From Candidatus Zhuqueibacterota bacterium (GTDB lineage Bacteria > Zhuqueibacterota > Zhuqueibacteria > Oceanimicrobiales > Oceanimicrobiaceae), in NCBI GenBank assembly GCA_029262035.1, contig JAJDAE010000146.1, forward strand, positions 1-42,461: DNA of 42,461 nucleotides, in the 5' to 3' direction. The notes beneath the pieces are model-generated. The model did no database searches. It was not told where the DNA came from and was given only the letters and a program-made list of their open reading frames with translations. Shown here piece by piece: positions 1 to 42,461 of the stretch. A program made the position numbers and the translations under genes. How positions within the stretch are numbered: the stretch's first letter is position 1; each line of letters starts with the position of its first letter.

Positions 1-14
1 CAGAAGGTGAGGCA

Positions 15-46
15 CGAAGAACCACATGCCCGAGAGAGATTCTTCG
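15..46. repeat. Short inverted repeat near the window edge
   Basis: CGAAGAA at 15-21 is matched by TTCTTCG at 40-46, giving a 7-bp stem around an 18-nt loop. It sits in a stretch without a convincing gene (1-189) and resembles the short dispersed hairpin repeats found between genes in many uncultured FCB genomes. No second copy was noticed in this window, so calling it a repeat family member is inference. Confidence 0.3.
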
Positions 47-189
47 CACGGCAACAGCGGACATGAAAAGCAATATGTCGGACTTTGTGCTCAGAAAGAC
101 GGATATATTGCAGTTTTCGTTCAATCACTATCTAAGTTTAGTTTGTGGATTGCAATCCAGCAACCCTTTTATTTGATTGAAAATATATT

Positions 190-376
190 GTGCAAGATAC
201 AACCACCATTATTTGTCCGCTATTGCGGACAGCCCAATAAAATCTACATCGATTATTCCGGCGGCGCATTGCAGCAGTATATTGAAGACTGTCAAATATG
301 TTGTCAGCCCTGGCAGGTTCGGGTTGAAATATTTGATGAGGAACCAGTTGTAACCGTGATCAGGGGAGATGATTAA
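190..376 (+). pseudogene. CPXCG-type cysteine-rich zinc-ribbon protein, frameshifted
   Basis: The C-terminal part, reading YIEDCQICCQPWQVRVE, is the signature of the small CPXCG cysteine-rich family (Cys_rich_CPXG, about 60 residues), a presumed zinc-binding protein of unknown role. The first half of the motif is in another frame. From GTG at 190 one reads VQDTTTIICP, then an extra C at 220 shifts the frame, and YCGQPNKIY continues from 221. Removing that base restores CPYCG and a protein of about 61 residues, the family's usual length. The longer reading that starts at 26 in the second frame has an N-terminus unlike the family and is probably not real. The single base may be a true inactivating mutation or a sequencing or assembly error. 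No clear ribosome binding site precedes the GTG. Confidence 0.7.
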
Positions 377-434
377 GGTGAATTGAACCTTCAATTATTT
401 TCTTGCAGTTAATCGTATACTTTTATTTCTTAGT

Positions 435-452
435 TACACTAAATTTAGTGTA
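435..452. promoter_or_regulatory. Perfect 18-bp palindrome, candidate operator
   Basis: TACACTAAATTTAGTGTA is its own reverse complement over all 18 bases. It lies 28 bp upstream of the DinB-family start, where a dimeric repressor would overlap the promoter. The TACA...TGTA ends recall sites of BlaI/CopY-type repressors, but no such regulator is encoded in the window, so the bound protein is unknown. Confidence 0.45.
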
Positions 453-479
453 GTTGGTTTAACTTTTCGTGGAGGCAGT

Positions 480-1037
480 ATGTCAGCTGGAGATTCAAAA
501 TTCCCGAGTGTTTATTCAGATATTGAAACCCGAAAATTAATTGAAATTTTTTCACTGGCCCCAGAGCGTTTGAATAAAGTTATAAAAGGGCTGTCTTTAA
601 AAGAATTAAAAGCGTGTCCCCAACCCGGTAAATGGTCAATCCAGGAAATAGCCATTCATTTGGCCGACTCAGAAACTATGGGTGCAGCCAGAGTCAGGCA
701 GGCATTTGCAGAGCCCGGGAGCACTTTTGCGATTTATGATCAGGATATATGGGCAGGGGTTTTTAGCTATCAGGAATTTGACTCTAAGGCGTTTTATAGT
801 ACCATTATGATGTTTGATTCTCTGCGTTTGAACACGAGTAAAATCTTTAACCGCGCCAAAGAAGAAGACTGGAAGAGAGTCGGTATTCACCCTGAGTGGG
901 GAACGATGACTTTGAGAAATCTGCTTGAACTTTATGCCGACCATGGCGAACGACATTTTGGGCAAATTGTCCAACTACGGAAATTTGTCGGCAATCCAAT
1001 CGATTTTCCACTTTTATTAAGTCAACGCCTTTTTTAA
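480..1037 (+). CDS. DinB-family (YfiT-like) metal-binding protein
   Basis: This 185-residue protein matches the DinB_2/YfiT superfamily of four-helix bundles, which includes bacillithiol- and mycothiol-dependent S-transferases and hydrolases. The expected metal ligands are visible: H60 in the segment WSIQEIAIHLAD, and H155 and H159 in DHGERHFGQ near the C-terminus. The segment HPEWGTMTLRNLLEL before the last helix is typical. Length is normal for the family. The start is supported by GGAGG at 470-474, ten bases upstream, and by the lack of alternatives. It is a cytosolic enzyme without a signal peptide. The substrate cannot be read from sequence; a thiol-dependent detoxification role is inferred from relatives. 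An 18-bp palindrome just upstream suggests repressor control. The next gene follows after 32 bp, so the two may be co-transcribed up to the terminator at 1779-1815. Confidence 0.85.
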   Translation: MSAGDSKFPSVYSDIETRKLIEIFSLAPERLNKVIKGLSLKELKACPQPGKWSIQEIAIHLADSETMGAARVRQAFAEPGSTFAIYDQDIWAGVFSYQEFDSKAFYSTIMMFDSLRLNTSKIFNRAKEEDWKRVGIHPEWGTMTLRNLLELYADHGERHFGQIVQLRKFVGNPIDFPLLLSQRLF

Positions 1038-1069
1038 CTACTTCTACATTTCAATAGAGCTGAGCTTAT

Positions 1070-1756
1070 ATGGACGAAACTAAAGAAAGAAAATGGATTA
1101 CGCCCTACGAGGCGCTTTATGGGGTTTTTATCGCTGTGTTTGTTACATTTGTGATTTTGACGAATACGGTAGGCGTAAAGTTGTTTTCTGCTTTTGGAAG
1201 GATTTTACCGGTTAGCATCCTCTGGTTTCCCTTAACTTTTTTAATTACTGATATTGTTTCGGAAATGTACGGTGCCAAACGGGCACGCTTTCTTGTGATT
1301 ATGGGCTTTACCATGAGTCTGCTTTTGCTTGGGTTTTCACAACTTGGAATATATTTAGAACCATCTGAAATTTATGCAGCAGATGAGGCTTATGTCAGCA
1401 TATTCGGACCTGTGTGGCGATTGTTGTTTGCCTCGATGGCAGCTTATCTATTGGCACAAATGGTGGACGTCCATCTCTTTCATTTTTGGAAACGCCTTAC
1501 AAAAGGCAAGCACCTTTGGTTACGTAACAACGCCTCGACTATGGTTTCACAATTCATAGATACAGTTGTCGTAAATGTGATTTTCCTCTATAAAAATCCG
1601 GTGGTATTTACCGGAGATTTTGGTGATTTAATGAACATTATTATTTCCGTTTATATTCTGAAAGTTTCAATAGCCGCACTGGATACACCCTTCTGCTACC
1701 TTGGTGTTTGGGCGGTGGAGAAAATGACCGGGGTTAAGGGTGAGGATGTTCAGTGA
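1070..1756 (+). CDS. yhhQ: Queuosine precursor transporter, YhhQ/VUT family
   Basis: This 228-residue integral membrane protein carries the hallmarks of the YhhQ (vitamin uptake-like) family, which imports the 7-deazaguanine precursors preQ0 and preQ1 for tRNA queuosine synthesis in the inner membrane. Visible family motifs are ITDIVSEMYGAKRAR near residue 65, AQMVDVHLFHFWKRLT near residue 130, and LWLRNNASTMVSQFIDT near residue 150. About six hydrophobic segments are present. Length is as expected. No strong Shine-Dalgarno precedes the ATG at 1070, but the reading frame and conserved N-terminus support it. It lies 32 bp after the DinB-family gene and ends at a clear intrinsic terminator. No queuosine biosynthesis genes lie nearby, which is common for this scavenging transporter. 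Confidence 0.93.
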   Translation: MDETKERKWITPYEALYGVFIAVFVTFVILTNTVGVKLFSAFGRILPVSILWFPLTFLITDIVSEMYGAKRARFLVIMGFTMSLLLLGFSQLGIYLEPSEIYAADEAYVSIFGPVWRLLFASMAAYLLAQMVDVHLFHFWKRLTKGKHLWLRNNASTMVSQFIDTVVVNVIFLYKNPVVFTGDFGDLMNIIISVYILKVSIAALDTPFCYLGVWAVEKMTGVKGEDVQ

Positions 1757-1778
1757 AATTTATTATAAGACGAAAAAT

Positions 1779-1815
1779 AAAAACGGCCACTTAATTCAAG
1801 TGGCCGTTTTTATTT
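1779..1815 (+). terminator. Rho-independent terminator after yhhQ
   Basis: A 14-bp perfect stem (1779-1792 with 1798-1811) whose core is ACGGCCACTT/AAGTGGCCGT encloses a 5-nt loop and runs into a T-rich tail. It begins 22 bp after the yhhQ stop. The A-tract on the left arm means it could also work on the other strand. Confidence 0.9.
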
Positions 1816-1940
1816 GACGATTAAATAGATCATACGCGCCACTATCATTTTGACCGTACAAACATTTTGATTGAAATTTATTATAGATTAGTTTTAAGTC
1901 ATTTCGTTATTTGGATATTAAATCCCATCAAAAAAATATC

Positions 1941-4868
1941 ATGAAAAATCATGCAGGTTTATTAACGGCTGCAATTTTATTAATTCTGTACAATGGATTA
2001 ATTTTTTCACAAAACGTAACACGTGGTCCATACTTACAAATAGGCACTCCCCATAGCATTATTGTAAAATGGCGGACAGATATATTTACCGATAGTCAGG
2101 TTAAAATTGGAAATTCCCCCGGTAATCTTGACATGACATTCGACAACTTGCTCTCGACCACTGAACATGAAGTTTTAGTCGATGGCCTTGCGCCAGATAC
2201 CGAGTATTACTATTCCATTGGTAGCAGCGAATCCATGCTCGCTGGTAACGACTCATCATATTTCTTCCTGACCTCTCCACAAACAGGAACAGATAAACCA
2301 ACCAGAATTTGGGTGTTAGGAGATTCTGGTACCAAAGATGATAGTGCTCGTGCCGTAAGAGATGCTTATTATAATTTTACAGGTGAAAGGCACACCGATC
2401 TTTGGCTGATGTTGGGGGACAATGCCTATGATAACGGCACAGATGGAGAATACCAAAAAGCCGTCTTCGAGAATATGTACGAGAACATGTTGAGGAAATC
2501 TGTACTCTGGCCGACCTTAGGTAATCATGATGATAATACTTCCTCAACGCCCGGGCCAAACCCATATTTTGATATTTTTACTCTCCCGACTAATGGGGAG
2601 GCAGGCGGGGTGGCTTCGGCAGCCGAAGCATACTATTCTTTTGATTATGGCAACATTCATTTTGTTGTCCTGAATTCAACCACTTCATCTTTTGGAAATG
2701 CCAATAGTGCCATGCGAACGTGGCTTGAAGAAGATGTTTTGCTAAATGACAAACTTTGGACTATCGCCTTTTGGCATCATCCGCCCTATTCAAAAGGCTC
2801 ACATGATTCCGATGCCGAAGGTCTCTCAATAATGATGCGTGAAAATGCCTTGCCGATTTTGGAAAGTGCCGGTGTAGATTTAGTGTTGACCGGACACAGT
2901 CACTCTTATGAGCGGTCGTATCTTATTAATGGTCATTATGGCAAATCGAACACATTTGCTGAATCTATGAAGATAGATGCCGGTGATGGCAGACCGAATG
3001 GCGATGGCATTTATGAAAAGGATGTAGCCGAATCCATGGCAAATAAAGGCACAGTTTATATTGTTTCAGGTAGCTCAGGAGTAGCCAGAGTGCAAGGTAA
3101 TTTAGATCATCCTGCGATGGTAACTTCATTCAGCCAGCTTGGTTCCCTTGTTTTAGACATTGATAGGAATTTGCTTCAAGCGAAGTTTATCGATGATAAG
3201 GGCAATATTGATGAGTATTTTACCATCAAAAAAAACGGCCCTCCACAAATCTCAATTTCACCGCAATTGCATAACTTTGGAGAGGTGTTTGTAGATAGTG
3301 GGAAAACACAAAACTTTGTAATAGAAAACACCGGTACATCTGTTTTGAATATCTCAAACATCTTTTTTGCAGGTGGTGACTCGTTGGCATTTAATTTAGA
3401 AATGTTCGCTCTGCCAGATAGCCTTGAACCAAATGCACTGCTGCAATTTACAGTTACTTTCCTACCAGATTCATCCGGACAGAAATCTACTACCATGCGG
3501 CTAGAAAGCAATGATCCGACACAAAGTTCGCTGGATGTAAATCTTTTAGGCACAGCTCTATTGCTGCCACCACAAATTTCTGTATCTCCAGAATTCCATG
3601 ACTTTGGCGAAGTAATTGTTGATAGCATAGCAACCCAAATATTTGTCATAAACAATTCAGGTGGGACACCTCTCCATTTAACCCAAATTCACCTTATTGA
3701 CAATGACTCTTTGCAATTCAATTTGGACACCCTTGCTTTGCCCGATACTCTTGAACCCGACTCATCACTACAGTTTAAAGTTATTTTCCTACCAGATTCA
3801 TCCGGTCAGAAGTCTACTACCATGCGTCTTGAAAGCAATGATCCGGCACAAAGTTCACTGGATGTAAATCTTTTAGGTACAGCTCTATTGCTGCCACCAC
3901 AAATTTCAGTATCTCCGGAATTCCATGACTTTGGCGAAGTAATTGTTGACAGTATAGCAACCCAAATACTTGTCATAAACAATTCAGGTGGGACACCTCT
4001 CCATTTAACCCAAATTCACCTTATTGACAATGACTCTTTGCAATTCAATTTGGACACTCTTTCTTTACCCGATACTCTTGAACCCGACTCATCACTACAA
4101 TTTAAAGTTATATTTAAACCAACCTTACCGGGCGCTTGGTCGGCAGTTTTACAGATTAAAAGCAACGATTCTGGAAATGGCAAATTAAGTGTGGACTTGT
4201 CAGGAACCGCACTCATGCTGCCACCAATAATTTCAATAACACCCGATTTTATTAACTTTGGCAATGTGATCATTGACAGTACTGAAGCACAAAACTTCAC
4301 TATTTGGAATACTGGCGGTTCCGGCCTGCTCTTAAGTAGTATACAATTTTTGGGAGCTGATTCTAACAATTTTTATGTTGATAGTTTTGTCGTACCGAGT
4401 GAAATTGCTGTAAACGATTCACAAAATGTTATAATAAATTTCAAGCCAAAATCAGAAGGTGTGATGACCGTTAACCTGCGTATAGGAAATAATGACATTG
4501 CACAAAACCCGGCTATCATAACGCTGGAAGGTACCGGCGTTAAACCTCTTCCTGTTAACGTTGATAACTCTGAACAAGACATTTTCCCCGACGAAGTTAG
4601 TCTCAGCCAAAACTATCCAAATCCATTCAACAATGAAACTCAAATTGAGTATGCCATTCCTGAACCAGCCAGGGTACGCATCATCATTTACAATGTAATG
4701 GGGCAGAAAGTAAGGCTTCTTGTCGATGAAATGCAAGAGCCCGGCTACAAGCGTATAAACTGGGACGGACGAAGCGATAATGGAAGTTTAATTGTTTCAG
4801 GCGTTTATTTCTTTAAAATGGAAGTTAATAATACAAAGCTCGTTCAAAAAATATTACTACAGAAATAG
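1941..4868 (+). CDS. Secreted purple acid phosphatase-like protein with Ig-like repeats and sorting domain
   Basis: The 975-residue product starts with a signal peptide ending near FSQ (residues 22-24). Residues 25-115 form the fibronectin-like N-terminal domain of purple acid phosphatases. The metallophosphoesterase core follows: D128 in GDSG, D160 and Y163 in GDNAY, N195 and H196 in GNHD, H279/H280 in WHHPP, and H319/H321 in GHSH. This is the dinuclear-metal set including the purple-phosphatase tyrosine. From about residue 435 there are four choice-of-anchor D (ASH-type) repeats of about 105-109 residues. The last 90 residues contain SLSQNYPNPFN and a FlgD-like fold, typical of type IX secretion sorting domains. 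ATG at 1941 is preferred over TTG at 1911 because it puts the signal peptide at the N-terminus. Substrate is unknown; extracellular phosphate scavenging is inference. The gene appears monocistronic. Confidence 0.88.
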   Translation: MKNHAGLLTAAILLILYNGLIFSQNVTRGPYLQIGTPHSIIVKWRTDIFTDSQVKIGNSPGNLDMTFDNLLSTTEHEVLVDGLAPDTEYYYSIGSSESMLAGNDSSYFFLTSPQTGTDKPTRIWVLGDSGTKDDSARAVRDAYYNFTGERHTDLWLMLGDNAYDNGTDGEYQKAVFENMYENMLRKSVLWPTLGNHDDNTSSTPGPNPYFDIFTLPTNGEAGGVASAAEAYYSFDYGNIHFVVLNSTTSSFGNANSAMRTWLEEDVLLNDKLWTIAFWHHPPYSKGSHDSDAEGLSIMMRENALPILESAGVDLVLTGHSHSYERSYLINGHYGKSNTFAESMKIDAGDGRPNGDGIYEKDVAESMANKGTVYIVSGSSGVARVQGNLDHPAMVTSFSQLGSLVLDIDRNLLQAKFIDDKGNIDEYFTIKKNGPPQISISPQLHNFGEVFVDSGKTQNFVIENTGTSVLNISNIFFAGGDSLAFNLEMFALPDSLEPNALLQFTVTFLPDSSGQKSTTMRLESNDPTQSSLDVNLLGTALLLPPQISVSPEFHDFGEVIVDSIATQIFVINNSGGTPLHLTQIHLIDNDSLQFNLDTLALPDTLEPDSSLQFKVIFLPDSSGQKSTTMRLESNDPAQSSLDVNLLGTALLLPPQISVSPEFHDFGEVIVDSIATQILVINNSGGTPLHLTQIHLIDNDSLQFNLDTLSLPDTLEPDSSLQFKVIFKPTLPGAWSAVLQIKSNDSGNGKLSVDLSGTALMLPPIISITPDFINFGNVIIDSTEAQNFTIWNTGGSGLLLSSIQFLGADSNNFYVDSFVVPSEIAVNDSQNVIINFKPKSEGVMTVNLRIGNNDIAQNPAIITLEGTGVKPLPVNVDNSEQDIFPDEVSLSQNYPNPFNNETQIEYAIPEPARVRIIIYNVMGQKVRLLVDEMQEPGYKRINWDGRSDNGSLIVSGVYFFKMEVNNTKLVQKILLQK
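3459..4112 (+). repeat. 327-bp tandem duplication inside the phosphatase gene
   Basis: Two in-frame copies, 3459-3785 and 3786-4112, have a period of 327 bp (109 codons) and are nearly identical at the DNA level, including synonymous positions. Each spans parts of two neighbouring choice-of-anchor D domains. The flanking domains are clearly more diverged, so this pair arose by a recent duplication or is kept similar by recombination. Confidence 0.85.
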
Positions 4869-4968
4869 TGAACTTCATTTGCCAGCTGTTTTGTGATTAA
4901 TTAATTTATAAATTTCAAGAGTAGAGAAAAAATAACTTTACGGTAAATGAAATGATTTTAAAAATTGT

Positions 4969-6420
4969 CTAACTATATCCAATCAAAACCGCTATTCCGA
5001 GAAAGATTGCTGCCAATACAATAAGCTGTAAAAACAAGGGCAGTATAAAACGAAGCCACTTCTCAAAAGGAACTTTTGCCAGTCCGAGCATAGCCATCAG
5101 CACACCGGAAGTAGGAACCAGCATGTTGGAGAAGCCATCGCCACAGGTAAATGCGAACACCGCAGTTTGGCGGGTGATGCCGAGTACGTCTGCCAGCGGC
5201 GCCATAAGCGGCATAGTCACCGCAGCTTGTCCCGACCCTGACGGAATAAAAAAATTGAGCGTGGTTTGAAAAACCAACATGCCCATACCAGACACAAGTT
5301 TCGGAAAATGATTTAACACACCGGCAGCAGAGTAAATCAGTGAATCCATAATGTGGCTGTCCATTAGAACAACCTGGATGCCTTTAGCAAAACCGACAAC
5401 CAGCGCCGCCACAACCATCTCTTCCATACCTTTGACGAATGCTTTGGTAGTTTCGGCAACGGAAAGGCCGGCAATGGCCGCAGCGACAAAACCCATCAAC
5501 AAAAAACCTCCAGCCATTTCAGCCAGCCACCAACTCTGAGTTTGTACGGCATATAAAATCAGGGCAAAAATCACCGCGCTGCTAAATACAATCAAGACAT
5601 GACGTTTTGTGAGTTGCTGTTTTTCGATTTTGAAATCAGAAATGGAAAAGTCATCACCCGTCATAATAGACTGTGACGGATCGCGTTTGATTTTTGCGCC
5701 ATAGCGCAGCACATATATTAATGCAATTGTCAGGCTGCAGGCATAAAAAGCCAATCGAAAGGTGATACCGCTGCCAAGAGGCACTTCGGCAATACCCTGT
5801 GCAATTTGAACTGTAAATGGATTTGTGGTCGCGGCAGCAAATCCGACTTCTGCCGCGACGATAACCAGCGCCACACCGTAAATTCGGTCATAGCCCATTT
5901 CTTTGGCAACAATCAAAAAGATGGGTACCAACGGGATAAATTCTTCGGCCATACCGAGGGTCGACCCCCCGATAGAAAGCACGAGCATTAAAATAATGGT
6001 AAGCAATGGCCCCGAATCCGAAAAGCGGTTGAGTAGCCCTTGAATCACGGCGGAAATCATGCCGGTGCGCTGCAAAATACCAAATACGCCGCCGATGATG
6101 AAAATAAAAAAGATGATATCTGCGGCGCCTTCCATGCCGCGTGGAATGGCGGTTAGAAAACCGAGCAAACTCGTTGGTGTTGCTTTGCCCTCAACTTTAT
6201 CCTCTAAAATAAGACCTTTCGTCGAATAATGTTTGGGTAATTCCGTATACGTGCCAGGTATAACCACGGTTCTGGTTAGTCCGCCATCAAAAGTTTTTTC
6301 CTCTCGCTGGTAACTGCCGGAAGGCACAAAGTAGGTCAGGAGACTGCTGAACAAGATCACAAAGGTAAGCAGTGCAAAAACATGCGGCATTTTTATTTTT
6401 TTGAGAAAAGAGGATTTCAT
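4969..6420 (-). CDS. YfcC/DcuC-family inner-membrane transporter
   Basis: The 483-residue polytopic protein matches the YfcC branch of the DcuC (C4-dicarboxylate carrier) family. Supporting segments are the N-terminal LTYFVPSGSYQREE after the first membrane helix, GSTLGMAEEFIPLVPIF, AAATTNPFTVQIAQGIAE, and NFFIPSGSGQAAVTMPLMAP near the C-terminal end. About twelve hydrophobic helices can be traced and length is typical. Members are annotated as putative basic amino acid, peptide or C4-dicarboxylate transporters, but few have been tested. It is the third gene of a minus-strand unit, 32 bp after the racemase-like gene, so import of an amino acid or peptide feeding that pathway is the simplest inference. 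No clear Shine-Dalgarno is seen before ATG at 6420. Confidence 0.88.
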   Translation of the reverse strand: MKSSFLKKIKMPHVFALLTFVILFSSLLTYFVPSGSYQREEKTFDGGLTRTVVIPGTYTELPKHYSTKGLILEDKVEGKATPTSLLGFLTAIPRGMEGAADIIFFIFIIGGVFGILQRTGMISAVIQGLLNRFSDSGPLLTIILMLVLSIGGSTLGMAEEFIPLVPIFLIVAKEMGYDRIYGVALVIVAAEVGFAAATTNPFTVQIAQGIAEVPLGSGITFRLAFYACSLTIALIYVLRYGAKIKRDPSQSIMTGDDFSISDFKIEKQQLTKRHVLIVFSSAVIFALILYAVQTQSWWLAEMAGGFLLMGFVAAAIAGLSVAETTKAFVKGMEEMVVAALVVGFAKGIQVVLMDSHIMDSLIYSAAGVLNHFPKLVSGMGMLVFQTTLNFFIPSGSGQAAVTMPLMAPLADVLGITRQTAVFAFTCGDGFSNMLVPTSGVLMAMLGLAKVPFEKWLRFILPLFLQLIVLAAIFLGIAVLIGYS

Positions 6421-6452
6421 AGTTTTAATTAACCGTATTGTTCAAAAATAGT

Positions 6453-7574
6453 TTATTTCAGTGTTTCCTTGCGGACCGTCAATTTTTCAACCCGGTCAAT
6501 ATCGATTTCAATACCGAGGCCGGGTTTATCCCAGGGTACTGTAACCATGCCATTTTTATCCATTGTCCATTCAGGCGAAACAACGTCTTGCGTCCAGTAT
6601 CGGCTGCTGGGTGATACGTCGCCGGGGAGGGTGAAATTGGGCAGAGATGCCAGCGCTACATTGTAAGCCCGGCCAACTCCGCTTTCCAGCATACCACCAC
6701 ACCAGACCGGGATGTTGTTTTCCTGACAAAAATCATGAATCGCAATCGATTCGGCAAATCCGCCAAGACGACCGGGTTTAATATTTATGATTCGGCCGCT
6801 GCCAAGGGCAACCATTTCTTTTGCTTTTTCAAGATTGGCGATGGACTCATCGAGGCAAATTGGAGTTTTGAAGTGGGGTTGCAGTTTTGAATGCAGGTAA
6901 ATATCATCGTATGCCAGCGGTTGCTCGATCATCATTAAATTGAAGTCATCAAACTTTTTGAGATGGTCGATTTGGTCGAGGGTATAGGCATTATTGGCGT
7001 CTACCATGAGCGGTGCATTATCCCCAACTTCCCGCCGAACCGTTGCTATGAATTCCAGGTCCTGTCCCGGCTTGATCTTCATTTTTGCTTTTTGATAACC
7101 TTCATCCAGAGCCTGTTGCACCTTTTCAGCCAAAATTATTGGGGTGTCCTGTATGCCCAATGAAATGCCTGTGGCTATTTTTTTGCGCTCGCCGCCAAGT
7201 TTTTCGGCAAGGGGAATATTTTCAAGCTGAGCAGCCATCGCCCAGCCGGCCATTTCCAGTGCAGCTTTAGCCATGTTGTGACCACGAAAGTCACGACGTA
7301 AGGCCTGATTCAACTCTTGCGGTGAGTCGAAGGTTTTATGCAGGACTCGTGGCGCACACCAGTTTTTTATAGCGAGCCAGGCCGTATCAATCGTTTCATA
7401 AGAATAGTTTGGCAATGCGCCTGCACAACATTCTGACCATGTTTCGCTGCCGTCGGCATTAAATAGTTGCAGTAAAAATATCCGGCGAATGGTTTCCGTT
7501 CCGGAAGAAATTTTGAACGGCTCTTTTAAAGGAAGGTGAATTTCCCGCAAAGTAAATTTTTTAAAACAGATCAT
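6453..7574 (-). CDS. N-succinylamino acid racemase / o-succinylbenzoate synthase-type enolase
   Basis: This 373-residue protein belongs to the NSAR/OSBS branch of the enolase superfamily. Catalytic residues align with the Amycolatopsis enzyme at an offset of three: K164-x-K166 in KMKIKPG, metal ligands D192 (VDANNAY), E217 (IEQP) and D242 (LDES), and K266 in NIKPGRLGG. MLESGVGRAYNVALASLP is also typical of this branch. The fold racemizes N-acylamino acids, makes o-succinylbenzoate in menaquinone synthesis, or does both. No menaquinone genes lie nearby. Its start overlaps the stop of the GNAT gene by ATGA, so the two are translationally coupled. In Geobacillus kaustophilus an NSAR paired with a GNAT succinyltransferase converts D- to L-amino acids, and the same arrangement here favours racemase activity. 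Dipeptide epimerase is less likely. Confidence 0.87.
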   Translation of the reverse strand: MICFKKFTLREIHLPLKEPFKISSGTETIRRIFLLQLFNADGSETWSECCAGALPNYSYETIDTAWLAIKNWCAPRVLHKTFDSPQELNQALRRDFRGHNMAKAALEMAGWAMAAQLENIPLAEKLGGERKKIATGISLGIQDTPIILAEKVQQALDEGYQKAKMKIKPGQDLEFIATVRREVGDNAPLMVDANNAYTLDQIDHLKKFDDFNLMMIEQPLAYDDIYLHSKLQPHFKTPICLDESIANLEKAKEMVALGSGRIINIKPGRLGGFAESIAIHDFCQENNIPVWCGGMLESGVGRAYNVALASLPNFTLPGDVSPSSRYWTQDVVSPEWTMDKNGMVTVPWDKPGLGIEIDIDRVEKLTVRKETLK

Positions 7575-8389
7575 GTTTGGTTTCCTAAAAGATAAAAACA
7601 GCGATTTTCAATTTTTACAAATTCGGTTACAAGGTACCCTTCATCATAATAATGCATGAGGGCTGTTCTGGTATTTTCACGCCACGCACTGGCTTGTTTC
7701 ATGTCGTTCGCAGCAATTGCGGCAATGTTTTCCGGGATTTCAACAAATATGGTTTTACTATCTGGAAAACCTTTTTCAACAGGCTTAGGCAAGCCATTTT
7801 GTAAATCTGTATTGGCGATTTGCTCCTGGTCGGGTAGTTGTAAAACAGAAGGTGGAATTTTCTTTTCCAATCTTTCGTGAACATGAAGTGTGTCGATTTC
7901 CCAGTCAACGACAAAGCGGTCTGTGCCAATGCCGGTGTGCAACACATTCTGTTCATCGATTGGGTACCAGCGTTCCACATACTCAACAGCTTTTACCCCA
8001 AAACGATTTATGTTAAGATTGGCGTTAAGCGCCTGCAACGGATCATATGTCCAAAAAATGTGGCGATATCCGCGTTCGAGTATTTGCTCTCGCTGAAATG
8101 CTTTTAAGCGAAATCCGAGTCCTTTGCCCCTGTGTGTTTTAGCAACAGCCAATTTTTGTGACCATTGAACTTGTTCGCCTTTAATTAGACCGGTCAGTCC
8201 AAAAACAAAACCGTGCATCGTACCATTTGAATCGAATGCGCCGGCAGAGAACCCTCCGAGTTTTGCATTTATAACCATTAAACTGGGTGTCGTAAGATCA
8301 CGAAAATTTTCACCCCATGCATTTTTTTGCAGATCAATTGTTGCAAGAAAATCTTTGTGGGTGGTGAGTTCTCGAATTGTGAATTCCAT
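7571..8389 (-). CDS. GNAT acyltransferase of the COG3375 type, probable N-succinyltransferase
   Basis: The 272-residue protein has a GNAT fold in its N-terminal half, with the acyl-CoA loop HRGKGLG at residues 86-92 and the family segment YDPLQALNANLNINRFG at 115-131. The latter marks the COG3375 group of predicted acetyltransferases. Relatives next to N-succinylamino acid racemases use succinyl-CoA to succinylate D-amino acids. The ATGA overlap with the racemase gene downstream supports the same role here. It is the promoter-proximal gene of the three-gene minus-strand unit, with 177 bp to the next gene upstream. A desuccinylase, needed to finish the pathway, is not in the window. Acyl donor and acceptor are inferred from context only. 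Confidence 0.82.
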   Translation of the reverse strand: MEFTIRELTTHKDFLATIDLQKNAWGENFRDLTTPSLMVINAKLGGFSAGAFDSNGTMHGFVFGLTGLIKGEQVQWSQKLAVAKTHRGKGLGFRLKAFQREQILERGYRHIFWTYDPLQALNANLNINRFGVKAVEYVERWYPIDEQNVLHTGIGTDRFVVDWEIDTLHVHERLEKKIPPSVLQLPDQEQIANTDLQNGLPKPVEKGFPDSKTIFVEIPENIAAIAANDMKQASAWRENTRTALMHYYDEGYLVTEFVKIENRCFYLLGNQT

Positions 8390-8566
8390 TTAAGGCACTT
8401 TGTTTTTTAAAAGTTGAATGATGTTTACAGACAAAGGTACAAAGAATATGGAATTATAACTTACACCAAAAATTACTAATTTCAAAACGGGAATTAATAA
8501 TTTGAGTTTGGCAAAAGCTCATATTGGGATTAAAGAAAAACGATGACACATTTATTCAGGTAGAAA

Positions 8567-10000
8567 TTATTTTAAATTTATCCAGTCACTCTCTTCCCGG
8601 TGCATCAGTTTGATCTTAACTCCGTACTTTTCTGCCAGGTATTTGCTGAGGCTGTTGGCGCAAAAAACCGATCGATGCTGACCGCCGGTGCAACCAAATG
8701 CTACCGAAAGGTGCGTGAAACTGCGCTGCTCATATTTCTCGATAACCTGTGAAATGAGGTCGCGAACCCGGGTGAGAAAACTGTGGACTTCCGGCTGGCC
8801 TTCCAGAAATTGAATCACTCCTTTATCATTGCCATTCTGTTTTTTGTACTTATCAAGCCGGCCAGGATTTGTTAGCGAGCGGCAATCGAAAATGAAGCCC
8901 CCGCCATGACCGGTTTCATCTACCGGCAATCCGTTTTTATAAGAGAAGCTTTGAATGTGCACTGTCAATGGTAGCTGTACGTTTCCGATTTCCCGTAATT
9001 TTGTAGAACGTACTATTTTTTGCAGACATGAAAGCAGCATGGGCATTTCAACCGGCAATGAGACGTTGTGGAGCACATACTCAAGGTTGCGAATTGCAAA
9101 GGGCACACTTTGTAAAAAGTGCGTTTTGCGCTCATAAAATCCGCGAAAACCGTATGCGCCCATGGCTTGCATAATGCGCACGAGTGTATACCCGTAGTAA
9201 TATTTCATAAATTCATCACGATCGATCTTAGTGAGCTTGCTTAACTTGTTGAGATAAGCCTGGAGTAATTTTTCCCGAACTTCAAAAGGCAGGTTGGCTT
9301 TTGCATCGAACAGCAGCGAAGCGATATCGTATTGCAGGGCACCTTTGCGACCACCCTGGTAGTCAATAAAATATGGTCTCCCGGCGCGTATCATGATATT
9401 TCTTGATTGGAAATCGCGATAAAGAAAAAAGTCGTGGCGGGTTTCGAGTAAAAAATCGGCAAAGCGGTTGTAATCATCCTCTAATTTTTGCTCGTTGAAG
9501 GAGATTCCCGCGAGCTTCAAAAAGTAATATTTGAAATAACTCAGATCCCACATAATCGACTGACGGTCAAAACTGTGGCGCGGATAACAGAATTTATAAT
9601 TTAATTTTTTACCGCCCTTAATTTGAAATTCAGGCAGCATTTCTACAACGCGGGTATACAAGTGTTCTAATTCAGAAGGGAATTCATTTTTATTTGGCCG
9701 CAGCTTTTCCATCAATTCAAACAGTGTGTCATTACCCAAATCTTCTTCCAGGTAAATATTGGCATCGAGATTTTCGGCATAGATTTCAGGTACGGGCAGA
9801 CCGAGTTTTCCAAAATGTTTGGAGAATTCCAGAAAGGCGATATTCTCTGCACGGTCATCGTTTTCAACACCAATAGCAGTATGTTTTTTACTTTTTAAGC
9901 GATAGCGTTTGCGGTTGGAACCGTGTGCCTTCAACGGTTTAAAGCTATCCACTGCTTCGCTAAAATGTTTTTCAAATAGGGTTTTTAGATTTGAATTCAT
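8567..10000 (-). CDS. AmgK-like sugar kinase fused to a RapZ C-terminal domain
   Basis: Two domains are visible in 477 residues. Residues 20-310 form an aminoglycoside-phosphotransferase-like kinase of the COG3178 group, which includes the MurNAc/GlcNAc anomeric kinase AmgK. Its catalytic loop is YRDFQSRNIM (D196, N201) and its metal-binding aspartate is D213 in FIDYQGG. Residues 345-475 match the C-terminal domain of RapZ, with GHGGGFIFDCRSLTNPGR and GCTGGQHRSV (436-445). In E. coli that domain binds glucosamine-6-phosphate and GlmZ/GlmY small RNAs. The N-terminal P-loop ATPase of RapZ is absent. The fusion suggests an amino-sugar kinase for cell-wall recycling that senses amino-sugar phosphate; that link is inference. 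The gene stands alone, and the nucleotidyltransferase MurU, a frequent AmgK partner, is not adjacent. Confidence 0.85.
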   Translation of the reverse strand: MNSNLKTLFEKHFSEAVDSFKPLKAHGSNRKRYRLKSKKHTAIGVENDDRAENIAFLEFSKHFGKLGLPVPEIYAENLDANIYLEEDLGNDTLFELMEKLRPNKNEFPSELEHLYTRVVEMLPEFQIKGGKKLNYKFCYPRHSFDRQSIMWDLSYFKYYFLKLAGISFNEQKLEDDYNRFADFLLETRHDFFLYRDFQSRNIMIRAGRPYFIDYQGGRKGALQYDIASLLFDAKANLPFEVREKLLQAYLNKLSKLTKIDRDEFMKYYYGYTLVRIMQAMGAYGFRGFYERKTHFLQSVPFAIRNLEYVLHNVSLPVEMPMLLSCLQKIVRSTKLREIGNVQLPLTVHIQSFSYKNGLPVDETGHGGGFIFDCRSLTNPGRLDKYKKQNGNDKGVIQFLEGQPEVHSFLTRVRDLISQVIEKYEQRSFTHLSVAFGCTGGQHRSVFCANSLSKYLAEKYGVKIKLMHREESDWINLK

Positions 10001-10348
10001 TCAAAATAATAAAGACTGTTTGGTTAAGAAGCAAGGGAAGTTTTTGTAAGGATTGGTTAGACAGTTGGAGAAAAGTAGAAAGAGTTTAGAAATCGCACTT
10101 TGTTTAGGGGGAGTTTTGTGTACTGTACGGTTCACTTTGAACCTTTGAGGGCATATGGGAATTGTTCGTCAAAAACATTGGCGTGAAATCGAAACTAACC
10201 TAAGTATTTAATTATTAAGAATTAGTGGGAGTGGAAGTGAAGATGCATACTTTTTTGGCAAGGCTGTTGCATAGAGCAGAACCGTTGTCATCATGATGAA
10301 AGATGAAAGGTATTTTTTAATAATTAATTTAATTTGGAGGTTTTTACA
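10001..10348. other. 348-bp intergenic region with sigma-54 promoter
   Basis: This gap separates the divergent kinase-RapZ gene and the lipoprotein gene. Apart from the sigma-54 promoter at 10256-10271 and the leader leading to the ribosome binding site at 10336-10340, no convincing ORF, hairpin or repeat was found. Confidence 0.6.
10256..10271 (+). promoter_or_regulatory. Sigma-54 (RpoN) promoter
   Basis: TGGCA, six bases, then TTGCA gives TGGCAAGGCTGTTGCA. The sigma-54 consensus is TGGCACG-N4-TTGCA; only the C after TGGCA differs. The invariant GG and GC doublets are correctly spaced. Transcription would start near 10282, giving a leader of about 65 nt before ATG at 10349. No sigma-54 activator (AAA+ enhancer-binding protein) is encoded in the window. 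Confidence 0.7.
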
Positions 10349-11413
10349 ATGAAACGGTTTTTATCTTTAACAGCGATTGTAGCATTACTTGCTTTGACGG
10401 CTTGCAGTAAAAATAGTGAATTAACAGAAGCGGGTACTGAGAACGAAGAATCAATTAGTTTGGAAAAGGAGTTTGGTGGTTACGATAGTAGTAGTGAAGC
10501 GCCGGCATTTGGTGATTCAGAAATGATGAGTGATTTTGAAGCAGACCAAGATGTAAACGATGCATATAGCAATGATGCAGAAGTTCTTGACGCGCTGAGT
10601 TATTCTCAGGATCCGACTGTCGTCAGGGATAATCCAATTAAAGCTTACTTTGTCCGTTTAACCTACGGGCTTTTGGCTGGTGATTCTTTAGCCACAGAAA
10701 TTATCGACTGGAGTGGTTCGCTTGAAGTTAACAAAGGTATTCTGGTTGTTTTAAAAAAGATTCGGTTTGAAGACAATGATTTCATCCATCTTCCAAGAGA
10801 TTCACGCACGAAAGTGGACATTACTTCCCAAACAAAACAACATTTAGACGGCTTGCTTTTGGCAGTTGTTGATAACGACACGACCGACGACGAAGGTTTT
10901 CTAACCATCAATATCGGTGGCTACTCCACAACCTTGGCATTTGCTGATATGGATTCGCTCGAGTCACTTGAAGCGGTTGGCGCAGGTGGACATGAAGTTT
11001 CAATCATTGCTCGTTCTAAAGATTATGTGCCTTTTAACGGCGGCTTTATCTCCGGTCACTGGAAGAAAGATAGAGACAACGGCGGTACATTTCGCGGTCG
11101 TTGGATTAACAGTCTTGGCCTGAATGGTGGTTACTTGCGCGGTATCTGGGGTAAAGATCGCGGCGGCAGTAATGTTTTCAAGGGCAAATACATCAGCTTG
11201 AATGGTGAGTTTCGCGGCCTGCTTGCAGGACATTGGGAAAACACCAGAGGCTCTAACGGCGGTGTATTCAACGGACGTTGGGTTAACCGCAACCATGACA
11301 CAATTGGCCATGTAAGAGGTAATTTTAGAACCGGTCGCTCTGGCGATGGTCGTGGTTTTTTCCAGGGACGATATGCCGTACGTACGCAAGACAACCTGGA
11401 AGCAACTAATTAA
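10349..11413 (+). CDS. Lipoprotein with MORN-like G-x-W/Y repeats
   Basis: The 354-residue protein begins with a lipoprotein signal peptide whose lipobox ends LTAC at C19, so it should be anchored in the envelope. An acidic low-complexity linker runs to about residue 85. A middle domain (about 95-220) has no recognised family. Residues of roughly 225-345 hold at least eight copies of a G-x-aromatic motif (GHW, GRW, GIW, GKY, GHW, GRW, GNF, GRY) spaced about 12-17 residues and often preceded by GG or NGG. This resembles MORN-type or beta-solenoid repeats. ATG at 10349 is chosen over TTG at 10334 because GGAGG at 10336-10340 fits it and because it begins the signal peptide. A sigma-54 promoter lies upstream and a strong terminator downstream, so it is a single-gene regulon member. 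Function is unknown; an extracytoplasmic stress or surface role is inference. Confidence 0.85.
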   Translation: MKRFLSLTAIVALLALTACSKNSELTEAGTENEESISLEKEFGGYDSSSEAPAFGDSEMMSDFEADQDVNDAYSNDAEVLDALSYSQDPTVVRDNPIKAYFVRLTYGLLAGDSLATEIIDWSGSLEVNKGILVVLKKIRFEDNDFIHLPRDSRTKVDITSQTKQHLDGLLLAVVDNDTTDDEGFLTINIGGYSTTLAFADMDSLESLEAVGAGGHEVSIIARSKDYVPFNGGFISGHWKKDRDNGGTFRGRWINSLGLNGGYLRGIWGKDRGGSNVFKGKYISLNGEFRGLLAGHWENTRGSNGGVFNGRWVNRNHDTIGHVRGNFRTGRSGDGRGFFQGRYAVRTQDNLEATN

Positions 11414-11450
11414 GAACTCCTTTTTTACCTTCCTCAAACCCACGGTGCAA

Positions 11451-11480
11451 CCGCCGGCAATTATTGCCGGCGGTTTTTTT
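11451..11480 (+). terminator. Rho-independent terminator after the lipoprotein gene
   Basis: CCGCCGGCAA (11451-11460) pairs with TTGCCGGCGG (11464-11473) around a 3-nt loop and is followed by seven T residues. It lies 38 bp after the stop codon. Confidence 0.95.
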
Positions 11481-11605
11481 ATGTTGGCAAATTTATTTTT
11501 GACTTCCGTGTTTTTTATTTATAGTTTTAACCTACGCCGCTTCTGAAATTCATTCCCCGGTATTTCCCCTTGCGGTTTGAGGCATTTTTTAAAACAATTT
11601 AGGTT

Positions 11606-11633
11606 TTGCCAAGATAAGCGATACGTGTATTAA
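11606..11633 (+). promoter_or_regulatory. Candidate sigma-70 promoter for the small ORF
   Basis: TTGCCA at 11606-11611 (5 of 6 to consensus) is followed by a 16-bp spacer and TATTAA at 11628-11633. Transcription would begin near 11640, about 38 nt before the GTG of the small ORF. The group may use other promoter forms, so this is tentative. Confidence 0.4.
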
Positions 11634-11677
11634 TAAGCAGGCACACGTTGCCGAGAGTAAAATAAGGATTTGAAAAA

Positions 11678-11833
11678 GTGAAACGGCTTGTCTCATGTTT
11701 GGCATTTCTTCTTGGGCTGATTTTGGGAAGTTGTGTATTTTTTCTGCCATTTGTTTTCACATTTTGTAGAAAACTGATCTCCCTAGATTATTTGAAAACC
11801 AGACAACAAGTTGCCCGTCCTAAACTTTTCTAA
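11678..11833 (+). CDS. Small hydrophobic protein with lipobox-like signal, 51 aa
   Basis: GTG at 11678 opens a 51-codon frame beginning MKRLVSCLAFLLGLILGSC. This is a basic N-terminus, a hydrophobic core and an LGSC sequence that could be a lipobox (C19), followed by another hydrophobic stretch FFLPFVFTF and a short basic tail. AAGGA at 11664-11668 gives a ribosome binding site nine bases upstream. A promoter-like pair lies at 11606-11633 and a terminator-like hairpin starts ten bases after the stop, so the ORF looks like a complete small transcription unit. The family is not recognised. It may instead be the surviving signal-peptide end of a decayed lipoprotein gene. Interpretation as a real small membrane protein is moderate at best. 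Confidence 0.4.
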   Translation: MKRLVSCLAFLLGLILGSCVFFLPFVFTFCRKLISLDYLKTRQQVARPKLF

Positions 11834-11842
11834 GATTCAGAG

Positions 11843-11869
11843 AAAACAAAATTGGAGCTATTTTGTTTT
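11843..11869 (+). terminator. AT-rich stem-loop after the small ORF
   Basis: AAAACAAAAT (11843-11852) pairs perfectly with ATTTTGTTTT (11860-11869) around a 7-nt loop. It begins ten bases after the 51-codon ORF's stop. The right arm is T-rich, as in a weak terminator, but the stem has few GC pairs. Confidence 0.45.
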
Positions 11870-11896
11870 GTGTGGGTAATAGCAGATTTGACTTTT

Positions 11897-12182
11897 AGCC
11901 ACAGATGCACACTGATGACCACGGATAACAAACGAGTTGAAATACGAAGCTCCAACCCCAGCCATAATAGAGCCGGCTTTTGAATTCTTCAAAGTCCTTG
12001 GTTATAGTTTTTTGAGAAGAGTGTCAGAAAACTCTACATGCTGAATTATTGCGTCGCGACGATTCTGTGTAGCTGGAGCATCCGCAATTGCTGAGTTGAC
12101 TCAGGCCAACCGGAATTAAAGTTGAATTCAAACCTTTCACCTTTTAACAAAAATTCGTGTTTCATCCGTGTGAATCCGTGGC
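11897..12182. repeat. 30-bp inverted repeats flanking a decayed gene
   Basis: The left arm 11897-11926 starts AGCCACAGATGCACAC, and the reverse complement of the right arm 12153-12182 starts AGCCACGGATTCACAC. The two 30-base arms agree at about five of every six positions. They bracket the GxxExxY pseudogene closely. Sequences of the form CCACAGAT-CACA-GATGAACACGGAT are a known dispersed repeat type in many bacterial genomes and often sit beside GxxExxY genes. The structure looks like a small mobile or transposon-like unit without a transposase. Confidence 0.65.
11931..12147 (+). pseudogene. GxxExxY family protein, decayed remnant
   Basis: No continuous frame survives, but three pieces of a GxxExxY protein are in order. 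Frame from 11931 reads ELKYEAPTPAIIEPAFEF then FKVLGYSFLRRVSEN, matching the family N-terminus (AIIGAAFEVxxxLGxGFLExVYENAL). A +1 shift near 12037 gives HAELLRR. The same frame, through two stops, reads LEHPQLLS, LRPTGIKV and EFKPFTF before TAA at 12145-12147. This is the family C-terminus (LLNYLxxTGxKV...EFKRFTF). The normal length is about 125 residues, so the central part is deleted. The diagnostic glycine of GxxExxY is already replaced (IIEPAFEF). The family's function is uncertain; it is a PD-(D/E)XK-like or nuclease-related domain in some annotations. The flanking inverted repeats suggest it arrived as a mobile cassette. Confidence 0.7.
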
Positions 12183-12376
12183 TGATTATTTATACATTCC
12201 ACCCACGCGGATCGACATAGAACCACAAAATTCATATCGGTAAGTAGTTTGCCTCTCATAAATTTCCGGCATGACCAAAATATCATTTCAATGGGGATAT
12301 CCTTGCCCTGTTCTATCTCTTGTAGATTCTAAAAAATCACCCTAATTAATGTCAATCCGGAAAGTACCCTTTCCGG
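12183..12376. other. Intergenic stretch without recognisable content
   Basis: Between the decayed GxxExxY cassette and the palindromic repeat no ORF, hairpin or promoter stands out. Confidence 0.5.
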
Positions 12377-12452
12377 TCATTCCCGCACGCCCCTAGCGGG
12401 AATCCACGCACGAAAAATGAATGGATTCCCGATGAAAATATTCGGGAATGAT
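12377..12452. repeat. Dispersed palindromic repeat of the TCATTCCCG type
   Basis: TCATTCCCG at 12377-12385 and CGGGAATCC at 12397-12405 are followed by GGATTCCCG (12423-12431) and CGGGAATGA (12443-12451). The element thus consists of two hairpins that are also inverted copies of each other. This pattern matches the short repeats with the core ATTCCCGC-GCGGGAAT common between genes of many environmental bacteria. The remaining 180 bp before the kinase gene shows no gene. Confidence 0.75.
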
Positions 12453-12633
12453 GACCCCGGATGGACACTAAGTAGGTGGTCATTTTTTTCTTACTATTAA
12501 GAGATAGCCCCCTACATTTCTAACATTTAAGATTTACGAATAATCCCTGGTTTTATAACTATTTGAAAATAAGTTGTTTACATAAAGTTCTGTTTTTGGT
12601 ACGGTTTTTGAACTTATTGAAATCGTTCTAAAT

Positions 12634-14154
12634 ATGGTTTTGGTGATGACAAATAAAATAAGTCATAAAATCATTTTTGGTGTGGCTCTGGTCTCCATTA
12701 CAGTTATTGGTATTTTTTCTTTACAGACCAGTCGTTCTGTCCGTACGGCCTTAATGACACAAATTGACGATACCGCAAATCAGCTCAGCGAAACTATCAA
12801 GAGCAGCACAAAATACGATATGCTGCTGAATCAGCGAAAACACATCCATCGAATTATCGATACTATCAGTAGGCAGGAAGGCATCGAAAAAATCCGAATT
12901 TTTAATAAGGAAGGTGTCGTCAACTATTCTTCCGATAAGACTGAAATTGGCAAAATGGTTGATAAAAAAGCTGAATCGTGTTATGCCTGCCATGCCGCCA
13001 ATCAGCCTATCGAAAAGCTCCCAATAAACGAGCGTACACGTACATTTGTTAACGAAGCTGATCATGAAAATTTTGGGATTATCAACCCAATTTACAATGA
13101 GCCCGGCTGCTGGCAGGCGGACTGCCACGCCCATGCCGAAGCACGAAAAGTACTCGGTGTACTTGATGTCACTCTTTCCCTGGAAGAGGTGGAAGCTCAA
13201 ATTCAGACCACGCAAAATAATCTTATCATTCTGGCCTGCAGCGCTGTGGTGGCCATTAGTTTTATTATATGGCTGCTTATGAAAAATCTGGTGGGTAAGC
13301 CGGTTGGAAACCTGGTGTTGGCAACCAATAAAATCGCAGGCGGAGATTTGAATTATAAAATCAAATTGAAGCAAAACGATGAATTGGGACAGTTGGGGAA
13401 ATCATTCAACGATATGACCGAAAAATTGACTAAGGCGCAACAACAACTTTATCAATCCGAAAAATTGGCTTCTTTGGGGCGCCTGGCTGCTGGAGTGGCG
13501 CACGAAATCAATAATCCGCTTACCGGTGTTTTGACCTACGCCAGCTTTCTGCAAAAACGCATTCAGGAGCCTGAAACCAAATCCGATCTGGATGTAATTG
13601 TTCGCGAAACCAAACGTTGCCGCGAAATTGTAAAAGGACTGTTGGATTTCGCACGGCAGGCGCCCCCCCAAAAATCCAATATCAATTTGAATGATGTAAT
13701 TCATCACAGTTTACATATTTTGGATAATCAGTTGTGCCTCAAAAACATCAACGTTAAAACCGGGCTGGCAAAGCTGCCAAATATAAATGTAGATTCAAAT
13801 CAAATCCAACAAGTTATAATCAACCTTCTGGTTAACGCTTCAGACGCTATTGGCAACGGTGGTGGGGAGATTAAAGTTGAAACTAAAACTGAACGCAACG
13901 ATACTGGAGAATCTCTTGTAATGTCGGTTAGTGACACCGGATGCGGTATGTCTAAGGAACAGCAATCCAAGATTTTCGAACCCTTTTTTACAACAAAAGG
14001 GCAAAAGGGCACCGGGCTTGGTCTGGCAGTAGTTTGGGGAATTATTGACAAACATCATGGTAAAATGGATGTAAAAAGTGAACCGGGTAAAGGTACCAGG
14101 TTTACCGTCACCTTGCCTGTAAATGAGAATGCATCTCTAATCGTTGAGAAATAA
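12634..14154 (+). CDS. Membrane histidine kinase with c-type heme motifs in its periplasmic sensor
   Basis: The 506-residue protein has a membrane helix at 13-30, a periplasmic sensor at about 31-193, a second helix at 194-214, a HAMP domain at 215-268 and a kinase core. The phosphoacceptor is H290 (AGVAHEINNPLTG), the N-box centres on N401 (NLLVNASDAI), and the ATP lid glycines are in DTGCGM and GTGLGLAVV. The sensor contains CYACH (116-120), a canonical CxxCH heme c motif, and CWQADCH (159-165), a CX4CH variant. The following RKVLGVLDVTLSL is seen in related sensor domains. It should therefore sense redox state, oxygen, NO or a similar ligand through covalent heme. ATG at 12646 is an alternative start. 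It is the first gene of a five-gene operon and ends 2 bp before its receiver partner. Heme attachment is inferred from motifs. Confidence 0.9.
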   Translation: MVLVMTNKISHKIIFGVALVSITVIGIFSLQTSRSVRTALMTQIDDTANQLSETIKSSTKYDMLLNQRKHIHRIIDTISRQEGIEKIRIFNKEGVVNYSSDKTEIGKMVDKKAESCYACHAANQPIEKLPINERTRTFVNEADHENFGIINPIYNEPGCWQADCHAHAEARKVLGVLDVTLSLEEVEAQIQTTQNNLIILACSAVVAISFIIWLLMKNLVGKPVGNLVLATNKIAGGDLNYKIKLKQNDELGQLGKSFNDMTEKLTKAQQQLYQSEKLASLGRLAAGVAHEINNPLTGVLTYASFLQKRIQEPETKSDLDVIVRETKRCREIVKGLLDFARQAPPQKSNINLNDVIHHSLHILDNQLCLKNINVKTGLAKLPNINVDSNQIQQVIINLLVNASDAIGNGGGEIKVETKTERNDTGESLVMSVSDTGCGMSKEQQSKIFEPFFTTKGQKGTGLGLAVVWGIIDKHHGKMDVKSEPGKGTRFTVTLPVNENASLIVEK

Positions 14155-14156
14155 TC

Positions 14157-14906
14157 ATGAGCCAAACAGATATTTTGTTGGTTGAAGACGAAGAGGTCAT
14201 TATTTCTGCATTTAAAAGATTTTTGAAAGAAGAACGGATTAAGCTTGATGCCGTGACCGATGCCGAGGAAGCGGTTCACCGGTTAGAAAAAAAATCATAC
14301 AAAATTGTGATTTCAGATTTAATGCTGCCAAATTTTTCCGGGCTTGATCTCTTAAAGGTTGTCTCCTCCAAAATGTCAAAAACCCCGTTTGTTGTGATAA
14401 GTGGCTATGCCACACTGAGTAATGCAATTAAATCCTTTAAACTGGGGGCCTTTGATTTTATACCAAAGCCATTTGATATCGATGAAATTTTAGGGGTGGT
14501 TTATCGCGCGCTGGCTTTTTCAGGGAAAACGACTAAACATCATATAAATAATGATGGCAACAAGGCATTTCATTTTCTCGGTTGCCATAGTTGGGCTAAA
14601 AAAGAATCTGCCGGTACTGTTATTTTGGGCTTAGGAGAGACATTCTCCTCAATAAGAGAACGAATCGTTGAAATGGAATTTGAGCCCGTAAACTCAGAAG
14701 TCACCCAGGGTAATGTCTTTCTTAAAATTGAAAGCAAGCATGAGCGCTTGCATAATGTTCGGGCGCCGTTTAGTGGGACAATTATTGAAATCAACAAAAA
14801 TTTTTATGAAAAGCCGTCAGCTTTAGCAAAAAGCAATCTCAGTGAGAATTGGTTGGTCAGAATGAAGCCGGAATTTTATGAAGGTGAAGTTCTGAATTTA
14901 TCATAA
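14157..14906 (+). CDS. Response regulator: receiver domain fused to a GcvH-like domain
   Basis: Residues 1-122 are a CheY-like receiver with acidic pocket E10/D11, phosphoacceptor D54 (VISDLMLP), and K104 in IPKPF. Residues 138-238 match glycine cleavage H protein: HSWAKKESAGTVILGLG, then VRAPFSGTIIEIN and NWLVRMKP. There is no DNA-binding or enzymatic output domain. In GcvH the lipoyl-lysine lies in ES-V-K-A, eight residues before the proline of the next turn. Here the segment reads IESKHERLHNVRAPFSG; it has one extra residue and its lysine is one position early, so normal lipoylation is doubtful. The gene follows the heme kinase by 2 bp and surely takes phosphate from it. The GcvH-like domain may act as a protein-docking or protein-carrier module controlling the redox complex encoded downstream; that is inference. 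Confidence 0.88.
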   Translation: MSQTDILLVEDEEVIISAFKRFLKEERIKLDAVTDAEEAVHRLEKKSYKIVISDLMLPNFSGLDLLKVVSSKMSKTPFVVISGYATLSNAIKSFKLGAFDFIPKPFDIDEILGVVYRALAFSGKTTKHHINNDGNKAFHFLGCHSWAKKESAGTVILGLGETFSSIRERIVEMEFEPVNSEVTQGNVFLKIESKHERLHNVRAPFSGTIIEINKNFYEKPSALAKSNLSENWLVRMKPEFYEGEVLNLS

Positions 14907-14964
14907 AACGCAAACGGTCAGTTTGCATGCTTATCACTATCTTTAAAAAATGAGGAGTATTGAA

Positions 14965-16134
14965 ATGGTTGCTCTGTTGGTAATTTTCATGATTGCTGCT
15001 TTTATCACCGCAGATGTTTTGGTTCGGGTGATCTCGAAGAAAATGCAGGAATCAAAGCTGCATAAGGAACGCGCAGTAGCCTTGGATGTTGGTTTAAATC
15101 TCAGCTTTGCAGACGAAACCAAGTCGTTAAAGCGGGTTATGGTTGAGAGCCCGAAAGCCAGAATTCTTGCGGTAGACGATGAGTCGATTATTCTGGATAG
15201 TTTTAGAAAAATTTTGGTGCTGGCAGGTTATTCTGTGGATACGGTTGAGAAAGGGCAGGAAGCCCTTACTTTGGTAAAAAAGAATGAATATGATTTTGTT
15301 TTTACAGATTTAAAAATGCCTGAAATGGACGGAATTGATGTAACGAAGAGCGTGAAACATTTGCGTCCGGATATTGATGTGATTGTGATCACGGGTTTTG
15401 CAACTCTTGAGTCCGCAGTTGAGACCATGAAGTTTGGTGCGTTGGATTATGTTCAGAAGCCTTTTACAGAAGATGAATTGGTTGATTTTGTCAACAAGTC
15501 ATTGATTCGCCGCCAGGATAAAATTGAGCGGCAGCGTCTTCCTAAAATTCGTCTGGTCACTTCGCCGAAGGCCGAGCTTGAAGCGAAAGATGCATTCAAT
15601 GTGTCGGCTGGTCTTTTTGTTTCGGAAGAGCACATCTGGGTTGGCGTGGAAATGGATGGCACAGTGCGTATTGGGCTGGATGATTTTGTGCAGAAAATTG
15701 TGGGCAAAATTGATCGCATCAGCGTGCCGAAAATAGGCAAAATGCTTACTCGTGGACAGGCGCTTTTGACCATTCATCAAAATGGCCGCGAATTGGTTTT
15801 CCCGTCTCCGGTTACTGGGAAAATCAGCGCAATAAATGATGAACTGGGTGGGCATATAGAAATTATGCGCATTAAACCATACGAATTGGGATGGTGCTGC
15901 TTTATCGAAGCAACCAGCCTAATCAGTGATTTGAACCATCTCCGAATTGGTAAAGATGCGTTAGACTGGTACCGCAAAGAAAGTGAAAAATTCAGAAAAA
16001 TAATTGCCACCGATGAAAGTAAGAAAGCTGAGCGTAAAACTGAAGATCGCAAAAGCGATACAAAAGATGAGAGCTTGCACAATCTCAGTAATTCAGAGTG
16101 GGAAGCTTTTTCAAAATCTTTTCTACATGCATAA
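14965..16134 (+). CDS. Membrane-anchored receiver-GcvH-like protein
   Basis: The 389-residue product starts with one membrane helix (2-23), then has a receiver domain (about 64-183) with D71/D72, phosphoacceptor D115 (VFTDLKMPEMDG) and K165 in VQKPF. A GcvH-like domain follows at about 215-320 (EEHIWVGVEMDGTVRIGLDDF, 21 residues in the source split as EEHIWVGVEMDG and TVRIGLDDF). The aligned lipoyl-lysine position in LTIHQNGRELVFPSPVTG is glycine G274, so lipoylation is clearly lost. A charged Lys/Glu-rich tail ends the protein. ATG at 14965 is chosen over 14950 because GAGGAG at 14952-14957 lies seven bases upstream of it, inside the longer reading. It is a paralogue of the preceding gene but tethered to the membrane, where the ferredoxin and quinone proteins encoded next would sit. 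No output enzyme domain is seen. Confidence 0.88.
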   Translation: MVALLVIFMIAAFITADVLVRVISKKMQESKLHKERAVALDVGLNLSFADETKSLKRVMVESPKARILAVDDESIILDSFRKILVLAGYSVDTVEKGQEALTLVKKNEYDFVFTDLKMPEMDGIDVTKSVKHLRPDIDVIVITGFATLESAVETMKFGALDYVQKPFTEDELVDFVNKSLIRRQDKIERQRLPKIRLVTSPKAELEAKDAFNVSAGLFVSEEHIWVGVEMDGTVRIGLDDFVQKIVGKIDRISVPKIGKMLTRGQALLTIHQNGRELVFPSPVTGKISAINDELGGHIEIMRIKPYELGWCCFIEATSLISDLNHLRIGKDALDWYRKESEKFRKIIATDESKKAERKTEDRKSDTKDESLHNLSNSEWEAFSKSFLHA

Positions 16135-16149
16135 TCTCTGGGGTGAAAA

Positions 16150-16923
16150 ATGAGTTACGGAATTTTGACTGATTTGACCAGGTGCATCGGTTGCAAGGCT
16201 TGCGTCATGGCTTGTAAGGAAATTAACGGGCTTCCTAAAACCGAGGTACTTAAGTTAGATGGAAATAATTGGACTGCTGTTGAACAGGTAAACGGCGTAA
16301 ATATTAGGCGGCAGTGCATGCATTGCGATGACCCAACCTGCGTTTCTGTTTGCCCGGTCGCGGCGCTGCAAAAGACTGAAGCCGGGCCTGTGATTTATCT
16401 TGAAGAGCGCTGTATGGGGTGCCGTTACTGCGTGATGGCCTGCCCGTTCGAAATCCCAAAATACCAATGGAATGAAACTCTGCCACGTGTACAAAAATGC
16501 ATTATGTGCTACGACAATCTGGTTTCCAAAGGCGAGCAACCGGCGTGTACATCGGTGTGTCCAACCGGCGCTACAATTTTTGGCGACCGCGAGGAGCTGA
16601 TGGACGTTGCCAGGGAACGGTTTAAAAATAACCCCGGCCTTTATGTTGATCATATTTATGGTGAGCATGAAGCCGGCGGTACATCTGTGATTTATCTTTC
16701 CGATGTACCGTTTGAACAATTGGGTTTCAAGGTTATGAAATCCGATGCTGCCTATCCTAAGCTTACATGGGATGTTTTATCGCAAATCCCCAATATTGTC
16801 AGCGTTGGCGGCGTTACAATGTTCGGCATCTGGTGGATAATTAATCGGCGCGTTAAGCTGGAAAAAGTCCGAAATGGTGAGATGACAGAGGAAGAAGCCT
16901 TTGGCATCGCGAAGGACGAATAA
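16150..16923 (+). CDS. Four-cluster ferredoxin subunit, HybA/DmsB type
   Basis: Sixteen cysteines in four groups bind four [4Fe-4S] clusters: C12/15/18/22, C56/59/64/68, C88/91/94/98 and C117/120/133/137. This is the DmsB/PsrB/HybA family. A single membrane helix near residues 216-235 ([16 protein letters not shown]) and a short charged tail are as in HybA. HybA normally carries a Tat signal; here the protein begins [15 protein letters not shown] with no signal, and a TGA just upstream rules out an N-terminal extension. GGGGTG at 16140-16145 serves as ribosome binding site. It would pass electrons between the quinone protein encoded next and an unidentified partner. No hydrogenase or molybdopterin subunit is adjacent, so substrate and orientation in the membrane are open. 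Confidence 0.92.
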
Positions 16924-16947
16924 CTTTTAGACAGGTGAAGTTCTAAA

Positions 16948-18519
16948 ATGAAAATTAAATTAACTTTTTGGAAAATTGTGGCCGCCATTATTTTTGTGCT
17001 CGGCCTTTATGCTACAGTGATACGGTTTGCCGTAGGACTCGGTGCTGCGACAAGTCTCACAGATACGTTTCCATGGGGTATTTGGATTGGATTTGATGTA
17101 CTCGTGGGCGTTGGTCTCGCTGCCGGTGGTTTTGTTATCGCGGCAACAGTACATATTTTTAATCTTGAGAAATATAAACCCATCGCCCGCCCTGCCATCC
17201 TTACGGCATTTCTCGGCTATCTTTTGGTGGTGATCGCCATTTTGTTTGACTTGGGCCTGCCATTCAGAATCTGGCATCCGCTGATCATGTGGAATCCGCA
17301 TTCCGTGATGTTTGAAGTTGGCTGGTGCGTGACGTTGTATACAATTGTGCTCGCTCTGGAATTCAGCCCGATGGTTTTCGAGCGCTTCAACATGAAGGTG
17401 CCATTAAAGCTCATACGTACAATTTATCTGCCCATTGTCATTGTGGGCGTGCTGCTTTCCACACTGCATCAGTCCTCGCTGGGCACATTATATGTAATCG
17501 TACCGGACAAATTGTATGGACTTTGGTATTCGCCATTTTTACCGGTGTTCTTTTTTATTATGGCTATCGCCGCCGGCCTGGCAATGACCATTATTGAATC
17601 ATTTTTGAGTTACCGGGCATTTGGCAAACGTCTTGAAAAAGATTTGCTTGAAGGCCTCGGCAGAGTGATCGTTGTGGTTCTGGCAATATACCTTGTTTTT
17701 AAAATACAAGATTTGAACAGTCGCGGTAATTTGGAGCTTGTCTTCCGGTTTAGCCGGGAGAGTGTGCTTTTCTGGGGTGAAATCGGACTCGGTGTAATTT
17801 TACCTATGGTTTTACTTTTTGTTGAACGCATTCGGGTTAAGGAAACCTGGCTTTTCTTTTCGGCGCTTATGGTCGTGATTGGATTTGTGGTCGGCAGGCT
17901 GAATGTAAGTATTACCGGCATGTTGCACTCAGAAACTTATTTTCCCAAATGGACAGAATTGATCATAACCGTGGCTTTGATTGCGCTTGGCTTTGTGATT
18001 TTCAGCCTTGCCGTCAAACATCTCAATGTCTTTCCAAAAGAGGAAAACGAATCTGCCGGAAGTGAAGTTGTGCCCCATGCTCAAAAGCCGGTTTTTACCG
18101 GCAATCTGGTCATGGTAATCTGGACATTCCTTCTGATTGGCATGATCGCGTTTGGATTAACGAAACAGTATAGTCATGCTGAAGCAGGTACGGAAATGAG
18201 CGGTGGCGTTACCCGGTTAGCCGATCCGTCTGATGCCGAGGTTACGCTTCCGGATGATATCGAATACACCGGTGATTCTGATCCGGATGATTGGCCAGGT
18301 GATGTAATTTTTAGCCACGAAAGCCACGTTTACGCTCAGGACTCTGTTTCCTGCGCAAATTGTCATCTTGAGGATTTTAAAATTATCAGGGAGAAAATCG
18401 ACAGGGAAATTATGCTCATGGATGCCATGTATGAGGGCAAATCCTGCGGTTCTTGTCATGACGGGGAAAAAGCATTTAGCTCAGAAGAATGTGAAATGTG
18501 CCATATACCGGCACCATGA
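16948..18519 (+). CDS. HybB/NrfD-like quinone membrane subunit fused to triheme cytochrome c7
   Basis: Residues 1-410 form a polytopic domain of about ten helices. It matches HybB: PWGIWIGFDVLVGVGLAAGG, LTAFLGYLLVV, DLGLPFRIWHP, HSVMFEVGWCVTLY and LEFSPMVFER. HybB/NrfD-like proteins exchange electrons with menaquinone. After the last helix, residues 440-523 form a small cytochrome with three CxxCH sites (C469-H473, C500-H504, C515-H519) and extra histidines in FSHESHVY. The pattern GKSCGSCHDGEKAF is typical of triheme cytochrome c7. This tail should be periplasmic. The fusion couples the quinone site directly to a heme wire and is longer than stand-alone HybB (about 390 residues). It is the last gene of the operon, 24 bp after the ferredoxin. 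Electron direction is unknown. Confidence 0.9.
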   Translation: MKIKLTFWKIVAAIIFVLGLYATVIRFAVGLGAATSLTDTFPWGIWIGFDVLVGVGLAAGGFVIAATVHIFNLEKYKPIARPAILTAFLGYLLVVIAILFDLGLPFRIWHPLIMWNPHSVMFEVGWCVTLYTIVLALEFSPMVFERFNMKVPLKLIRTIYLPIVIVGVLLSTLHQSSLGTLYVIVPDKLYGLWYSPFLPVFFFIMAIAAGLAMTIIESFLSYRAFGKRLEKDLLEGLGRVIVVVLAIYLVFKIQDLNSRGNLELVFRFSRESVLFWGEIGLGVILPMVLLFVERIRVKETWLFFSALMVVIGFVVGRLNVSITGMLHSETYFPKWTELIITVALIALGFVIFSLAVKHLNVFPKEENESAGSEVVPHAQKPVFTGNLVMVIWTFLLIGMIAFGLTKQYSHAEAGTEMSGGVTRLADPSDAEVTLPDDIEYTGDSDPDDWPGDVIFSHESHVYAQDSVSCANCHLEDFKIIREKIDREIMLMDAMYEGKSCGSCHDGEKAFSSEECEMCHIPAP

Positions 18520-18574
18520 ATAATTTAGTGAGTTTCATAAATAAGTTGAAACTGAACTCACGCAAAACAATCGT

Positions 18575-18600
18575 CCGGTGGGTCAGCAATGGCTCACCGG
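18575..18600 (+). terminator. Stem-loop after the redox operon, possible terminator
   Basis: CCGGTGGGTC (18575-18584) can pair with GGCTCACCGG (18591-18600) over ten positions, including two G-U pairs in RNA, around a 6-nt loop. The T-run (ATGTTTT) is weak and starts several bases after the stem, so termination is uncertain. Confidence 0.45.
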
Positions 18601-18750
18601 AATCAATGTTTTCCGGCTTGTATTGTCGTATCGAGGATTAAGCCCACACGCCATTTAGTCTGATTAAATCTCCCAATAAGTAACAAATACCTGTAAGGCT
18701 AACTCATCGTGTAAATTCGAAGCTTCTTTCTTTCATTTTTTATCAGGGGC

Positions 18751-18794
18751 AGTAACCCGCTTTCCAAGCGGGCACGCATGAAATGCGTGTTACT
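18751..18794. repeat. REP-like cloverleaf element
   Basis: An outer stem AGTAAC (18751-18756) with GTTACT (18789-18794) encloses two perfect hairpins, CCGCTT-TCC-AAGCGG and ACGCAT-GAA-ATGCGT. The three-way junction shape resembles REP elements mobilised by RAYT (IS200-like) transposases. Only one copy is in this window and no transposase is present, so family membership is inferred from shape. Confidence 0.65.
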
Positions 18795-18977
18795 TTGAGC
18801 GGTGTATCGGTGGTAAATAAGATTACGTAAAAAATGGGGAACATTCAGTAATATGTATCTACATTTAGTCTGATTTTTCTTGCAAATCTCCCAAAAGATT
18901 GTAATATTTTGCAACTCTGCCATGTTCACCAATAAATTATTGGGGTGATAGAATTTCATTTAATTGGAGGTGCGAAG

Positions 18978-19289
18978 ATGTTTACCAAAGTATCTGTAAT
19001 TTTTCTTTTGTTATTTGTGTTCGCCTTAAACTCATGTGACTCTACTACTCGAAAAACAAGTATGTTCAGAAACGAAACCAATGGAATAATCTACTATTTG
19101 CCGAATGTAAAAGGGCAGATACAAACAACAGAAAATAGTTTTCGTTACGAATTCTCAGAATTTGTACTCGAGGTGATTGATGATCGTATTTTATTAAATA
19201 ATAATGAGATCGGCACGGTAAAAAAGGGTGATGAAATTAAGTTGACCGAAAAAGGGGAAGTGTATCTCAATCAGAACAAAGTGATTTAA
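18978..19289 (+). CDS. Small lipoprotein of unknown function
   Basis: The 103-residue product has a lipoprotein signal peptide with lipobox LNSC at C20. The remaining 83 residues are predicted to be mostly beta strands, with a run such as FVLEVIDDRILLNNNEIG and a repeated pattern of short turns. No family is recognised. ATG at 18978 is preferred over GTG at 18945 because GGAGG at 18966-18970 fits it and the signal peptide then starts at residue 1. It stands alone upstream of the AraC-type regulator, with 261 bp between them, so any link is uncertain. Confidence 0.7.
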   Translation: MFTKVSVIFLLLFVFALNSCDSTTRKTSMFRNETNGIIYYLPNVKGQIQTTENSFRYEFSEFVLEVIDDRILLNNNEIGTVKKGDEIKLTEKGEVYLNQNKVI

Positions 19290-19550
19290 CTTAAACTTGG
19301 GCTGTTTGAGAAAGAGGTGACTCGGTTTGACGCTCCCTGTAAAACAGCGGGCGGCGCGAAGTTCTGTGCTATTATGAGGAGACTTCATCTGCCAAAGTCA
19401 TAGGAGGCTAACTAAACATTAGCTGACGCTGCCTTAAAAGTGTTATTTTAGAGTAAGGCGTTTTTGGAAAATTAGTTTTTATTTATCTTTGGTGCTGTTA
19501 ATGGCAGTGCCCGTTATGCAATAGGTAGTGTTAACCAGGGCTAATTATAC

Positions 19551-20657
19551 ATGAATTATTTTATTACAATCATCAGTATTTTGGGAGGCGCGCAAGGTTT
19601 GTTCCTAACTTTTTCCTTGTTGGCGCTGAAAAAACACCAACTACAGGCGAACAGATTTTTGGCGGCTACAATTTTTGTTTTGTCGCTGACGTTGGTAATT
19701 GCCTTTCTTCATTTCTCCCGACTTGTTTTACATCTGCCTCATGTTTATAACATCACCCCGTTGTTTACTTTGATGTATGGTCCGTTGCTGTTATTCTATG
19801 TGAAAGGCATTTTGCAGCCGAATTGGCAGCCTAAAATCTGGCGGAGTCTTCACTTCATTCCTGTGATTGTTTTTATCTATATGCTTTGGCCAAGATTGAA
19901 CATGAGTGGTGAAACCAAGGCAATGTATTTGATGAATATTTTTGAGGATAGATATTTACCCGCATTTAATATGCTTGCAATGGTGCGAATCGGGCACCTG
20001 GCCATATATCTTATTCTTGGCTTTCTCGTTTACCGGACTGCCCGTATGCGTAGGGAATCGAGTAACAATGGTATGCTAACAACTCGACTGGCTTGGGTCG
20101 TGCGTATTCTGTCGGGTTCGGTAATTATCTGGGGCATTTATACTTTCTTATATTTTTATAATCAGTATTGGTTAAATATTGCCGCACCTATTTTGATAAC
20201 AATCGCGCTTTATAGTGTTGGCTTTTATGCCATCAGGTTTCCGGAATTATTCCGGGACGTGCAGCTTAAAAGCGCCAGTGCAAAATATGAGTATTCGAAA
20301 TTGAGCAATGAAGAGAAATCCCGTATCAAAGACTTATTGATCGAAATCCTTCAAAAGGACAAGCTGTTTAATAACCAGGATCTGAAACTGCAGCTCCTGG
20401 CGCAACGATTGGATGTTTCAGCACAAAGCCTGTCGCAAATTATAAATGAAGAATTTAAACAAAATTTTTCGGAATTGATCAATAGTTACAGAATTGAAGA
20501 GGCGAAGAAGCTTCTGTTAAATGAAACCCATAAACATTTTACCATTGTTGCAATCGCTAACGATGTTGGTTTTAGTTCCAAGTCTGCATTTAATGCCGCT
20601 TTCAAAAGAATTACCAACCAAACTCCTTCCGAATTCATAAAAGCAAATGGTAATTAA
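19551..20657 (+). CDS. AraC-family regulator with multi-helix membrane sensor
   Basis: Residues 1-230 contain about seven hydrophobic helices. The C-terminal 100 residues are an AraC-type double helix-turn-helix: QDLKLQLLAQRLDVSAQSLS as the first half, then INSYRIEEAKKLLL and VGFSSKSAFNAAFKRITNQT as the second. Such membrane AraC proteins are common in Bacteroidota-like genomes, and their signals are mostly unknown. The gene stands 126 bp upstream of the cytochrome-YceI pair on the same strand, so it is a plausible regulator of them. No Shine-Dalgarno is obvious; the start is chosen because the first membrane helix begins directly at MNYFITII. The 261 bp before it shows no gene. Confidence 0.88.
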   Translation: MNYFITIISILGGAQGLFLTFSLLALKKHQLQANRFLAATIFVLSLTLVIAFLHFSRLVLHLPHVYNITPLFTLMYGPLLLFYVKGILQPNWQPKIWRSLHFIPVIVFIYMLWPRLNMSGETKAMYLMNIFEDRYLPAFNMLAMVRIGHLAIYLILGFLVYRTARMRRESSNNGMLTTRLAWVVRILSGSVIIWGIYTFLYFYNQYWLNIAAPILITIALYSVGFYAIRFPELFRDVQLKSASAKYEYSKLSNEEKSRIKDLLIEILQKDKLFNNQDLKLQLLAQRLDVSAQSLSQIINEEFKQNFSELINSYRIEEAKKLLLNETHKHFTIVAIANDVGFSSKSAFNAAFKRITNQTPSEFIKANGN

Positions 20658-20783
20658 TTTGTACGGAAAGATATTTCCGCACGCCTTCTTTGCATCCGCC
20701 GACCTTTTTTGACTGTATATTCGTGCATAAACTGCAACAAGTTTGCGGATAACAATCATAACATTAGTAAGGGAGGTTGCTCA

Positions 20784-21572
20784 ATGCTAACCCAAAAATC
20801 AATCAAAGCTCCTAATTCATTGTTGTTGGCAATGGTTATTGCGATTACATTGCTTTCCGTTTTTTCTTCCGTTTATGCACAGTCACCCTGGCCGGAGAAA
20901 ATGAAAAATCCTAAAGTCTTGTCAAAGTCCACCACCACCAATGAACTGCGGGCGACAATGCGTGGGTTCTCGAGAGCGCTGGGTGTAAACTGTGTGCATT
21001 GCCACGTGGCGGAAAATCGCCGTGATTTCTCGACCTACGATTTTGCATCCGATGCTAATCAAAACAAAGTTAGCGCCCGTACGATGATGCGAATGGTAGG
21101 TGAGATAAATGAAAAGCAACTGACCAAACTTGCAGATCATCAAACAAGCTCTCTGTCGGTGAATTGTATGACTTGTCACCAGGGGAAAGAAAAACCGACT
21201 ACGCTTGAACAAGAATTGAATGCCGTAATTGAAACAGATGGTGTTGCTGCCGCAATTGAAAAATATCGGGAATTGCGAACTAATTACTACGGTGGAAGTA
21301 GTTACAATTTTAGTGAAAATACGCTTAACGGACTTGGTTATCAATTGTTGGGAAAGGAGCAATTTGATGATGCCATCGCGATTTTTAAACTGAATGTGGA
21401 AATGAATCCGGCATCAGGAAATCCTTATGACAGTCTTGCTGATGGTTACATGCAGGCGGGGAAGAATTGGCTGGCTTTCATAAATTATAGCAAATCGCTC
21501 GAATTGAATCCGAGAAACAAAAATGCTGAAAAAATGCTGAATAAATTAAAAGGAGTCTTGAATAGTGAATAA
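20784..21572 (+). CDS. Periplasmic diheme cytochrome c with TPR tail
   Basis: The 262-residue protein has a signal peptide ending near VYAQ (residue 33). The cytochrome domain carries CVHCH (70-74) and CMTCH (128-132), with LGVNCVHCHV, FASDANQNKVSARTMMRM and CMTCHQGKEKPT. This is the pattern of the cytochrome subunit of photosynthetic reaction centres (CytoC_RC-like), here a two-heme non-photosynthetic form. The last 80 residues hold TPR-like helices (NPYDSLADGYMQAGKNWLAF). ATG at 20784 is selected because GGGAGG at 20771-20776 fits it and because upstream TTG at 20709 gives no signal peptide. Its end overlaps the YceI gene start by 8 bp, implying coupled translation. Its electron partners are unknown. 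Confidence 0.88.
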   Translation: MLTQKSIKAPNSLLLAMVIAITLLSVFSSVYAQSPWPEKMKNPKVLSKSTTTNELRATMRGFSRALGVNCVHCHVAENRRDFSTYDFASDANQNKVSARTMMRMVGEINEKQLTKLADHQTSSLSVNCMTCHQGKEKPTTLEQELNAVIETDGVAAAIEKYRELRTNYYGGSSYNFSENTLNGLGYQLLGKEQFDDAIAIFKLNVEMNPASGNPYDSLADGYMQAGKNWLAFINYSKSLELNPRNKNAEKMLNKLKGVLNSE

Positions 21573-22578
21573 TTCAAAGAAAGTCACGTGGATCTTGCTT
21601 ACCACCTTATTTCTGGGTGTCCTGGTTTTACCGAGCTCTGCACTCGACCGCAATTTTTCAATGTCTAAAATCTACTCTATCGATTCAGGGCATTCGTACA
21701 TTGGTTTTCAGATAAAATACATGGGGTACGCAAAGGTGCGTGGACGCTTTGAAAATTTCTCCGGGTCAATTTACTATGACCCGGATGACATCACCAAAAC
21801 CTCTGCAACCGTGATCATTAAAACAGAAAGTATTGATACAGACCTGAAGTGGCGGGACAAAGATCTGAAATCTGCAAATTGGTTTGACGCAGAAAAACAC
21901 CCTTCGATAGTTTTTAAAACAACGCGGGTTGAGCAAAAAGCGGGGCAATCCATATTCTACGGCGAGCTAACCATGCGTGGAGTAACCAAAGAAGTAGCTC
22001 TTGAAATGCATGAAAATTCCGGTATTCTGAGCGATACACGCGGAGACAGTCAAGTCATTTTGACCGGCAGGACAGTCGTCAACCGAAATGATTTTGGCAT
22101 CAAAGGTGAGCGGTGGAGCAAAATCAAGGAGGGCATTGCTTCGGTAGCGGCTGAAGTTGAAATTGAACTAACGGTGCTTGGTAAACAAGTCAAGGAACGC
22201 AACTTTCGCAACTGGGTTAGAAATGAAAATAAGCCGCCTGGACGCATCTATAAAATAATAAGTGAGTCTGGCGTAGAATCAGGCCTGTCTGAATTCGCCA
22301 AAATGAAAAGTGATACCACAAAAAAAATAAAATCGAACGCCTTAAACATTGCGGGTTATATGCTGCTAAAGGAAGGCCGAACTGATGATGCAATTGTTGT
22401 CTTCGAACACAATGCCGCCAGTTTTCCTAATGACGTCAGCCTTTTTGAATCATTGGCAGAGGCTTACGCCACAGCAGGTGATTTCCCCAAGGCTGCGGCT
22501 AATTGTCGCAAAGTGCTTGAATTTGATCCCGATAACGGCAATGTTCTGGAGATTTTACGCCATATTGATGGTTTGTAA
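21565..22578 (+). CDS. YceI-family periplasmic protein with TPR tail
   Basis: The 337-residue protein has a signal peptide ending near SSALD, then a YceI domain at about 36-195 (IDSGHSYIGFQIKYMGYAKV, GELTMRGVTKEVAL, LTGRTVVNRNDFGI). YceI proteins are lipocalin-like barrels that bind polyisoprenoids or quinone-like lipids. Residues 265-335 carry a TPR tail (LFESLAEAYATAGDFPKAAA) like that of the preceding cytochrome. The start is GTG at 21565 with GGAG at 21551-21554, and it overlaps the cytochrome gene by 8 bp. The pairing of a cytochrome with a possible isoprenoid- or quinone-binding protein suggests a shared periplasmic redox task; this is inference. Confidence 0.88.
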   Translation: MNNSKKVTWILLTTLFLGVLVLPSSALDRNFSMSKIYSIDSGHSYIGFQIKYMGYAKVRGRFENFSGSIYYDPDDITKTSATVIIKTESIDTDLKWRDKDLKSANWFDAEKHPSIVFKTTRVEQKAGQSIFYGELTMRGVTKEVALEMHENSGILSDTRGDSQVILTGRTVVNRNDFGIKGERWSKIKEGIASVAAEVEIELTVLGKQVKERNFRNWVRNENKPPGRIYKIISESGVESGLSEFAKMKSDTTKKIKSNALNIAGYMLLKEGRTDDAIVVFEHNAASFPNDVSLFESLAEAYATAGDFPKAAANCRKVLEFDPDNGNVLEILRHIDGL

Positions 22579-22676
22579 AATGTTTTTTAGACACGCGGTT
22601 TAATTCATAATTCAAAGTCGAAATTAAACTCTCCCAGGCTGTATTCAGGAGTTTGAGTTGATTACATAGAAAAACC

Positions 22677-22705
22677 TTGACAAAGCCACAAAAATAGACT
22701 ACACT
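22677..22705 (+). promoter_or_regulatory. Sigma-70-like promoter of the ATPase gene
   Basis: A perfect TTGACA at 22677-22682 is followed by a 17-bp spacer and TACACT at 22700-22705 (4 of 6 to consensus). Transcription would begin near 22712. The -10 element lies within the left arm of the inverted repeat at 22697-22738. Confidence 0.6.
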
Positions 22706-22738
22706 CCAAGAAATTAACTGAAAAGCTGGAGTGTAGTC
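22697..22738. promoter_or_regulatory. Perfect 12-bp inverted repeat over promoter and ribosome binding site
   Basis: GACTACACTCCA (22697-22708) and TGGAGTGTAGTC (22727-22738) are exact reverse complements separated by 18 nt. The left arm covers the -10 box and the right arm includes the GGAG Shine-Dalgarno at 22728-22731. As DNA it could be an operator. As RNA the hairpin would hide the Shine-Dalgarno only if transcription began upstream of the left arm. Confidence 0.7.
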
Positions 22739-22740
22739 CA

Positions 22741-23952
22741 ATTAAAGAGCAAATTATATCAACCTACCAGAGGCTGTTAAAAAGCACAAGCTATCGTACC
22801 CATCGATATTTATTTGATACATTCAACACGAACAGCCGACTTACGGGTTTAGTCGGGTCTCGTGGCACAGGTAAAACAACCCTCCTCCTTCAATACATAA
22901 AAGAGAAAATCATAAATAAAAATGAATCCCTTTATGTCTCATTGGACAATATATATTTCGCACAAACCAAATTGATTGACTTTGTTGATGAACTATACGA
23001 GATAAATGGCATACGAAACTATTTTTTTGATGAAGTTCATAAATATCCTAATTGGGATCAAGAACTCAAGAATATTTATGATTCATATCCGAGTGTCAAT
23101 ATTGTGTTTTCGGGTAGTTCAAGTATGGATTTAATAAAGGGAACTTATGACTTGTCGAGAAGAGGGACGTTATTTAAATTAGGTGGAATGTCCTTTCGGG
23201 AGTATCTTGAATTCCGGAGAGGAACGGCCATAAGAAGTTTTAGTTTCAATGATATTCTAACAAACCCTGAATCTGTTATTGAAGAGATTTCAGGAATCGA
23301 GCGGTTAAAAGGGCATTTTCTTGAATATTTAGATTCAGGTTATTATCCTTTTTTATTTGAAGATGAGGAGAATTATCACCAAAAAATAATGAATATCATC
23401 GACAAAACAATTTATGAGGATATTTCTAACTACTATAAATTAAAAACAGAAAAGTTAATAAATTTTAGAAAAATTCTTTCATACCTGGCAACAATTCCGC
23501 CGGGTCAACTGAATCGAAATAGTATCTCAAAACATATAGGTCTTGATAATAAAACAGTTGAGAATTATTTGAATATACTAAATGAAACTGGCTTAGTATG
23601 TTTAATTAAGGAAAACAAATCCGGCAGTGGTTTGTTGAAGGGGACTGAAAAAATATATTTAGATAATACCAATATTTATAAAGCAATAATACAAGAAATT
23701 GGATTTGAGTATCGAAAGGGTTCAGTCCGGGAGATATTTTTTATAAAAATGCTTCAAAATTCCGGAGAAAAAGTGCTTTATAGTAAAGTCGGAGATTTCC
23801 AGGTTAAGGGCTATAATTTTGAAATTGGTGGGAAAAATAAGCAAAAAAAGCAGATTAAGGGAAGTTTACAGAATTCATATCTCGTTAAAGATGATATTCT
23901 TTATTCAACAGGAAATGAAATTCCACTCTATTTATTTGGCTTTTTGTATTAA
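22741..23952 (+). CDS. DUF4143-type AAA ATPase with non-standard start
   Basis: The frame is open from 22681 and encodes an intact P-loop: GLVGSRGTGKTTLLLQ, with the Walker A lysine at K45 if ATT at 22741 is residue 1, then FFDEVHKYPNW as Walker B (D97/E98). ELRs typical of this AAA group, SGSSSMDL and LGGMSFREYLEF, follow. The C-terminal DUF4143 region ends with a nuclease-like IGGKNKQKKQI. No ATG, GTG or TTG occurs between the upstream stop (TGA at 22678) and the P-loop. GGAG at 22728-22731 is spaced nine bases before ATT at 22741, so ATT (a rare start, or a mutated ATG) is the best candidate. The first TTG (22942) would remove the P-loop. The gene is AT-rich compared with neighbours, suggesting transfer. 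Role unknown; relatives are often linked to toxin-antitoxin or defence loci. It ends convergently, overlapping the MltD-like gene by 4 bp. Confidence 0.75.
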   Translation: MKEQIISTYQRLLKSTSYRTHRYLFDTFNTNSRLTGLVGSRGTGKTTLLLQYIKEKIINKNESLYVSLDNIYFAQTKLIDFVDELYEINGIRNYFFDEVHKYPNWDQELKNIYDSYPSVNIVFSGSSSMDLIKGTYDLSRRGTLFKLGGMSFREYLEFRRGTAIRSFSFNDILTNPESVIEEISGIERLKGHFLEYLDSGYYPFLFEDEENYHQKIMNIIDKTIYEDISNYYKLKTEKLINFRKILSYLATIPPGQLNRNSISKHIGLDNKTVENYLNILNETGLVCLIKENKSGSGLLKGTEKIYLDNTNIYKAIIQEIGFEYRKGSVREIFFIKMLQNSGEKVLYSKVGDFQVKGYNFEIGGKNKQKKQIKGSLQNSYLVKDDILYSTGNEIPLYLFGFLY

Positions 23953-25463
23953 TTCAAGGTTACAATCAAATTGTCGCCCGGGTGTATGCGGGAGCTTACG
24001 AGTTGGTTCCAGCGTTTGATGTTGCTTACTGAGGTTTTGTAGCGTCGGGCAAGTTTCCAGAGAGAATCGCCACGACGGGTTTTGTGTACTGACATGTTTT
24101 CCATGGATTTAAAGATGCTGAGTTCTTCTCCATATTGAAGGCGGTCGCCCTGGGTCCATGGATTCCATTTTTTCAATTCGTCAGCGGAGACGGAGTAATA
24201 GCGCGCCAAAGTATTTAATGCCATGCCATTGCGCTCGACCCGGTAGATAAACTTAACTTTGTTTTTGTCGGTGCTGTCAGGTGCGGCGGCAATGGTTTCC
24301 GGGTCAGGATTTTTTTCAACATCCGTGGCCTTGGTTACTGTGATGGTGGCGAGTTTAAGTTTCATACCCGTCTTAATCCAACGTGAACTACGCAGGTTAT
24401 TGTCGGCCATAATCGCGCGGGTGGTTGTGTTAAAAGCTTTGGCGATTTTCGAAAGTGTGTCTCCACGACGAACCCGGTAAGTGGCATAAGTTATCTCAAC
24501 CTGATCAAGCGGATTTTCCTTGTACTGTTCCAGAAATTGAGCTTTCACGCCAATGGGTACGCGAATGAGATAGCTGCCGCTTGGGGCAATGTTGGTTATC
24601 AGCGCCGGGTTATACCGCTTTATAGTTTTTGTTGATACGTTGGCCAGTTTTGCAAGCTGCTCTATTGAAAAAGTCGCCTCAAGCTCAATGGTCTCATAAT
24701 CTATGGGTTTGTTTTGTTTGGGAAGTTGAATGCCATATTTTTCAGGGTGAGAGATGATATGTACAATAGCATAGAAATTTGGCACAAAGTTTCGTGTCTC
24801 GCGTGGAATATGGCGGAGGCCCCAGAAGTCGGTTGCTTTATCGCGCCGCATGGCTCTCCTGATTTTGGCAAAACCGCCGTTGTAGGAGGCCAGAGCCAAT
24901 TCCCAGTCCTTAAATTTTTCATAGAGATACTGCAAATATTCGGCGGCAATAATTGTCGATTTTTCCGGGTCACGGCGTTCATCCACCCAGCGATTGTTTT
25001 TCAGCCCATATTCGTTGGCTGTGGCGGGCATAAATTGCCAAAGACCAACAGCGCCAACATGCGAACGGCTGTGCGGAAGAAAACGGCTTTCGAGGATTGG
25101 CAGCAAAGTCAATTGTTGCGGCAGATTGTATTCTTCAAAAATAGCGGAAATCATGGGCAGGTATTTGCCGGCGCGAGCGTATGTTTCGAGTAAGTCTTTG
25201 CGGCGGGCAGGTTTAAGATAAAAGTCAATCCGTGCTTGAATACGGGGATTCATGGGCAAGTCGATGGGAGGAAGTTTAAATTCCGGCTGCTCGACTATTA
25301 CCGGTTCTTCCTCTGCCGGAAAAAAGTCCGAGAGGTTCCACGGCAGTAGAGTGGCTCCATAACTGACCGCAATTCCTAAAATTAGCCCTGTGCTAAAAAT
25401 AAAAATCCGGTGAGAAATAAAAGCGATTATTTTATCTAAAAGCGTTCGAAGAATTTTATGCAT
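23949..25463 (-). CDS. mltD: MltD-like membrane-bound lytic transglycosylase with three LysM domains
   Basis: The 504-residue protein has an N-terminal membrane helix or signal anchor at 18-38. The SLT catalytic domain at about 98-240 carries the catalytic glutamate E125 (LPILESRF) and the motifs GAVGLWQFMPATA and LALASYNGG. Three LysM peptidoglycan-binding domains follow at about 329-372 (YRVRRGDTLSKIA), 407-451 and 460-503 (KTRRGDSLWKLA). It cleaves the glycan strand in the periplasm to form 1,6-anhydro ends. It is the last gene of the minus arm, 3 bp after the TPR gene, and so belongs to the kinase-barrel-TPR operon. E. coli MltD has a lipobox and two LysM domains; here an uncleaved anchor seems likelier. 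A role in making room for an envelope complex encoded nearby is inference. Confidence 0.93.
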   Translation of the reverse strand: MHKILRTLLDKIIAFISHRIFIFSTGLILGIAVSYGATLLPWNLSDFFPAEEEPVIVEQPEFKLPPIDLPMNPRIQARIDFYLKPARRKDLLETYARAGKYLPMISAIFEEYNLPQQLTLLPILESRFLPHSRSHVGAVGLWQFMPATANEYGLKNNRWVDERRDPEKSTIIAAEYLQYLYEKFKDWELALASYNGGFAKIRRAMRRDKATDFWGLRHIPRETRNFVPNFYAIVHIISHPEKYGIQLPKQNKPIDYETIELEATFSIEQLAKLANVSTKTIKRYNPALITNIAPSGSYLIRVPIGVKAQFLEQYKENPLDQVEITYATYRVRRGDTLSKIAKAFNTTTRAIMADNNLRSSRWIKTGMKLKLATITVTKATDVEKNPDPETIAAAPDSTDKNKVKFIYRVERNGMALNTLARYYSVSADELKKWNPWTQGDRLQYGEELSIFKSMENMSVHKTRRGDSLWKLARRYKTSVSNIKRWNQLVSSRIHPGDNLIVTLN

Positions 25464-25466
25464 AAA

Positions 25467-26510
25467 TTAGTTCCGCTTGCTGAAAAGATTGATGATACTC
25501 GGTGAGATGTAACGTTGATCCAAATTATACTCGGGGCTCAGGCGTGTTGCAATGGTGAACTGTTCCACGGCATTCACGCGCAGGCTGTTGTCGGCGGCAC
25601 CTTGCAACAAGTATTTGGCGGCATAGGCGCACCCCAGAAATGCATGAACATCCGCGTTGACGAAATTATTTTTCAAAGCATTGTTTAATTGGGTGATGCT
25701 GAGATCATGATCGCCTTCAAAATAAGCTGTTATACCGTCGCGTACCATTTTTTCTACTCGGTTAATTCTTTCAAGGTATTGCTGTGTTTCATATTTATTG
25801 GGGCTTTTTTTCTCTAATGCCAGAAAGTTTTCTTTAGCCTGGCGGAATTCGCCGTCATTGTACAAAGTCAATGCGGCTTTGAATTCGTCGTCGAAAGCGT
25901 TTGAGATGGTTACGTCTCTATCTTTTGTTGAAATAATATTGCTATTATACAGACGGTTACCGGATTTGGCTGATTTTTTTACAGGGGAGGTTTTTGTTTT
26001 GACTGGTTCCTGAGCTACTTTGGCTTGAGAATTATGCTCTTTTTGGGTTTCAGAATTTATTACATTTTCCGAAATAACTACGGGGTTTTGTTCATCCTTT
26101 TTTTTGATTGCAGTTGGTGTTTTTCTGTCATTTTCCTTTTCTTTTAAAAGGTTCAAATGCTTGCTCAACCGCGCCTTTGCCTTGCGATCGCGTTTGGCTT
26201 TTCGAACTGCTCCAATCTGTAAGGACTTTTTTAAATCGTTTTGTGCGAGGTCATATTCTCCCAAATAATAGTGAGCAATACCCCGGTAGGTGTAAGGGAG
26301 ATAATCGATAAACCTGAGCCCGTAAGTTTTTGCCCGGGTTTTTGGAGTACTTTTTTGGCTTATAGCAGAATTCAGCAAATTTACGGCAGATTGCCAATTC
26401 TTGCTTTTCATCGCCTGCAAGGCCTGATTGTAATCTTCATGCCAACTTCCGGCCAAAGCAAATGATGTTAGAACTAGAAGCAAAAAAGAGATTGTAACTT
26501 TTGTTTTCAT
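25467..26510 (-). CDS. Periplasmic TPR-repeat protein
   Basis: The 347-residue protein has a cleavable signal peptide (ending ALA near residue 20). TPR-like helices at about 22-110 (YNQALQAMKSKNWQSAVNLL, YRGIAHYYLGEYDLAQNDL) are followed by a highly charged Lys/Glu/Gln-rich linker at 105-190 and a second TPR block to the C-terminus (LYNDGEFRQAKENFLALE). There is no enzymatic domain, so it is probably a scaffold. ATG at 26510 is preferred over GTG at 26513; the choice changes one residue. It lies between the barrel gene (21-bp gap) and the transglycosylase (3-bp gap), so it is co-transcribed with both and may bridge the outer-membrane and cell-wall components. Confidence 0.82.
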   Translation of the reverse strand: MKTKVTISFLLLVLTSFALAGSWHEDYNQALQAMKSKNWQSAVNLLNSAISQKSTPKTRAKTYGLRFIDYLPYTYRGIAHYYLGEYDLAQNDLKKSLQIGAVRKAKRDRKAKARLSKHLNLLKEKENDRKTPTAIKKKDEQNPVVISENVINSETQKEHNSQAKVAQEPVKTKTSPVKKSAKSGNRLYNSNIISTKDRDVTISNAFDDEFKAALTLYNDGEFRQAKENFLALEKKSPNKYETQQYLERINRVEKMVRDGITAYFEGDHDLSITQLNNALKNNFVNADVHAFLGCAYAAKYLLQGAADNSLRVNAVEQFTIATRLSPEYNLDQRYISPSIINLFSKRN

Positions 26511-26531
26511 CACGTGAATTCTTTTAAGAAA

Positions 26532-27812
26532 TTATAATCTGAAAACCAGTGACCCGATTAATTCATCACTGCCCTCGGCAAAGTCGCCGGCAATGTCAAG
26601 TTGAAAATGTTCATTTAAAAGCAGCCCGAGGCCAAGGGTAATATGAGTATCCGAGTCGCCTTCAGTGAACAGGGTTTGCCAAAGACGCCTGGAAAATTGT
26701 ACCTGAAAAGAGCCGGTATTAGGATCTCCAACAAATTCGATACTGCTGCTGGGTTCGGTAAAAAAACCAGCGCGCAAGACATAACCAATATTGTTCAAAA
26801 ATCCAACGTACTCTCCACCAAAATGAATTTCCGTGCCATTAGTGGCTTCAAAGTCCTTGGGTTGAAAAGCTCCCGGTACAGAAGTAATGACAAAATCTTT
26901 TGTAAGTTCCGAATACAAAACATTGACGATGTCTACAGAAAAAGTGAGAACATCCGTGGCAAGATAGGACATGCCAAGTCCAAAGGCTGATGGGACATTG
27001 AAATTAATATCGGTGGCGGCTGTGCCCCCTATTTGAAAATCAACAAGGCTATTCTCAATAGTAAATTTGGGGCGTCGTTTGAACGTGCCTCCAATGGACA
27101 GTTTATCGTTTGGTTTAAAAAGTAGTCCGACGTTTATGAAAATGTCCTGGTCAGCATCATCTATTCTGGAGCCGTTTGCTATGGTTGCATTTCCGTCGAA
27201 CCTTGCAATAACCGAATTCATGTCCAGTTGGGATACTCCAACTGCAGCTCCTACCGAAAGTCTTTCACTCAATCTGTACCCACCGGCAACACCCCAGTTT
27301 ACCACTTTTATATCGGTTTTATTATCCACTGCAAAGTAAAAACTGCCATCTGTGAATCCCGGTACAAGTGCGCCTCGGGTTTGATATTCGCTTTTAAAAT
27401 TAACCAGTTCATGCCGGAATGCTGAAATTGTAAAATTATTGATCGGATAAACTGCGCTTGCAAAGGCCGGGCTAACAACATTATCATTAAAATCTCTGCC
27501 AATTAATTTGAAATCCGAGGCGGTTCCATTTGCATCGAAATTAAAAATATTTCGGGTATATTGGATGCTTTTTAACTCAACTGAAACTTCGGGCTTTAAC
27601 AAAGCAGTTAAGCCGGCGGGATTTGCTTCTGCGGCTGTTGCATCATCCGCCAATGAAATAAACGCCCCGCCAAGAGCCGCAGCCCGTGCTCCGGGGTTGT
27701 TGAAGTTAAATTCAAGTTGCGCGAAGTTTTCAGTGTTGGTCTGTCCGAACAGTAAGGCCGGCAGGGTAGCAATAGCAAATAAATAACGAAACAAATATTT
27801 TTTCTCCCTCAT
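26532..27812 (-). CDS. PorV/FadL-like outer-membrane beta-barrel protein
   Basis: The 426-residue protein has a signal peptide ending near LLFGQ and an N-terminal segment ARAAALGGAFISLADDATAA then EANPAGL, characteristic of the FadL/OmpP1 and PorV/PorQ-type outer-membrane proteins. Amphipathic strands run to the C-terminus, which ends with aromatic or hydrophobic LVFRL as expected for barrel assembly. FadL proteins take up hydrophobic compounds; PorV anchors type IX secretion substrates. Sequence alone does not separate the two. It is the second gene of the kinase-led minus operon, 24 bp after the kinase. The phosphatase at 1941-4868, with a possible type IX sorting domain, makes a PorV-like role conceivable. 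Confidence 0.82.
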   Translation of the reverse strand: MREKKYLFRYLFAIATLPALLFGQTNTENFAQLEFNFNNPGARAAALGGAFISLADDATAAEANPAGLTALLKPEVSVELKSIQYTRNIFNFDANGTASDFKLIGRDFNDNVVSPAFASAVYPINNFTISAFRHELVNFKSEYQTRGALVPGFTDGSFYFAVDNKTDIKVVNWGVAGGYRLSERLSVGAAVGVSQLDMNSVIARFDGNATIANGSRIDDADQDIFINVGLLFKPNDKLSIGGTFKRRPKFTIENSLVDFQIGGTAATDINFNVPSAFGLGMSYLATDVLTFSVDIVNVLYSELTKDFVITSVPGAFQPKDFEATNGTEIHFGGEYVGFLNNIGYVLRAGFFTEPSSSIEFVGDPNTGSFQVQFSRRLWQTLFTEGDSDTHITLGLGLLLNEHFQLDIAGDFAEGSDELIGSLVFRL

Positions 27813-27836
27813 GGTTTCTCTCCTGGAATAAAAGCT

Positions 27837-29288
27837 TTAATAGTTAACCAAAATCTGTGCGTAATCAAAACCCGGTAGTTTTTTGTTGATGACGGTTGTT
27901 TGATTTTTTTTAATTTCTACCTTGATTTTTAAAGTGTCATTGTAAGCCGGATTGACCAATTTGGCAGTATATTTTCCAGGCGCAAGATTTATTCTCTGTG
28001 GTGTGATAATTTTTTTGTTATCAAAGAATGATTGCTTTACGTCTATGCCTTCGTTGTTATTCAGCGCCACAAGCTCCGCCCAGGGAATGATGTTTAACGC
28101 AACATAACCTTCAGGAGTAGTGTTCGAGAAAAAAGATTTGGATAGAAAGACGGCGATAATCAAGATAAGGGTTGCACCGGATGCGACAAGTAGTTTTTTG
28201 TTTGGAAAGCTGGTTTTGCCAGTTTGGGTATGCGCCTGCGGTTTTAATATTTTTGTTTTTTGCGCTTCTGCTTTTGCGTCAGCGATTTTGGTTTTTATCT
28301 CATCAAGCAAGTCGTTAGCGGACGCATAACCGGGGTGACTGGCTATAAAGGCGTTAACCAAAGCCAAGGCATCCGCATATTGTTTTTTCCGTAGAAGAGA
28401 AGTAACATTCTTTTTGATTTTTTTAAACTGGTTTGCAACTGCATCCTGTTGTTTGGAGTCGTTGGTTTTCGATTTCTGTTGGATTTGTTTGATCAGGCCG
28501 GTTAAAATTCCCGCAATTTCTTTTGCATCGGTGAACCTGTCATTTGGTTTTTTTTGCAAGCATTTTAAAATTAAATCCTGCAAGCCTTTTATTTTTATCA
28601 GCTCTACATGGGTAATAGGCTGAGGGCTTTCATGGACTATTTTATAGCCAACTGTGGTTGGGTTGTCGCCGGGGAAAGGGAGTTGGCTGGTTAACAATTC
28701 GTACAACAAAACCCCCAAAGAAAAAATATCAGACGTTGGCCCTACTTTTTCACCTTTAACCTGTTCAGGGGACATGTAATACGGCGTGCCCATCACTGTG
28801 CCGGTCATGGTCATGGTACTGGTGGTTAACCGGGCGATGCCAAAGTCCATAATTTTAATTTTGCCATCCTCAAGAACGCGGATATTTTCCGGCTTGATGT
28901 CGCGATGCACAATATGTTTTGAGTGAGAATATGCCAGCCCGGAACAAATTTGGCGTGCGTAGTTAAGCTTTTGGGTTAAATCAATTTTCTTGTTTTCTGT
29001 AAGCAGGGCGCGTAGATCTGTCCCCCTCAGATATTCCATTACAATATATGGAACGCCTTCATGCTCCCCGAGGTCGTGAATGGTGGTAATATTTTCATGG
29101 CTGAGTTTCCCGGAAGCGCGCGCTTCGCGATAAAATCGTTCCTTCATGACGGGTTGATTGAACGCCCAATCTGATAGCACTTTAATGGCAACATGTCTTT
29201 CCATAAGGGGATCATAAGCTTTGTAAACAACGCCCATGCCGCCTTTGCCGATTTCTTCAATTACTTTATATTTACCGATTTCTTTCAT
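27837..29288 (-). CDS. Membrane Ser/Thr protein kinase (PknB type)
   Basis: Residues 7-265 form a Hanks-type kinase: glycine loop GKGGMGVVYKA, K36 in VAIK, E55, catalytic HRDIKPEN (H128-R129-D130), DFG at 148-150 and MGTPYYMSPEQ. A TPR-like helical stretch at about 290-345 precedes a membrane helix at 365-386. The outer segment of about 100 residues is beta-rich with a PEGA-like pattern (GYVALNIIPWAELVAL; APGKYTAKLVNP). The kinase thus has a cytosolic catalytic domain and a periplasmic sensor. It is the first gene of a four-gene minus operon and diverges from a second kinase across a 261-bp gap holding a 14-bp palindrome. The start is the only one preserving the glycine loop. Substrates are unknown. 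Confidence 0.93.
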   Translation of the reverse strand: MKEIGKYKVIEEIGKGGMGVVYKAYDPLMERHVAIKVLSDWAFNQPVMKERFYREARASGKLSHENITTIHDLGEHEGVPYIVMEYLRGTDLRALLTENKKIDLTQKLNYARQICSGLAYSHSKHIVHRDIKPENIRVLEDGKIKIMDFGIARLTTSTMTMTGTVMGTPYYMSPEQVKGEKVGPTSDIFSLGVLLYELLTSQLPFPGDNPTTVGYKIVHESPQPITHVELIKIKGLQDLILKCLQKKPNDRFTDAKEIAGILTGLIKQIQQKSKTNDSKQQDAVANQFKKIKKNVTSLLRKKQYADALALVNAFIASHPGYASANDLLDEIKTKIADAKAEAQKTKILKPQAHTQTGKTSFPNKKLLVASGATLILIIAVFLSKSFFSNTTPEGYVALNIIPWAELVALNNNEGIDVKQSFFDNKKIITPQRINLAPGKYTAKLVNPAYNDTLKIKVEIKKNQTTVINKKLPGFDYAQILVNY

Positions 29289-29473
29289 TTAAATTTTTTC
29301 AGATTTGGTTTATGGTGAAGAGGTCTATCTAATTTAACATCATTTCTAAATGCTTCAAGGTTTTTTTTAGCTTGAAAGCCTAACAACGCTGACCAAAAAC
29401 TGCTTGCATATTGTTTCCAAGTTACTAAATTGAAAGAAAATATGGCAGGTGTTCTATGCCCGATTATCCTTTC

Positions 29474-29487
29474 AAAGTCATGACTTT
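29474..29487. promoter_or_regulatory. 14-bp palindrome between divergent kinase genes
   Basis: AAAGTCATGACTTT is a perfect palindrome in the 261-bp gap between the two divergent Ser/Thr kinase genes, 63 bp before the plus-strand start. It could be an operator shared by both arms. No promoter is clear enough to name. Confidence 0.4.
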
Positions 29488-29549
29488 ACCCAAGCCAGAA
29501 CTTTTTTCAAAAAACGTTTATAAATTTAACCGGAAAGACTTTTTAAACT

Positions 29550-31502
29550 GTGGAAAATGATCCTCGAATTGGCAAAATAATCTCGCATTATAAAATTACC
29601 GGCATTTTAGGCGGCGGTGGCATGGGCGTGGTTTATAAAGCCGAAGATATCAATCTTAAACGCACTGTTGCGCTCAAATTTTTGGCGCTGAATTTAATTT
29701 CCAACGAGCAAACTAAAACACGATTTAAAATCGAAGCCCGGGCAGCATCCGCGTTGGATCACCCTCGGGTTGGTACGATATATCAGATCGGTGAAACCGA
29801 CCAGGGTGAAATGTATATCGCCATGGCGTATTATGAAGGTGATACGCTCAAAGACAGAATAGATCAAAAGAAAATCCCGGAAAAACAGGCGATTAAATAC
29901 ACCACTCAAATTGCGAGCGGTTTGGCCGCAGCACACGAGCAGGGCATTGTTCACCGCGATGTTAAACCCGCCAATATAATTATTACCAAAGATGGGTTTG
30001 TGAAAATTTTGGATTTTGGTCTGGCAAAACTGGACGACTCAACCCGCATAACCACCGAAGGCACCTCCATGGGCACGCCCGCTTATATGTCTCCGGAACA
30101 GGCCAAAGGTCACGAGGCTGATAACCGCAGCGATATCTGGTCGCTTGGGGTTATTTTGTACGAAATGCTCACCGGCGAATTGCCTTTCCTGGGAGCAGAC
30201 AGCATGTCGCTGATGTTCAATATTGTCAATACCCCGCTGCGACCATTGAATGAAATTCACACAGATTTGAAACCGGGCTATCAAAAGATAATTGACAAGG
30301 CGCTTGCCAAGAAAAAGGAAGATCGATACGCTAATTTAGAAGAAATGATCCAGGATTTGAAATCTATTGAGCAGCCTTCAAGGCCTGTTGCAGATGATAC
30401 GGATACGGTTATTCTGGAGCCTGACTACAAGGAAACCCGGATAATTCCGGAAAAAAAATCGACACCGAAAAAAGCTCCGGCGCCTCGTCCAAAACGGAAA
30501 TCAAAAGCCAGGATATTTATACCGGTACTGCTGATGTTAGGGGTTTTGGGTTTCGTTCTTTTTAAGATGCAATCCGGGCCGGCAGGATTTCTGGAAATAA
30601 CTTCTGATCCGCCAGGCGCTTCAATTCAGTTAAATGAACAACTGATTGCTGGTAAAACCCCAATTATTATAGGACCGCTTGAAGCTGGAAATTATAAAGT
30701 CAATCTCTCCCTGAACGGCCATCAGTCTATGGAAAAAGAATTTAAGGTCGGTATAAACGATACTATTGCGCACGAATTTGGTTTACCGCCAGCTGAACTA
30801 ATGGCAACCTTTATCATTAAAAGTACACCTGCCGGTGCAGCCATTTTTGTGGACGGCAAACCTACCGGCAAAGTAACCCCAACTTCTGTTAATAGCATTG
30901 AACCGGGTGAGCATGAAGTGGAGTTAAGGTTGGCCGGTTACACAAATACTTTAAAAACTTTATATGCGGAGGCTGGCGATAATAAACCTTGGTCTGCAAG
31001 CCTAGAAAAACAAGTCGCCATTGCTGCAAAGCCGGATATCAAAAAGCCCAAACAAAAGATTCAGAAACGAGCCTCTCTTTTGGTTGAATCGAATCCATCT
31101 GACGCTGATATTTATTTAAATCAGAGAAATTCTGGTAAAAAAACCCCGCATCGTTTTGAGGGTCTCCTCCCAAACACTTATCGTATCGATCTTTCACTTG
31201 CAGGATACAAAGACAAAAAACAACAAGTGACACTTTCTTCTGGCCAGGATAAGGAAATAAAACCCATTTTAAAACAAAAAGAAAAAGGCAAAATAACTTT
31301 GCAGGCCTTTGATGGTTTAACTATGAAATTTCCTAATATCTATGTTGATGGCAAGCTGTATGGCCAGACCCCCAAAACAATTGAATTGCTGGAGGGAGAG
31401 TATATTGTTGAAGCAAAGCTCTTTGATTATGACAATCAAAAGAAAAAAATCACTGTTAAAGGTGGGCAAAAAGAAACTGTAAAATTTACTTTCAAAAAGT
31501 AA
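29550..31502 (+). CDS. Membrane Ser/Thr protein kinase with four PEGA domains
   Basis: Residues 14-272 are a Hanks-type kinase: LGGGGMGVVYKA, K43 (VALK), HRDVKPAN (H135-R136-D137), DFG at 155-157 and MGTPAYMSPEQ. A Pro/Lys-rich juxtamembrane stretch (300-320) precedes one membrane helix at 322-340. The periplasmic part has four PEGA-type domains: about 346-413 (ITSDPPGASIQLN), 421-487 (IKSTPAGAAIFVDG), 508-575 (VESNPSDADIYLN) and 581-650 (IYVDGKLYGQTPKTIEL). PEGA domains are common on surface proteins and may bind cell-wall or S-layer components. The start is GTG at 29550; the ribosome binding site is weak. It leads the plus arm and is followed after 18 bp by the first CsgG-like gene. Extracellular binding by the PEGA part and signalling inward is inference. 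Confidence 0.93.
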   Translation: MENDPRIGKIISHYKITGILGGGGMGVVYKAEDINLKRTVALKFLALNLISNEQTKTRFKIEARAASALDHPRVGTIYQIGETDQGEMYIAMAYYEGDTLKDRIDQKKIPEKQAIKYTTQIASGLAAAHEQGIVHRDVKPANIIITKDGFVKILDFGLAKLDDSTRITTEGTSMGTPAYMSPEQAKGHEADNRSDIWSLGVILYEMLTGELPFLGADSMSLMFNIVNTPLRPLNEIHTDLKPGYQKIIDKALAKKKEDRYANLEEMIQDLKSIEQPSRPVADDTDTVILEPDYKETRIIPEKKSTPKKAPAPRPKRKSKARIFIPVLLMLGVLGFVLFKMQSGPAGFLEITSDPPGASIQLNEQLIAGKTPIIIGPLEAGNYKVNLSLNGHQSMEKEFKVGINDTIAHEFGLPPAELMATFIIKSTPAGAAIFVDGKPTGKVTPTSVNSIEPGEHEVELRLAGYTNTLKTLYAEAGDNKPWSASLEKQVAIAAKPDIKKPKQKIQKRASLLVESNPSDADIYLNQRNSGKKTPHRFEGLLPNTYRIDLSLAGYKDKKQQVTLSSGQDKEIKPILKQKEKGKITLQAFDGLTMKFPNIYVDGKLYGQTPKTIELLEGEYIVEAKLFDYDNQKKKITVKGGQKETVKFTFKK

Positions 31503-31520
31503 CCTAACTCAGGAGGTATC

Positions 31521-32573
31521 ATGAAAAGGAAGTCAACCTATCTCGCGCTGTTTTTGTTTTTGAGCAGCTTTTGTCTAAATGTAAATGGCTTAAATTCCGC
31601 CTTGGCAACTGATAAGAATGTGGAATTGACGGAAGCCAAAGAGAATTTCTACAATGGCGAATTTGAAGGCGCCATAAAAGTGCTGGAAAGACTGGTCGCA
31701 ACCAAAACTTTGTCGAAGGAAGACTATGTTGATGCCAGCGAGTTTCTGGCGGTTGCTTATGTTTCACTTGAGCAGGATGGTGATGCCGAAGCTGTTTTTG
31801 CTAATGTCCTGCAAAAAGATCCCGAGTACAAACCTTCTGATTTATGGTGGCCGCACAAAAGAATGATGGCCGGTTACTACCGCACGGTGAAAAATTCAGG
31901 CCAATCTCTGGAGGTGAAGTCCAAAAGTCCCGGCATTAAAACAGTAGCCATCATCGACTTCGAAAATAATTCCATCGATGATGCTGAAAAATACAATAAT
32001 CTCGGCGGCGCGCTTTCAAAAATTCTTATCAGTGATTTCATGGTGATGAGCAACCTGAAGGTGGTTGAACGCGAGCGTCTGCAATTTCTGGTAGATGAGT
32101 TGGAGCTATCTGCAAAAACAATCGGTGGGCAAAAAGTTGTTGATCCGGCTTCAGCGCCACAGCTTGGCAAGTTCCTTGGCGCTCACTCTTTTATCTTTGG
32201 CAGCTTTATCAAACTGGGCAATACTTTTCGACTGGATGTACGCCTGGTTAAAACAGAAACCGGAGAAATTTTCAAAACCGCTTCTGTTGAAGGCAAGCCC
32301 GATAAAATTTTTGAATTGGCTAAAAAGCTAACTTTGCAAATTACCAAAGATTTGGATATAGCCATCAGAAAGACCGAGAAAAAACAACTGGATGCAATTT
32401 CGAAAAATGATGTGCCCATCGAAGCGGTTGCGCTGTTTGGTGATGCCATGTCGCAGGCCAACGGAGAAAATTACGACTTGGCCGTGGTGAAGCTGGAAGC
32501 CGCTATTGCGTTGGCGCCCGGCTTTCAAAAAGCACAGGACATGATGTCCGTTATTCGGCCGCTAACTTTATAA
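31521..32573 (+). CDS. CsgG-like protein with flanking TPR helices (first paralogue)
   Basis: The 350-residue product has a signal peptide of about 29 residues ending SALA. A TPR-like part at 35-125 (AKENFYNGEFEGAIKVLERL) is followed by a CsgG-type domain at about 138-290: VAIIDFENNSIDD, GGALSKILISDFM, LKVVERERLQFLVDELELS, GKFLGAHSFIFGSFIKLGN. A last TPR helix pair ends the protein. CsgG forms the outer-membrane curli secretion pore, but the same fold occurs in LpoB-like and other envelope proteins. AGGAGG at 31511-31516 provides an ideal ribosome binding site. No lipobox is evident, unlike CsgG itself. It is co-transcribed with the PEGA kinase. A pore or scaffold role is inference; no curlin (CsgA) genes are present. 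Confidence 0.82.
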   Translation: MKRKSTYLALFLFLSSFCLNVNGLNSALATDKNVELTEAKENFYNGEFEGAIKVLERLVATKTLSKEDYVDASEFLAVAYVSLEQDGDAEAVFANVLQKDPEYKPSDLWWPHKRMMAGYYRTVKNSGQSLEVKSKSPGIKTVAIIDFENNSIDDAEKYNNLGGALSKILISDFMVMSNLKVVERERLQFLVDELELSAKTIGGQKVVDPASAPQLGKFLGAHSFIFGSFIKLGNTFRLDVRLVKTETGEIFKTASVEGKPDKIFELAKKLTLQITKDLDIAIRKTEKKQLDAISKNDVPIEAVALFGDAMSQANGENYDLAVVKLEAAIALAPGFQKAQDMMSVIRPLTL

Positions 32574-32601
32574 ACGGCTTATAGGAGGGGGCTTGATATT
32601 T

Positions 32602-33654
32602 ATGCAACGAGTTAAATTTATCGCATTGATACTTTTTTTTATTATTTCCAAAAGTGTCGGGGCTCAGAGTAATGGTGGCGATTGGCAAAGCATCAGAGAT
32701 TTCGGTATTACATATTACGAAGAAGGAAATTATCCGCGAGCGGTTGGTAAGTTTGCAGAGGCATTTCGGCTTCATTCTAAAAGCCCTTTGACAGCTTTGT
32801 ATCTTGGTTTGAGTTACGAAGGCAATGAAGAATACTACCGGGCCAGTATCATGTATCGTTATTTGTCAACAATAAATTTGCCGGATAAAATAAATAAAGA
32901 AATGCAAAGCCGCCATTTCGAAAATAATCGCAAGCATTGGCGCGATGAAATTCAAACAAGTTATCATCAAAAGAAAACTACTTTCAAACCAAAACCCAAT
33001 GCAATTGCCGTTCTTTACTTTAGGAATATTTCAGATTGGTCAGAGTTGAAGCCGGTCATAAAAGGTTTTACTGAACTTCTCAATCACGATTTGGGGAAAA
33101 TTAATCTGCTTGATGTTTCGCCGCGTGGGAAAGTACAATCTTTATATGATGTATCGAACTTTTCTACGGGGCAAATGTACGACAAGATTAAGGCGACTGA
33201 TATTGGTGAGATTTTAAATGTGAGCTATCTTATTACCGGAGGCATCGAACGCCTAACCGACACGCATATTAAAATTTCTGGTGGCGCGGTCAATACAAAA
33301 ACCGGGCACCTGGTCGGTGATGGAGCGCTCGCCGAGGGGCAGCTTTCTGATATCATTGATCTTGAAAAAGAAATCGTTGCCGAGTTGATTCATGATCTTT
33401 CAATCACGTTGCGCGACTCTGAACAAAAAGCTATTACAACAAAACTTACTGATGAAAGCCTCGCTTTTATTGCATTCAGCAAAGGTTTGGATAGCGAGGA
33501 TAAGGGTGACTTTAGCGCGGCAAAGCGTTTTTACAAAAAAGCATTTAAAGAGGACAAGTTTTTCCGGGTAGCGAAAGAACGTTATAAAATTCAATCCGAA
33601 AGCCGTTACAGCAATTCCGAATTGGTACACCTCTTTTCGACAGAACTGAATTAG
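32602..33654 (+). CDS. CsgG-like protein with flanking TPR helices (second paralogue)
   Basis: The 350-residue product has a signal peptide ending near SVGAQ. Two TPR-like repeats (FGITYYEEGNYPRAVGKFAE; YLGLSYEGNEEYYRASIMYR) precede a CsgG-like domain at about 130-270 (IAVLYFRNISDWSELKPVIK, ELLNHDLGKINLLDVSPRGK, SYLITGGIERLTDTHIKISG). A C-terminal TPR follows (AFSKGLDSEDKGDFSAAKRF). The CsgG core is more diverged than in the first and third paralogues; the expected VVER box reads LDVSPR. ATG at 32602 is preferred; TTG at 32593 is possible, since the AGGAGGGGG tract at 32583-32591 suits either. It lies 28 bp after its paralogue. The next member of the family is separated from it by the darTG pair. 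Confidence 0.75.
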   Translation: MQRVKFIALILFFIISKSVGAQSNGGDWQSIRDFGITYYEEGNYPRAVGKFAEAFRLHSKSPLTALYLGLSYEGNEEYYRASIMYRYLSTINLPDKINKEMQSRHFENNRKHWRDEIQTSYHQKKTTFKPKPNAIAVLYFRNISDWSELKPVIKGFTELLNHDLGKINLLDVSPRGKVQSLYDVSNFSTGQMYDKIKATDIGEILNVSYLITGGIERLTDTHIKISGGAVNTKTGHLVGDGALAEGQLSDIIDLEKEIVAELIHDLSITLRDSEQKAITTKLTDESLAFIAFSKGLDSEDKGDFSAAKRFYKKAFKEDKFFRVAKERYKIQSESRYSNSELVHLFSTELN

Positions 33655-33720
33655 CACTGGCTGCAAAAAAATAGTGTTTCATTCCAGGACTTTATGAGTT
33701 ATGTTTTACGACCATGTCTG

Positions 33721-33758
33721 CTTTTGTATATATGGTTTTATTAGGTTGAATACAAAAG
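33721..33758. promoter_or_regulatory. 9-bp inverted repeat upstream of darT
   Basis: CTTTTGTAT (33721-33729) and ATACAAAAG (33750-33758) are exact reverse complements separated by 20 bp, ending 36 bp before the darT start. Toxin-antitoxin operons are often autoregulated at such sites. The bound protein is unknown, since DarG has no obvious DNA-binding domain. Confidence 0.35.
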
Positions 33759-33794
33759 AAAATTACGGTTCAAAGTAAATGATATTCTTAAAGC

Positions 33795-34445
33795 ATGCTA
33801 GGTAATCCGCCGACTATCATTCGCTTATATCGTATTGTGCATTTACAGAATGTTGAATACATTATAAAAAATGGTCTGTATACCAGGTCATCATCAAATT
33901 TTGACCCAAGTTATATTGACATAGGTGATAGTCAGCTTATCGCTCAACGTCATGATTATCCGGCAAAGCTTGAAGGGTGTGGTAACTTAGGGGAGTATGT
34001 TCCATTCTATTTTGCCGGGCATTCGTCAATGTTGCTAAACATTAAAACCGGTTTTAGAGGTATCACAAAACGTCCGCAGTACGAAATAATATATATCGTT
34101 TGTAAGTTGGATGATATATTATCAAACTGCCATGAATGGTTTTTTACTGACGGTCATGCAAAAGATATTTTTTCTAACCACTTTAATGATTTAGAGGATT
34201 TGTCTATGATAGACTGGGATATGGTTCTTGAACAATACTGGCGTCCGACTGAAGATGATTACGATCGTCAAAGAAGAAAGCAAGCTGAGTTTTTAATCAG
34301 AGATCACGTACCCGTTATCTGTATTGAACAAATAGTCGTTAAAGATAATCCTAGAAAGAAACTCATTAAAAATATAATGGAAAAGTTTAATTTGTCCATA
34401 AATGTGCAAGTTGATACTAAAAGCAGGTTATATTATTATGATTAA
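33795..34445 (+). CDS. darT: DarT-type DNA ADP-ribosyltransferase toxin
   Basis: This 216-residue protein matches DarT (DUF4433). Near the N-terminus are the NAD-binding LYRIVHLQNVEYIIKNGLYT and, at residue 165, the catalytic glutamate in RRKQAEFLIRDHVP, equivalent to E160 of the Thermus aquaticus enzyme. DarT attaches ADP-ribose to a base in single-stranded DNA, stalling replication; it acts as a toxin and blocks phage replication. Length is normal. The start codon ATG at 33795 has no good ribosome binding site, which would keep toxin output low. It overlaps the antitoxin gene by 8 bp, so translation is coupled. Both genes are AT-rich compared with neighbours, suggesting acquisition by transfer into this envelope locus. 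Confidence 0.92.
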   Translation: MLGNPPTIIRLYRIVHLQNVEYIIKNGLYTRSSSNFDPSYIDIGDSQLIAQRHDYPAKLEGCGNLGEYVPFYFAGHSSMLLNIKTGFRGITKRPQYEIIYIVCKLDDILSNCHEWFFTDGHAKDIFSNHFNDLEDLSMIDWDMVLEQYWRPTEDDYDRQRRKQAEFLIRDHVPVICIEQIVVKDNPRKKLIKNIMEKFNLSINVQVDTKSRLYYYD

Positions 34446-35496
34446 ATATGCCAAAGGAAATCTATTGGAAGCACCGGTTCAGGCACTGGTGAATACTATT
34501 AATACCGTTGGCATCATGGGAAAAGGAATAGCCTTACAATTCAAAGAAACTTTTCCTACAAATTTAAAGGCCTATCTGAAAGCATGCAAAGAAGGGTGGT
34601 TGCACCCCGGCAAACTACTGGTAGTGCGGGAGAAAACGCTACATGGGGAAAAAATAGTCATCAATTTTCCAACTAAAATTGAATGGTTTAAGAAATCAAG
34701 TTATGAATATATTGAAGAAGGGTTAAAAGAACTTGTAAAGGTAATGGAAAGTGAGGAAATTACTAGTATCGCTATTCCACCCTTAGGGTGTGGCAATGGT
34801 GGTTTAAAGTGGGATAAGGTACGAATCTTGATGGAACAATATCTCGTGCCTTTACCAGATGTTGAAATAATCATATATGAGCCAAGCCAAAAAGTAAAAG
34901 AAATATTAAAAAAACAAACACCAACTAAGGATATCAAACTCACTCCGGCAAAGGCTATGTTGTTGTATGCTATGTTTTACTACGAAACAATGGATGAAAC
35001 AAGCAGCTTGTTCGTAGCAAATAAATTGGCTTATTTTCTACAACGTCTTGGCGAAAAAAGTTTTAACCGTTTAAGATTTAAAGCGAGCCATTATGGACCT
35101 TATAGTGTTCAGGTTGCGCATGTGCTTCATGATTTGACTGGTAAGTACATTAAGGGTTTGGAGCAAATGCAAGCTAAAGCATTTGAGCCTTTGGAGTTAC
35201 AATATAATAAACTGCAAGAGGTGAGCACCTATATCAAAAAAGAATTAACCCAAGAACAGAGGAAGAGATTAAAGAATCTGATAACAATGGTTGATGGATT
35301 TCAGTCTGCTTTGTCACTTGAAGTCCTTGCATCAGTAGATTATGTTTTAAGAGAAAAACCGGGAATTGAAGAAAAGGAAGTAGTAAGAACCATACACGGT
35401 TGGTCAGAGCGAAAACGTAAACTTATTAAAGGAAATCATGTCAAAATAGCTTTGCACCATTTGAAGAACAATAGAAATCAGTTAGAAATTTTTTAA
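34438..35496 (+). CDS. darG: DarG-type macro-domain antitoxin
   Basis: Residues 1-150 are a macrodomain (YAKGNLLEAPVQALVNTINT, GIMGKGIALQFKE, IAIPPLGCGNGGLKW). K80 in VINFPTK occupies the position of the catalytic lysine of Thermus DarG that removes ADP-ribose from DNA. Residues 170-352 form the C-terminal region that in DarG binds and inhibits DarT; it begins LTPAKAMLLYAMFYYETMDE. Length of 352 residues is typical. ATG at 34438 is chosen because the macrodomain begins directly at MIKYAKG; the longer reading from 34402 lies inside darT. Toxin and antitoxin genes overlap by 8 bp. The pair is complete and looks functional. Confidence 0.92.
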   Translation: MIKYAKGNLLEAPVQALVNTINTVGIMGKGIALQFKETFPTNLKAYLKACKEGWLHPGKLLVVREKTLHGEKIVINFPTKIEWFKKSSYEYIEEGLKELVKVMESEEITSIAIPPLGCGNGGLKWDKVRILMEQYLVPLPDVEIIIYEPSQKVKEILKKQTPTKDIKLTPAKAMLLYAMFYYETMDETSSLFVANKLAYFLQRLGEKSFNRLRFKASHYGPYSVQVAHVLHDLTGKYIKGLEQMQAKAFEPLELQYNKLQEVSTYIKKELTQEQRKRLKNLITMVDGFQSALSLEVLASVDYVLREKPGIEEKEVVRTIHGWSERKRKLIKGNHVKIALHHLKNNRNQLEIF

Positions 35497-35642
35497 TTTA
35501 ACTTAGGAAGTATCGAATATATGTGGTTTGCCAAGGCCAGTTATTCAATAATATAATTTGGTTCACAAAGTACTAATATTTTTTTTTAAAAAACTTTAAA
35601 CAAAAATGCTTATTAATCAATTAAATTTTTTGGAGAACGAGT

Positions 35643-36953
35643 ATGAAAAATAAAATTAATCTTGTTCTACTGTGTGTTTTAACTGTTGTCCTGTCGAGTT
35701 GTGCGGGCAGCCATTATGGCAGCAGTAGCAACGCCAAAGTTGAAATTAAACAGTTGTTGACCGCTGAACAGCTTAATCCGCATGATTACGCAGTGAAGCG
35801 GGATCTGGGCACCGGCTATTACAAAGCGGGCGACTATGATAAAGCGTTGGACAAGCTGATGGAAGCTCGAGTCATGAATCCTGGCGATGCCAAAACAATT
35901 TTTTATATCGGGATGTCTTACGAGAAGAAAGATATGCCGAATGATGCCATTAAATATTATAGAAGTTACAATACGCTCAGTGACTCCCGGAGTTTTAAGA
36001 ATAAAATCTCGCGGCGCATTTTTCAACTGAGTAATGCCCAGGTTACCAGGGCCGTTGCCCGCGCTGTAACTATGGAAAAGGCTATCGATGTAACTACAAT
36101 TCCATCAAACACAGTTGCTGTTTTGGATTTTGAAAATTTGACGAAGTCGGATAAACTAAATCCGTTAAGCAAAGGTCTGGCGCAAATGCTGATTACCGAT
36201 CTGGCAAAAGCCAAAGAATTGAAAGTTGTAGAGCGCCATCAGCTTAATACTCTGCTCAAAGAACTTGAGTTGGTCGAAAGCGGACTGGTTGACAAGGAGT
36301 CTGCGCCTCGCGTCGGGAAACTTCTGGGTGCAAGAAAATTGGTTAAGGGCGGCTTTATGGATCTTGCCGATAAAAACATTCGCATCGATGCTTCGTTAAC
36401 GCAAACCGGTACCTCGGAGACAGACCAATTGACTGAAGTTGAAGGCGAACTGGAAGGCATTTTTAAAATGCAAAAAGAGTTGGTTTTTAAGATTATCGAT
36501 GAAATGGGTGTGCACCTGACGAAATCTGAACGCGAAGCTATTCAGAAAGTACCGACTGAATCCTTACTGGCTTTTATGGCTTATTCCCGCGGCCTGGATT
36601 TTGAGGATAAGGGGCTCTACCTGCAAGCCAAAACACAATACCAGGAAGCTCTTTCCCTGGATCCCGGTTTTGATATGGCTCAACAAAATCTAAATCAGGC
36701 AGAAACTGCCGGTTCAGTTTCATCGGCAAAAGCTGACATCGGCCAGCTTGAAAAAGAATTTGATGATAAGTTTAGTGATCCGGTAAGAAATGAAAGTACG
36801 ATTTCACGGTTGGTTAGTACCAGTTTCGCAGCCCAAACCGGCACATCCCCGCAGGGCGATAATGATACACGGGAACCTACGCAGGAGGCCACCGATAGTG
36901 ACAAGGTTTTGCCGCCAACTATACGCGTTCCCATTCGCATTGTTCTACCATAA
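35643..36953 (+). CDS. CsgG-like lipoprotein with flanking TPR helices (third paralogue)
   Basis: The 436-residue protein has a lipobox ending LSSC at C20. TPR-like helices at 45-115 (GTGYYKAGDYDKALDKLMEA; IGMSYEKKDMPNDAIKYYRS) precede a CsgG domain at about 155-290: TVAVLDFENLTKSDKL, LAQMLITDLAKAKELKVVER, GKLLGARKLVKGGFMDLADK. TPR helices follow at about 310-350 (YSRGLDFEDKGLYLQAKTQY), then a polar tail ending PTIRVPIRIVLP. The lipid anchor matches CsgG and LpoB. GGAG at 35631-35634 is the ribosome binding site. It resumes the array after the darTG insertion and is followed at 22 bp by a barrel gene. It may be an outer-membrane-anchored pore or regulator; this is inference. Confidence 0.85.
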   Translation: MKNKINLVLLCVLTVVLSSCAGSHYGSSSNAKVEIKQLLTAEQLNPHDYAVKRDLGTGYYKAGDYDKALDKLMEARVMNPGDAKTIFYIGMSYEKKDMPNDAIKYYRSYNTLSDSRSFKNKISRRIFQLSNAQVTRAVARAVTMEKAIDVTTIPSNTVAVLDFENLTKSDKLNPLSKGLAQMLITDLAKAKELKVVERHQLNTLLKELELVESGLVDKESAPRVGKLLGARKLVKGGFMDLADKNIRIDASLTQTGTSETDQLTEVEGELEGIFKMQKELVFKIIDEMGVHLTKSEREAIQKVPTESLLAFMAYSRGLDFEDKGLYLQAKTQYQEALSLDPGFDMAQQNLNQAETAGSVSSAKADIGQLEKEFDDKFSDPVRNESTISRLVSTSFAAQTGTSPQGDNDTREPTQEATDSDKVLPPTIRVPIRIVLP

Positions 36954-36975
36954 AAATTGATCGAGGAGTTTTGAA

Positions 36976-38157
36976 ATGAAAAAATATATCAGTCTTATTT
37001 TTACCTCACTATTTTTAATTGTTGTTGGGGTTTGTTCCGCCCAGGTCAATCAAATGGATTTTTTTCGGAGCACGACACTCAGGCCCGGCTTTCATATAAA
37101 ATTTTGGGATTTTGAGGAAGGGGCTCCATTCGACCGCTACATTGTGGGCTCTGCACCGGTGACTTATTCTATGGCATTGAGTAGCAGGCTGTCTGTTGAT
37201 TTTGTATCTTCCTATTTTGGAACGGCGCTGGAACCGGTGACGGGAAAGGCATTCGAGTACTACAATATGGCGGATACCTATGGCCGTGCATCTTTAATTT
37301 TAGGAGACAATCTGGCTCTGCTTACGCTTGGTGCAAGCATTCCAACCGGTGAAACGGAATTTGAAGGAAACGATGTTGCTCTCGCCGGCATCGCCGCCAA
37401 CCGTGCTCTGAATAACCCGGTTTCCAGTTTTGGCAGCGGGCAGAATTTTTCAGTAGGATTAGCTTTTGCCAGACCTCTTGGTGATTGGGTGCTCGGCTTT
37501 GGCGCCGGGTACAGTTTGCGTGGAGAATTTGATGTGTTAACCCAGGCAGGCAGTGGCGCTGCCTCCAGTTCCACATTCAACCCGGGTGAAGAATTTAATT
37601 TGACCATTGGCGCCGAGCGCGAATTTGATTTTATGAACAATGATGCAAAGTTCAGTGTAGATGTAATTTACACTAATTATTCCGAAGATGACATACCGGA
37701 TGATTTCTTGGGTACACCGTTTTTATACGAATCCGGTGACAAGATTGTGCTGAGCGGACAAGTGATTCTGCCACTTGGACTTTTCGATCCACTGATCTTG
37801 TCGGCAGTTAATCGCATCCGTTTAGATAATAGCATCGATTCCGGTAATGCGGTCGGTGATGCTTTGCTGGAGGAAAATGGCGGTGAGTTTGAATTTCGTG
37901 CCACCGGGATAACTTCACTCGGCAAGGCTTTAGGCCTGCGTTACGCCTATCGTGCGCAAATTTACGGTGATAATGGCAGTGATTCAGAAGGTGCAAATAT
38001 TCATGGTTTTGGCGGCGGATTTATTATGAAACTTTCACGCCATTTTACATTTGATCCTATGTTTATGTACTACACCGGCAGCGTAAATACCGGCAAAGAT
38101 ACGGATATCTCGCTAACCGGCATGGAGTTAACCGGAGGATTTACTTTCCGGTTTTAA
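36976..38157 (+). CDS. Outer-membrane beta-barrel protein
   Basis: The 393-residue product has a signal peptide ending near VCSAQ and then alternating amphipathic strands to a C-terminal GGFTFRF, ending in phenylalanine as barrel proteins do. Segments such as LALLTLGASIPTGETEFEGN resemble the transporter-like barrels often annotated as MetA-pathway phenol degradation or generic outer-membrane transporters. No ligand can be named. GAGGAG at 36963-36968 provides the ribosome binding site. It sits 22 bp after the CsgG lipoprotein and 54 bp before the PEGA lipoprotein, so these probably act as one envelope unit. Confidence 0.75.
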   Translation: MKKYISLIFTSLFLIVVGVCSAQVNQMDFFRSTTLRPGFHIKFWDFEEGAPFDRYIVGSAPVTYSMALSSRLSVDFVSSYFGTALEPVTGKAFEYYNMADTYGRASLILGDNLALLTLGASIPTGETEFEGNDVALAGIAANRALNNPVSSFGSGQNFSVGLAFARPLGDWVLGFGAGYSLRGEFDVLTQAGSGAASSSTFNPGEEFNLTIGAEREFDFMNNDAKFSVDVIYTNYSEDDIPDDFLGTPFLYESGDKIVLSGQVILPLGLFDPLILSAVNRIRLDNSIDSGNAVGDALLEENGGEFEFRATGITSLGKALGLRYAYRAQIYGDNGSDSEGANIHGFGGGFIMKLSRHFTFDPMFMYYTGSVNTGKDTDISLTGMELTGGFTFRF

Positions 38158-38211
38158 TCTTATGAAAAATATCATAACAAAAATTGAATTGAAAATAAAG
38201 CAGGCATAAAA

Positions 38212-40125
38212 ATGAAAACATTCTCGAAATTATTAATCGCAATTTTAGTTGCTGGATTTTCGGGCATAATATTAACCAGTTGCGATAACGGCAGCAGGCT
38301 GGTTGCGCCATCGGGCAGCAACTCACAGGTTTCGCTTCAACTGGTATTCCCGGAGCAGCCAGAGAGTGCCGGGCTTAAAAAAGCAAATGCAATCAATGAA
38401 GTCACGGTTTCAGTTGTTGACTTAGAGACGATTGATCTTTTAGCCGGTGAATTATCGAATAAACCCGCTGTGCTTATAAATGAACAGGCACTCACGATTA
38501 CCCAATCACCACAAGGACGTTTTGCTGAAGGCATTTTAGATATTCCACTTACCGATGAAACACAGCGATTTCAAATTATTGTATTTGCATCTGATATTGA
38601 AAATCAGCTATTCCTTTCGGGAAGAAGCGAAATAGAACTTGAGCAAGGCCAGTCCGATGAGCCAACCGTTACTGTACTAATGGGGCAGGCTGTATCCATT
38701 ACTTCTTTTGGAACATCTTCCGCATCTTCAACTTTTACGTCTGGCGATTTTGGCGCGGGAAATGGCAATGATTTGGATTTTGGAACATCCTGGTTTTCAG
38801 CGGGACCTGCAGCTGATCCAGAAGGTTCTGTTTATACCTGGACTATTTCAGAGCCTCAATTTATTGGAACAATGGGTGTGTTCAACAACTCAGAACATGA
38901 TAACTCTCAATATCGCAGTGGCTTTGGTTTTGAAAAAGTAAATTACAAGATTTATAGTGGACCCGGGGCAACCGGCGATTTGTTGTTCGATGAAACCATT
39001 GATTATCCAAACACCGCAGCGGTACCTGTGTTGAGAGTTTCACCATTCGTCATCGGTCAGTCCGTTGAACTAACTCTGACCGGACATGAAAGTGAAATCT
39101 GTGGCGGATTTAGCGAACTTCTTATTGTAAATCCATTAATTCGTGGCCCTGAACTTCAAAATATTGTATCTGTAAATTCGATTCCTCCGGGAGCCACAAT
39201 TTACCTCGACGGCGGAAACATGGATTTAACTACCCCGGCTATCTTGACAGATGTCCAGCCGGGAAGCCATACCGTACGACTTTATTTGCCCGGTTTTAAT
39301 GAGCATTCTGAGAACTTTGTTTTGACAGATGGCGGCACTCCCAGTGTGAGTGTAAATTTAAGCCAACCAGGTTCCCCCATGCCGGTCATCACAATTTCGC
39401 AACCCACAGACGGTGCGACCTTCAATGACAATGTGATAACAATCAGTGGTTCAATTCAACTTCGTGCCGCGAATGGAACGCTCTCCCCCTTTACCGGGAA
39501 TAACGCTATTTTCACATTAAATGGAGTCGACCAGGATATTGCAGTAAGTAACGGATCTTTTACTGAATCGGCTTCAATCGCATCTGGTCAAAATACAATT
39601 TCGTTGAGAGCCAATAGCCCGAACGGTGATACCGGTGTAAGCGATGTCGCTACCATTACAGGTGAATTTGTTGCACCGGATATTGAGGTTACTCTGACTT
39701 GGAATACAGCGGCAGATCTGGATCTCCATGTTTGGAATCCTAATGGCGAACATGCATATTACAGTAATACGTCCATTGCAGATGGTTCACTCGATATCGA
39801 TGATACAAACGGGTTTGGTCCGGAGACTTTTACGGTGCCGACTGCGCTGGCGGGAAGCTATATCGTAAAAGTTAATAGTTTTTCTTTGGGGTCAGATGGT
39901 TCCTCGGATGCAACGATTCAATTGCAATTGAATGGCGGTCAAAAACAAACTTTTGGACCTCATCGCTTCACGGTTGACGATAGCAACGGCACTAACCCGG
40001 AAGCCTGGTGGGATGTTACAACTTTCGCGATGAGCGGAGGTCTGCAACAAGTGAAGGTAACACCTGTTTCATCTGAAATCGCTCAGAAAATTATACGAGA
40101 TATGCAGAACTTAAAAACAAAGTAA
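38212..40125 (+). CDS. Surface lipoprotein with PEGA, Ig-like and DUF2135 domains
   Basis: The 637-residue product has a lipobox ending LTSC at C24. Residues 180-315 resemble a galactose-binding-like beta-sandwich (TWTISEPQFIGTMGVFNNSE). A PEGA domain lies at about 320-385 (VNSIPPGATIYLDGG; PGSHTVRLYLPGFNEHSENF), an Ig-like domain at about 390-490 (ITISQPTDGATFNDN), and a DUF2135 (YfaP-type) domain at about 491-605 (LTWNTAADLDLHVWNPNGEH, GSYIVKVNSFS). These parts suggest a cell-surface binding protein. The PEGA domain links it to the kinase at 29550, whose outer part has four. It follows the barrel gene at 54 bp and precedes a TPR gene by 16 bp. Confidence 0.82.
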   Translation: MKTFSKLLIAILVAGFSGIILTSCDNGSRLVAPSGSNSQVSLQLVFPEQPESAGLKKANAINEVTVSVVDLETIDLLAGELSNKPAVLINEQALTITQSPQGRFAEGILDIPLTDETQRFQIIVFASDIENQLFLSGRSEIELEQGQSDEPTVTVLMGQAVSITSFGTSSASSTFTSGDFGAGNGNDLDFGTSWFSAGPAADPEGSVYTWTISEPQFIGTMGVFNNSEHDNSQYRSGFGFEKVNYKIYSGPGATGDLLFDETIDYPNTAAVPVLRVSPFVIGQSVELTLTGHESEICGGFSELLIVNPLIRGPELQNIVSVNSIPPGATIYLDGGNMDLTTPAILTDVQPGSHTVRLYLPGFNEHSENFVLTDGGTPSVSVNLSQPGSPMPVITISQPTDGATFNDNVITISGSIQLRAANGTLSPFTGNNAIFTLNGVDQDIAVSNGSFTESASIASGQNTISLRANSPNGDTGVSDVATITGEFVAPDIEVTLTWNTAADLDLHVWNPNGEHAYYSNTSIADGSLDIDDTNGFGPETFTVPTALAGSYIVKVNSFSLGSDGSSDATIQLQLNGGQKQTFGPHRFTVDDSNGTNPEAWWDVTTFAMSGGLQQVKVTPVSSEIAQKIIRDMQNLKTK

Positions 40126-40141
40126 AATAGACCGAAAAAAT

Positions 40142-40876
40142 ATGAACTGCCAATTTTGTGATCAGCAAGTGCAGCCGGAGTTTAATTTTTGTCCCGGTTG
40201 CAGCCAGCCTTTAAAAACACGCCCTACGGATGAAATCCTATTGATCGCTTTTGAAAGTCTTGCCCATGGCAATCTTCAGGATGCGACAAAACAATTAGAA
40301 AAGATACTCCAAAAAGAACCAGACCATATTGTTGCTTTGAAAACTTTGGGCAACATCGATTTCCGAAACGGCAATCTCGATGAGGCGATTCGAAAGTTTA
40401 AGAAAGTCCTAACGCTGGATCCCGAATATATTGATGTTTTGTACGACATTGGTGTGGTCTATTATTATCGCGGCGATTTAAATGATTCCGCCCAATACTT
40501 TAGAACTGTTCTGCGTATTGAATCTCATTATAAGTCTGCTCTTTATCGTTTGGGCTTAACCTGCTTCCACCTTGGCCTGCTTGAAGAAGCTACTCTTAAT
40601 CTATCCCGCTGCGTTGCACTCTCCCCGAAAAACATTATGGCGCGTTATCACCTTGCGGGTACTTTTTTCGCCAAAGGCGATTACGAAGAAGCCTGTAGGG
40701 AGTTTAAAACAGTTACGCTTAAAACGCCGGAGAACTCGGCTTCGTTTTACCAATTGGGACTGGCATATAAGGAAATTAAGGAAACGAAGAAAGCCCTCGG
40801 CGCTTTTGAAAAGGCTTTAGAACTGGAGCCGGAAAACGAGAGAGTGAAACAAGAGCTTGCAGAGCTTGCCGTCTGA
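40142..40876 (+). CDS. Zinc-ribbon TPR protein
   Basis: The 244-residue protein begins with a short zinc ribbon (CQFCDQQVQPEFNFCPGC, cysteines at 3, 6, 17 and 20). At least five TPR repeats follow from about residue 30 to the end (LGNIDFRNGNLDEAIRKFKK, IGVVYYYRGDLNDSAQYFRT, LGLAYKEIKETKKALGAFEK). It has no signal peptide and should be cytosolic, unlike its neighbours. The arrangement suggests a cytoplasmic adaptor, perhaps for the kinases of this locus. It ends the plus arm, 16 bp after the PEGA lipoprotein. No terminator is clear downstream. Confidence 0.82.
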   Translation: MNCQFCDQQVQPEFNFCPGCSQPLKTRPTDEILLIAFESLAHGNLQDATKQLEKILQKEPDHIVALKTLGNIDFRNGNLDEAIRKFKKVLTLDPEYIDVLYDIGVVYYYRGDLNDSAQYFRTVLRIESHYKSALYRLGLTCFHLGLLEEATLNLSRCVALSPKNIMARYHLAGTFFAKGDYEEACREFKTVTLKTPENSASFYQLGLAYKEIKETKKALGAFEKALELEPENERVKQELAELAV

Positions 40877-41081
40877 GATTAAAATTTCTGAAATATTGTA
40901 AATATCCGCAGGCTTTAACATCAGAGATTAATTTTTTAATCGATTAAGATTTATCCTTCTGTCTTTATGCACCGGTAACTTACCCCAAAACCCTTTAATT
41001 TTTCTTGATTTTTGAACCAAAAAGCATAACTTCTTTTTTGGAAGATCATTTCTTAACTAATTGAAAATCAAAAGAATAAGT

Positions 41082-42455
41082 ATGAAAACCATAATCGAAC
41101 CATTTCGTATTAAAATGACGGAGCCGATAAAGCTTACGTCGAAAAGTGAGAGAATTGCCGCCCTTAAAAAAGCGCACAATAATATTTTTTTGGTGGATGC
41201 CGAGGACTGCTGCATCGATCTGCTCACAGACAGTGGTACCGGCGCAATGTCTACCAAACAATGGGCAGCCATGATGCTGGGTGATGAAAGTTACGCCGGC
41301 AGCCGTTCATGGAAAAAATTCGAAAGTACCATTCATAACATCACCAACATTAAACACGTTTTCCCAACACACCAGGGCCGCGCCGCAGAAAGCATTCTCG
41401 CCACCACCCGCCTCAAACCCGGCGACATGGTACCCAACAACAGCCATTTCGATACCACCCGCGCAAATATCGAATTTGTTGGCGCCGGCGCTGTAGACCT
41501 GCTGACCGATGCCGGATTAGACCCTGCATTGGAAGTGCCTTTTAAAGGCAATATGGATTTACGGAAACTGGAAAATTTCATTGAAGAAACGGGTGTTGAA
41601 AAAATCCCGTTTTGCATGATCACCGTAACCAACAATACCGGCGGCGGCCAACCGGTTGCTATGGAGAACATTCGAGCGGTTAAAGAAATTTTAAAAAAAT
41701 ACGGTATTCCATTAGTTATAGATGCCTGCCGTTTTGCTGAGAACGCCTATTTTATCCATGAAAACGAAGCGGGCTACGAAAATAAATCACTGCTTGAAAT
41801 CGCCCGGGAAATGTTTGCTTACGCCGATGCTGCAACCATGAGTTGCAAAAAAGACGGACTGGCAAATATCGGCGGTTTTTTTATTTGCAATAATGACGCA
41901 TGGGCAGAAGATTTTAAAAATTTGTTAATTCTGAAAGAGGGTTTCCCAACTTACGGCGGCCTTGCCGGGCGTGACCTTGAAGTAATTTCAGTAGGATTGA
42001 TGGAGGCTCTGGAATATGATTACCAGGTTTACCGCCACGCAACAGTCACCTACATGGGCGAAAAGCTCGAGGCTATGGGTATTCCATTCGTAAAGCCGGT
42101 GGGTGGTCATGCCGTTTTTTTGGATGCCAAAGCATTCTTGCCTGATATTCCGGCATTGCAGTACCCGGGTGTTGGGTTGGTCAACGCACTTTATATCGAA
42201 GGTGGTATCCGCGGTGTCGAGTTAGGCAGCGTGATGTTTGGTAAACGGGATGAAAATGGCGTTGAAATTCCCGCCAATCTTGATTTGGTACGTCTTGCAT
42301 TTCCCCGGCGCGTTTATACCCAAAGCCATTTTGATTATATGATTGAAGTTATTGAGGAAGTCTGGAAAAACCGGGAAGAAATAAGCGGTTATAAAATTAC
42401 ATATCAGCCTAAATTCCTAAGACATTTTACCTGTCATTTTGAACAAGTAAACTAA
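41082..42455 (+). CDS. tnaA: Tryptophanase (tryptophan indole-lyase)
   Basis: The 457-residue protein matches the beta-eliminating lyases TnaA and Tpl. The pyridoxal-phosphate lysine is K257 in SCKKDGLANIGGF, and THQGRAAESIL near residue 96 belongs to the cofactor site. The choice between the two enzymes favours tryptophanase. The C-terminus has LRHFT with H448 aligned to His463 of E. coli TnaA, where tyrosine phenol-lyase has phenylalanine. IRGVELG also lacks the arginine that Tpl uses to bind the phenol group. The enzyme splits tryptophan into indole, pyruvate and ammonia. ATG at 41082 is preferred over TTG at 41061. No TnaC-like leader peptide was seen in the 205 bp upstream, though a CCAAAAA/TTTTTGG hairpin lies at 41017-41041. 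No TnaB permease is in view; the window ends 6 bp after the stop. Confidence 0.93.
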   Translation: MKTIIEPFRIKMTEPIKLTSKSERIAALKKAHNNIFLVDAEDCCIDLLTDSGTGAMSTKQWAAMMLGDESYAGSRSWKKFESTIHNITNIKHVFPTHQGRAAESILATTRLKPGDMVPNNSHFDTTRANIEFVGAGAVDLLTDAGLDPALEVPFKGNMDLRKLENFIEETGVEKIPFCMITVTNNTGGGQPVAMENIRAVKEILKKYGIPLVIDACRFAENAYFIHENEAGYENKSLLEIAREMFAYADAATMSCKKDGLANIGGFFICNNDAWAEDFKNLLILKEGFPTYGGLAGRDLEVISVGLMEALEYDYQVYRHATVTYMGEKLEAMGIPFVKPVGGHAVFLDAKAFLPDIPALQYPGVGLVNALYIEGGIRGVELGSVMFGKRDENGVEIPANLDLVRLAFPRRVYTQSHFDYMIEVIEEVWKNREEISGYKITYQPKFLRHFTCHFEQVN

Positions 42456-42461
42456 ATTTTT

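Follow-up and report, generated by a model that had tools for sequence, protein, structure and literature searches.

Two adjacent response regulators encoded in the window (the whole stretch of 42,461 nucleotides analysed here) carry a domain with the fold of the glycine cleavage H-protein GcvH that has lost the lipoyl-lysine, and this loss extends over a family of related domains in which the core of the fold is conserved. With about as much confidence as doubt, we read the two proteins, hereafter RR1 and RR2, as non-lipoylated GcvH adaptors or accessory subunits of an Hmc/Hyb-like oxidoreductase, controlled through phosphorylation of their receivers by a heme kinase. Their genes belong to a module borne by one strand in the order kinase, RR1, RR2, Fe-S protein and NrfD-c7 protein, with gaps of 2, 43, 15 and 24 bases, RR1 starting 2 bases past the kinase stop. 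The features of the module, in window positions, are the following:

12634..14154, + strand: sensor histidine kinase with a periplasmic cache-like sensor, two c-heme motifs, HAMP, HisKA and HATPase_c (Pfam)
12979-12993, + strand: kinase c-heme motif CYACH, of the CXXCH form (sequence)
13108-13128, + strand: kinase c-heme motif CWQADCH, of the CX4CH form (sequence)
14157..14906, + strand: RR1, soluble receiver-GcvH protein of 249 aa (ORF, Pfam, alignment, AlphaFold model)
14172..14495, + strand: RR1 receiver domain with phospho-acceptor Asp54 (Pfam, residues 6-113)
14565..14876, + strand: RR1 GcvH-fold domain, residues 137-240 (Pfam, fold match)
14727..14759, + strand: RR1 hairpin IESKHERLHNV, with His195 in the lysine column, Lys194 one place early and the class-conserved His199
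14950..16134, + strand: RR2, membrane-tethered receiver-GcvH protein of 394 aa (ORF, Pfam, alignment, model)
14965..15030, + strand: predicted N-terminal transmembrane helix of RR2, residues 6-27 (sequence)
15163..15492, + strand: RR2 receiver domain with phospho-acceptor Asp120 (Pfam, residues 72-181)
15601..15933, + strand: RR2 GcvH-fold domain, residues 218-328 (Pfam, fold match)
15766..15801, + strand: RR2 hairpin LTIHQNGRELVF, with Gly279 in the lipoyl-lysine column
15889..15900, + strand: RR2 GWCC, containing Cys317 (family alignment)
16096..16125, + strand: conserved C-terminal helix of RR2, EWEAFSKSFL, with F391 invariant in the alignment (alignment, model)
16150..16923, + strand: HmcB/HybA-like 4Fe-4S protein (NCBIfam NF045715, 5.5e-73, below its cut-off)
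16948..18519, + strand: HmcC/HybB-like NrfD membrane subunit with a fused triheme c7 domain (NCBIfam NF045714, 8.6e-93, below its cut-off; nanowire_3heme, 6.8e-19, above its cut-off)

Further 3' of the module, positions 19551-22578 encode an AraC-type regulator with membrane helices, a CytoC_RC-like CXXCH protein and a YceI-TPR protein, and on the opposite strand positions 8567-10000 encode an APH-like kinase domain fused to a RapZ C-terminal domain.

Both proteins match the receiver family REC (PF00072; 1e-24 for RR1 and 2e-29 for RR2) and, above the curated cut-off, the family GCV_H (PF01597; 1.9e-14 and 5.1e-15, respectively). GcvH structures are the best PDB sequence matches for the C-terminal parts of both. 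The fold was compared by means of fold scores and DSSP on AlphaFold models: GcvH structures are among the top Foldseek matches of the two models, with target-normalised TM scores of about 0.75-0.85, and against the solved GcvH 3a8j_E the target TM scores are 0.78 (RR1) and 0.84 (RR2). The RR1 model has a pLDDT of 87.2 and a pTM of 0.85; that of RR2 is moderate (mean pLDDT 71.7, pTM 0.45, with 83-89 for the hairpin blocks) and was used for the hairpin and the fold only. These Pfam, PDB sequence and fold matches rule out a chance or spurious GcvH domain. One transmembrane helix is predicted in RR2 and none in RR1, and the basic residues C-terminal to the RR2 helix would, by the positive-inside rule, place its REC and GcvH domains in the cytoplasm. 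The initial annotation had described a clear GcvH-like domain in both receiver proteins, one of them soluble and the other tethered to the membrane, and had proposed structure prediction as a check; models and domain searches agree with it.

The receivers display the acidic pair, phospho-acceptor Asp, Ser/Thr and Lys expected of response regulators, D11, E12, D54 and K104 being invariant in an alignment of RR1 with 10 relatives and D76, D77, D120, T148 and K170 in one of RR2 with 16 relatives. No DNA-binding domain was found by Pfam in RR1 or RR2. With an unimpaired set of catalytic residues in the receivers and a kinase encoded next door, docking controlled by phosphorylation fits the pair.

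The hairpin that bears the lipoyl-lysine in functional H-proteins, E-[AS]-V-K, is found in neither protein. In RR2, alignment and model agree in placing Gly279 in the lysine column, within a tight two-residue turn (Asn278-Gly279) that joins the modelled strands 271-277 and 280-285, and the hairpin contains no lysine. The turn of RR1 is one residue longer than that of GcvH (Lys194-His-Glu-Arg197, between strands 187-193 and 198-202); the profile alignment puts His195 in the column and leaves Lys194 one place early. The glycine of the second protein, and the inserted residue and early lysine of the first, are thus as originally reported from the sequence. The same annotation had considered that a lysine at the tip of the hairpin would speak against loss of the site: Lys194 does lie at the tip in RR1, but it is displaced and not conserved among RR1 relatives, most of which have Asp or Glu in the column, and RR2 has none. 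In a lipoyl domain of B. stearothermophilus, a relative of GcvH rather than GcvH itself, moving the lysine one place early (D41K/K42A) yielded a domain that was not lipoylated, according to the summary of that work (Wallis and Perham 1994) given in PMC6270654. Because that domain remained unlipoylated and Lys194 is unconserved, Lys194 would not rescue lipoylation, and as an unconserved residue displaced by one position it was rejected as a true lipoylation site.

Incapacity of the organism to lipoylate was likewise ruled out as the cause of the lysine loss by a canonical GcvH with EAVK encoded elsewhere in the genome and by two BPL_LplA_LipB proteins, a family that also covers biotin ligases. 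The gene of this canonical GcvH comes after one for a biotin carboxylase (L159:5275-7029, G000:C165), and neither of the two neighbours checked belongs to glycine cleavage.

The scale of the loss was assessed on 106 distinct loci, gathered from sixty relatives and one scan of named genomes (80 of its 183 confirmed loci were kept). They include members from KSB1, Ignavibacteria, Bacteroidota, Calditrichota, Cloacimonadota, Spirochaetota, Gemmatimonadota, Acidobacteria, Betaproteobacteria and other Pseudomonadota, Kiritimatiellota and Desulfobacterota, the named records being mostly metagenome bins, so that an isolated odd placement may reflect faulty binning. Four classes were distinguished: RR1-type (REC-GcvH), RR2-type (TM-REC-GcvH), stand-alone TM-GcvH (H) and Cys-type (cysH). 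Lysine occupies the column in 10 of 185 family domains (RR2-type 7/66, H 2/50, RR1-type 1/36, cysH 0/33) as against 38/38 reference domains, canonical GcvH and lysine-bearing LbpA-like proteins, a figure partly obtained by construction as the LbpA-like references were chosen by their E-[AS]-x-K motif. The GcvH core is retained (in RR2 numbering, W230 and P287 in 66/66 and N296 in 65/66 RR2-type domains). Recent decay of a true GcvH was ruled out, the lysine being absent family-wide while the core is conserved. Comparison of the lysine column across all such proteins, another of the checks initially proposed, strongly supports at the family level the claim that the cofactor site was lost and the fold kept.

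Each class has a hairpin of its own, [K/R]-Q-G-x-[R/K/H] in RR2-type and [R/K]-Q-G-x-[R/K] in stand-alone H domains, where few positions of the turn vary as much as the one that used to hold the lysine, and Asp/Glu (28/36) plus His (30/36) in RR1-type domains. The acidic residue at -3 is replaced in the RR2-type, mostly by basic residues, and this class has invariants of its own (D244, D245 and K249, 66/66); its Cys317, in a GW-x-C motif, is present in 63/66 domains and is not a common residue in the other GcvH classes. On the sequence evidence, the RR1-type, RR2-type and stand-alone hairpins are remodelled rather than decayed. The lysine-less Cys-type, usually encoded directly 3' of NrfD, has an N-terminal C-x-W...C...C-x-x-C motif that is possibly a metal or Fe-S site; examples are L113:10643-11467, L039:8471-9247 and L153:6102-6914, the last of which has no Pfam match and was detected only by the family profile. 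In a tree of the domains built without the hairpin columns, RR1-type domains form a single clade (SH-aLRT 93) and RR2-type domains are interleaved with stand-alone H; only these two results are used, the tree resting on few columns and having poorly resolved deep forks. Since RR1 is one clade and the RR2-type is mixed with H, the simplest account is that two separate GcvH lineages each acquired a REC domain.

One alternative keeps the carrier function: a special ligase would acylate or lipoylate Lys194 of RR1 or the column lysine of some RR2 relatives, or a different group would be bound by Cys317 and other residues. The column lysine of 7/66 RR2 relatives and the near-constant Cys317 would suit it, and LbpA shows that a GcvH relative can depend on ligases of its own (PMC6067878). 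We nevertheless regard it as highly improbable, given that most relatives have no lysine, that the -3 position of the RR2-type has changed, that both BPL_LplA_LipB genes lie on other contigs and that the displaced lysine of the lipoyl domain was, in the summary cited above, left unmodified.

Neither glycine-cleavage genes, which would have supported an H-protein, nor lipoate-ligase genes were found near the window copy. A conserved module emerges instead, composed of a two-c-heme kinase, between one and three GcvH proteins devoid of the lysine, and a pair made up of an HmcB/HybA-like Fe-S protein and an HmcC/HybB-like NrfD protein. Of the 65 loci flanked on either side by 4 kb or more, 53 have the Fe-S plus NrfD genes and 59 the heme-type kinase. 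Stand-alone H immediately precedes the Fe-S gene 29 times, and cysH immediately follows NrfD 21 times. Among the 60 relative genomes, 32 have both NrfD and an RR2-type or H domain (one of them, G043, by virtue of a partial domain that proved to be RR1-type, L156), 5 have NrfD only, none has the domain only and 23 have neither (Fisher p 4e-12, from a hand tally counting genomes as independent despite shared ancestry). Two of the NrfD-only exceptions are L153, with a Cys-type copy beside NrfD, and L154, with an Fe-S/NrfD pair and no GcvH-like gene near. One genus (L037, L041, L045) has RR1 but neither NrfD nor RR2, and its kinases are devoid of heme motifs, which ties the parts of the module together. 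The initial suggestion of a new, non-lipoyl role is supported by the class-specific hairpins, the absence of glycine-cleavage and lipoate-ligase neighbours and this tight coupling to the Fe-S/NrfD complex.

In Bacteroidota, Ignavibacteria and relatives from the window's own class, a receiver-free TM-GcvH occupies the equivalent place in the module, and in other lineages this form is accompanied by separate NtrC-type regulators. As the domain thus occurs without REC, its tie to the complex is independent of the receiver. The presence of receiver-free forms in that place would also suit GcvH domains with a constitutive role in the structure or assembly of the Fe-S/NrfD complex as subunits of it, the receivers serving only for dimerisation or as buffer or phosphatase partners, with no phospho-control. 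We think this unlikely, since the catalytic residues of the receivers are fully conserved in both RR classes and the fusion of REC in two different GcvH classes suggests that phosphorylation matters. An archaemetzincin-like M54 metallopeptidase is encoded beside the NtrC-type regulator in Bacteroidota and Ignavibacteria modules (L053:5923-6468 and 29 other loci).

RR1 is encoded directly 3' of the heme-type kinase in 30/34 cases and directly 5' of RR2 in 30. This adjacency, the frequency of NtrC-type regulators in the module and the absence of a DNA-binding domain from both proteins could be taken to mean that RR1 and RR2 tune transcription as members of a phosphorelay or as phosphate sinks, their GcvH domain docking the kinase or a sigma-54 regulator rather than a respiratory complex; the Desulfobacterota Cys-type copies, which follow a kinase-NtrC pair without NrfD, would agree with it. 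This explanation seems improbable to us, as no NtrC-type gene adjoins the window module and the neighbour of stand-alone copies is the Fe-S gene rather than the kinase. About a fifth of the loci are without nearby Fe-S/NrfD genes, and Desulfobacterota Cys-type copies adjoin other redox genes; the family therefore does not belong exclusively to a single complex. Loci of this Desulfobacterota type (L145, L147, L148, L149 and L152) comprise a kinase, an NtrC-type regulator, an M54-family protein and a Cys-type GcvH, without NrfD.

If the GcvH domains are adaptors of the oxidoreductase, the position of the Fe-S protein restricts where they could bind. This protein exists in two forms (L033-L109), a Tat signal being absent in the window, where the C-terminal segment is hydrophobic, and in several relatives, and present in many others. 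Several of the Tat-less forms occur together with an NrfD that bears a fused triheme domain. Because Tat-bearing forms would be periplasmic, the Fe-S protein cannot simply be the contact surface in all lineages; where it carries the signal, a GcvH domain located in the cytoplasm would be left with NrfD loops, or some other partner on that side, to contact. The cytoplasmic loops of NrfD are a candidate surface.

Under the adaptor reading, the GcvH-fold domain would act on the cytoplasmic side as an adaptor or accessory subunit of an Fe-S/NrfD membrane oxidoreductase through which electrons pass between the quinone pool and cytochromes of the periplasm. In the window lineage it would have been joined to receivers twice, giving the soluble RR1 and the tethered RR2. 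The kinase, with its two periplasmic c-hemes, would sense redox state or a heme ligand and phosphorylate the receivers, changing how the GcvH domains engage the complex. Of this account, the fold, the loss of the lysine, the class-specific hairpins, the intact residues of receivers and kinase, the gene module and the co-occurrence across genomes were observed, whereas direct contact of the domain with the complex, phosphotransfer and control of its activity are inferred. A further idea, put forward tentatively and with more doubt than confidence, is that the output of this two-component system could be the activity of a respiratory quinol/cytochrome oxidoreductase rather than transcription: the diheme kinase would phosphorylate the paired receivers, one soluble and one tethered, whose non-lipoylated GcvH domains would clamp onto the complex or release it. 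Such direct control, if true, could allow bacteria to tune their electron flow with no need to express further genes, and it is open to experiment in a relative available in culture, Stygiobacter electus (L104). More broadly, a classic cofactor-carrier fold has here lost its cofactor and been put to new use in signalling and respiration in about ten bacterial phyla, and the annotation as glycine cleavage H-protein that many such genes would receive by default from PF01597 appears to be misleading.

Several known systems share parts of this module. With the H-protein (PF01597), RR1 and RR2 have in common the fold and the core residues (His/Trp, Gly, Pro-x-x-Gly, Asn, Trp), but their lipoyl-lysine is gone, their hairpin altered and their domain joined to a receiver or a membrane helix. 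Among GcvH relatives in redox metabolism, the closest precedent is LbpA, likewise recruited by a redox enzyme system, the sHdr sulfur-oxidation system; its lipoyl-lysine is strictly conserved and it is served by dedicated ligases (PMC6067878), whereas RR1 and RR2 have lost the lysine and have neither linked sHdr genes nor a ligase nearby. The kinase resembles the sCache_heme (DUF3365/Tll0287) and GSU0582/GSU0935 sensors in its cache-like periplasmic sensor with CXXCH, and differs from them by having two motifs, CXXCH plus CX4CH, both retained in 82/85 related kinases; Geobacter GSU0599 also has two CX2-4CH motifs (PMC8396549). Its Pfam cache matches (sCache_3_2, sCache_4, Mcp40H-20) are weak and below cut-off, and the DUF3365/Tll0287 profile gave no match at E up to 1. 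Redox or NO sensing has been proposed for c-heme cache-like sensors (PMC12889525, PMC8396549). The Fe-S and NrfD pair is akin to those of Hmc (HmcB/HmcC) and Hyb (HybA/HybB), its strongest NCBIfam matches, with scores under the cut-offs (245.7 of 420 and 311.6 of 550 bits for HmcB and HmcC, 213.1 of 263 and 287.6 of 450 bits for HybA and HybB); unlike Hmc and Hyb, the window module has a triheme domain fused to its NrfD and includes a heme kinase as well as partner genes with GcvH domains. No account of a REC-GcvH output or a lysine-less GcvH family was found in the open-access literature searched; the family is apparently without earlier description, although papers beyond this search may mention it. 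The parts, GcvH fold, receiver, Hmc/Hyb-like pair and heme sensor, are of already known kinds. With other response regulators without a DNA-binding domain, RR1 and RR2 share a receiver with an intact phosphorylation site joined to another output domain, and they differ from them in that this output is a degenerate GcvH domain.
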